A stretch of DNA of 37,581 bases from Fimbriimonas sp. (GTDB taxonomy: Bacteria; Armatimonadota; Fimbriimonadia; Fimbriimonadales; Fimbriimonadaceae), in NCBI GenBank assembly GCA_031292555.1, contig JARLGV010000134.1, positions 1 through 37,581 of the forward strand, in the 5' to 3' direction. Positions 1-37,581 of the stretch are shown here, one piece after another; the first letter of the stretch is position 1, and the number at the start of each line of letters is the position of its first letter. The position numbers and the translations under genes are program-made. The notes beneath the pieces are model-generated. The model was not told the origin of the DNA. It saw only the letters and a program-made list of their open reading frames with translations, and made no database searches.

Positions 1-1
1 C

Positions 2-55
2 TTGGTCTCCGTCGCCTTCGGCATGATTTGTGCGACCTTTGCGTGGATTGCGTAG
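2..55 (+). CDS. 3' end of a possible membrane-protein gene (partial)
   Basis: Frame 2 is open from the window edge to a TAG at 53-55 and reads as a short hydrophobic stretch, LVSVAFGMICATFAWIA, which resembles a terminal transmembrane helix. Only 17 residues are visible, so no family can be named. Frame 1 is open for longer, to about base 168, but it gives an Arg/Asp-rich composition unlike the real genes here, so frame 2 is preferred. The call is tentative. Confidence 0.35.
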   Translation: MVSVAFGMICATFAWIA

Positions 56-215
56 CGCTTGCCGCACGCGGAGGGCGGCGGCGAGACCTGGACGACGCAA
101 CTGGTCCTCCGATAGGCGCCCCGTGCCAAGCGATTAAGCGAGAAGGCGAAGAGCCGAGAATGCGATAGAGCCTCCCGGCAGTTCCTTCTGTCCCATCGAC
201 CGCGTGTCTTGTCAG
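56..215. other. intergenic stretch, no feature seen
   Basis: These 160 bases lie between the probable end of an upstream + gene and the stop codon of the - strand oxidoreductase. I see no convincing reading frame, U-tract terminator or RNA gene. Convergent transcription is expected to end here. Confidence 0.4.
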
Positions 216-1052
216 CTACAGGCCGGCGAACCAGTCGTAGCCTTGTTCGGCCCAGAAGTCGTTGGGTTGGTGGTCGGTATATGTGATCGAGCCAATTCGC
301 TTGATGTTCTTCACGCCGTACTTCACTGGGATGACGAGGCGAATGGGGGCGCCGTGCTCGATCGTGAGCGGTTCGCCGTTCATTTCATAGCACAAGAGCG
401 TCTGGGGGTGGAGAGCGCTGGCCATGTCTAATCCAACGTAGTAGCCGCCATCCGGGGTCGCCATACCGACATAACGGACGAGGTCCGATGGGTTGCCGAC
501 AACGTCGGGCTTATCCCCGGCTCTTGGCGAAGGCGGGTAGACCTTGGCGAATTCGACCATCGGGACGCCCTTCCACTCCACCTTCATGCTCCAGCCCTCG
601 ATGCAGCAGAACTCGGTGATCTGAGTGGCGGTTGGGAGCTTCTTGATGTCGTCGAGGGTCAACTGAACCGGAGCGTCCTTGCCGAACACGTTGTTTACGG
701 TCAAAGTCCACTGGCTCGGGTCGAAGTCGTCGTCTTTCATCCCCTCGTCGCCGTTTGTGCGCGGCGGCTTCGTGATCTCAGATGCCTTGAACGTCGGGGC
801 GAGTCTTTGCGGGCCGAAGTAGTCACCGGCGAGGCTGCCGTTAAAGTCGAGCACGCGCCGGAACGGCCAGGGTGCGCCTTGATCTTCAGTACGAGATGCG
901 AGCCAGCCGATTCCTTTGTAGGTGGCCAATGCAGCGATCCCAGCCCAAATGAAGCTGCGCCTGGAGATTCTCGACATCTTCCGCCGCGTTTCCGCGTTTT
1001 CGGCGGCGAAGCTGGGCTTTGATTCATTCGGAGAGGGAATGGAATCGCTCAT
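216..1052 (-). CDS. Tat-exported molybdopterin-dependent oxidoreductase (sulfite oxidase/MsrP-like family)
   Basis: This is a 278-residue protein of the sulfite-oxidase-fold molybdenum cofactor family, which carries out oxygen-atom transfer in the periplasm. A twin-arginine signal is visible at residues 30-36 (SRRSFIW), followed by a hydrophobic segment to about residue 52. The Mo-pterin domain starts near residue 110 (WTLTVNNVF). It contains the cysteine pair C149-C150 in EFCCIEGWS, one of which should ligate Mo, and ends with the family-typical block HGAPIRLVIP...KNIKRI at about 233-253. Start choice: the ATG at 1052 overlaps the stop of the upstream cytochrome gene as ATGA, which implies translational coupling. 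A longer frame upstream is only the shadow of that gene. With the membrane cytochrome it probably forms a two-subunit respiratory-type enzyme. The substrate cannot be read from sequence; sulfite, methionine sulfoxide or another oxyanion are all possible. Confidence 0.88.
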   Translation of the reverse strand: MSDSIPSPNESKPSFAAENAETRRKMSRISRRSFIWAGIAALATYKGIGWLASRTEDQGAPWPFRRVLDFNGSLAGDYFGPQRLAPTFKASEITKPPRTNGDEGMKDDDFDPSQWTLTVNNVFGKDAPVQLTLDDIKKLPTATQITEFCCIEGWSMKVEWKGVPMVEFAKVYPPSPRAGDKPDVVGNPSDLVRYVGMATPDGGYYVGLDMASALHPQTLLCYEMNGEPLTIEHGAPIRLVIPVKYGVKNIKRIGSITYTDHQPNDFWAEQGYDWFAGL

Positions 1053-1813
1053 CTCTTCTCCCCTTCCACGATCTCGTATCCGGTCACCATGGACCGAAAG
1101 TTGTTCCAGCCGGTCCGGATCACTTGGAAGACGTGAACCGTGAAGAACAGTACGAACAGCATCATCAACCAGAAGTGAAAGAACCGTGCGACCTCGTAGC
1201 CGCCGAGGAGTTGGGTGAACCGACTTGCCTGAATCGGCTTGTAGATGGCGATTCCGGTCACCAACGATCCGATACCCATCAGGACGACGCCGGTGTAAGC
1301 GAACTGCTGGGCGCCGTTGAACTTCCTTCGAGGCGGCGGGTCCTTTCGCAGGTGGAGGTCGTGCAGTACGACGTGAAGGGCCTCTGAGAACGACGAGCGT
1401 CTCGGCAGGATGTGACGCCATTCGCCGGAGATGGCGGTGTAGAGCACGTAGAGCACCCCGTTGATGGTGAAGATCCACGTGAAGAGGAAGTGCCACGACA
1501 TCCCTTCCGCAAGACGCTGGCTCAAAGTGTAGATCCCGGGGATGTTCTTCTCCTCGTTTGCTCCGGGCGCGTAGAATCCGCTCGGGAAGAACCTGAAGAA
1601 CTCGTGCCCGAACAGCGTAATCGTGTAGAGGCCCTTGTCCGGGGCGGCCGCCCAATAAATCAGGATTCCGCTCCAGACCATCACGAGCATGACCGGGAAG
1701 TTGATCCAGTGAAACCAACGAATCGCAAGCGGGTGCTTGTTCTCGATTTGGATCGGCGCCTGATCTTTCTGGGACAGTCGGCGCATTTTACGCTGCTTGA
1801 GGACTTGGATCAT
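1049..1813 (-). CDS. cytochrome b561-type membrane subunit
   Basis: This 254-residue integral membrane protein resembles the di-haem cytochrome b subunits of thiosulfate reductase, formate dehydrogenase and Ni-hydrogenase. Four hydrophobic helices are visible: near residues 30-55 (after AIRWFHWINF), 105-127 (MSWHFLFTWIFTINGVLYVLY), 170-190 (FAYTGVVLMGIGSLVTGIAIY) and 213-235 (FHFWLMMLFVLFFTVHVFQVI). Histidines inside or at the edges of helices 1, 2 and 4 are good haem-b ligand candidates. It is the first gene of a two-gene operon and its TGA overlaps the ATG of the molybdoenzyme by 4 nt. It is therefore expected to anchor that enzyme and exchange electrons between it and the quinone pool. The ATG at 1813 is used; a second ATG at 1786 is possible, and neither has a clear Shine-Dalgarno. 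Confidence 0.87.
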   Translation of the reverse strand: MIQVLKQRKMRRLSQKDQAPIQIENKHPLAIRWFHWINFPVMLVMVWSGILIYWAAAPDKGLYTITLFGHEFFRFFPSGFYAPGANEEKNIPGIYTLSQRLAEGMSWHFLFTWIFTINGVLYVLYTAISGEWRHILPRRSSFSEALHVVLHDLHLRKDPPPRRKFNGAQQFAYTGVVLMGIGSLVTGIAIYKPIQASRFTQLLGGYEVARFFHFWLMMLFVLFFTVHVFQVIRTGWNNFRSMVTGYEIVEGEKR

Positions 1814-1945
1814 GGTTGAGGTGCTCAGACTTCGCCTAATAGCGTCCTACGTATTGCACGTTCGTCAAATGCGGGACTAGCGTTCATGGTTCCACAAATT
1901 CGCCGCTGCTCCAAACATCGCGAACGGTAGTATCTGGGAGATTCG
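1814..1945. promoter_or_regulatory. divergent promoter region between cytochrome b and C11-like genes
   Basis: These 132 bases separate two divergently transcribed units. On the + strand, TAGTAT at 1928-1933 is a plausible -10, and GGGAG at 1936-1940 is a ribosome-binding site 5 nt before the ATG at 1946. The two overlap functionally: if the -10 is real, the message would start at or inside the Shine-Dalgarno. No clear -10 was found for the - strand gene. Confidence 0.35.
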
Positions 1946-3166
1946 ATGAAACCGCTTGTCGCGCTACGTAACCTTTTGATTGGCCTCGCCCTCGTGGCGC
2001 TATCGGGATGTGGGGGGGGAGGCGGCGGAACGCCGACTCCTCCGACGCACGGCGCGTGGACCCTGATGGTTTTCCTGAATGCCGCGAACGACCTCGACGC
2101 GTACAGCACGCTAAACGTCTTGCAGATGCAGCAGGCAGCGACGAACCCGGACGTTCGGATCGTCGTTCAGTGGAAGCAATCGAAGAAGGTAAGTGTCAAC
2201 GCCACCTTTAACGGCACCCGGCGCTACCTGATCAAGCAGAGCAATGGACCAAACGTCGTTAGCCAATTGGTCGAAAATATGGGGACCGGCGTCGATATGG
2301 GCGTGCCGCAAACGGTCAACCGTTTCGTCGCGTGGAGCAAAGCCCGATATCCGGCTGACCACTATGCGCTTGTCATGTGGGACCACGGAAGCGGTTGGCA
2401 GCGAATGGCGATCAAGGCCAGACAAAAGCCCAAGCCGTTGGCGGTGAGCCTAGACAGCGAGACCGGGCATTCGATCGAGACCTGGCAGTTGAACCAGGCG
2501 CTTCAGAACGAGCACGTCGATATCCTCGCCTTCGACGCGAGCCTGATGCAGATGGCCGAGGTCGCCTACCAACTTGTGGGTTCGGCAGATTACGTTGCCG
2601 GCAGCGAGGAGAGTCCTCCGGGAGACGGCTATCCGTATCAGAACGCCTTCGCGACTTTCGCGAACAACCCGACGGGGACGCCGGCATCGCTCTCCAAGGC
2701 ATTCGTCGACGCGATGACGCAGTATCCGCAATACGCTACTGACAAGATTGAGGAGAGCGTCATCGACACGTCGCAGATGGCGGGAGTCGCATCGGCGGCT
2801 TCGGCGTTGAGCGCGGCTATGATTGCGAACGCGGGAGCGATCGACGGGATTATTCCGCAGGCACGCTCGAACACCCAGGCCTATCTGCCTTCGAGCACCC
2901 AGTATTACTATGATGTGGTCGATCTCTGCCATCAGATTTCGGCCCTGACTGCCAACGCGCCGGTCCAAACGGCTTGCGCGAACCTCGCGACCGCCGTAGG
3001 CACGGCGGTGATCTGGGAGGGACACAACAGCCACTCTGCAGGTTCCCACGGCTTGTCGATCGACTTCTCGCCAAGCAGCTACTTCAAGGGCGTGAGCTCT
3101 GACTACACGCAACTGGCTTGGAGTACGCCTTCCGCTTGGGGGCAGTGGCTCGCCGTTGCCCCTTGA
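1946..3166 (+). CDS. C11/clostripain-like lipoprotein with Ser in place of the catalytic Cys
   Basis: This is a 406-residue exported lipoprotein. Residues 1-22 form a lipoprotein signal ending LSGC, followed by a Gly-rich linker. The fold is recognisable as peptidase family C11: WTLMVFLNAANDLD at 38-51 is the first strand and Asp cluster, and WDHGSGW at 145-151 carries the catalytic His (H147). The nucleophile block normally reads DACLM, but here it is FDASLMQMAEVAYQL, with S199 encoded by AGC at 2540-2542. The rest of the domain is intact through SADYVAGSEESPPGDGYPY (213-231). A bacterial C11 peptidase normally cleaves after basic residues using a His/Cys dyad. The substitution suggests a pseudoenzyme, perhaps a binding or inhibitory lipoprotein, or much less likely a Ser-using variant. 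The GGGAG site 5 nt upstream supports the start. Confidence 0.85.
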   Translation: MKPLVALRNLLIGLALVALSGCGGGGGGTPTPPTHGAWTLMVFLNAANDLDAYSTLNVLQMQQAATNPDVRIVVQWKQSKKVSVNATFNGTRRYLIKQSNGPNVVSQLVENMGTGVDMGVPQTVNRFVAWSKARYPADHYALVMWDHGSGWQRMAIKARQKPKPLAVSLDSETGHSIETWQLNQALQNEHVDILAFDASLMQMAEVAYQLVGSADYVAGSEESPPGDGYPYQNAFATFANNPTGTPASLSKAFVDAMTQYPQYATDKIEESVIDTSQMAGVASAASALSAAMIANAGAIDGIIPQARSNTQAYLPSSTQYYYDVVDLCHQISALTANAPVQTACANLATAVGTAVIWEGHNSHSAGSHGLSIDFSPSSYFKGVSSDYTQLAWSTPSAWGQWLAVAP

Positions 3167-3376
3167 TTCGAGCCGGATAGCACGCGTTTCGGCACCAATG
3201 GAACGATTTCGGACTATCCGTCGCCCTAATGGGTGGGAAGCCAAGCCTAAGCCCACTGGCCTCTGAACCCCGGTCCTAGAAGGCGCCGGCCGCTTCCCTC
3301 CCTTAGCAGCGGCACGACCGCCTTTTCACAACGTCGGAGCATCGCGAAATCTCTCTTCATCCTTGCCGATGCCAAG
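3167..3376. other. intergenic stretch upstream of WD40/Ig-like gene
   Basis: These 210 bases hold no convincing gene. They should contain the terminator of the C11-like gene and the promoter of the repeat-protein gene, but neither is clear. GATAAT at 3381-3386, just past this region, is a possible -10 for a start at 3416. Confidence 0.3.
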
Positions 3377-3415
3377 TTGAGGATAATGATAACGTCGCTT
3401 TCCGGGGTTCTGCAA

Positions 3416-6400
3416 ATGCATGTTTCTACTCGTTTTGTTGGCTATCGCTTGCTCGTCGCGTTGGGAGCGTTGATCGCGACGTCAGGGGCGTTTGGCCAGA
3501 GCCCTCTGCCGATTCAGTGGTGCAATAGACTGATTGGAGCACCCCAGTGCTTGGCCGTGTCGCCCAATGGCTCGGTGATAGCGGTTGGGGGTGGGTCGAG
3601 CATCCAGATACTGGATGCGGTGACCGGCTCTGTCGTCCGCTGCATCCCGACGGTAGCGAACCAGGGAGTCTACTGCCTTGCCTTCTCGCCCGATGGAAAG
3701 ATGATCGCCGACGGGTGCCTCTCCGTGGACCCGGCTAACAATTTGAACAACGGCGTCATCGAGGTGTGGACGGTTTCGGACGCGCAGCCGGTCGCCACGC
3801 TCAAGTCAGTTCCTCATCAGTGGATCTGGGGTGTTGCCTTCTCGCCGGATGGAAAGAGCCTCGCCGACGTCGGGGAGATCGATGGCGCGACCTATAGCTC
3901 GTTTGTCGAGATCTGGGATATCGCCTCAGCCAACCTAGCTGCCAATTTCAACTCGAGAGCTCAGAACCTGTACTCCGTGGCGTTCTCACCGGACGGAACG
4001 CTCCTGCTTGACGGAGGTCGAACGATGAATGCGTCGAACCAGTACGTCGGCGTCCTTGAGACCTGGAATGTTGCGTCGAAGTCGTCGGCACAACAGTTTG
4101 CGACTACGGCAGCGCTCGGGGTCTACTCGGCGGCATTTTCGCCGGATGGACGTTCCATCGTGTCTGGAGGTCAGGGAACCGGTTCGACGACCGGGGTCTT
4201 GGAGTTATGGGACACCCCTTCGGGCGCCCTGCTCAAGTCCCTTCCGACCGGCATCTCCGGCACATCCAACAGTGGAATCTGGTCGGTTGCGTTTTCTCCC
4301 GATGGGACGACTATCGTCGATGGTGGCAACACCTTGCCCGGTACCTATAAGGGCTCCATTGAACTTTGGAATGCCGCGAGCGGAACCCGTCTCACCACTC
4401 TTCCTACGGTAGCGGATCGGCAAGTCGGAGGCGTCGGTTTTTCAAAGGACGGCGGAACACTTTACGATTGCGGCCAAGCGAACCCGAGCGGCTCAGTTGT
4501 CGAGGGCTGGAATATCGGCACCTATGGGCTAAAGTTCGGCGGCGCCCTCACGCAATTTGTGGACGCTCTGGGCATTGCTTTCTCTCCGGATGGGCAGACA
4601 TTAGCGGTGGCTGGCGGGACCTATGACTCGATTCTTGGACACTACATCGGCGGAGCCGTCGATCTTCGCGACGCGCACACCGGCGCATCGATCGCCTCGC
4701 TCAAAAGTGCGGCGACGCGTTTGATCTCTGTCGCGATGTCACCCGACAACACGACGCTCGCGTGTGGCGGAGTCTTTACGGACTCGTCGGGAACAAGCAC
4801 AGGCGTTCTGGAAATCTGGAACACATCCACTCAGACACGGATTGCGACCCTTGCCACGGCGGCGACGAACGTCCTCGCTTTGGCGTTTTCTCCCGATGGC
4901 AACACCCTCGCCGTCGGAGGCGGAGACCCGACATTCTTTCTCGGGACCGTGGAACTCTGGAGTCTGCAGACAGGCAAACGCATCGCAAGCCTGCCCACCA
5001 CCAACAATAAGTGGGTTAACACGCTGGCGTTCACGCCCGACGGTGGCGCTTTGGTCGAGGGCGGATACGGCTACAACACGGGAACGGGGAAGTCGCCACG
5101 ATTGATTGAGATGTGGGACGTGGCCTCCGGCACTCTCACCCGATCCCTTTCCACGAATGCCGATACAGTCACTGCACTCGCCATATCATCCGACGGAAGT
5201 TCCATGATCGATGTCGGCACGACATCCAACCAACCTAAGGGAGTGGTTGAGATTTGGAACCTGACGACGTATACAACGACGTCCAGCAGTGTCGGCGGAT
5301 CTCCCGTTAACGCGGTCGCGTACTCGCCTCAAGGGAACGTCTGTTTCTACGGGATTGATCGATTCCTATTTGCGGTAGATCCTGAAACCGGGAATCAGCT
5401 TGGGACCTACAAGTGGCCCTGCCAGAGCCTGGTCTGTTCGCCCGATGGAAGCCAGGTCGGGTTCCTGTCTTGGAGCGGGGAAATGATGGCAGAGAACCCG
5501 TTCTTTCTCGATCCGATTGCCAGCGTGTCGTTCCCATCGGGAACCGTTCAAGGTGGGAGCAGTCTGACGGGAACGGTCACCGTGCAGCAGCCAGCGCCAT
5601 CCTCCGGCACGGTCGTGAGTCTGACAAGCGATAGCAGCAACGCGTCGGTTCCAAGCACCGTGACCGTCACAGGCGGAGCCACGAGTGCGACGTTTACTCT
5701 AGCGACATCTGCCGTCTCGGGCGACACGACCGTGCACATCAAGGCGACGAACGCAACCGGTTCGCAGTCGGCGACCCTCACCATTTCGGCGGCCACACTG
5801 GCTGCACTAAGCCTAAGCCCGAACGAGAGTGTCGGTGGCAACCCGTCGACTGGCGTGGTTACTTTGTCCGGCCCTACTGGGCCGAAGGGCACCGTCGTGA
5901 CACTTTCTAGCAGCGATCCGGCGGCGTCGGTTCCCACTTCGGTCACGGTCGCGGCGGGGCAGACATCGGCCACTTTTGGAGTAACTACCGGTGCAGTCGG
6001 CCAGGACACCACGGTCGTGATCAGCGCGACCTTGGGCGGCAAGAGCGAAACCGCAAACCTGACGCTTCATCCGGCCGGGCTTGCCTCGATCATGGTGGGA
6101 CCGTCCTCAGGAAACGGCGTCGCTATCGGAACCGTCCAGCTCAGCGGAAAGGCAAAGGCTGGAGGATTCGCCCTCACGTTGTCGAGCAGCAACGCCACCG
6201 CTGCCAAGGTGCCCGGCGTTCTCACGATTCCTGCCGGCAAGAGCACAGGATCGTTCAATGTGACCGAGTCGGCGGTTTCGAAATCGATCACCGTCACGAT
6301 CACCGCCAAGGCAGGCAATACTTCCAGGTCGACGACGCTCACGATGAGCCCTCCGGTCCTGGACGGCCTTACCCTCAATCCAAATTCCGTGATTGGAGGT

Positions 6401-7198
6401 TCGCCTTCGACAGGCACGTTGACTTTGTCAGGGCCGACCCCTTCAGGCGGAATGATCGTCAGCTTGGCGAGCAAGAACTCGGCCGTCAAGATTCCGGCGA
6501 CGGTTATGGTCGCCGCCGGCAAGAGTTCCGCGACTTTTGCCGTCACTACTCAGCCGGTCGCCTCTCAGAAGCCGGTCACGATCCAGGCCACCCTATTTGG
6601 TACGACGAAGACGGCGACCTTAACCGTGAATGCTCCGACACTTGTATTGGTCAGCCTGACTCCGGCATCGGTTATCGGCGGCCACGGAGCAACGGGAGCG
6701 ATTTCGTTCAGCGGACCTGCTCCAGCAGGCGGGCTAAATGTCAAGGTGTCGAGCAGTTCAACTGCCGCGACGACGCCGGCTTCTGTATCGGTCGCGGCCG
6801 GCAAGAGTTCGGCGACGTTCGATGTCTCGACGGTACCGGTCGGAAGCGATGTGAAGGCGACGATCTCCGCTCAATCTGGATCGGTCACGAAGACGGTATC
6901 GCTTACGGTTCAGGCACCCAGCCTAAAGGCCCTCACACTCAGTCCTAGCCAGGTGACGGGTGGCAAGTCGAGCACGGCGACGCTGAGCATCACCTCCGCC
7001 GCCCCGAGCGGCGGCCTCAAGGTCTCGATGTCGAGCAGCCTGGCGGCGGCAAACGTGCCCTCCTCGGTCACGATCCCGGCGGGAAAAACGATCGCCACCT
7101 TCAGCATACAGACGAAGAAGGTCACCGGCAAGTCCGAGGCTACGATCGGAGCAACGCTGGGGAGCCAAACCAAGTCGGCAGTGTTGACGATCTCTTAA
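3416..7198 (+). CDS. secreted WD40 beta-propeller protein with six C-terminal Ig-like repeats
   Basis: This 1260-residue exported protein starts with a signal peptide (MHVSTRF... to about GAFGQ, residue 28). Residues ~30-700 hold 13-14 WD40-type repeats, each with an AFSPDG-type turn (AFSPDGKMIADG, AFSPDGRSIVSGG, AFSPDGNTLAVGGG) followed by a xxEIWD/xxELWN strand. That number suits two seven-bladed propellers. Residues ~700-1260 hold six Ig-like repeats of about 94 residues with the signature SLSPxSVxGGxxSTGxxxLSGPxPxGG...VPxSVTVxAGxxSATF. No catalytic motif is visible. A cell-surface binding or scaffold role is inferred. Start: the frame extends to a TTG at 3377 and an ATG at 3386, but the ATG at 3416 gives the cleanest signal peptide. 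It ends 33 bp from the convergent GNAT gene. Confidence 0.83.
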   Translation: MHVSTRFVGYRLLVALGALIATSGAFGQSPLPIQWCNRLIGAPQCLAVSPNGSVIAVGGGSSIQILDAVTGSVVRCIPTVANQGVYCLAFSPDGKMIADGCLSVDPANNLNNGVIEVWTVSDAQPVATLKSVPHQWIWGVAFSPDGKSLADVGEIDGATYSSFVEIWDIASANLAANFNSRAQNLYSVAFSPDGTLLLDGGRTMNASNQYVGVLETWNVASKSSAQQFATTAALGVYSAAFSPDGRSIVSGGQGTGSTTGVLELWDTPSGALLKSLPTGISGTSNSGIWSVAFSPDGTTIVDGGNTLPGTYKGSIELWNAASGTRLTTLPTVADRQVGGVGFSKDGGTLYDCGQANPSGSVVEGWNIGTYGLKFGGALTQFVDALGIAFSPDGQTLAVAGGTYDSILGHYIGGAVDLRDAHTGASIASLKSAATRLISVAMSPDNTTLACGGVFTDSSGTSTGVLEIWNTSTQTRIATLATAATNVLALAFSPDGNTLAVGGGDPTFFLGTVELWSLQTGKRIASLPTTNNKWVNTLAFTPDGGALVEGGYGYNTGTGKSPRLIEMWDVASGTLTRSLSTNADTVTALAISSDGSSMIDVGTTSNQPKGVVEIWNLTTYTTTSSSVGGSPVNAVAYSPQGNVCFYGIDRFLFAVDPETGNQLGTYKWPCQSLVCSPDGSQVGFLSWSGEMMAENPFFLDPIASVSFPSGTVQGGSSLTGTVTVQQPAPSSGTVVSLTSDSSNASVPSTVTVTGGATSATFTLATSAVSGDTTVHIKATNATGSQSATLTISAATLAALSLSPNESVGGNPSTGVVTLSGPTGPKGTVVTLSSSDPAASVPTSVTVAAGQTSATFGVTTGAVGQDTTVVISATLGGKSETANLTLHPAGLASIMVGPSSGNGVAIGTVQLSGKAKAGGFALTLSSSNATAAKVPGVLTIPAGKSTGSFNVTESAVSKSITVTITAKAGNTSRSTTLTMSPPVLDGLTLNPNSVIGGSPSTGTLTLSGPTPSGGMIVSLASKNSAVKIPATVMVAAGKSSATFAVTTQPVASQKPVTIQATLFGTTKTATLTVNAPTLVLVSLTPASVIGGHGATGAISFSGPAPAGGLNVKVSSSSTAATTPASVSVAAGKSSATFDVSTVPVGSDVKATISAQSGSVTKTVSLTVQAPSLKALTLSPSQVTGGKSSTATLSITSAAPSGGLKVSMSSSLAAANVPSSVTIPAGKTIATFSIQTKKVTGKSEATIGATLGSQTKSAVLTIS
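5517..7195 (+). repeat. six tandem ~282-bp Ig-like coding repeats
   Basis: Inside the WD40/Ig-like gene the coding sequence repeats with a period of about 276-287 bp, with unit starts near 5517, 5798, 6085, 6361, 6643 and 6925. Each unit encodes one Ig-like module that opens with LxLSPxxVxGG and carries (V/I)PAGKSSATF near its middle. Units are diverged in sequence, so they are old domain duplications rather than recent DNA expansion. Confidence 0.75.
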
Positions 7199-7231
7199 CC
7201 CGTCGCGCCTGGGGCCGTTTCGGAGGGTTCG

Positions 7232-7747
7232 TCAAGGGCTCTCTGGGGGCACTACAGCACCAACCGAACGTCGCAGCAGCCAACGATCGCACAGACCGTG
7301 GATTCTGACGTCGTCTCGTCCGATGTGCCGAAACCCGACCTTTTCGAGCACTCTTCGCGAAGCCGCGTTGCCGATCGCACTCTGCGCAAACACCTCAACC
7401 ACCGTTGGGCATTCGAAAGCTGCTTTCACCAAGAGGCGGACCGCGTCGGTCGCCACTCCTTTGCTCCGATAGGACTCCGCGACCTCATATCCAAGCTCCA
7501 CCCGTCCGTTGCATGGCGAATCGTGAAACCCTCCTGAACCCACTGCCCTTCGTTCGTGCTCCTCTACGAAAAGGTAGAGCGAATGCCAGACAGGGCTGAG
7601 CCCCTGTTTCACCTTGTCGATGGCGAAATCGACAGTATCTCGCTCTGAGAAGGTTCCCGGGGTGACGAAATAGCCATCCACCTGGCTCGAGCCCGCTCGC
7701 AGCGACTTCAGTTGTTCCAGTTGAAGGAGGTGGAGCTTGATGGGCAT
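7232..7747 (-). CDS. GNAT family N-acetyltransferase (RimJ/RimL type)
   Basis: This 171-residue acetyl-CoA-dependent N-acetyltransferase shows the typical order of blocks: VGSGGFHDSP in the central strands, VELGYEVAESYRSKGVATDAVRLLVKAAF as motif A with the acetyl-CoA pyrophosphate loop (RSKGVAT), and NAASRRVLEKVGFRHIG as motif B. NxxSxRVLEKxGF is characteristic of the RimJ/RimL branch, whose members modify protein N-termini or small amines. The substrate is unknown. The ATG at 7747 (MPIKLHL) is preferred because it follows the stop of the M55 aminopeptidase gene by one base, as in coupled translation. An in-frame start 24 nt further upstream would overlap that gene. Confidence 0.85.
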   Translation of the reverse strand: MPIKLHLLQLEQLKSLRAGSSQVDGYFVTPGTFSERDTVDFAIDKVKQGLSPVWHSLYLFVEEHERRAVGSGGFHDSPCNGRVELGYEVAESYRSKGVATDAVRLLVKAAFECPTVVEVFAQSAIGNAASRRVLEKVGFRHIGRDDVRIHGLCDRWLLRRSVGAVVPPESP

Positions 7748-7748
7748 T

Positions 7749-8591
7749 TCACATCTCCGATTGCCTTCCACGGATCGAGAGGTTGAAGACGCTGAGCATT
7801 ACGCGATGGGCGGAGAGGAGGTCGGGCCGGACCCACTCCAAGGTATAGGCGTCCAAACGGGAAACACCTTCCATGAGGGCAGGTAGGTCGGCCTCCTCCG
7901 CCGTCCGAAACTGGGCGCGCATGGTCACTAGTCCGGATACGACGAAAGGAGCGATTTTTGTTGCCGCTGAAACCGCTCGGATTGCCGCTGCCTCGATTCC
8001 GGGACCGGTTTCCGAAGGGTGCTTAGCCCAGCCCATGTATCGTCCGAAGCCTGTCTTGGTCGAGTAGGTTTCGATTCCGGCGACACACGCTGTCGCCTCG
8101 GCGCATGTCTCATCGTCACCGGTCACGAGAACGGTAGGAACGCCGTACGCACCGGCAACCGCACTGCTGATCGCGATCTCGCCTACCTCGGTTCCGTTGA
8201 GCCAGAATCGATGAAGGCCCCCAACGAGGGCATGATCCATCATGGCGTGCAGCGCTCCCGCCATCCCGTGGTAGCCGATCAGCATGGCGGCGCCGAAGGT
8301 CGCGTCGATGCCGTCCATCATCCCGTCCTTGCCCGCCCCGGTGCCGGAGATCAGCTCGGTACCTGTCTCCAGTTCGTCGCCGAGAAGGTTCTTGCAGTTG
8401 GCATGGGAGTCCTTGACCACGACTCGCTTGGCTCCGGCCGCGCGCGCTCCCCGGATCGCGGCATTCACGTCGGCGGTGAGCATTCGGCGGGCAAATGGAA
8501 AATCGTAATGGTCGCTACTTGGTCGTCCGCACTGGGAGAACGATGTAACACCGGTCGCCCCCTCGATATCGACCGAGATGTAGACGTTCAT
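7749..8591 (-). CDS. M55 family D-aminopeptidase (DppA-like)
   Basis: This 280-residue cytoplasmic zinc peptidase is related to Bacillus DppA, which releases D-Ala from short D-amino-acid peptides and forms a self-compartmentalising decamer. The metal-site pattern is complete: D8 and E10 in SVDIEGATG, H63 in KDSHAN, H108 in IGYHGMAG and E135 in NGTEVGE. These positions nearly match the known family ligands. The start ATG at 8591 (MNVYISVDIEG) gives the family-typical N-terminus; longer in-frame starts add an unrelated tail. A TACAAT hexamer ends 7 nt before the ATG, so the transcript may be leaderless. The GNAT gene follows by one base, suggesting a two-gene operon for peptidoglycan- or peptide-derived D-amino acids (inference). 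Confidence 0.9.
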   Translation of the reverse strand: MNVYISVDIEGATGVTSFSQCGRPSSDHYDFPFARRMLTADVNAAIRGARAAGAKRVVVKDSHANCKNLLGDELETGTELISGTGAGKDGMMDGIDATFGAAMLIGYHGMAGALHAMMDHALVGGLHRFWLNGTEVGEIAISSAVAGAYGVPTVLVTGDDETCAEATACVAGIETYSTKTGFGRYMGWAKHPSETGPGIEAAAIRAVSAATKIAPFVVSGLVTMRAQFRTAEEADLPALMEGVSRLDAYTLEWVRPDLLSAHRVMLSVFNLSIRGRQSEM

Positions 8592-8598
8592 TGCGACT

Positions 8599-8604
8599 AT
8601 TGTA
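8599..8604 (-). promoter_or_regulatory. candidate -10 element for the M55 gene (leaderless)
   Basis: TACAAT on the - strand is followed by 7 nt (agtcgca) and then the ATG at 8591. Transcription starting at the usual distance would place +1 at or next to the ATG. No Shine-Dalgarno is present. No good TTGACA-like -35 is visible. Confidence 0.45.
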
Positions 8605-8712
8605 TAGGGCGCCGACACTCGAAATCGAATCATTATGTGCATTAGCTGCATTTGTTCTTGTATTTGGGTCTTCCGCTTCAATTTCGCGCGAAACCTGCTT
8701 ACGATTGCCGCG

Positions 8713-8718
8713 TAGAAT
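8713..8718 (+). promoter_or_regulatory. candidate -10 element for the ABC exporter gene (leaderless)
   Basis: TAGAAT is followed by 7 nt (catctca) and the ATG at 8726. The geometry matches the divergent M55 gene, and there is no Shine-Dalgarno. No clear -35 box is seen. Confidence 0.4.
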
Positions 8719-8725
8719 CATCTCA

Positions 8726-10540
8726 ATGTGGAGTGGTGGCAGTAAGGGACCGAGCAAGCCGATAACGAAGGCGAGTGTCGGCAGAGTCGTCAGTCTCTTC
8801 GCGCCCTACAAGATGCGCGTCGGGTGGATTGCCGTGCTCGTGCTCATTTCGGCGGGAATGGGGCTTCTCTCGCCGTTCTTCCTCAAGATTATCGTCAACG
8901 ACGGACTCCTGAAGCATCAACTCGGGATCGTGACCTCTTTCAGCATCTACACGTTGCTGGCCACTCTGGGGTCTGCCGCCCTTGGGCTCGGGTTCGCCTA
9001 CTTGAGTGTTTTGGTAGGCCAGAAGATCATGCAGGATCTTCGAAACGACCTTTACGCGCACCTTCAGGGGATGTCGTTGAAGTTCTTCACCGGTACGCGT
9101 ACCGGCGAGATCCAGTCCCGTCTTGCGAACGACGTCGGCGGCGTGCAGTCGGTCGTCAGCGATACGGCGGCGAATGTGCTGTCCAACGTGACTACGGTCG
9201 TCTCAACGCTGATCGCGATGATCGTGATGGATTGGCGACTGACGCTCCTTTCCGTCGGCATCCTCCCTATATTCGCCATTCTCTCGGCCAAGGTAGGCGA
9301 TGGGCTGCGAAAGCAGCGCACCCTTATTCAGTCGCAGTTGGCCGACTTGAACTCGACGATGAACGAGACGCTCTCGGTTTCCGGCGTACTCCTCACCAAG
9401 ACGAGCGGCCGTCAGACGCTCGCCCTTCAGAAGTTTCGCGAGGAGAACCTGAAGATGACGAACACGAGCGTGAAGATGACGATGATCATGCGCGTGTTCT
9501 TCAACATGATCGGTCTGACATTCTCGATCACTCCGGTGTTGGTCTATTGGTTGGCGGGGTATCTCGTCATCGGCAAAGGGGACGCCTCGCTCACGATTGG
9601 CACGATCGTCGCCTTCACCTCGTTGCAGGCTCGCCTCTTCTTCCCCTTGACAAGTTTGCTCAACGTCCAAGTTGAGGTCACGAGCGCATTGGCGCTGTTC
9701 GACCGGATCTTCGAGTATATGGACATGCCGCAGGACATCAAGGATGCCCCCGATGCAGTTGGTCTGTCGCCTCACGACGTACGGGGGGACGTGCGATTCG
9801 AGAACGTCTCATTCCGATATGCGGCAACTCAGGAGGTCCCCACGCTGGATGGGATCGATCTCGAAGCTCGATCGGGGCAGCTTGTCGCGCTGGTCGGAGC
9901 GTCTGGATCGGGCAAAACGACCCTTACCTACCTGATACCGCGCCTCTACGACGCGGAGGGTGGGAGTGTCAAGATTGACGGCCACGACGTTCGCAAGATC
10001 AAACTGGAGTCGCTTGGCCGAGCTATCGCGGTTGTTACCCAAGAGACCTATCTCGTTCACGACACGATCCGGGAGAACCTCCGCTATGGGAAGCCCGACG
10101 CTACCGACGACGAACTCGAGGCCGCAGCCAAGGCCGCAGCGATTCACGACCACATATCTAGCCTTCCTGAAAAGTACGACACGATCGTCGGCGAACGTGG
10201 CTACAAGCTGTCGGGTGGAGAGAAACAACGCGTCGCGATTGCCCGGGCGATCCTAAAAGACCCGCGCATTCTCATCCTCGACGAGGCTACAAGCGCGCTG
10301 GACACAAGTTCGGAGCGATTGATCCAGGCGGCTCTCGTTCCGTTGATGAAGGGACGCACGACCTTTGCGGTCGCCCACCGGCTGTCGACGATTCAGGCCG
10401 CCGATCAGATCCTCGTCCTTCAGCATGGCAAGATCGTCGAGCAGGGCACCCATAGCCAGTTGCTCGCACTGAACGGCGAATACGCGCGCCTCTATCACAT
10501 CCAGTTCGAGGATCAGTCGGAAGCATTCGTGCCAAGCTAG
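8726..10540 (+). CDS. ABC exporter, fused permease and ATPase (MsbA-type half transporter)
   Basis: This 604-residue half-transporter has six predicted membrane helices in residues ~30-315, with the coupling region LRNDLYAHLQGMSLKFF...TGEIQSRLANDV at 105-136 typical of exporter family members. The nucleotide-binding domain follows: Walker A GASGSGKT at 391-398, Q-loop Gln at 439, signature LSGGE at 495-499, Walker B ILILDE at 515-520 and switch His at 551. All catalytic residues are intact, so it can act as a homodimer. Substrate could be lipid, drug or peptide. The start at 8726 (MWSGGSKG) is preferred over an in-frame upstream start that would overlap the divergent M55 promoter. The aldo/keto reductase gene begins 4 nt after its stop. 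Confidence 0.9.
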   Translation: MWSGGSKGPSKPITKASVGRVVSLFAPYKMRVGWIAVLVLISAGMGLLSPFFLKIIVNDGLLKHQLGIVTSFSIYTLLATLGSAALGLGFAYLSVLVGQKIMQDLRNDLYAHLQGMSLKFFTGTRTGEIQSRLANDVGGVQSVVSDTAANVLSNVTTVVSTLIAMIVMDWRLTLLSVGILPIFAILSAKVGDGLRKQRTLIQSQLADLNSTMNETLSVSGVLLTKTSGRQTLALQKFREENLKMTNTSVKMTMIMRVFFNMIGLTFSITPVLVYWLAGYLVIGKGDASLTIGTIVAFTSLQARLFFPLTSLLNVQVEVTSALALFDRIFEYMDMPQDIKDAPDAVGLSPHDVRGDVRFENVSFRYAATQEVPTLDGIDLEARSGQLVALVGASGSGKTTLTYLIPRLYDAEGGSVKIDGHDVRKIKLESLGRAIAVVTQETYLVHDTIRENLRYGKPDATDDELEAAAKAAAIHDHISSLPEKYDTIVGERGYKLSGGEKQRVAIARAILKDPRILILDEATSALDTSSERLIQAALVPLMKGRTTFAVAHRLSTIQAADQILVLQHGKIVEQGTHSQLLALNGEYARLYHIQFEDQSEAFVPS

Positions 10541-10544
10541 CGGT

Positions 10545-11522
10545 ATGCAAATGCGCGAACTAGGAAAGACGGGAGTCATGGTCTCGGAGATCAGTCTGGG
10601 CTGCTGGACGATGGGCGGGCTGAACTGGGTCAACGGCAATCCGAACGGCTGGGCCAATGTGGATGAGGACGAGATCGTCCAGGCGATCAAGGCAGGCGTC
10701 GACTCAGGCGTCAATCACTTCGACAATGCCGACGTGTACGGCAATGGGCGAGCCGAGCGGATGCTCAAGCGCGCTTTCGGCAAACTTGGACTGAAGACCA
10801 ACGATTTCGTCGTGGCGACGAAGATCGGCCACTTTCCCGGAACCGCCGGTAATGCCTATGAACCGGCTCACATCCGCCACCAATGCGAGCAGTCGCTGAT
10901 TAACCTGGGCCGGGATTACATCGACGTCTATTACTTCCACCATGGCAGTTTCGGCGAGTCGGACATGTATCTCGACGGCGCTGCGGAGACGATGGATCGG
11001 CTGGTGGAAGAGGGGAAGGTGCGCATCAAAGGACAATCGGCTTACTCCTCCGATGACTTTCTGCGCGTGACGCCCAAGGTCCGCCCGTCGGTGTTCCAGA
11101 GTTGGGCGCACGCCCTCGATGATCAGTTTATTCGGGAGGGTTCGCCGGTCAGCGAGTTGATGGGACGCGAGGGCATCACGTTCGTCGCGTTCAGCCCGTT
11201 GGCGCAAGCCCGCCTTCTCGACAAATACGATCCGGCGAACCCGCCTCAGTTCGAACCGGGAGACCATCGGGAGCATTCGAAGGCATTTGGCGCAGAAGCG
11301 ATCGCCGAATTGAAACCGAAGCTGGAGAAGCTGAAGGCCCGATTCGGCGGTTCGATCGAGGATTTGGCGTCGGTCGCATTGAATTACGTGCTTGCCCATC
11401 CGCACGTGGCCTGCGTCATTCCCGGGTTCCGAAACGAGCGTCAGGTGAAAGTCAACCTCGGCGCCGAGGGAAGAGTGTTGTCGGCCGATGACGTTGCCTT
11501 CGTTCGCGATGCTTTGGCTTAG
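10545..11522 (+). CDS. aldo/keto reductase
   Basis: This 325-residue NADPH-dependent oxidoreductase has the TIM-barrel AKR fold, starting RELGKTGVMVSEISLGCW. The catalytic tetrad is visible: D60 and Y65 in HFDNADVYGNG, K93 in VATKIG and H132 in YYFHHG. The C-terminal cofactor-binding region is recognisable as ALNYVLAHPHVACVIPGFRNERQV. It is the second gene of an operon with the ABC exporter, 4 nt downstream of that stop. Its own stop TAG (11520-11522) overlaps the stop of the convergent GNAT gene. The substrate is unknown; family members reduce sugar or keto aldehydes. Confidence 0.9.
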   Translation: MQMRELGKTGVMVSEISLGCWTMGGLNWVNGNPNGWANVDEDEIVQAIKAGVDSGVNHFDNADVYGNGRAERMLKRAFGKLGLKTNDFVVATKIGHFPGTAGNAYEPAHIRHQCEQSLINLGRDYIDVYYFHHGSFGESDMYLDGAAETMDRLVEEGKVRIKGQSAYSSDDFLRVTPKVRPSVFQSWAHALDDQFIREGSPVSELMGREGITFVAFSPLAQARLLDKYDPANPPQFEPGDHREHSKAFGAEAIAELKPKLEKLKARFGGSIEDLASVALNYVLAHPHVACVIPGFRNERQVKVNLGAEGRVLSADDVAFVRDALA

Positions 11523-11986
11523 CCATCCCACCGCGATAGGTCGGGCCAGACGTACCATTTGCTGGGGACGCCCTTCCAAATGGCGATTGGCCCTTCCTGT
11601 CCGCCGATCTTCGCGTAAAAAGCGCAGCCGATCCGGTTTTGAGCCAACGTATGGATTGCCATCGACCGGCAGCCCTGAGCCTTGAACCGGGCTACCATCG
11701 CATCCACGAGTTTGGCGCCGATGCCGGATCGGCTAGCCTCCGGATCGACATAGAGCGAGCCGATCTCGGCGTCATAGCCTTCTAACGAACAGGGGCGGCA
11801 CTCGGTGACGAAGCCGACCACCTGGCCGTCCTCCGATAGCGCCACAAACCGAGCCACCGGTCTCTCACGAATTGCGGTTCGGAACCGCTCTTCGCACAGG
11901 ATGGGCTCGATCACCGAGTCAATGAACTCCTGTGGGAGGATGCCGGCATAGGCGAACCGCCATGCGTTTCCCGCCACCCGCGACAT
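11519..11986 (-). CDS. GNAT family N-acetyltransferase, start codon uncertain
   Basis: The visible 155-residue product has the GNAT core: VARFVALSEDGQVVGFVTE as beta strands, AEIGSLYVDPEASRSGIGAKLVDAMVARF as motif A with the acetyl-CoA loop RSGIGA, and AFYAKIGG as the last motif. The first canonical start, ATG at 11986, begins mid-domain (MSRVAGNAWRFAYAGI). Upstream and in the same frame, bases 11987-12025 encode IRIREATIGDATA, which is exactly how such proteins usually begin. No ATG, GTG or TTG occurs in frame before the upstream stop, so the gene may use ATC at 12023-12025, start late, or have lost its start. The 3' end overlaps the aldo/keto reductase gene by 4 nt, tail to tail. Confidence 0.78.
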   Translation of the reverse strand: MSRVAGNAWRFAYAGILPQEFIDSVIEPILCEERFRTAIRERPVARFVALSEDGQVVGFVTECRPCSLEGYDAEIGSLYVDPEASRSGIGAKLVDAMVARFKAQGCRSMAIHTLAQNRIGCAFYAKIGGQEGPIAIWKGVPSKWYVWPDLSRWDG

Positions 11987-12113
11987 AGCCGTCGCGTCGC
12001 CGATCGTCGCTTCTCGTATCCGGATGCCAGAGTCCGTAGTGGCTAGATGATACGCGGTGATGGGGTCTATAGGTCCTATACGACTTATCGGCCTTCAATT
12101 TCGCAAAGCTGGG

Positions 12114-12134
12114 TCCGCCGGCGGCTCCGGCGGA
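12114..12134. other. 8-bp perfect inverted repeat upstream of recQ
   Basis: TCCGCCGG and CCGGCGGA flank a 5-nt loop (cggct). The repeat ends 28 nt before the recQ start and has no U-tract. It could be a hairpin in the recQ leader or a protein-binding site. Confidence 0.4.
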
Positions 12135-12162
12135 AGACGATGCGGTACTTTGAATCTCCCTG

Positions 12163-13962
12163 ATGAACGAAGCTCAGCAAGTCTTGCGGAAGGTGTTTGG
12201 GTACGAGTCGTTTAGGGCTCCGCAGCAGGAGATTATCGAGGCGGTTTTGTCGAATCGGGACTGCTTCGTGTTGATGCCGACTGGAGCTGGGAAGTCGATT
12301 TGCTATCAAATTCCGGCGCTGATTCGGCCGGGGATCGCTATCATCGTGTCGCCGCTCATTTCGCTGATGAAGGATCAGGTCGATGCGCTTCGCTTGAACG
12401 GCGTCGCCGCCGAATGCTACAACTCGTCGCTTAGTCAGACCGAGGCACGGCGCGTGTTGAAAGGCCTGGACGAGGGCAACGTCGATCTCCTTTACGTGGC
12501 GCCCGAGCGGTTGATGATGACCGAGTTCCAGGACAGACTGCGGCATCTTCCCATCGCATTGTTCGCCATCGACGAGGCGCATTGCGTCTCGCAGTGGGGG
12601 CACGACTTCCGGCCCGAATACGTGCAGTTGGGGCGGCTGCGCCCCCTGTTCAAAGAGGTCCCATTCATCGCATTGACGGCGACGGCTGACAAGCAGACGC
12701 GGGAGGACGTCCTGTTGCGGCTCAACCTCCAAGATCCTGCTGTCTTCGTCTCAGGCTTCGACCGCCCCAACATTCGCTACACCGTCGTTGAGAAGGCGCA
12801 ACCCCTCTCGCAACTGGAGGTCTTTCTTCGCGAACGTCCGGATGAGCCGGGAATCGTCTACTGCCTGAGCCGGAAGCGGGTAGACGCGGTGGCCGACCAT
12901 CTGCGTCGACGGGGGATCTCGGCGCAAGCCTATCATGCCGGGTACGGGGCCGACGAACGAACGCGCGTTCAGGATGCGTTCCAACGGGACGACGTACAGG
13001 TCGTGGTGGCGACCGTCGCCTTTGGGATGGGGATCGACAAGCCGAACGTACGGTTCGTCGTCCACTACGACCTTCCTAAAAACATGGAAGGTTACTACCA
13101 GGAGACGGGGCGCGCCGGCCGAGACGGACTTCCCGCGGAGGCGCTTCTCTTGTTTGGAGCAGGGGACATCATGACCGCGCGCCGTCTGATCGAAGCGAGC
13201 GACAACCCGACTCAGAAGGCGATCGAACTCAAGAAGCTGACCGCGATGGTCGAGTACGCGGAAGCCCAGACTTGCCGGCGTCGAATCATCCTCCGGTACT
13301 TCGGCGAGCATACGACCAAGCCATGCATGAATTGCGATATTTGCCTGGTCGCGCCGGACTCGTACGATGCTACCGACGACGTAAAGAAGGCGCTCATGGC
13401 GGTCTATGAGCTGAAGCAGCGATTCGGCCTCGGATACGTCGTGGACATGTTACGCGGATCGAAGTCGGCGCGGATCATGGAGTCCTATCACGACTCGCTC
13501 TCGAGCTATGGGTCGGGCAAGCATCTTTCGGGGGACGAGTGGGCAAGCATCATTCGCCAGTTGATCCAGCGGGGGCTATTGATCCAGGACGCCGAGAACT
13601 ACGGAATCCTCAAACTCACTCCCGAAACCAAACCGGTCCTTCGAGACGGTGTGCAAGTCTTCCTTGCCAAACCGCGCGTGAAGGTTGAAACGCCCAAGAC
13701 GAAGAAGGGCAAGAAGTCGAAGGCCAAAGGAGACCTCTCTGATCGGGACGATGCGCTGTTTCAGGAGCTTCGCGCCCTGCGCCGCCAGATCGCCGATCGC
13801 GAAAAGGTCCCTGCCTACGTCGTGTTCTCCGACGAAACGCTGCGGCAAATGGCCATCCTCAAGCCTCGGACTCGAGCCGAACTGCTCAAAGTCTCTGGGG
13901 TGGGCGAAAAGAAGGCGGACCGATACGGAAGCGAGTTCTTGCTAGGTATCCAGCAGTCTTAG
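12163..13962 (+). CDS. recQ: ATP-dependent DNA helicase RecQ
   Basis: This 599-residue 3'-5' superfamily 2 helicase acts in recombination and repair of stalled forks, and its length is close to the E. coli enzyme. Helicase motifs are intact: the motif 0 block FGYESFRAPQQEII at 12-25, Walker A TGAGKS at 40-45, DEAH at 137-140, the aromatic-rich loop CVSQWGHDFRPEY at 141-153, and motif VI around YYQETGRAGRDG. The RecQ zinc module has four Cys in TCRRRIILRYFGE...PCMNCDIC. A winged-helix region follows, and residues ~525-599 form an HRDC domain (FQELRALRRQIA...LLKVSGVGEKKADRYG). A basic Lys-rich linker precedes HRDC. It is a single-gene unit, 9 bp from the convergent mbfA-like gene. Confidence 0.96.
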   Translation: MNEAQQVLRKVFGYESFRAPQQEIIEAVLSNRDCFVLMPTGAGKSICYQIPALIRPGIAIIVSPLISLMKDQVDALRLNGVAAECYNSSLSQTEARRVLKGLDEGNVDLLYVAPERLMMTEFQDRLRHLPIALFAIDEAHCVSQWGHDFRPEYVQLGRLRPLFKEVPFIALTATADKQTREDVLLRLNLQDPAVFVSGFDRPNIRYTVVEKAQPLSQLEVFLRERPDEPGIVYCLSRKRVDAVADHLRRRGISAQAYHAGYGADERTRVQDAFQRDDVQVVVATVAFGMGIDKPNVRFVVHYDLPKNMEGYYQETGRAGRDGLPAEALLLFGAGDIMTARRLIEASDNPTQKAIELKKLTAMVEYAEAQTCRRRIILRYFGEHTTKPCMNCDICLVAPDSYDATDDVKKALMAVYELKQRFGLGYVVDMLRGSKSARIMESYHDSLSSYGSGKHLSGDEWASIIRQLIQRGLLIQDAENYGILKLTPETKPVLRDGVQVFLAKPRVKVETPKTKKGKKSKAKGDLSDRDDALFQELRALRRQIADREKVPAYVVFSDETLRQMAILKPRTRAELLKVSGVGEKKADRYGSEFLLGIQQS

Positions 13963-13971
13963 CGTGGCCGA

Positions 13972-15135
13972 CTATGCGCCGATCTGTCCGAGCCCGATAC
14001 CGACCACGTAGGTTACGATTCCTTCCAATGCGCCGACGATCGTCATTTCGATGCCACTGCTCCACCACGGCCGGACGGTGACGAGGCACTTGGCCGCTCC
14101 CACCGCGAAGTGAGCGACAAGCGAGATGAAGGCGGCTGCGATGACTGCGCGCATTCCGCTCATGAAAAAGAAGGGAATGATCGGGATGAACGCCCCGATG
14201 GCGGTCGAAATTGCACCGGATACCGCTGACGTGATCGGATTCGACAAGGCGTCTTCCGTCAGATTGAGCTTCTCGGCTGCCATCGTCCTGAGAAACTGAT
14301 CGGGGTCGGCGGAGAGGAATTCTACGATCTTCGTGGCGTCTTCATGCGGCACGCCCTTGAGTTGATAGAAAATCCCCAGTTCTTCTTGAGCGGCCTTCGG
14401 GTTCTCGGTCAGAAGCTTCTTCTCTCGGAGCAATTCGGCTTCGAATATCTCCTTCTCACTCTTTGCGGCAAGATACGCGCCTGAGCCCATGGAAAGTGCG
14501 CTGGCAACCATGCCGGCGATTCCGGCGAGCAAGACGAACCGGCTGTTTCCCAGGGTTGCGCCAGATACGCCGCTGACGATGCCGAAGATCGCACCCAAGC
14601 CGTCGTTGATGCCGTAGATCGCGTCTCCGATCCAGCTGCCGGTGCCCTGTCGTTGCCGGTGGAGGAGGTAGTCGAGCGCCGACCGATCACCGCTCTGCGC
14701 GTCGAGCCTGGTCAGAACGTGGGCATGAGCAAATTCGTCCAGCACGACTTGCCGCAAGATGGACTTGGTCGGCTCGTCGCTTACCTCCGACATCTGGGTC
14801 AGGTAGCGCGCGACGTCGCGTCGCTCTTCCGCTTCGATTTCGAGGATGATCTCCTGCATTCCGGCATGGGTTTCCGCCGCTTTAATCGAGTGCCCTTTAC
14901 CGGAATGGTCGGGCGGCACGGCAGCACCCAACTCTATGAGACGCTTGGCCCACATCTCGGCATGCTTCCGCTCTAGGTCGCTCAGCTTTTGAAAAAGCTG
15001 CTTGCGCTCGGAGATCGTTTGAACCTGGGCAAGCGCGGCGTACATCTCGACGCCGTCCATCTCCAGCGACCAATTACCCTCGATCATCGTGATCAGGGAC
15101 GCTTGGGAACCGGAGGCGGAATTTGTCTCGGACAT
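13972..15135 (-). CDS. mbfA: membrane-bound ferritin / VIT1-family iron exporter (MbfA-like)
   Basis: This 387-residue fusion joins an N-terminal ferritin-like domain to a C-terminal VIT1/CCC1 transporter domain, the architecture of rhizobial MbfA, which exports iron and protects against peroxide. In the ferritin part, residues ~15-145, di-iron ligand motifs are seen as E55-x2-H58 (LERKHAE) and E134-x2-H137 (LDEFAHAH), with E25, E30 and E101 as further candidates. The VIT1 part starts GDAIYGINDGLGAIFGIVSGVSGA (170-193) and contains the cytosolic Glu-rich metal-binding loop (KSEKEIFEAELLREKK) before three more helices at the C-terminus. It is a monocistronic gene. No Irr- or Fur-like box could be identified upstream by eye. 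Confidence 0.9.
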   Translation of the reverse strand: MSETNSASGSQASLITMIEGNWSLEMDGVEMYAALAQVQTISERKQLFQKLSDLERKHAEMWAKRLIELGAAVPPDHSGKGHSIKAAETHAGMQEIILEIEAEERRDVARYLTQMSEVSDEPTKSILRQVVLDEFAHAHVLTRLDAQSGDRSALDYLLHRQRQGTGSWIGDAIYGINDGLGAIFGIVSGVSGATLGNSRFVLLAGIAGMVASALSMGSGAYLAAKSEKEIFEAELLREKKLLTENPKAAQEELGIFYQLKGVPHEDATKIVEFLSADPDQFLRTMAAEKLNLTEDALSNPITSAVSGAISTAIGAFIPIIPFFFMSGMRAVIAAAFISLVAHFAVGAAKCLVTVRPWWSSGIEMTIVGALEGIVTYVVGIGLGQIGA

Positions 15136-15196
15136 GACGGTGGTTGGACGGCTAACGTCTTTCGAAGTTCGACATTCAATTCTATTCCGAAACGGA

Positions 15197-15214
15197 CGTT
15201 CGGTGCTCCGAACG
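15197..15214. promoter_or_regulatory. inverted repeat upstream of the SDR-led operon
   Basis: CGTTCGG and CCGAACG form 7-bp arms around a 4-nt centre (tgct), 23 nt before the SDR start. It could be an operator for the oxidoreductase cluster or a leader hairpin. No regulator gene is adjacent. Confidence 0.4.
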
Positions 15215-15237
15215 CATGCGATCTGGGCGGCACGGCC

Positions 15238-16026
15238 ATGGCCTCATCGGCTAAACTTCCGGCCGTGAATAGGTTGCTGGAAGGGAAAGTCGCGATCGTC
15301 ACAGGCGGTGCCCGAGGAATTGGGGCGGACATTTGCCGGGTGCTATCCGAGCGGGGTTGCTCGGTTGCCGTGAACTACGGAAGTTCGGTCGAATTGGCCG
15401 AAAAGGTGGCGGAAGAGGTCCGATCGAATGGCGTCAATGGACTCGCCGTAAAGGCCGACGTCCGTAGCCGAGAACAAGTCGAGGCGATGATCGCAACGGT
15501 CCACGCCAAGTTTGGACGTATCGACGGACTGGTCAACAATGCGATCGCGGGCCGACAGCACGGACGATTCGAGGATCTGGAGGACAAAGATTTCCAGAAC
15601 ATGCTCGACTTCAACGCGTTTGCAGTGGTAAATACGGTCCGCGCCGTTCGTCCGATCATGAAGGCGGCTGGTGGCGGCCGCATCGTCAACGTCGTCACCG
15701 AACTCTGGAACATGGGTTCAGGCGAATGGTCGGCATATCTCGGCGGTAAGGGCGCGATGGTCGGCATATCGCGTGCGCTTGCCAATGAACTGGGACCGGA
15801 GGCAATCACTGTCAACATGGTTGCGCCGGGATGGATGGCGACCGAGAACGTCGACGTAACTTCGGACGGTTCGGTTCAGTTCGGCAACTCCCTTCCCCTT
15901 CGCCGCCACGGGTCGGCGAGGGAGATCGGTAACGGTTGCGCCTTTTTTCTCAGTGATCTCGCCGGCTATGTCACCGGCGCTTATCTGCCCGTCACCGGCG
16001 GGCGCGTGACTCAAATAGGAGCCTAA
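15238..16026 (+). CDS. SDR family oxidoreductase
   Basis: This 262-residue classical short-chain dehydrogenase/reductase has the cofactor loop TGGARGIG at 22-29, NNAI in place of NNAG at 100-103, and YxxxK as Y167 and K171 (SAYLGGKGAM). The position of the usual catalytic Ser, 13 residues before the Tyr, is Thr154. Lys/Arg preference for NADPH or NADH cannot be settled by eye. The C-terminal block GYVTGAYLPVTGG is typical of FabG-like members. The ATG at 15238 is preferred to a longer frame running over the divergent mbfA-like gene. It leads a five-gene same-strand run and the Gfo/Idh/MocA gene starts 5 nt after its stop, so the two are very probably cotranscribed. Confidence 0.88.
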   Translation: MASSAKLPAVNRLLEGKVAIVTGGARGIGADICRVLSERGCSVAVNYGSSVELAEKVAEEVRSNGVNGLAVKADVRSREQVEAMIATVHAKFGRIDGLVNNAIAGRQHGRFEDLEDKDFQNMLDFNAFAVVNTVRAVRPIMKAAGGGRIVNVVTELWNMGSGEWSAYLGGKGAMVGISRALANELGPEAITVNMVAPGWMATENVDVTSDGSVQFGNSLPLRRHGSAREIGNGCAFFLSDLAGYVTGAYLPVTGGRVTQIGA

Positions 16027-16031
16027 CTGGA

Positions 16032-17135
16032 ATGTCGAATCAGCCTTTGGGGATGGGTGTCGTCGGCGCGGGAAGCATCGGTATCCGCGCGGCTTTAGTG
16101 CATTTTTCGTGTGAAGACGTACAAGATCGCGTCTTTTTGGCATCGGTCTGCGACCCGGTGCCTGGCCGGGCGGAGGCGGCCGCCGCCAAATACGGGGTTC
16201 GTAGCCATCACGAGTCGTTTGAGGCGCTTCTTGCCGATCCCAAGGTGGATCTGGTCACGATCTGTTCGCCGATCAGCCTCCACTACGAGCAAGGACTCCT
16301 CGCGATCGAAGCCGGCAAGCACATTCACTTCAACAAGACGATGACGGTGACCGCCGACGAGTCCCTCGATCTGATCGCAAGGGCCGAGAAGGCAGGAGTG
16401 AAGATTGTGGCATCGCCTGGTCAGTTGACCAAACCGGCACTGCGCGAAGCGCGCCGACGCATCCAGAACGGCGACTTGGGCCAGTTGGCTTGGGCGGTGA
16501 CGGGAGCGGCGTTCGGAAGCTACCACGAGCAAGAAGGGGTTCGGAAGGGAACCGACGTGCTCTCGAACATCAACCCGGCCTGGTACTGGCGAAAGCCAGG
16601 CGGCGGACCGCTCTACGATATGACGGTGTACGGCCTTCATTCCTTGACCGGCATTCTAGGCCCGGCAAAGCGGGTAACCGGCATGTCGGCAAACGCCGTG
16701 AAGGAACGCGAGTTCCGGGGCGACATGTACCCTTGCGATGCGGAAGACAACACGCTTATGGTGCTGGATTTCGGCGGAAATGTCTTCGCTTTCGTCTACG
16801 GGACGTTTACCGGCAACCTGAAGGAGGGTTGGGGGCCAACTTTCTACGGAACCAAAGGCTTGATTGCGGGAGAGACCCACAACGGCGAGCCGATCGTCGT
16901 GGCTGGCGCGGGACACCCTGCCGGTCCTCACGTCGTCGGGGTCCACGACGGGATGGGAGAGGAGCACGTATTCGAGGACATGATGCAGTTGGTCGATTGG
17001 ATTCACGACGACCGGGTCAAGCCGATCGCAACTGCCGCCCATGCCACTCACGTCATCGAGATCATCGAGGCTGGACTTCGAGCATCCGACACAGGAATCA
17101 CTCAGGAGCTAAAGACCACGTTCGACTTGGTCTGA
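16032..17135 (+). CDS. Gfo/Idh/MocA family oxidoreductase
   Basis: This 367-residue NAD(P)-dependent dehydrogenase has an N-terminal Rossmann domain with VVGAGSIG at 10-17 and CDPVPGRAEAAAAKYG at 40-55. A C-terminal alpha/beta domain follows, in which GGGPLYDMTVYGLHSLTGILG is typical. The family EKP motif is replaced by NKTM (residues 101-104), retaining the Lys102 that contacts cofactor and substrate. Members act on sugars, inositols or related polyols. It lies 5 nt after the SDR and 19 nt before the dioxygenase-like gene, which supports a common pathway that oxidises or reduces a hydroxylated substrate. The substrate is not deducible from sequence. Confidence 0.88.
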   Translation: MSNQPLGMGVVGAGSIGIRAALVHFSCEDVQDRVFLASVCDPVPGRAEAAAAKYGVRSHHESFEALLADPKVDLVTICSPISLHYEQGLLAIEAGKHIHFNKTMTVTADESLDLIARAEKAGVKIVASPGQLTKPALREARRRIQNGDLGQLAWAVTGAAFGSYHEQEGVRKGTDVLSNINPAWYWRKPGGGPLYDMTVYGLHSLTGILGPAKRVTGMSANAVKEREFRGDMYPCDAEDNTLMVLDFGGNVFAFVYGTFTGNLKEGWGPTFYGTKGLIAGETHNGEPIVVAGAGHPAGPHVVGVHDGMGEEHVFEDMMQLVDWIHDDRVKPIATAAHATHVIEIIEAGLRASDTGITQELKTTFDLV

Positions 17136-17142
17136 GGTCCCC

Positions 17143-17148
17143 TATAAT
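17143..17148 (+). promoter_or_regulatory. consensus -10 TATAAT, likely internal leaderless promoter
   Basis: A perfect TATAAT sits in the 19-nt gap between the Gfo/Idh/MocA gene and the dioxygenase-like gene, 6 nt before the GTG start at 17155. TTCGAC at 17121-17126 is a possible weak -35 with a 16-nt spacer, inside the end of the upstream gene. No Shine-Dalgarno exists. The three downstream genes could therefore be expressed independently of the first two. Confidence 0.5.
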
Positions 17149-17154
17149 GTCGTC

Positions 17155-17973
17155 GTGGACAAACTGACATCAAAGCAGATCGCCTTTTTCGACACGTTCG
17201 GGTACCTGGTCTTTCCTGGCCTTTTGGCCGACGAAATTGATTGGGTCATTCACGAGTTTGAGGCGGTCTTCACGGACAAGGGGCTTGTCCACGACTTTTG
17301 GCAGCGGACCTGCGTGGTGCCGTTCATCGACTCGCGGGAAAGGCTCTCGGCCCTGCTGGACAACCCAAAGATCGAAGGCATCGCAGCGAGTTTGCTAGGC
17401 GACGATTTCAACTATGTGGGTAGCGACGGCAACTACTATACGGGCGACACAGGTTGGCATAGCGACGGATTTCACACGGTCGGAAAGTTTATCAAGATCG
17501 CTCTCTATCTGGATCCCGTCAAGCGAGACACCGGGGCTTTGCGCGTCATACCGGGATCTCATCAAGTGCATCTCCTCGATGCCTGGAAGGGGCGCGACGC
17601 CCGTCGTTCCGAGGAGAATTGGGGGATCGAGCAGCGAGACGTACCGGCGATCTCCCTCGACTCAAACCCAGGCGACGTCGTGGCGTTCAACCACAACTTG
17701 ATGCACGCCGCGTTCGGAGGCAGCAACCAACGCCGTATGTTCACGCTGAACTGCTGCCGACGCTGTCGAACTCCAGATGAGATCGCCGATCTGGAGTCGT
17801 ACATCGGCGGCCACGATCGCTTTCTGAACGACCATATGCATTCGGACCAGATGAAGGCGACCGCGTCGGCTTCCCGGATGGTCCACCTCGAACAGGTGAT
17901 CCAACACGAGGGTCACCTGGCCACTCTAGCTGCCAAAGCCCGCGAGACGATGAAGGAACCGGCTCGAGGCTAG
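17155..17973 (+). CDS. phytanoyl-CoA dioxygenase family (PhyH) Fe(II)/2-oxoglutarate oxygenase
   Basis: This 272-residue non-haem iron oxygenase has its iron site visible as H102-x-D104 (GWHSDGFH) and the distal H184 (NHNLMHAAFGG). R193 or R194 (NQRRMFTLN) is the expected 2-oxoglutarate-binding residue. GALRVIPGSHQVH (127-139) is a classic PhyH-family block. Family members hydroxylate small molecules such as lipids, alkaloid or polyketide intermediates and osmolytes. The start is GTG at 17155. The nearby ATG at 17147 is out of frame and quickly stops. Gene order suggests that it hydroxylates a substrate handled by the neighbouring dehydrogenases. Confidence 0.88.
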   Translation: MDKLTSKQIAFFDTFGYLVFPGLLADEIDWVIHEFEAVFTDKGLVHDFWQRTCVVPFIDSRERLSALLDNPKIEGIAASLLGDDFNYVGSDGNYYTGDTGWHSDGFHTVGKFIKIALYLDPVKRDTGALRVIPGSHQVHLLDAWKGRDARRSEENWGIEQRDVPAISLDSNPGDVVAFNHNLMHAAFGGSNQRRMFTLNCCRRCRTPDEIADLESYIGGHDRFLNDHMHSDQMKATASASRMVHLEQVIQHEGHLATLAAKARETMKEPARG

Positions 17974-18009
17974 CGCAACAGAACTATGGATGGATCGCCG
18001 GGGCGGAGA

Positions 18010-18996
18010 ATGAAGGCGATGGTCCTAAGGGGAGCCGGTATTCCCCTTGAGATGTCGGACCCCCTAATCCCCGTTCCATCGTCAGACCAGGTGCTGATCC
18101 GGGTAAGGGCGTGTGCCGTTTGCCGGACCGATCTGCACATCGTCGACGGCGAATTGACGGACCCGAAATTGCCGCTTATTCCTGGGCATGAGATTGTCGG
18201 GACAGTGGTCGAGACGGGCTCCGGCGTCGATCGTTTCAAAGCGGGGGATCGAGTCGGGGTTCCTTGGCTAGGGTGGACATGCGGTGTCTGCGAGTATTGT
18301 CGCACGGGTCGCGAAAACCTCTGCGATGGGGCGAAGTTCACCGGCTACACCCTTGACGGTGGGTTCGCGGAATTCACGGTGGCCGATCACCGGTATTGTT
18401 TCCCGATACCTGAATCCTATTCGGATGTCGAAGCGGCCCCGCTACTTTGCGCGGGACTCATTGGGTATCGCGCACTCCGAATGGCCGGCGATGCCAAGCG
18501 GATTGGTCTCTACGGGTTCGGGGCGGCTGCCCATATCGTGTGCCAACTCGCGGTATCTCAGGGGCGCACGGTGTACGGATTTACTCGACCAGGCGACCAT
18601 GCCGGCATGGCGTTTGCGGGGAAAATGGGGGCAACTTGGGCAGGAGGATCGAACGAATGGCCACCAGATCCGCTTGACGCTGCCCTCATTTTTGCGCCCG
18701 TCGGTTCGCTCGTGCCTCAAGCTCTGCGGATGGTTGCGAAAGGTGGCGTAGTTGTTTGCGCGGGGATTCACATGAGCGATATCCCGAGCTTTCCCTATGC
18801 CGACCTATGGGAAGAGAGGGTGGTTCGTTCGGTCGCCAACCTGACGAGGAAGGATGGCGAGGACTTCATGCAACTCGCCGGACGCACGAGGATTCGCACC
18901 CTAACGACGGCATTCCCCCTAGCTGACGCTAATCGCGCTTTGGACGACCTTCGGAGCGGACGCCTGGAGGGCGCGGCGGTATTGGTCGTCGAATAG
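18010..18996 (+). CDS. zinc-dependent alcohol dehydrogenase (MDR superfamily)
   Basis: This 328-residue medium-chain dehydrogenase/reductase has catalytic zinc ligands C38 (CAVCRTDLH), H60-E61 (PGHE) and probably C147 (LLCAGL), and structural zinc cysteines C91, C94, C97 and C105 (CGVCEYCRTGRENLC). The cofactor loop reads GLYGFGAAAH in place of the usual GxGxxG, a form found in one branch of this family. Start: ATG at 18010 gives the common MKAMVLRGAG N-terminus. An ATG at 17986 in the same frame is possible and neither has a well-spaced Shine-Dalgarno. It follows the dioxygenase-like gene closely and precedes kynureninase by 56 nt. Confidence 0.88.
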   Translation: MKAMVLRGAGIPLEMSDPLIPVPSSDQVLIRVRACAVCRTDLHIVDGELTDPKLPLIPGHEIVGTVVETGSGVDRFKAGDRVGVPWLGWTCGVCEYCRTGRENLCDGAKFTGYTLDGGFAEFTVADHRYCFPIPESYSDVEAAPLLCAGLIGYRALRMAGDAKRIGLYGFGAAAHIVCQLAVSQGRTVYGFTRPGDHAGMAFAGKMGATWAGGSNEWPPDPLDAALIFAPVGSLVPQALRMVAKGGVVVCAGIHMSDIPSFPYADLWEERVVRSVANLTRKDGEDFMQLAGRTRIRTLTTAFPLADANRALDDLRSGRLEGAAVLVVE

Positions 18997-19052
18997 TGCC
19001 CTTCGGGCCAGAATAGAGTCCGTTGCCTTCCCGCCAAAAAAGGCTATCTCCA

Positions 19053-20303
19053 ATGAACCCTCCCTTCGACACCGAATCGCTTGTGGCCCATGCGCGGGGG
19101 CTGGATGCAGCGGACCCTCTCCGTTCGTTTCGCGACGCGTTCGTCGTCGACGACCCGGAACTGATCTACTTGGATGGGAATTCTCTGGGAAGGCTTCCCA
19201 TTCGGACCGACGAACGAGTGCGTCAAGTTGTCTCTGAAGAGTGGGGAACTCGCCTGGTCAACGGTTGGGGCGACGGATGGATCGATTTGCCTCGCCGTTT
19301 GGGTGGGAAGATCGCGGGCCTCATTGGAGCCCTGCCAGAGGAAGTGATCGTTTGCGACTCCACGTCGGTAAACCTCTACAAACTGGCGATGGCTGCGCTT
19401 GATGGGAGGCCGGGCCGATCGAAGGTCCTGACGGACGCGTCGAACTTCCCGAGTGACGTCTATATCCTGGCAGGGTGTGCGGCCCAAACGGGGCGCGAAC
19501 TAATCGTCGTAGAGCCCGATGAACTCGCTTCCTCCTTGGATCGCGATACCGCTTTGGTCTCGGCGAGTCATGTTGCGTTCAAGAGCGGTGCGATTGCGGA
19601 TATGGTCAGCGTGACGGATGCAGCCCATACCGTTGGAGCATTGACCCTTTGGGACCTCAGCCACTCGGTCGGAGCTCTACCGATTAATCTGAACGCTGCC
19701 AGCGTCGATCTGGCGATCGGATGCACCTACAAATATCTGAACGGCGGACCGGGCTCGCCGGCGTTTCTGTTTGTTCGAAAGGAGCTTCAGGATGAGCTGG
19801 TGAGCCCGATTCGAGGTTGGTTCGGTCAGGCGGATGCCTTTGCCTTCGGCCTCGAATATACGCCGGCGCCCGGGCTGGACCGCTTTCTCGCCGGTACGCC
19901 CCCGATCCTATCAATGGCGGCGATCGAAGCTGGAGTCGACCTCGTGATTGAAGTGGGGATCGATCGGCTGCGAGCCAAATCGGTTGCTCAAACCGAGTTC
20001 CTAGTCCGACTTTGGCAAGCTCTGTTGGAACCGCTCCAAGTTAGCTTGAATTCGCCCGTTGATCCGGGCCGACGGGGCTCCCACGTCTCGATCGGTCATC
20101 CTAACGCGTTTCAGATCGACCAGGCGCTGATCCACGAGAAGAACGTCATTCCTGACTTTCGCTGCCCCGACTCGATCCGATTCGGAGTGACACCGCTTTA
20201 CACGACATTTGAGCAGTTAGCCAAAGCAATCCTGCGAACCCGATCGGTCATTGAGGACGGGTCATACCGACGCTATTCGCCCGAGCCCAGCCGCGTGACG
20301 TAA
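19053..20303 (+). CDS. kynU: kynureninase
   Basis: This 416-residue PLP enzyme of aminotransferase fold type I cleaves L-kynurenine or 3-hydroxykynurenine to anthranilate (or 3-hydroxyanthranilate) and alanine. Features typical of KynU include YLDGNSLGRLP at 39-49, WGxxLVNGWGDGWIDLP at 64-80, FPSDVYIL at 132-139, WDLSHSVGALP at 200-210, and the PLP lysine K227 in CTYKYLNGGPGSPAF. The C-terminal RFGVTPLYTTFEQ is also family-typical. No tryptophan dioxygenase or kynurenine formamidase is present in the window, so the kynurenine route is incomplete here. Start ATG 19053 is chosen over an in-frame TTG 30 nt upstream. It is the last gene of the same-strand run, 113 bp from the convergent sulfotransferase gene. 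Confidence 0.92.
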   Translation: MNPPFDTESLVAHARGLDAADPLRSFRDAFVVDDPELIYLDGNSLGRLPIRTDERVRQVVSEEWGTRLVNGWGDGWIDLPRRLGGKIAGLIGALPEEVIVCDSTSVNLYKLAMAALDGRPGRSKVLTDASNFPSDVYILAGCAAQTGRELIVVEPDELASSLDRDTALVSASHVAFKSGAIADMVSVTDAAHTVGALTLWDLSHSVGALPINLNAASVDLAIGCTYKYLNGGPGSPAFLFVRKELQDELVSPIRGWFGQADAFAFGLEYTPAPGLDRFLAGTPPILSMAAIEAGVDLVIEVGIDRLRAKSVAQTEFLVRLWQALLEPLQVSLNSPVDPGRRGSHVSIGHPNAFQIDQALIHEKNVIPDFRCPDSIRFGVTPLYTTFEQLAKAILRTRSVIEDGSYRRYSPEPSRVT

Positions 20304-20407
20304 CGTCCGGGGCTCCCATTCTCCTGTTCTCGAATGGCCAGTCGATCGGACTTGCCACCTTCGATAGTTGCTATCTGGTGGACGTGTGCGGGGACAGTCG
20401 TGTCCAC

Positions 20408-20421
20408 TAGCCGCGGCTAGC
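20408..20421. other. 14-bp perfect palindrome at a convergent gene end
   Basis: CTAGCCGCGGCTAG is self-complementary and includes the stop codon of the sulfotransferase gene. GTGGAC and GTCCAC just upstream may form an additional stem. It could take part in termination for the convergent kynU and sulfotransferase genes, but it lacks a U-tract and a proper loop. Confidence 0.35.
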
Positions 20422-21250
20422 GAAGCGAGATGCAGTTGGACAGGCCCTCTTCGCATGACACGGACTGACTGTTTACCGAATTTGACCGCAAGATACGATC
20501 CAGACGCTCGTTCGCGTGTCGATAGATCTCGTAATCCATGGCATTCAGTTGGATCAAGAACTCTCGATCTCGATCGGCAACTTGGGTCTTGCCTTTCGAT
20601 GCGTTGTAGTCTGGACGCTTGGGCATCCGGAACCCAGGTTTCGTCTCAAAGAGGGCTGAGATCGCAAGGACTGTCTCGTCCATTCGTTCAGTCACTCCGA
20701 GAAACGAGTAAGACTCCGACATCCTGACCGCCAGGATCCGGCTGGTGTCGGATTGCTCGAGCCGGTCGAACTCCCAAAGACCGAAGAAGTGACGAGTGAA
20801 CGGATTGTCGAGCGTCATGCGCAGTTCGGGCACTCGTATGAAGTCGCTGAAACTGAGCGTCTTGGCAAGATTGCAGTGGGGCAGGTCGGCCGTCACGTTG
20901 TAGCGCCAAAAGTTGTATGTCGACAGGATCTGAGACACAGGATCGCGTACGACGCTGATCAGTCGACGGGGCCGGATGAGGTTGAAAGCCCTTACCGTGT
21001 CAAGGCGCATGTGACCGACAATCACTGTGAAGTCGTCCAGCCTCTCCATCTCGGCAGGATGAGTGTGAGGGTAGTCGGGGCCGCAGTCGATATTCTCGGA
21101 TGTCGGGCCCAGCAACTCGCACAGGACGCTTGCAAGGTAGGAACCACCTGTCCGAGGGATGTGATCGAACAAATATCGGTAATCGGGTAGCGACGGCGGA
21201 GGCGGTTTTCTTGCGATATGTTTCAAGCCAACAATGCTTCTAAAATTCAA
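20417..21250 (-). CDS. sulfotransferase family protein
   Basis: This 277-residue PAPS-dependent sulfotransferase of the family 2 (carbohydrate) type has the 5'-phosphosulfate loop near residues 30-38 (HIPRTGGSY). The 3'-phosphate-binding block is SVVRDPVSQILSTYNFW at ~99-115, with R102 and S107/S110. Such enzymes sulfate sugars or small hydroxyl compounds. The apparent start is TTG at 21250, and no ATG lies nearby in frame. The DNA is visibly richer in A+T than its neighbours and is followed by an A+T-rich leader region, which may mark horizontal transfer (inference). It has no same-strand partner. Confidence 0.82.
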   Translation of the reverse strand: MNFRSIVGLKHIARKPPPPSLPDYRYLFDHIPRTGGSYLASVLCELLGPTSENIDCGPDYPHTHPAEMERLDDFTVIVGHMRLDTVRAFNLIRPRRLISVVRDPVSQILSTYNFWRYNVTADLPHCNLAKTLSFSDFIRVPELRMTLDNPFTRHFFGLWEFDRLEQSDTSRILAVRMSESYSFLGVTERMDETVLAISALFETKPGFRMPKRPDYNASKGKTQVADRDREFLIQLNAMDYEIYRHANERLDRILRSNSVNSQSVSCEEGLSNCISLR

Positions 21251-21505
21251 TAGGAGAATCCCCCGGAAGCAACATTAATCAGTCTTTAATACCCAGGATT
21301 AATACGGTGCTCCCGTTCATAGGAAAGAACGATATTGGCGACCGAATGTTCGGTCGTCTAGGACAATTTAGGTCAGAGAACTCTTACCTCTGCGTTTCCG
21401 ACGTGGCCAGTAAGGGCGGGTTGCTCAGACCCCTTCAGTGACGCCTTACAGGCGCGTTTGCCGTGGCTTGGCAAGTTGGGAGGCAAAACGTGCAAGATAG
21501 AGGCG
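21251..21505. promoter_or_regulatory. A+T-rich regulatory region ahead of the sugar ABC operon
   Basis: The 255-bp divergent region contains an A+T-rich part (21270-21305, with repeated TTAAT motifs) and an 18-bp dyad (separate entry). GACAAT at 21362-21367 is a possible -10. No clear reading frame is present except the in-frame extension of the permease to a TTG at 21458, judged not to be the start. Confidence 0.4.
21339..21356. promoter_or_regulatory. 18-bp perfect dyad, candidate operator
   Basis: CGACCGAA, a 2-nt centre (TG), and TTCGGTCG form a perfect inverted repeat with 8-bp arms. The 2-nt centre is too tight for an RNA hairpin, so a dimeric DNA-binding regulator is the natural explanation. 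It lies about 150 nt before the permease start and just upstream of a possible -10 (GACAAT). No regulator gene is adjacent. Confidence 0.55.
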
Positions 21506-22540
21506 ATGCGAAGAAGGCTACTTTCCATCGTTGGGATGCAGCAGTTCGGCCTTGTGGTCATTATCGTGGCCCTGGGAGTGATCATGTCCCTGTTCGCGGG
21601 GACCCATCTGGATCGCGTGAGCGGCCAGACGGTCAACAACTTCTTGAATCCGAGCACGCTCATCCAGATCGCCACCGACACGAGTTTCTTTGCGATCATG
21701 GCAGTCGGTATGACGATGGTGATCATTTCGGCCGGCATCGACCTCTCGATTGGGTCGGTGTACGCCATGTCGGCTGTCCTCATGTCGCTCGCGCTCCAGA
21801 AGATGACGAACGCAGCACCAGTCGAGCAGGTTCTCGTCGGAATGGCGCTGAGTTGCGGAATCGGTCTTCTTGCCGGCCTCTTCAACGGAGTCATGGTCTC
21901 TCGGCTGGGCGTCCACCCGTTCATCATCACTTTGGGAACGATGTGGGTGTTTCGAGGTATCGCGTTCGTCACGACCAAGGCGATGAGCATCTTGGTGCCC
22001 GAGTCGCTAACTCATTTCGCCAAGGCTAACTTGGGCATGCGCCGGGACTTATTTCCGGTGCCGATGGTAGTCATGCTGGTCGTTACCGTTATCGGGGCGC
22101 TGTTCCTCCAATACACAACGTGGGGAAGACGGATCTTCGCGGCAGGAGGCAACATTGAGGCAGCGAAGTACTCGGGCCTCAACATCAATCGGATATTGTC
22201 TAGCGTTTATGTGATCGCGGGCCTGTCCGCTGGTATCGCAGCGTTCGTTGGAACCGGATTCTACGGAGCTTCAAGTTCAGGTGACGCGCAAGGGTATGAG
22301 CTATACGTCATTGCGAGCGCCGTCGTTGGAGGGGCAAGCCTGAACGGCGGCAAGGGCAGCGCCATCGGCGCGATGCTCGGGGCCCTACTGATCGTGATGA
22401 TCCGCCAGGCGATCCGCACCTTGAATTTGGATCAGAACTACGAGTGGATCATTATCGGATTCGCGATCGTGATCTCGGTGGTTCTCGATCGCTGGAATGC
22501 GACCCGCACCCAGCGCCGCCTGGTTCAGGCAAGACAATAG
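21506..22540 (+). CDS. sugar ABC transporter permease (RbsC/MglC type)
   Basis: This 344-residue membrane protein of the carbohydrate-uptake-2 family has about 8-10 helices. Family blocks are visible: MAVGMTMVIISAGIDLSIGS (near residues 67-86), ALSCGIGLLAGLFNG, GVHPFIITLGTMWVFRGIA, GRRIFAAGGNIEAAKYSGLN, and VVGGASLNGGKGSAIGAMLGAL. The start ATG at 21506 has GAGG a few bases upstream (gatagaggcg). It heads a gene set with a binding lipoprotein, a double ATPase and an alpha-galactosidase. The likely substrate is a galactose-containing sugar, by context only. Confidence 0.93.
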   Translation: MRRRLLSIVGMQQFGLVVIIVALGVIMSLFAGTHLDRVSGQTVNNFLNPSTLIQIATDTSFFAIMAVGMTMVIISAGIDLSIGSVYAMSAVLMSLALQKMTNAAPVEQVLVGMALSCGIGLLAGLFNGVMVSRLGVHPFIITLGTMWVFRGIAFVTTKAMSILVPESLTHFAKANLGMRRDLFPVPMVVMLVVTVIGALFLQYTTWGRRIFAAGGNIEAAKYSGLNINRILSSVYVIAGLSAGIAAFVGTGFYGASSSGDAQGYELYVIASAVVGGASLNGGKGSAIGAMLGALLIVMIRQAIRTLNLDQNYEWIIIGFAIVISVVLDRWNATRTQRRLVQARQ

Positions 22541-22564
22541 CGAACCGGAATCGCAACCGGTTCG
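22541..22564 (+). other. intercistronic hairpin between permease and binding-protein genes
   Basis: CGAACCGG and CCGGTTCG form a perfect 8-bp stem around an 8-nt loop, starting at the base after the permease stop codon. No U-tract follows. It resembles hairpins that attenuate read-through or protect message ends and could set the higher level normally needed for a binding protein. Confidence 0.55.
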
Positions 22565-22593
22565 GAAGACTGTGTAAGCTACAAACACAATTC

Positions 22594-22600
22594 GGAGGAG
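22594..22600 (+). promoter_or_regulatory. strong Shine-Dalgarno of the binding-protein gene
   Basis: GGAGGAG lies 9 nt before the ATG at 22610. It is the strongest ribosome-binding site in the window, consistent with high output of a binding protein, and contrasts with the many genes that have none. Confidence 0.7.
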
Positions 22601-22609
22601 TGAGATACG

Positions 22610-23671
22610 ATGAAGTTCAAGCACATTCTATGGGGAGCGGCTGCTCTCGGAATCCTCGCGGCGATCGGCTGCGGCAGTTCAGATAATCCCGCACCGTCCG
22701 CGACAACGGACACGGCAGGCGGGACCAAGACGGGGGCAGCGCCCAAGAAGAAGGACTACAAGATCGTTATGATCGCCAAGAGTTCTTCGAATCCGGTGTT
22801 TGCCGCCGCTCAAACCGGCGCAAACGACGCCGCCAAGGAACTGGGCGCCAAGAACGGCGTGAATATCACGATCGACTGGCGGACTCCCAACGACGAGGAC
22901 CCCCATGTTCAAGCTCAGCGCATCGGGCAGGCCGTTAACGATGGCGCCGACGCGGTTCTCGTGTCCTGCTCCAACGCCGAGATCCTGACCGGCGCGATCA
23001 ACGACGCGGTCGACAAGGGAGTGCCTGTCATGACGTTTGACAGCGATGCGCCGAAGTCCAAGCGATTCGCGTTCTACGGTGCGGATGACATCGCATGCGG
23101 CACCCAGGTTATGAGCGAACTGTCCAAGATTATCGGCGGTAAGGGCAATGTCGCCATTTTGGCGGGCAGCCAGAACGCTCCGAACCTCCAGAAGCGCGTT
23201 CAGGGCGCTCAAGACGAGGCCAAGAAGTATCCGGGCATCAAGATCGTCGGAGTGTTCAACCACGCGGAGACGGCAGAGGATGCATCGGCTGAGGTCAACA
23301 AGGACATGAACTCCCACCCGGAAATCACGGCTTGGGCGATGATCGGCGGCTGGCCATTGTTCGCCACTTCGCTGCTTACACTTGACCCGAACAAGGTCAA
23401 GATCGTGTCCGTCGACGCGCTGCCGCAGGAACTCCCCTACATCGAAAAGGGCATCGCGCCCGTGCTGCTTGCTCAGCCGGTTTACGATTGGGGCTATAAG
23501 TCGGTCGGCATCATCGTCGACAAGGTCATTCTCGGAAAGGACGTGCCCACTATCAACAAGATGGACCTCGTCAAGGTCTCGAACGACAACCTTGGCGATT
23601 GGGCTCAGACCCTGAAGAAGTGGGGCTTCGCCGTCGATGCGAAGTACCTCGCGATGGCCAAGACCAAATAG
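22610..23671 (+). CDS. sugar-binding lipoprotein (periplasmic binding protein, RbsB/MglB type)
   Basis: This 353-residue substrate-binding protein has a lipoprotein signal ending at C21 (LAAIGCG) and a Thr/Pro/Lys linker to about residue 48. The type 1 binding fold follows: YKIVMIAKSSSNPVFAAAQTGA (50-71), GADAVLVSCSNAEILTGAINDAVDKGVPVMTFDSD, and VSVDALPQELPYIEKG. The Asp-rich hinge and FDSD are typical of ribose/galactose-type proteins. It delivers sugar to the permease encoded upstream. It lies 69 nt after the permease gene, beyond a hairpin, and 160 nt before the ATPase gene, beyond a repeat array. Confidence 0.92.
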   Translation: MKFKHILWGAAALGILAAIGCGSSDNPAPSATTDTAGGTKTGAAPKKKDYKIVMIAKSSSNPVFAAAQTGANDAAKELGAKNGVNITIDWRTPNDEDPHVQAQRIGQAVNDGADAVLVSCSNAEILTGAINDAVDKGVPVMTFDSDAPKSKRFAFYGADDIACGTQVMSELSKIIGGKGNVAILAGSQNAPNLQKRVQGAQDEAKKYPGIKIVGVFNHAETAEDASAEVNKDMNSHPEITAWAMIGGWPLFATSLLTLDPNKVKIVSVDALPQELPYIEKGIAPVLLAQPVYDWGYKSVGIIVDKVILGKDVPTINKMDLVKVSNDNLGDWAQTLKKWGFAVDAKYLAMAKTK

Positions 23672-23684
23672 AGCGGGGAGGGAA

Positions 23685-23808
23685 GATGGAGTGATGGAGT
23701 AGTGGAGTGATCGAGTAGTGGAGTGATGCACTGTCATCCACAGAAAGACTCCGCTACTCCGCTACTCCGCTACTCCATTTCTCTACTCCTCCGCTATTCC
23801 TCCACTCC
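23685..23808. repeat. opposed arrays of 8-bp tandem repeats
   Basis: Left arm 23688-23727 is five perfect-length 8-bp units of GGAGTGAT or GGAGTAGT (one begins C). Right arm 23748-23808 is about seven and a half 8-bp units, the first three identical (ACTCCGCT), i.e. GGAGTAGC read on the other strand. A 20-nt spacer separates the arms, so the transcript could fold into a long imperfect stem. It fills nearly the whole gap between the binding-protein and ATPase genes. Confidence 0.8.
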
Positions 23809-23831
23809 GACCAGCTCCACCCTATCGAACG

Positions 23832-25328
23832 ATGCCGATTCTTTCTGTTCACAACCTCAGCAAGCGATTTCCGGGCGTTCAGGCTCTCAAGGATGTCAGT
23901 TTGGACATTCAGGAAGGGGCCTGTCACGCCTTGATGGGGGAGAACGGGGCGGGGAAGAGCACGCTGGGGAAGATTCTCGCCGGCTTATACCAGCTAGATG
24001 AAGGAGAGATCCTGTTTCAGGGCAAGCCGGTTCACTTTCATGGTCCGCTGGATGCGGTTTCGGCGGGGATCAGCATGGTTCACCAAGAACTCCTGTTCGC
24101 GGAAAACCTGACGGTGGCGGAGAACCTTTGCCTGGGAGACCTTCCGAGAAAGGGACCTTGGCTCGACCGGGCGGAGATGGTGCGTCGTTCGAAGGAGTGG
24201 CTCGCGAGTATCGGCGCCCAGATCGATCCTTTGCAGGTGCTGGGGGAACTTCCAATCTCCAAGCAGCAGTTGGTGCAGATTGCGGGCGGTATCGGGCGGG
24301 GCGCCAAGGTGCTCATCTTCGACGAGCCGACGAGCAGTCTGTCCCAGGCCGAAGCGCTCAAACTGCTCCAACTAATCAAGGAGCTCAAAAAGAAGGGTGT
24401 GACCTGCATCTACGTCTCGCACCGCCTCGAAGAGATCTTCGAGATCTGCGACACGGTGACGGTGCTTCGAGACGGACAATTGGTCGACACGGTTTCCATC
24501 CAGGGGTTGAGTCGCGACGATTTGGTCCGAATGATGATCGGTCGCGAGTTGGCGGCCAGTCTAGAAGTCCATGTGACAGCGACGATGGGAGACGAACTCT
24601 TGAGAGTCGAGAATCTGGCGAGCGCCGGCAAGTTTCATCCGGTGTCCTTTTCTTTGCGGGCGGGGGAGATCCTGGGGCTTGCCGGCTTGGTTGGTGCGGG
24701 ACGAACCGAGATCGCAGAGGCGATTTTCGGACTGGATCCGGTCGCGAACGGCGTCGTCTACTTTCGAGGGAAGCGCATCTCATTGAAGGGGCCGATCCAT
24801 GCGATGAAAACCGGGCTCGGGCTGGTTCCCGAGGATCGAAAGCATCACGGGCTCGTGCTGTCGATGACGGCCAAGGAGAACGTATCGCTTCCAATCCTGG
24901 ATCGTGTCGCGACCGCTGGTTGGATCGAACCGCAGAAGGAACGGTCGATCGCTCAGAAGTTCTTCGACAAGATGCGCGTCAAGGCGCCGACGATCGACGC
25001 GTCCACGGCCGGCCTTTCGGGGGGCAACCAGCAGAAGTTGGTCATTGCCAAGTGGCTGGCATCCGAAACCGAAGTACTGCTCGTGGACGAACCGACTCGC
25101 GGCGTCGATGTGGGCGCCAAAGCGGAAATACACAATCTCATTCGAGGCCTTGCCGCCGAAGGAAAGGGCGTCCTCCTGATTTCCAGTGAGCTTCCCGAGC
25201 TTCTTTCTCTCGCGACGAGGCTCATCGTCATGCGGGAAGGCAACATGGTGGGTGAGCTTCCGGCTAATCCAACTGAAGAAACAGTGATGCGCTTGATGGC
25301 GGGTGTAAGCAACGCGATGGCCGGATAG
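23832..25328 (+). CDS. sugar ABC transporter ATP-binding protein, two ABC domains (RbsA/MglA type)
   Basis: This 498-residue protein carries two ABC domains. The first has Walker A GENGAGKS at 36-43, a weakly conserved signature region (LPISKQQLVQIAGG) and Walker B LIFDEPTSSLS. The second has the degenerate P-loop GLVGAGRTE usual in this family, a canonical signature LSGGNQQK near residue 398 and Walker B VLLVDEPTRGVDVG. This matches RbsA/MglA/XylG-type proteins, which power uptake of ribose, galactose or xylose with a single ATPase polypeptide. No clear Shine-Dalgarno precedes the ATG at 23832. The alpha-galactosidase gene follows after 57 nt. Confidence 0.94.
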   Translation: MPILSVHNLSKRFPGVQALKDVSLDIQEGACHALMGENGAGKSTLGKILAGLYQLDEGEILFQGKPVHFHGPLDAVSAGISMVHQELLFAENLTVAENLCLGDLPRKGPWLDRAEMVRRSKEWLASIGAQIDPLQVLGELPISKQQLVQIAGGIGRGAKVLIFDEPTSSLSQAEALKLLQLIKELKKKGVTCIYVSHRLEEIFEICDTVTVLRDGQLVDTVSIQGLSRDDLVRMMIGRELAASLEVHVTATMGDELLRVENLASAGKFHPVSFSLRAGEILGLAGLVGAGRTEIAEAIFGLDPVANGVVYFRGKRISLKGPIHAMKTGLGLVPEDRKHHGLVLSMTAKENVSLPILDRVATAGWIEPQKERSIAQKFFDKMRVKAPTIDASTAGLSGGNQQKLVIAKWLASETEVLLVDEPTRGVDVGAKAEIHNLIRGLAAEGKGVLLISSELPELLSLATRLIVMREGNMVGELPANPTEETVMRLMAGVSNAMAG

Positions 25329-25353
25329 GCCAAACTTGCAGACATACCAAGGT

Positions 25354-25367
25354 GGCCTTCGAAGGCC
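25354..25367. other. 14-bp palindrome before the alpha-galactosidase gene
   Basis: GGCCTTCGAAGGCC is perfectly self-complementary and could form a 5-bp stem with a UCGA tetraloop in RNA. It ends 18 nt before the alpha-galactosidase ATG and may be an intercistronic hairpin or a binding site. Confidence 0.4.
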
Positions 25368-25385
25368 CGGGGGATTACGCTAAAG

Positions 25386-27326
25386 ATGTTCGTTTCCGTT
25401 CTTGCGTGCGCAGCCTTATCGTCTCAACAGCTTCGATCGATCCTGTTGCAGGATCTCAACCTCACTTCGATGTCTCAGGACTACGCGACGCCTCAAAGGG
25501 GCCGATCGGTCGACGGACACCCGCTAACGGTCGGTGGCAAGGCGTTTTCGACTGGAGTCGGGACGCATGCCCGCAGCGAGATCGCGATCTCGCTATTTGA
25601 GAGTGGCAAGCGATTCACGGCCAAGGTAGGTGTCGACGACGAGACGGATGGCCGCGGAACCGTGCGCTTCCTGGTCTATGGCGACAATGCGTTGCTCGCC
25701 GATTCCGGAGTGATGAAGGGTCACGACCCGGCGAAAGAGCTTTCGGTCGACCTGAGCAACCGAAGGACGCTTCGCCTTGTAGTCGAGGATGCGGACGATG
25801 GCATCGACTACGATCATGCCGACTGGGGGGAGGCCACGATCACCTACTCGGGTGCGAAGAAGCCCGATCCTCAAGGAGCGCCCAAGCCGGAGCCGGCGAT
25901 GAAGATCTTCCACAACACGTCTTCGAAACCGGAGATCAACGGTGCGAGAGTGGTCGGAGGGACGCCGGGGGATGATTTCCTCTTCAAAATCCCGGTAACG
26001 GGAAAAGGTCCGTTCACTTTCATTTCGCGCGGATTGCCGTCGGGCTTGGGCCTTGATCCGAAGACTGGCATCATCAGCGGACAACTCAAGGCGGCGGGCC
26101 GCTATGTTGTTCAGGTCATCGTTTTCGGAAAATCAGGCAGGGACTCGCGGGATATCACGATCGTGAGCGGCGAGCACAAGCTGGCGATGACACCGCCGAT
26201 GGGCTGGAACTCTTGGAACGTCTGGGGCACCAGCGTGAATGCCGACCGAGTCCGTGCCGCGGCCGATTCCTTCATCAAGGAGGGGCTCGCGAACTCCGGG
26301 TACACGTTCGTAAACATCGACGACGCGTGGGAAGGCGGCCGTGACGAGTCAGGCGAGATCCAGACGAATAAAAAGTTCGGCGACATGGGCGCCCTCGCTT
26401 CGTACGTGCATAGCCTTGGATTGAAGCTCGGCATCTATTCATCGCCCGGGCCGACAACTTGCGCAGGTTACACGGCGACGTACCAGCACGAGGAGCAGGA
26501 CGCCAAGACCTACGCGAAGTGGGGCGTCGATTACTTGAAGTACGACTGGTGTTCCTACGGCGGCATCGAACCCCATCCCGACCTGGCGGGCTTCCAGAAA
26601 CCGTATGCGGTGATGCGGAAGGCGCTGGACGATTGCGGGAGGGACATCGTCTTCTCGTTCTGCCAGTACGGCATGGGTGACGTGTTCAAGTGGGGCAAGG
26701 CACTCGGTGGCAACCTCTGGAGAACAACTGGCGACATCACCGATACCTGGAACTCAATGTCCGGCATTGGTTTCTCGCATAGTCCCAAGGCGGTTGGCGC
26801 AGGACCAGGAGGCTGGAACGATCCAGACATGCTGGTCGTGGGCAAGCTGGGATGGGGCGATCATCCTCGTCCGACCCGCCTGACCGCAAATGAGCAGATC
26901 ACCCATATCTCGCTCTGGTCAATGCTGGGAGCTCCACTGATCATCGGCTGCGATCTGACTCAGCTCGACGACTTCACCAAGGACTTGCTGACCAATCATG
27001 ACGTGGTCGAGATCGATCAAGACCCGCTCGGAAAGGTGGCGACGCTCCGCAAGAAAGATGGACTCAGCGAGATTTGGGCTCGACCTCTCTTCGATGGAAC
27101 AACCGCGATCGGTCTGTTCAATCGTGGGCGAGAGAAGACGAAAATCGTCGTTCGCTGGTCGGACGTCGGGCTATCCGGACTTCAGCCGGTGCGCGATCTA
27201 TGGATGCGCCGCGACTTGCGACCTGGAAAGGTGGGCTACAGCTTCGACGTTCCCGGTCACGGTGCGGTGCTGATCAAAGTCGGCAAGCCGAACCCGGCCG
27301 CGTTTACCGAGTCGAGTAATCAGTAA
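25386..27326 (+). CDS. alpha-galactosidase, NPCBM + Ig-like + GH27
   Basis: This 646-residue enzyme should hydrolyse terminal alpha-galactosides. Residues ~1-13 look like a short signal peptide. Residues ~20-154 form an NPCBM carbohydrate-binding domain (VGGKAFSTGVGTHARSEI...VGVDDE), and ~185-262 a putative Ig domain (GLPSGLGLDPKTGIISG). The GH27 catalytic domain starts LAMTPPMGWNSWN (266-278). The nucleophile is D387 in DYLKYDWCSYGG and the acid/base is D450 in WRTTGDITDTW, aligned with human GLA D231. WNDPDMLVVG (477-486) is another family block. Position after the sugar ABC genes suggests that galactose released outside the cytoplasm is taken up by that transporter. Confidence 0.93.
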   Translation: MFVSVLACAALSSQQLRSILLQDLNLTSMSQDYATPQRGRSVDGHPLTVGGKAFSTGVGTHARSEIAISLFESGKRFTAKVGVDDETDGRGTVRFLVYGDNALLADSGVMKGHDPAKELSVDLSNRRTLRLVVEDADDGIDYDHADWGEATITYSGAKKPDPQGAPKPEPAMKIFHNTSSKPEINGARVVGGTPGDDFLFKIPVTGKGPFTFISRGLPSGLGLDPKTGIISGQLKAAGRYVVQVIVFGKSGRDSRDITIVSGEHKLAMTPPMGWNSWNVWGTSVNADRVRAAADSFIKEGLANSGYTFVNIDDAWEGGRDESGEIQTNKKFGDMGALASYVHSLGLKLGIYSSPGPTTCAGYTATYQHEEQDAKTYAKWGVDYLKYDWCSYGGIEPHPDLAGFQKPYAVMRKALDDCGRDIVFSFCQYGMGDVFKWGKALGGNLWRTTGDITDTWNSMSGIGFSHSPKAVGAGPGGWNDPDMLVVGKLGWGDHPRPTRLTANEQITHISLWSMLGAPLIIGCDLTQLDDFTKDLLTNHDVVEIDQDPLGKVATLRKKDGLSEIWARPLFDGTTAIGLFNRGREKTKIVVRWSDVGLSGLQPVRDLWMRRDLRPGKVGYSFDVPGHGAVLIKVGKPNPAAFTESSNQ

Positions 27327-27332
27327 GCAAGG

Positions 27333-30300
27333 TCAGTTGCCGAGCCGCCCGTAGTTCTTGTAGTAGATGGCAAGGTCGCCCTGGTCGACCTTGCCATCGC
27401 CGTTTAGGTCGGCAGCAGGGTTCCAGTTAGGATCTCCCGGTATGGAGCCGAAGGCGGAAACTAGTATGCGCAGGTCGGCAACGTCGATACGGTTGTTTCC
27501 GTCTGCGTCGCCGTTAATGAGGGCGAAGCCCGCATTTAACACATCGCTTTCGGAGAGATCGACTGACAGAGTCGTACGCAACCAGGAGCCGGTTTGGATG
27601 GAGACCGAACAAGGGGCTTCGGGCACATTTCGCGCGACGAAGTTGCCCTCGCCGTCAAGTTCTACGTTCATTGTTGCGAACGGGATCGTGGCTCCTGGAT
27701 GGCGAAACGCGAGCCCGACGGTCGGAGGTTTCGGACCGTTGTAGTCGCCAAAGGCGACGATGCCGGCAAGCGTCGGGACCGTAACCTGCAGGGACTGATC
27801 GAGCGTGACTCCTAGAGCAGTCGCAGTGATGACGGCGGTCGCAGGCTCTCGTATGGCAGTTGATGTCGTGACGACAAAAGAAGCCGTCGTTGCACCTTCG
27901 GGCACAGTCACTGAGGCCGGAATACTCGCCGGACCTGGGTCGGACGATGAAAGCCCGACGAGAAACCCGTCAGCGGGGGCATGGGTGGTCAACCCGACCG
28001 TTCCCATCACGGAGTGGCCCCGCCTGACGCTCGTTGAGTCGAGTGTCAGGCTGGATATCGCAAGGGGCGGAACAGGCACGTAGATGCGCCACACTCCTCG
28101 CCCATAGGTTCCGGCATTCAAGTATCGGGTACCCGGCACCGCGACCAAAGTCGTTACGATGACGTTCGGCAAGCCGAGCGGGGCTCCGGCATTGGACCAG
28201 CTATTACCTGAATCTGTCGTTTGGTAGACGCCGACATCAGTGCCCACATACCAGGTCGTAGCGGGACTATCGAAGTCTCGCGCAATCGTATTGAGCGAAA
28301 TGTCCGGCAGCCCAGAGATTCCATTGGAAGACACGTTTGCGAAGGTCAAAGTGGCAGCCGACGTGTTCAGGCATCGCCAGAGGTGCGCCGATCCGCTCCC
28401 GGAATATCCAATCAAGATATCGCTTGGGTTGGAGGGATTGACGCTAATCGCCTCGATTGCCAAATTGGGGAGTACCGTCCTTCCCAAATTCAGCCTTTTC
28501 CATGATGTTCCGGCATTCGCAGTCATCCACAATTGCCCGTCTGTCGAACCGGTGTAGATTCGATTGGCGTCGCCAGGAGCCACCGCGATGGTCTGGATAA
28601 GCGGCTTGCTCTTGCTGGTCGGAGGACCGGCTAGACGCGTCTTCCCAAGATGGACCGACCACTTCTGGGTCGACTCGTTCCATAGGTAAAGGTAGTTCGT
28701 CCCAGTGTAGAGCTTGGTCTGATCGGAAGGGGCAAGCGTCATCGGAGCGACGAACGGCTTGGGATCGGAGCCCGTAGGCGGTGAAAACGACTTGATCGCC
28801 CAATTCCACCCGTCCGTGGTCCGATAGAAGATGAAATTCTCCACCGAGGCGTACTGGATCGCCGGATTTGTCTGGTTGATCGCGCAACCCCCTCCGTCGC
28901 CGCCGCCAACATTTCTCCAGTTCGCCAGATTGCCCATGGATGCGGGGGTCGCGTTGTCTTGCGTTCCGCCAAGCAGGGTGTCCGGATCGGTTGGATGAGC
29001 CGAGAGCGAGTAGAACGTTGTGGCGCCTAGGTTCTTGTTCAGCGAAACGATCGAGTGCGCTTTCGTCGCGGGATCGTAGGTTTCGGTGTAGATCCCGCCG
29101 TCATTCGCGAATACCGCCTTGTTCGTGTCGACCGGGTTGACAGCGAGGGCATGCTGGTCGTTGTGGCTCGCAGCGATCGAGGTGTACGTCGGCCCGCCAA
29201 GCGTTTGCCATGAGCCGCCGTTGTCTGTCGACTCGAACAGGTCGATCTCTCCCATATAGAGCACGTCGGTTGTCGACGAACCCGACGTGCGGCTCCCACA
29301 TTCGAGGTGATAGTCGTAGAAGCTCTGAGAAAAGTTATAGCGGGCCGCTATGGAATTGCCTTGGGGCAGGTTGGCGCTGATGTTTTTCCAAGTGGCGCCT
29401 TGGTTTGTGCTTGCGTAAAGGCGGGCCGCCTCGGAGTCCAAAAGGTATACGTTGCCTGGCTGGGTCGGCGACGCTGCCACCGCGTAGGCCCAGTGGGTGA
29501 CTCCGCCCGTCTTTGCCGGACTGACCAGTAGCTGCCAAGTGGCGCCATGGTCGTCCGATTTGTACACCCGCGATACCGGCGTGCCGCCCTTCTCGGCGAT
29601 TCCCGCGGCGACCGCATAGAATCGCGTTTTCGATCCGACGGGCACGCTTGCCGCAAGAGCGGGCCAGTACGCCGATGCGAGGCTGTTGACGATCGCCCAG
29701 TTCTTGCCTCCGTCGAGCGATCGATACAGTTTGCCGTATCCGTTGACATCGCCGGTTCCCGCGACAATCGTCATATGGCTGGTTGGATCGATCAGCAGCC
29801 GGGGAACACCGATCTTGCCCATCGCTCCGGTGCCGATTTCGGTCCAGGTCGATCCGCCGTCCGTCGACTTCATGATCCCGACGCTGCCGCCGATGTAGCC
29901 GTGGTAGTCGCCAAGACCGACGTAGAGCGTGTTTCCATCGGTTGGGTCGACCGCGATGCAGTTGACGCCGAGACGGGGCCAAGTGGATGAGAGCCAAGTC
30001 CACGTCGATCCGCCATCGGTCGTCTTGAACAGCCCGCCCTGAGCGGCTCCGGCATAGATCACCTGGGAGTTGTTGGGATCGTAGGCGACTGCATTGAATC
30101 GTCCATTCACCGGCATCCGACCGAAGTACTGGGTGTAGGGTACGCCCAAGTTGGTGGGACCGACGAAACTCCATTGCTGACCAAGTGTCGTGGGCTGCTG
30201 GAGCTTAGCGGAGCCGAGTGCGTTGGCTCTCCTCATTCGCCCGGCTTGAATCGCGGCGCGATCGTAGGCGCCCCAGTCGACGGTGTCGTTCGGATACGCA

Positions 30301-30713
30301 CGCGCTCCGACAAAGTACTCATACGATCTCAAGTAGTCGACGAGGTCTCTTTCACGTTTGGCAGCGTCTTCGTTCCCCTCGCGTTCTTCATCGCGTTCGT
30401 CGCGAGACAGGTCGGCAACTTTGATGCCGATCGACCGGAGAGAACGCATGTCGATCGGGTCGTCAATCGGTTCGACAACCGTCAAACCCCGGCATTTGCG
30501 GACGCGTTCCCGGGCTTCGTCGACGTTGCTGCCAGGCTGTGCAGCGACCAAATACGTCGAACTGCCGCGAACTCGGGACTCGATCTTTGCCCAGGGCCAA
30601 ACCGACCTTGCCATCTGCTCGACCGACGTTCCGGGCTCGGCCCTCGCGTAGAACTCAGCGGAGCCTGCATCAGGGCGCCATAGCATCGAAAAGGCGGCAA
30701 ACAAGATCGTCAT
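27333..30713 (-). CDS. large secreted BNR/sortilin-like repeat protein with Ig-like and dockerin-like C-terminus
   Basis: This ~1126-residue protein has a short hydrophobic N-terminus (MTILFAAFSML) that may be an export signal. Residues ~20-90 resemble a subtilase-propeptide-like ferredoxin fold (weak). A charged segment (DRDERDEEREG) leads into a beta-propeller region of BNR/Asp-box repeats such as TTDGGSTW, STDGGSTW, STDNGGSW and TTDSGNSW. An Ig-like module follows (SSLTLDSTSVRRGHSVMG...IPASVTVPEGATTASF). The C-terminus has two Ca-binding loops, GDADGNNRIDVADL and ADLNGDGKVDQGDL, in dockerin type I arrangement. It is probably a surface or secreted glycan/protein-binding protein; sialidase activity is not supported. 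TTG at 30722 is an alternative start, and GGAG lies 9 nt before the ATG at 30713. Confidence 0.83.
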   Translation of the reverse strand: MTILFAAFSMLWRPDAGSAEFYARAEPGTSVEQMARSVWPWAKIESRVRGSSTYLVAAQPGSNVDEARERVRKCRGLTVVEPIDDPIDMRSLRSIGIKVADLSRDERDEEREGNEDAAKRERDLVDYLRSYEYFVGARAYPNDTVDWGAYDRAAIQAGRMRRANALGSAKLQQPTTLGQQWSFVGPTNLGVPYTQYFGRMPVNGRFNAVAYDPNNSQVIYAGAAQGGLFKTTDGGSTWTWLSSTWPRLGVNCIAVDPTDGNTLYVGLGDYHGYIGGSVGIMKSTDGGSTWTEIGTGAMGKIGVPRLLIDPTSHMTIVAGTGDVNGYGKLYRSLDGGKNWAIVNSLASAYWPALAASVPVGSKTRFYAVAAGIAEKGGTPVSRVYKSDDHGATWQLLVSPAKTGGVTHWAYAVAASPTQPGNVYLLDSEAARLYASTNQGATWKNISANLPQGNSIAARYNFSQSFYDYHLECGSRTSGSSTTDVLYMGEIDLFESTDNGGSWQTLGGPTYTSIAASHNDQHALAVNPVDTNKAVFANDGGIYTETYDPATKAHSIVSLNKNLGATTFYSLSAHPTDPDTLLGGTQDNATPASMGNLANWRNVGGGDGGGCAINQTNPAIQYASVENFIFYRTTDGWNWAIKSFSPPTGSDPKPFVAPMTLAPSDQTKLYTGTNYLYLWNESTQKWSVHLGKTRLAGPPTSKSKPLIQTIAVAPGDANRIYTGSTDGQLWMTANAGTSWKRLNLGRTVLPNLAIEAISVNPSNPSDILIGYSGSGSAHLWRCLNTSAATLTFANVSSNGISGLPDISLNTIARDFDSPATTWYVGTDVGVYQTTDSGNSWSNAGAPLGLPNVIVTTLVAVPGTRYLNAGTYGRGVWRIYVPVPPLAISSLTLDSTSVRRGHSVMGTVGLTTHAPADGFLVGLSSSDPGPASIPASVTVPEGATTASFVVTTSTAIREPATAVITATALGVTLDQSLQVTVPTLAGIVAFGDYNGPKPPTVGLAFRHPGATIPFATMNVELDGEGNFVARNVPEAPCSVSIQTGSWLRTTLSVDLSESDVLNAGFALINGDADGNNRIDVADLRILVSAFGSIPGDPNWNPAADLNGDGKVDQGDLAIYYKNYGRLGN

Positions 30714-30749
30714 ATCAGGCAACTCCGGCTAAAGTACGGAACCGATAAC

Positions 30750-31859
30750 CTAGGAAGCATATAGCGATTCCACATCCAGTTCGACGTCGATAACTTGGCC
30801 TTCATCGGTCGCTATCTGGATGCCTTGGGCCGTTCGTCCGATTTGAACGACGGTTCGAGCGTTCGCACCGCATGGCGCCACGCCCATAATCGTGTTGACG
30901 ACAAGCGGCTGGTCGGGAGATAGATCGAAAAACGTGCGATACCCGGCGATGCTTCCGTCGTTCTCGGCGACCGAACCAGCGAGCCCATAGTGCATGTAGG
31001 ACGTCACTTCTTCGAGACCCAAGACGCCTCGATGACGGCTGCTCCAAGGTGCATAGTGCCGCCCGCCGTTGCTATGCCAGAGAATCGTGCCGGACAAGAC
31101 ACGTGGGTCTTTGAGCGTGAACCATATGTATCCCTCGCTCGGGAAGGTAACCGCCGTCCAGGCGAAGTCGCTGCCCTTCAGCGCATAGACCATGACTAGG
31201 TCTTCGAATCCCTCTCGGGCCGGGTAGACCGAAAGATCGGACGTGGTTCCATCGTTCGAAGGCACTTCCTTCAGGTTGGAAAAGCGAGCGCCGGCCTTGA
31301 GCGAACTGTATCCGCCTTCCACGGGATTCTCGAATTGACCTGGGAAGACCTGCCCGAAGTCGAACGGCGAGAGGGAGATGTTTCCCTCGGTGCGGAATTT
31401 CACCATCGCGTGGTGTCCGAGGCACATCGGTCCGGTCATTCCGGCGATCGTGTGTCGCTGATAGAGCGCGGTCTGCCCCTCGACCGTCCATACCTGCTTC
31501 CTCACCGTTCCAGGGCGGATGGTCGTGTTCAACGACATCTCGACTGAGTTCTCGTTCCCCGAGACGAATTGCCAGTCGCGATTGGCGGTTTCGCCGTGAA
31601 TCGGATGCTGCTCGGGTCCGTAAGGAGCGTCGTTGCCTCCGAAGGGCGCGCAGAAGAAGTCACCGCGAAGAACCTGCAGGATCGGTGCGATCTCGTGCGT
31701 CTCCTCAAACCACGGCGCGATCGAGAGCGGTTCGACCGCGCGGTCACCGATCTTGAAAGTGACCGGCGCCACATGGCCCCCGGTTTCGGTTATCCAAGCG
31801 GTGACCCTGTCGGACGAGATTCCGAACGACTTTCGCCCATAAACGGTTTCGGATTTCAT
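30750..31859 (-). CDS. hypothetical protein, possible galactose-mutarotase-like fold
   Basis: This 369-residue soluble protein has no signal peptide. I do not recognise the family with certainty. Blocks such as ITETGGHVAPVTFKIGDRAVEPLSIAPW near the N-terminus, HPIHGETANRDWQFV (a PxHG element as in aldose 1-epimerase-like proteins) and LGHHAMVKFRTEG (paired His) suggest the beta-sandwich mutarotase fold. A sugar-converting or sugar-binding role is inferred only. The ATG at 31859 (MKSETVYGRK) is preferred over an in-frame start at 31898. TAGAAT ends 2 nt before that ATG, too close for a standard promoter. It is 36 nt upstream of the BNR-protein ATG on the same strand, so the two probably form an operon. 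Confidence 0.6.
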   Translation of the reverse strand: MKSETVYGRKSFGISSDRVTAWITETGGHVAPVTFKIGDRAVEPLSIAPWFEETHEIAPILQVLRGDFFCAPFGGNDAPYGPEQHPIHGETANRDWQFVSGNENSVEMSLNTTIRPGTVRKQVWTVEGQTALYQRHTIAGMTGPMCLGHHAMVKFRTEGNISLSPFDFGQVFPGQFENPVEGGYSSLKAGARFSNLKEVPSNDGTTSDLSVYPAREGFEDLVMVYALKGSDFAWTAVTFPSEGYIWFTLKDPRVLSGTILWHSNGGRHYAPWSSRHRGVLGLEEVTSYMHYGLAGSVAENDGSIAGYRTFFDLSPDQPLVVNTIMGVAPCGANARTVVQIGRTAQGIQIATDEGQVIDVELDVESLYAS

Positions 31860-31994
31860 GGATTCTATTTTCGCCCTTTTGGCGCCGGGCCGGTGCAACT
31901 TGGCCCGATGAACGGGAGGGAAACTTGCGCGGTCATGGAATACTTCTAAGTCCGATTTGTCCGCACGGTCGCGGCGAATCGTCTGCTGTCGAAT
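31860..31994. promoter_or_regulatory. divergent intergenic region before the prenyltransferase gene
   Basis: These 135 bases separate divergent genes and must hold both promoters. I could not identify a confident -10/-35 pair or a Shine-Dalgarno for the + strand gene at 31995. Confidence 0.3.
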
Positions 31995-32663
31995 ATGTCA
32001 GATCTAAAGCGATTTTCCCGGACCCCTCGCCATGTCGGCCTTATCCCAGACGGCAACCGTCGTTGGGCAAAGGCGCGTGGGCTTCATCCTGCCCAAGGAT
32101 ATGCGGCGGGAATGGAGCGCGGATTGGAGATGCTCGACCAGTGCATCGATCTGGGCATCGAAGAAGTGAGCGTTTATGGGTTTACGATGGACAATACAAA
32201 GCGCCCCCGAGAGCAGCGTATTGCTTTCGCAGAGGCGTGCGTCATGTTTATCGGCAGCGCCATGGAACGAGACATCTCCCTCCGTGTCATCGGAGACGTC
32301 ACATCTTCCATGTTTCCCGATGAGCTCCGAACGTATGCCATCGAGCGTCAGGGAATTGGAAAGCTCAAGGTCAACATGCTGGTGAACTACGGTTGGAATT
32401 GGGATATTCAAACCGCGATTTGCGCGTGCGGTCAGGGCGGGGGAAAGCAAGGCTTTACCGAATTGCTTGCCTCTGCCGACGTCTCGAGGATCGACCTCGT
32501 AGTCCGTTGGGGTGGTATGCGGCGGCTAAGCGGCTTCTTGCCGATACAGTGCGTGTACAGCGATTTCTTTGTTGTGGAGGAGTTTTGGCCGGACTATCAA
32601 CCGGAGCAGTTCCATGAAGCCCTGCGTTGGTATGCAAAGCAAGATGTCACACTCGGTGGCTAG
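31995..32663 (+). CDS. divergent cis-prenyltransferase (undecaprenyl diphosphate synthase family)
   Basis: This 222-residue Z-type prenyltransferase family protein has the first signature IPDGNRRWAKARG at 17-29, with the catalytic Asp D19. The second block is YGFTMDNTKRP at 61-71, where the family has FSxENxxRP. The C-terminal signature is RWGGMRRLSGF at 171-181 instead of RTGGExRxSNF, so the conserved Glu is Met175. YSDFF has D190 where the Mg-binding Glu of E. coli UppS lies. It is shorter than typical UppS (about 250). It may make a short or unusual cis-prenyl diphosphate rather than the undecaprenyl carrier. The acyl-ACP desaturase gene follows by 60 nt. Confidence 0.8.
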   Translation: MSDLKRFSRTPRHVGLIPDGNRRWAKARGLHPAQGYAAGMERGLEMLDQCIDLGIEEVSVYGFTMDNTKRPREQRIAFAEACVMFIGSAMERDISLRVIGDVTSSMFPDELRTYAIERQGIGKLKVNMLVNYGWNWDIQTAICACGQGGGKQGFTELLASADVSRIDLVVRWGGMRRLSGFLPIQCVYSDFFVVEEFWPDYQPEQFHEALRWYAKQDVTLGG

Positions 32664-32712
32664 ACCTTGAGCCGGCCGAAACCGGACGATTTACGATTGA
32701 CACATGAAGTGC

Positions 32713-32717
32713 AGGAG
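32713..32717 (+). promoter_or_regulatory. Shine-Dalgarno deciding the desaturase start
   Basis: AGGAG ends 6 nt before TTG at 32724. This supports that codon as the real start over the in-frame TTG at 32667, which sits 3 nt after the upstream stop without a ribosome-binding site. Confidence 0.6.
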
Positions 32718-32723
32718 AAACGA

Positions 32724-33791
32724 TTGAGTTCAAACGATCTGGAGATCATCAAGGAACTAGAGGACCAAAGACCGAGAATCCCGGTCGGTTTGCTAAGCCG
32801 CGACGAGAAGGACCGTCTGATCGAACGTGGCTTTTTGGGCCTCTATCGCTGGTATGTCGCCAAGTCCCAGGCGAGCCGCAACTGGAACCCGGATAAGGAT
32901 TTCGACTGGAGGAAGTTCCGAAAGGACCACTCTCCCGAGTTGAATCGGATCTTGGAGGGCTTCTTTGCGGTGGAGCAGTATGTTCCCGATTACGTGACGA
33001 AGCTGCTGCTCGTCATCCGCAAGAGCCACGGGCGGAGCCATTTCCACATCCGCTGGGGTTCGGAGGAAGAGAAGCACGCCGACCTTTGGTACAACACGGT
33101 GCTCTTTTCCCAACATCGCTCGCCGGATTGGCTTAGGGAGTACATGGGCCAGCTTCGGGGACAGGAGTGGCACCTTCCGTGGGAGGATCCCATGCACATG
33201 ATCTTCTATACGGTGTTCCAGGAACGCGCCACCCAGGTGAACTATCTGAATACGGCCGTGATTGCCAGGGGGAACAGCGAGAACCCAATCTACGCGAACG
33301 ATGCCGATCCGGTGCTCGTCCAGGTTTGCGGGAAGATCGCCGCCGACGAGGCCGCCCACTACAACTTCTTCTTGGAGGGCGCGCGACTGTTCCTGTACTA
33401 CTATCCGGTGGAATCGCTTCAGGCGATGTCGGATGTGATCCGGCATTTCGCGATGCCGGCCGGGGATGTCATCCCGAACTACGACGAATTTGCGGAAATC
33501 GTCCATCGGGCAAGCATCTATGGCCCCCGCGAACATGCCCGAGACGTGGTGCAGGCTGCCCTGGCAAATCTGGGCGTCGCCGGGCGCAAGGCGCTCGAGG
33601 CGGGAATACGCCGGTCGCGCCTGGTGCCCGACGAGAACGGCAATCTACGCGAGACCGCTACGTTTGACGGCATCGACTTCCCGGCAATCATGGATAAGGT
33701 CAAGCGGATCTATCGGGTGATCGAAGGGCACGAGAAGGAGATCGGGACCTTCGATATCGATCCCACGATCTTCGTGCCGAACTACGCCTAG
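32724..33791 (+). CDS. acyl-[acyl-carrier-protein] desaturase (soluble di-iron type)
   Basis: This 355-residue protein of the stearoyl-ACP desaturase family inserts a double bond into acyl-ACP using a ferritin-like di-iron centre. All six ligands can be assigned: E84 (AVEQYVPDY), E115 and H118 (SEEEKHAD), E167 (FQERATQ), E209 and H212 (ADEAAHYNFF). The start is TTG at 32724 with AGGAG 6 nt upstream; a longer in-frame form begins at 32667. Enzymes of this class occur in plants, actinobacteria and a few other bacteria. It needs reduced ferredoxin, and no ferredoxin gene is seen nearby. It is probably cotranscribed with the cis-prenyltransferase gene. It ends 15 bp from the convergent cyclophilin gene. 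Confidence 0.9.
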   Translation: MSSNDLEIIKELEDQRPRIPVGLLSRDEKDRLIERGFLGLYRWYVAKSQASRNWNPDKDFDWRKFRKDHSPELNRILEGFFAVEQYVPDYVTKLLLVIRKSHGRSHFHIRWGSEEEKHADLWYNTVLFSQHRSPDWLREYMGQLRGQEWHLPWEDPMHMIFYTVFQERATQVNYLNTAVIARGNSENPIYANDADPVLVQVCGKIAADEAAHYNFFLEGARLFLYYYPVESLQAMSDVIRHFAMPAGDVIPNYDEFAEIVHRASIYGPREHARDVVQAALANLGVAGRKALEAGIRRSRLVPDENGNLRETATFDGIDFPAIMDKVKRIYRVIEGHEKEIGTFDIDPTIFVPNYA

Positions 33792-33806
33792 CCGATCAAC
33801 GGGATC

Positions 33807-34760
33807 TCAATCGTGCAGCGGCTTGGGACCCTCGCCATACGGCGGGGCGTCTACAAGCCGCGCGTTCTTGATCTTGGGCGGATCGAGGGGCCGGTCTTCT
33901 TTGCCTACCGGAACGGCGGCGATTTTCCGGATCACGTCGGCCCCGCGAACTGCCTGGCCAAACGCCGCGTAGTGGTGATCCAGGTGCTTCGTGCCGGCGC
34001 GGCTGAGGCAGACGAAGAATTGGCCGCCGTTCGTGTTCGGATCGGTCGATCGGGCGATCGAGATGACTCCGAAGTCGTGAGAAAGCCGACTGTCTTCGAG
34101 GGGGTAGCTGAATCCCGGTCCGCCGCTGCCGGTGCCGGTCGGGTCTCCGCCCTGAATGACGAACGGGGTCCCGTCCTTGCGCTTGGCCACGACGCGATGG
34201 AAGATCGTGTCCCTATACAGGCCGCCCCTCACCAACTCCATCAATGTCCAAGCGGTGTTCGGCGCGGCATCGGGGCGCAGTTGGAACTCCATGTTGCCCA
34301 TCGAGGTCTCGATGACGATGTGTTTGTCCACGTAAGCGCGAATTCCGTTGTACATCGGACCGTCCTCATCTGGCACGAACTCCACTGTTTGGCCGTCCGC
34401 CTTGAGCCGGGAAACCGGTGGATTCAGCATCGGCTGGAGGACTATAGCGGGCCCAACTTTGCGGTCTTCTACCACCAACTGGGCATATAGCAGTCCCGGG
34501 TTCTTTCGTGTCCAGAGATCCGGAAACAGCTTGGCGAGGTCCTGGTCTCCGCCAGCTATGGGCTTCGAGTCGACGACCTCCGCGGTGACCGGGGCAAGCA
34601 ACTGGATGGTGCAAGAGCCCCGAGCTCCGACCGGTACGTGGATATGGGCTCGCAAGGGGCGACCAATTCCGTTATACGCCGAGACCGGCTGAATCTGGGA
34701 CAAGCTGGAGGCTGCAAGGCCGAAAATGGCAAGGGTCAGGCAACAGAGGCGATTCCACAC
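33807..34760 (-). CDS. exported cyclophilin-type peptidyl-prolyl isomerase
   Basis: This 317-residue protein has a signal peptide (to about residue 21), an N-terminal domain of about 125 residues of unknown type, and a cyclophilin domain from ~residue 148 (IVIETSMGNMEFQLRPDAAPNTAW). Cyclophilin motifs are complete: FHRVV with the catalytic Arg, FVIQGGDPTGTGSGGPG, GVISIARSTDPNTNGGQFFVCLS and LDHHYAAFGQ. It accelerates proline isomerisation during folding of exported proteins. The start is GTG at 34760, and a TATGAT hexamer lies 6 nt upstream on the - strand. The divergent M42 gene begins only 42 bp away. Confidence 0.9.
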   Translation of the reverse strand: MWNRLCCLTLAIFGLAASSLSQIQPVSAYNGIGRPLRAHIHVPVGARGSCTIQLLAPVTAEVVDSKPIAGGDQDLAKLFPDLWTRKNPGLLYAQLVVEDRKVGPAIVLQPMLNPPVSRLKADGQTVEFVPDEDGPMYNGIRAYVDKHIVIETSMGNMEFQLRPDAAPNTAWTLMELVRGGLYRDTIFHRVVAKRKDGTPFVIQGGDPTGTGSGGPGFSYPLEDSRLSHDFGVISIARSTDPNTNGGQFFVCLSRAGTKHLDHHYAAFGQAVRGADVIRKIAAVPVGKEDRPLDPPKIKNARLVDAPPYGEGPKPLHD

Positions 34761-34766
34761 CCATCC

Positions 34767-34772
34767 ATCATA
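34767..34772 (-). promoter_or_regulatory. candidate -10 element for the cyclophilin gene (leaderless)
   Basis: On the - strand TATGAT is followed by 6 nt (ggatgg) and the GTG start at 34760. The whole divergent spacer is 42 bp, leaving little room for an untranslated leader, which supports a leaderless message. Confidence 0.45.
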
Positions 34773-34802
34773 GTCGCAATTGCCGACTTGGAGATTCGAT
34801 TC

Positions 34803-35843
34803 ATGTACTCTTATGTCTCTATGGATTCGCTTGAGCTTCTACGTGCCCTGATCGCGATTCCGGCGCCTCCCGGGCAAGAGAGAGACCTCGCTCGTTACTT
34901 GGGTGGGCTGGTTCAGGGCATGAATCGGGAGTCGCATGTCGACGCCAAAGGGAACTTGCTCGTCCCGCTCGGCGACGGGCCGTTCCGCATCGTAGTCACC
35001 GCTCATATGGATGAGATCGCCCTGCTCGTTCGCCGAGTGGAGCCGGACGGGACACTGAAGGTCACGAGCCTTGGGGGGCTCTATCCATGGAAACTTGGTG
35101 AGGGTCCGGTCGACGTTCTCGCGCCGAGCGGGACGATTCCGGGCGTGCTGGGATTCGGGTCGATCCACACGAACGATCCTGCCTCCCGGGTGCAACATGC
35201 CCGTGAGAAGCCACTCGAGTGGGCGTCGGCGAGCGTTTTTACCGGCCTGACTGCCGAAACTCTGGGTGAAATCGGCGTCAGGCCAGGAACCCGAGTCGTT
35301 GTGGGCGGGAGCCGTAGAGGATTGGTTTCCCTTGGAGATTTCGTCGCCGGGCATTTTCTAGACGATCGGGCAGATCTCGTCGCGTGGGTCGAGGCGATCC
35401 AGACGTTGGGACGCTGCGACGGCGTACTGTTTGCCGCCACGGCGGCGGAAGAGGTCGGCGGCGAGGGCGCCCAGTGGCTGCTTCACGAAACACACCCCGA
35501 GATTTGCATTGCGCTGGAATTGAGTCCGATGGTTCCCGATGCGCCGTCGACGCTCAATGCCTCGCCTTCGATATGGGCGCACGATGGATACGCCGCTCCC
35601 GCCGTTGCCGATTTGGATCTGGTGGCGGACGTCGCGAGATCGATCGAGATGCCGATCCAGTTCCAGGCGTTTTCGCGGGGCGGCAGCGATGCCTCATGCG
35701 CGGCATCGAAGGGGCTTTGCGCCCGGCCGTTCACCCTCGGCTTGCCGATGGAAAACAGCCACGGATTCGAGATCATGCACCGGGATGCGATGGCGAATCT
35801 GGCGAAACTCACCGTCTTCCTGGTGCAACGGCTTCTGGGCTGA
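34803..35843 (+). CDS. M42 family metallo-aminopeptidase
   Basis: This 346-residue dinuclear zinc aminopeptidase belongs to the family of glutamyl aminopeptidases and TET-type particles. Expected metal and catalytic residues are H68 (TAHMDE), D187 (LDDRAD), E216-E217 (AAEEVGGEGA), E239 (ALELSP) in the position often held by Asp, and H320 (ENSHGFE). It is cytosolic, with no signal peptide. Start codons ATG 34803 and ATG 34821 (MDSLELLRALIAIP) are both possible. The latter resembles the usual family N-terminus, and neither has a Shine-Dalgarno. The zinc alcohol dehydrogenase gene follows by 109 bp. Confidence 0.9.
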   Translation: MYSYVSMDSLELLRALIAIPAPPGQERDLARYLGGLVQGMNRESHVDAKGNLLVPLGDGPFRIVVTAHMDEIALLVRRVEPDGTLKVTSLGGLYPWKLGEGPVDVLAPSGTIPGVLGFGSIHTNDPASRVQHAREKPLEWASASVFTGLTAETLGEIGVRPGTRVVVGGSRRGLVSLGDFVAGHFLDDRADLVAWVEAIQTLGRCDGVLFAATAAEEVGGEGAQWLLHETHPEICIALELSPMVPDAPSTLNASPSIWAHDGYAAPAVADLDLVADVARSIEMPIQFQAFSRGGSDASCAASKGLCARPFTLGLPMENSHGFEIMHRDAMANLAKLTVFLVQRLLG

Positions 35844-35940
35844 TGTCGCGATGGGAAGGGCGGGACCTTCGGCCCGATTCGATTGCGGACGATCGCTGAA
35901 TTTCGGCGAGGCGTCTCGCGCGCGACCTTGGCCCGCGTGC

Positions 35941-35946
35941 TAATCT
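35941..35946 (+). promoter_or_regulatory. candidate -10 element for the second alcohol dehydrogenase gene (leaderless)
   Basis: TAATCT is followed by 6 nt (atccga) and then the ATG at 35953, with no Shine-Dalgarno. The match to TATAAT is moderate. Confidence 0.35.
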
Positions 35947-35952
35947 ATCCGA

Positions 35953-37056
35953 ATGGCAATCGAGGGTAGGGCAGCGATGTTGCTGGAGCCGGGTGCTCCG
36001 GTCGTGATTGAAGAGATCGTGGTCGATCCGCCCGGACCGGGCGAGGTCCTTGTGCGCCTTGCCGCCAGCGGAGTTTGCCACACCGACCTCCACGTGAAGA
36101 ACATGAACGGAATGGGGATGTCCTTCCCGATTCTGCTTGGTCACGAGGGCGCCGGCTACGTCGAAGCGGTTGGAGAGGGCGTGAATACCCTCAAGCCGGG
36201 CGACCCGGTGGTGATCGCCTATCGCGCTCCTTGCGGCGAGTGTCCGGCATGCCTTCGCGGCGACCCTCGAAGGTGCTGGATGGCCCTGCGCGCCAAACAG
36301 CGCGTTCACCGCAAGAACGGTGGCGACCTGCTGACCCAAGTGCTCCGATGCGGGACGTTCTCGACCCACACCGTCGTGCATCACAAGGCGGCGATCAAGA
36401 TGCCCGACGAGATGCCTTTGGACAAGGCGTGCCTCATCGCCTGCGGCGTGATTACCGGCGTCGGCGCGACCATCAATACCGCCCCGATATGGCCGGGCGC
36501 GAGGGTTGCCGTCATCGGCTGCGGCGGAGTCGGTCTGAGTGTCATCCAAGGTGCTCGGATCGCCCATGCAAGGCAGATCATCGCCGTCGACTTGAGTCCG
36601 ACCAAGCTGGAATGGGCGCGCAAGTTCGGCGCTACGGATATCGTCGACGGCAGGGCGGGGGACCCGGTCGCCAAAGTAAGGGAACTGAGCGGGGAGGGCG
36701 TCGACTTCGCTTACGAGGCGGTCGGGTTGCCGATCTGCATCGAGCAGGCGGTCAAGATGCTTGCCTACGCGGGAACCGCCACTCACATCGGCCTTCCTGA
36801 CTCAAAGGCTAGCGTCACCCTCAATTTGGGCGACATGGACACCGGAGTCTATTGGAACAAGGCGAAGCTGTGCGTCTGCCACTGCGGCGACGCCCTGCCG
36901 TCGAACGACTTCCCGCTCATGGCGCAGCTTTACCTGCAGGGCAAGCTGGACTTGGACGGCATGGTAACCCGCACGATCCAACTCGAAGAGGTGGAAGACG
37001 CCTTCCAAATGATGGAAACCGGCGACGTCATCCGCTCGGTCATCCTGTTCGAGTAG
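35953..37056 (+). CDS. zinc-dependent alcohol dehydrogenase (class III-like MDR)
   Basis: This 367-residue medium-chain dehydrogenase has catalytic zinc ligands C42 (GVCHTDLH), H64-E65 (GHEG) and C164 (IACGVITG). The structural zinc cysteines are C94, C97, C100 and C108 (CGECPACLRGDPRRC). The cofactor loop is GCGGVG at 189-194, with the acidic residue in AVDLSPTK suggesting NAD. The pattern ACGVITGVGA and GCGGVGLSVIQGARIAHA is typical of class III/NDMA-type enzymes, which oxidise alcohols, S-hydroxymethylglutathione or mycothiol adducts. It differs from the zinc dehydrogenase at 18010, so the two are not recent duplicates. Its end abuts the tandem repeat region. Confidence 0.92.
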   Translation: MAIEGRAAMLLEPGAPVVIEEIVVDPPGPGEVLVRLAASGVCHTDLHVKNMNGMGMSFPILLGHEGAGYVEAVGEGVNTLKPGDPVVIAYRAPCGECPACLRGDPRRCWMALRAKQRVHRKNGGDLLTQVLRCGTFSTHTVVHHKAAIKMPDEMPLDKACLIACGVITGVGATINTAPIWPGARVAVIGCGGVGLSVIQGARIAHARQIIAVDLSPTKLEWARKFGATDIVDGRAGDPVAKVRELSGEGVDFAYEAVGLPICIEQAVKMLAYAGTATHIGLPDSKASVTLNLGDMDTGVYWNKAKLCVCHCGDALPSNDFPLMAQLYLQGKLDLDGMVTRTIQLEEVEDAFQMMETGDVIRSVILFE

Positions 37057-37070
37057 CCCTCCTTCCGGCT

Positions 37071-37581
37071 CGTATAGTGGCGCTCACGAGAGCTGCCACG
37101 GCATCTCCCCCCTCCGATGGGGGAGATGCCGCAGGCAGAGAGGGGGCAAGTTCGAAACTGAAGAAGTCCCTATTGCCTTCGGCATTACTGGAGAAGTGGA
37201 CTTTTGGCGTGTCACGGACTGGCCCCCTTTCTGTCGCTTCGCGACATCTTCCCCTCGGTGGGGGAAGAATGGGTGCTCGGAATGCCGAATCCGTGGCGCA
37301 CCGATAAGCTCGTATGGTGGCGCTCACGAGGACAGCTACAGCGCCCATTCTCCCCTTCCGAGGGGGAGATGCAATACGCAGAAATGGGGCAAGTTCGAAA
37401 CTGAAGAAGTCCCTATTGCCTTCGGCATTACTGGAGAAGTGGACTTTTGGCGTCCCACTGATTGGCCCCCTTTCTGTCGCTTCGCGACATCTTCCCCTCG
37501 GTGGGGGAAGAATGGGTGCTCGGAATGCCGAATCCGTGGCGCACCGATAAGCTCGTATGGTGGCGCTCACGAGGACAGCTA
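37071..37581. repeat. tandem direct repeat, ~240-243 bp units, continuing past the window
   Basis: Unit 1 is 37071-37310 (240 bp), unit 2 is 37311-37553 (243 bp), and a third unit starts at 37554 and runs off the window. From about 37145 to the unit end, units 1 and 2 are identical except for a handful of bases, so the duplication is recent. Each unit holds several short hairpins, e.g. GTCGC-ttc-GCGAC (37233-37245) and CTTCCCC/GGGGAAG (37248-37267). The - strand stays open across all units as an 80-81 codon repeat, which is probably coincidental. No other gene is seen in 37057-37581. Confidence 0.85.
37100..37130. other. 12-bp perfect stem inside repeat unit 1
   Basis: GGCATCTCCCCC (37100-37111) and GGGGGAGATGCC (37119-37130) are perfect complements around a 7-nt loop. 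Unit 2 keeps a shorter version (CTCCCC/GGGGGAG). It lies 43 nt after the dehydrogenase stop and could also terminate that transcript, although no U-tract follows. Confidence 0.65.

Follow-up and report, generated by a model that had tools for sequence, protein, structure and literature searches.

Family C11 (MEROPS C11, clan CD; PF03415) includes clostripain and PmC11. According to a 2025 review, all eight families of clan CD are cysteine peptidases, with a His-Cys pair throughout (PMC12445089), and a MEROPS guide names PA, PB, PC, and PD as clans of mixed catalytic type (PMC7737757). The specificity of C11 peptidases for Arg or Lys at P1 is set by an aspartate in the S1 pocket, namely, Asp177 in PmC11 (PMC4850288) and Asp229 in clostripain (PMC11296011); the pocket residues of PmC11 are Asp177, Thr204, Met205, and Asp207, and the protein cleaves itself at Lys147 (PMC4850288).

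Several proteins are known in which serine takes the place of a catalytic cysteine. In family C14, pseudo-orthocaspases and the trypanosome metacaspases TbMC1 (HS) and TbMC4 (YS) carry Ser for Cys on the clan CD fold; in the part of the source on which we draw, the HS and YS variants are considered inactive, as are the commonest orthocaspase variants, which lose the His too, pseudo-orthocaspases are described as keeping an acidic specificity pocket, and Ser/Cys interchange is not reported (PMC6426788). SERA5 of Plasmodium likewise has a Ser at the Cys position, with the other catalytic residues kept and the Ser conserved in its subgroup, but belongs to a different, papain-like clan and fold, coexists with Cys-type family members, and has been shown to be non-enzymatic, with undetectable activity and tolerance of Ala in this position (PMC4671257). 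A natural Ser/Cys exchange on one fold also exists in clan PA (chymotrypsin-like Ser and picornain-like Cys proteases); there, however, the fold is different and the exchange is between families, whereas the exchange described here occurs within one family and even within one genus.

The window, that is, the whole 37,581-nucleotide stretch of Fimbriimonas sp. DNA that was analyzed (contig JARLGV010000134.1), contains a gene for a C11 homolog with serine in the nucleophile position (hereinafter, the S199 protein). It probably belongs to a serine-nucleophile, putatively catalytically active branch of the C11 fold that extends across Armatimonadota; rather than a dead copy, it is probably a variant that uses Ser in an otherwise all-cysteine protease clan.

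A C11-fold lipoprotein with a Ser-His dyad

The gene starts with ATG and encodes a 406-aa protein (ORF listing), which matches the Peptidase_C11 profile PF03415 over positions 1-352 of 359 (Pfam search, E = 2.1e-43), with a score of 149.7 bits compared to the gathering cut-off of 25.8; it is the sole C11 gene in its genome. The relatives with sequence similarity in the PDB are clostripain and the C11 proteases of Bacteroides and Parabacteroides. The AlphaFold2 model (mean pLDDT 88.4, pTM 0.88) aligns with clostripain (9cip) over 353 residues at Z 40.0, including the C-terminal domain; other full-length C11 structures match the model at Z 34-37 and PmC11 chain B at Z 19.6, and asparaginyl ligases are found among the structural matches as well. 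The features of the gene are as follows.

1946..3166, + strand: gene of the predicted serine-type C11-fold lipoprotein, 406 aa (ORF, PF03415, model, Z to clostripain)
1946..2011, + strand: signal peptide with lipobox L-S-G-C, C22 being the lipidated Cys by the lipobox rule; a Gly-rich linker follows
2087..2092, + strand: N48-D49; N48 corresponds to Asn50 of the PmC11 S1 pocket by motif inspection (column counts, PMC4850288)
2378..2398, + strand: WDHGSGW (residues 145-151), with H147 at 2384-2386 (His in all Ser rows)
2393..2443, + strand: loop L5 (residues 150-166), modeled with low confidence; Leu at position 165 (2438-2440) (column counts, structural alignment, pLDDT)
2534..2536, + strand: D197, S1-pocket Asp (column counts; PMC4850288, PMC11296011)
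2540..2542, + strand: S199 (AGC), putative nucleophile replacing the C11 Cys (alignments, codon read)
2600..2638, + strand: substrate loop GSEESPPGDGYPY, residues 219-231, with S223-P224 at 2612-2617 (column scans; positions 224, 225, and 227 on PmC11 Thr204, Met205, and Asp207)

A reading made from the sequence alone had noted a DASLM motif with S199 encoded by AGC at 2540-2542, and an intact WDHGSGW motif, fold, and gene length. Direct reading of the codon, which lies within FDASLMQM (residues 196-203), bears out the former, and the profile and structural matches bear out the latter. S199 falls in the nucleophile column when aligned to the profile with Cys homologs, and on Cys179 of PmC11 in a gapless alignment in which D197, P224, P225, and D227 match Asp177, Thr204, Met205, and Asp207, respectively. 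The catalytic His is H147, followed by G148, so that S199 and H147 occupy the C11 catalytic columns as a Ser-His dyad: only the Cys of the dyad is replaced, by another nucleophilic residue, and the His is retained.

By the lipobox rule, the S199 protein would be an outward-facing lipoprotein. In most of its relatives, the lipobox and the C11 domain are separated by approximately 200 additional residues that look Ig-like by eye; the S199 protein lacks these. With clostripain and PmC11, it shares the whole-domain fold, the catalytic His, the S1 Asp, and the position of the substrate loop; it differs in the Ser nucleophile, in the SP dipeptide at two S1-loop positions, in being a predicted lipoprotein, and in lacking Arg or Lys at the autocleavage position. 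Given that the defining Cys of D(A/S)C is replaced, with DAS found instead, we do not place the protein among the C11 cysteine peptidases but classify it as a putative serine-type variant of the fold.

Serine is widespread among C11 homologs of Armatimonadota

A search of 291 Armatimonadota genomes yielded relatives in 204. Initially, 141 homologs were aligned; with the addition of Elusimicrobiota, Myxococcota, Planctomycetota, and a few others, the alignment grew to 287 rows, which include some overlapping fetches of the same gene and were thinned to 204. In the nucleophile column, the 287 rows contain 127 Ser, 157 Cys, and 3 other residues. All Ser rows come from Armatimonadota, from 116 genomes in 21 family groups and 72 genus groups, which rules out a Ser peculiar to one gene or one genus; none was detected among the 120 rows sampled outside Armatimonadota, all of them from the added groups named above. 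The catalytic His is present in each of the 127 Ser rows. The thinned set comprises 109 Ser and 92 Cys rows; among the Ser rows, H147, D197, and S223 are all invariant (109/109 each), and S223 occurs in 6 of the 92 Cys rows. A nucleophile at a different Cys, the alternative raised in the sequence-only reading, is ruled out: the Ser rows have no conserved Cys column, the best one being occupied in 52 of 109.

The three rows with other residues at the nucleophile position (Pro, Asp, and Gly) have lost the His too (Arg, Arg, and Thr, respectively), and this paired loss of the dyad shows what real loss looks like in the C11 family.

Decay of the S199 gene, or an error of sequencing or assembly, is suggested by AGC being a single base away from TGC, and we assign it a negligible probability. 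Sequencing error is excluded by the presence of Ser in the same column in homologs from 115 other genomes; the gene has no stops, and close Ser relatives, compared in unsaturated pairs, give dN/dS values of 0.03-0.23. Purifying selection on the Ser-type genes is strong.

No viral relatives of the S199 protein were found; plasmid matches are distant (<33% identity) and, among the matches listed, most are annotated as Cys peptidases. In the open-access literature, we found no report of Ser-type C11 proteins.

Several other C11 genes were observed in the course of the search. One Armatimonadota genome (G214) encodes, in addition to one Ser-type and one Cys-type copy, two paralogs (L191 and L200) with Arg/Asp and Thr/Gly in place of both catalytic residues. 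In an Elusimicrobiota protein (L205, genome G298), DRG and DAP replace DHG and DAC, and this is likely a pseudopeptidase; some Elusimicrobiota genomes contain up to 12 C11 matches. A contig labeled as a Bifidobacterium breve MAG (L042) encodes a C11 protein with a close relative in an uncultured proteobacterium (L041), and is probably misbinned.

Repeated interchange of serine and cysteine

When the nucleophile column is omitted, 6 Ser/Cys changes are required on a tree of 123 rows, and branches with good support force 5 of these. The wider, 204-row tree, from which columns 147, 199, 223, and 224 were omitted, requires 9 changes (7 forced), and a careful 80-row tree requires 6 (5 forced). Ser lies on one side of a branch in 0% of the bootstrap trees of the 80-row set, so a single clean Cys-to-Ser origin without interchange is rejected. 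Ser and Cys seem to trade places repeatedly in the evolution of C11. Although the change counts give no direction, the outgroups are Cys, and the simplest reading is, therefore, a Cys-to-Ser change early in Armatimonadota followed by several Ser-to-Cys changes. A second, small Ser group, from families f17, f18, and f37 (L178, L179, L180, and L193), with the loop SQLSEPNDGYPY, lies outside the main Ser clade and may represent a separate Cys-to-Ser origin.

The genus that includes the S199 gene contains both forms. C11 genes are present in 19 of its 20 genomes, in 18 of these as a single gene, with 12 Ser and 6 Cys among the single genes; two of the latter (G082 and G089) belong to a longer, distant subfamily. 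The remaining genome (G084) carries a tandem pair, one Cys-type (L148; ACDACDMQ, loop EELTP) and one Ser-type (L297; SWDASLMQ, loop EESPP), and is a ready-made natural pair for Ser/Cys comparison. Four Cys proteins of the genus (L073, L079, L088, and L089), each likewise the single C11 gene of its genome, form the sister clade of the clade of the S199 protein in the 80-row tree, with 100/95 support for the joint node; they differ in the TGC or TGT nucleophile codon, the lack of S223-P224, and the longer frames (~590-650 aa).

These relationships alter the view of the S199 gene itself. The catalytic Cys had been read as changed to Ser in this gene, by one base from DACLM; instead, Ser is the inherited state of its clade and appears ancestral, and the AGC/TGC step more likely runs from Ser to Cys in the sister clade. 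An alignment across the phylum had been proposed as a check on whether Ser is fixed in a clade: Ser is indeed inherited in the clade, but Cys proteins are nested among the Ser proteins at least five times.

Both Ser codon boxes are used in the 127 rows (AGC 62, AGT 11, TCG 36, TCA 7, TCC 7, and TCT 4; altogether, 73 AGY and 54 TCN), with approximately 9 switches between AGY and TCN on the 204-row tree. Switching between the boxes takes a tandem change of two nucleotides (PMC6872785) or passage through an intermediate, and TGY (Cys), which is seen here, is one of the possible intermediates. The codon pattern fits a position where Ser and Cys would both work and other residues would not.

A two-residue signature in the substrate loop

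Of the 362 columns compared in the first scan, just three (199, 223, and 224) fully separated the Ser rows from the Cys rows, the next column differing by 0.66. S223 is present in 127 of 127 Ser rows and in 8 of 157 Cys rows, and P224 in 123 of 127 and 1 of 157, respectively; the exceptions are SP in one Cys row and SE in four Ser rows. On the 204-row tree, S223 tracks Ser in all 6 of the independent contrasts, with a median p of 0.031, and P224 does so in 5 of 6. The loop, GSEESPPGxGY, corresponds to the S1 loop of PmC11, and we read S223-P224 as a putative accommodation of the Ser nucleophile or of its substrate. Column comparison found no acid column specific to the Ser rows that would complete a triad; D49 is commoner in Ser rows, yet not specific to them.

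A Ser-specific change in the S1 loop could also mark a new substrate, and peptide ligases occur among related clan CD folds, as with the asparaginyl ligases in the structural matches. Ser199 might accordingly perform chemistry other than protein hydrolysis, as an esterase, a transpeptidase or ligase, or a single-turnover self-cleaving protein. We consider this improbable: the S1 Asp together with Arg165 (see below) points to the ancestral chemistry on basic peptides, and, within the genus, the sole C11 gene of a genome can be of the Cys form in place of the Ser form.

The putative activation site in loop L5

Residue 166 of the model aligns structurally with residue 148 of PmC11, which places position 165 on the autocleavage residue Lys147, within a loop that has the lowest confidence of any inner part of the model. 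Position 165 is Arg or Lys in 97 of the 106 Ser rows that keep D170 (92%), compared to 0-26% at the flanking positions, and in 70-72% of the Cys rows. Retention of this residue is most readily understood if self-cleavage still takes place in the Ser proteins. The S199 protein has Leu165, and Arg165 is gone in its three nearest relatives too, which suggests an alternative activation, or none, in these proteins; several Lys and Arg residues are still present in the loop. An activation Lys or Arg is not universal in active C11 peptidases, given that PNT1 has Ala there (PMC4850289).

Catalytic serine or pseudopeptidase

From sequence, predicted fold, phylogeny, selection, and co-variation, we infer catalysis, specificity, and activation as follows. 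In the explanation that we prefer and consider fairly likely, the S199 protein is a C11-fold lipoprotein in which Ser199 is the nucleophile, His147 the base, and Asp197 the residue that selects Arg or Lys in the S1 pocket. With His147 as the general base, Ser199 would attack the peptide carbonyl, next to an Arg or Lys held at P1 by Asp197, to form an acyl-ester that water would release; S223-P224 in the S1 loop would be the accommodation that accompanies Ser. Most of the relatives would free their own active site by cutting L5 after Arg165, whereas the S199 protein and its nearest relatives might use another basic residue of L5, rely on another protease, or remain uncut.

The main competing explanation is a selected pseudopeptidase, in which the intact S1 pocket would serve to bind basic peptides or sites and Ser199 would prevent turnover, making the protein a receptor or scaffold similar to SERA5. 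SERA5 and the trypanosome HS and YS variants are precedents, the S1 Asp and the fold are conserved, and the autoactivation Arg is absent from the S199 protein. Against this explanation, there are at least five nested Ser/Cys interchanges, with no other residue seen while the His is intact; real loss in the family takes both dyad residues; the genome encodes no second C11 protein that could be its active partner; and Arg165 is retained in 92% of the Ser relatives. On balance, we regard a pseudopeptidase as rather unlikely, though clearly less so than a different Ser chemistry.

The precedents point in both directions. Directed evolution of TEV protease showed that a Cys-to-Ser swap is recoverable and that the enzyme stays nucleophile-permissive (PMC4576821), which we count in favor of a catalytic Ser; the plain C136S replacement in the C11 relative PNT1 killed function (PMC4850289), and this we count against it, along with the undetectable activity of SERA5 and the perceived inactivity of the metacaspase variants. 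Also to be counted against it are the absence of Arg165 in the S199 protein, the lack of a Ser-specific triad acid column, the exceptions to S223-P224, and the assignment of two Cys genes of the same genus, those of G082 and G089, to a different, longer subfamily. D197 by itself proves nothing about catalysis because pseudo-orthocaspases are reported to retain an acidic pocket. Nevertheless, several findings favor a catalytic Ser over a pseudoenzyme: Ser interchanges repeatedly, and with Cys alone; the His is intact; one form stands in for the other as a single-copy gene within the genus; the loop change is linked to Ser; and most Ser relatives retain Arg165. The sequence-only reading had left the choice between a pseudoenzyme and a changed chemistry, as opposed to decay. 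The rejection of decay holds, given the dN/dS values and the universal His; of the two remaining options, changed chemistry is favored, given that only Ser and Cys occur with an intact His, that both Ser codon boxes are used, and that a loop residue co-varies.

For the phylum as a whole, we put at somewhat better than even the chance that Armatimonadota carry active Ser peptidases of the clan CD fold, in which the nucleophile toggles between Ser and Cys within a genus and two residues of the S1 loop switch with it. If so, clan CD would become a clan of mixed catalytic type. How a nucleophile can be swapped without a dead intermediate is an open evolutionary question that so far has been studied largely by directed evolution. 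The C11 proteins form a natural series in which the swap has occurred several times independently, Ser and Cys occur as single-copy genes in one genus, and the loop that co-varies is known, making the question directly testable with a few proteins and point mutants. As a guess, Ser could be better suited than a thiol to an oxidizing, aerobic surface, but a strict need is hard to reconcile with the Cys forms found in the same genus.

Gene neighborhood

Two neighboring regions, one on either side, are kept beside the C11 gene in three close relatives, their names being assigned by sequence reading.

216..1813, - strand: molybdopterin-oxidoreductase-like and cytochrome b561-like genes
7749..8681, - strand: DppA-like (M55 D-aminopeptidase-like) gene, downstream neighbor

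At 14 more distant loci, none of these three genes lies beside the C11 gene. Another gene of the window, at 3377-7198 (+), which does not adjoin the C11 gene in the relatives checked, encodes a secreted protein of 1273 aa in which WD40-like repeats precede several Ig-like repeats, as identified by eye.
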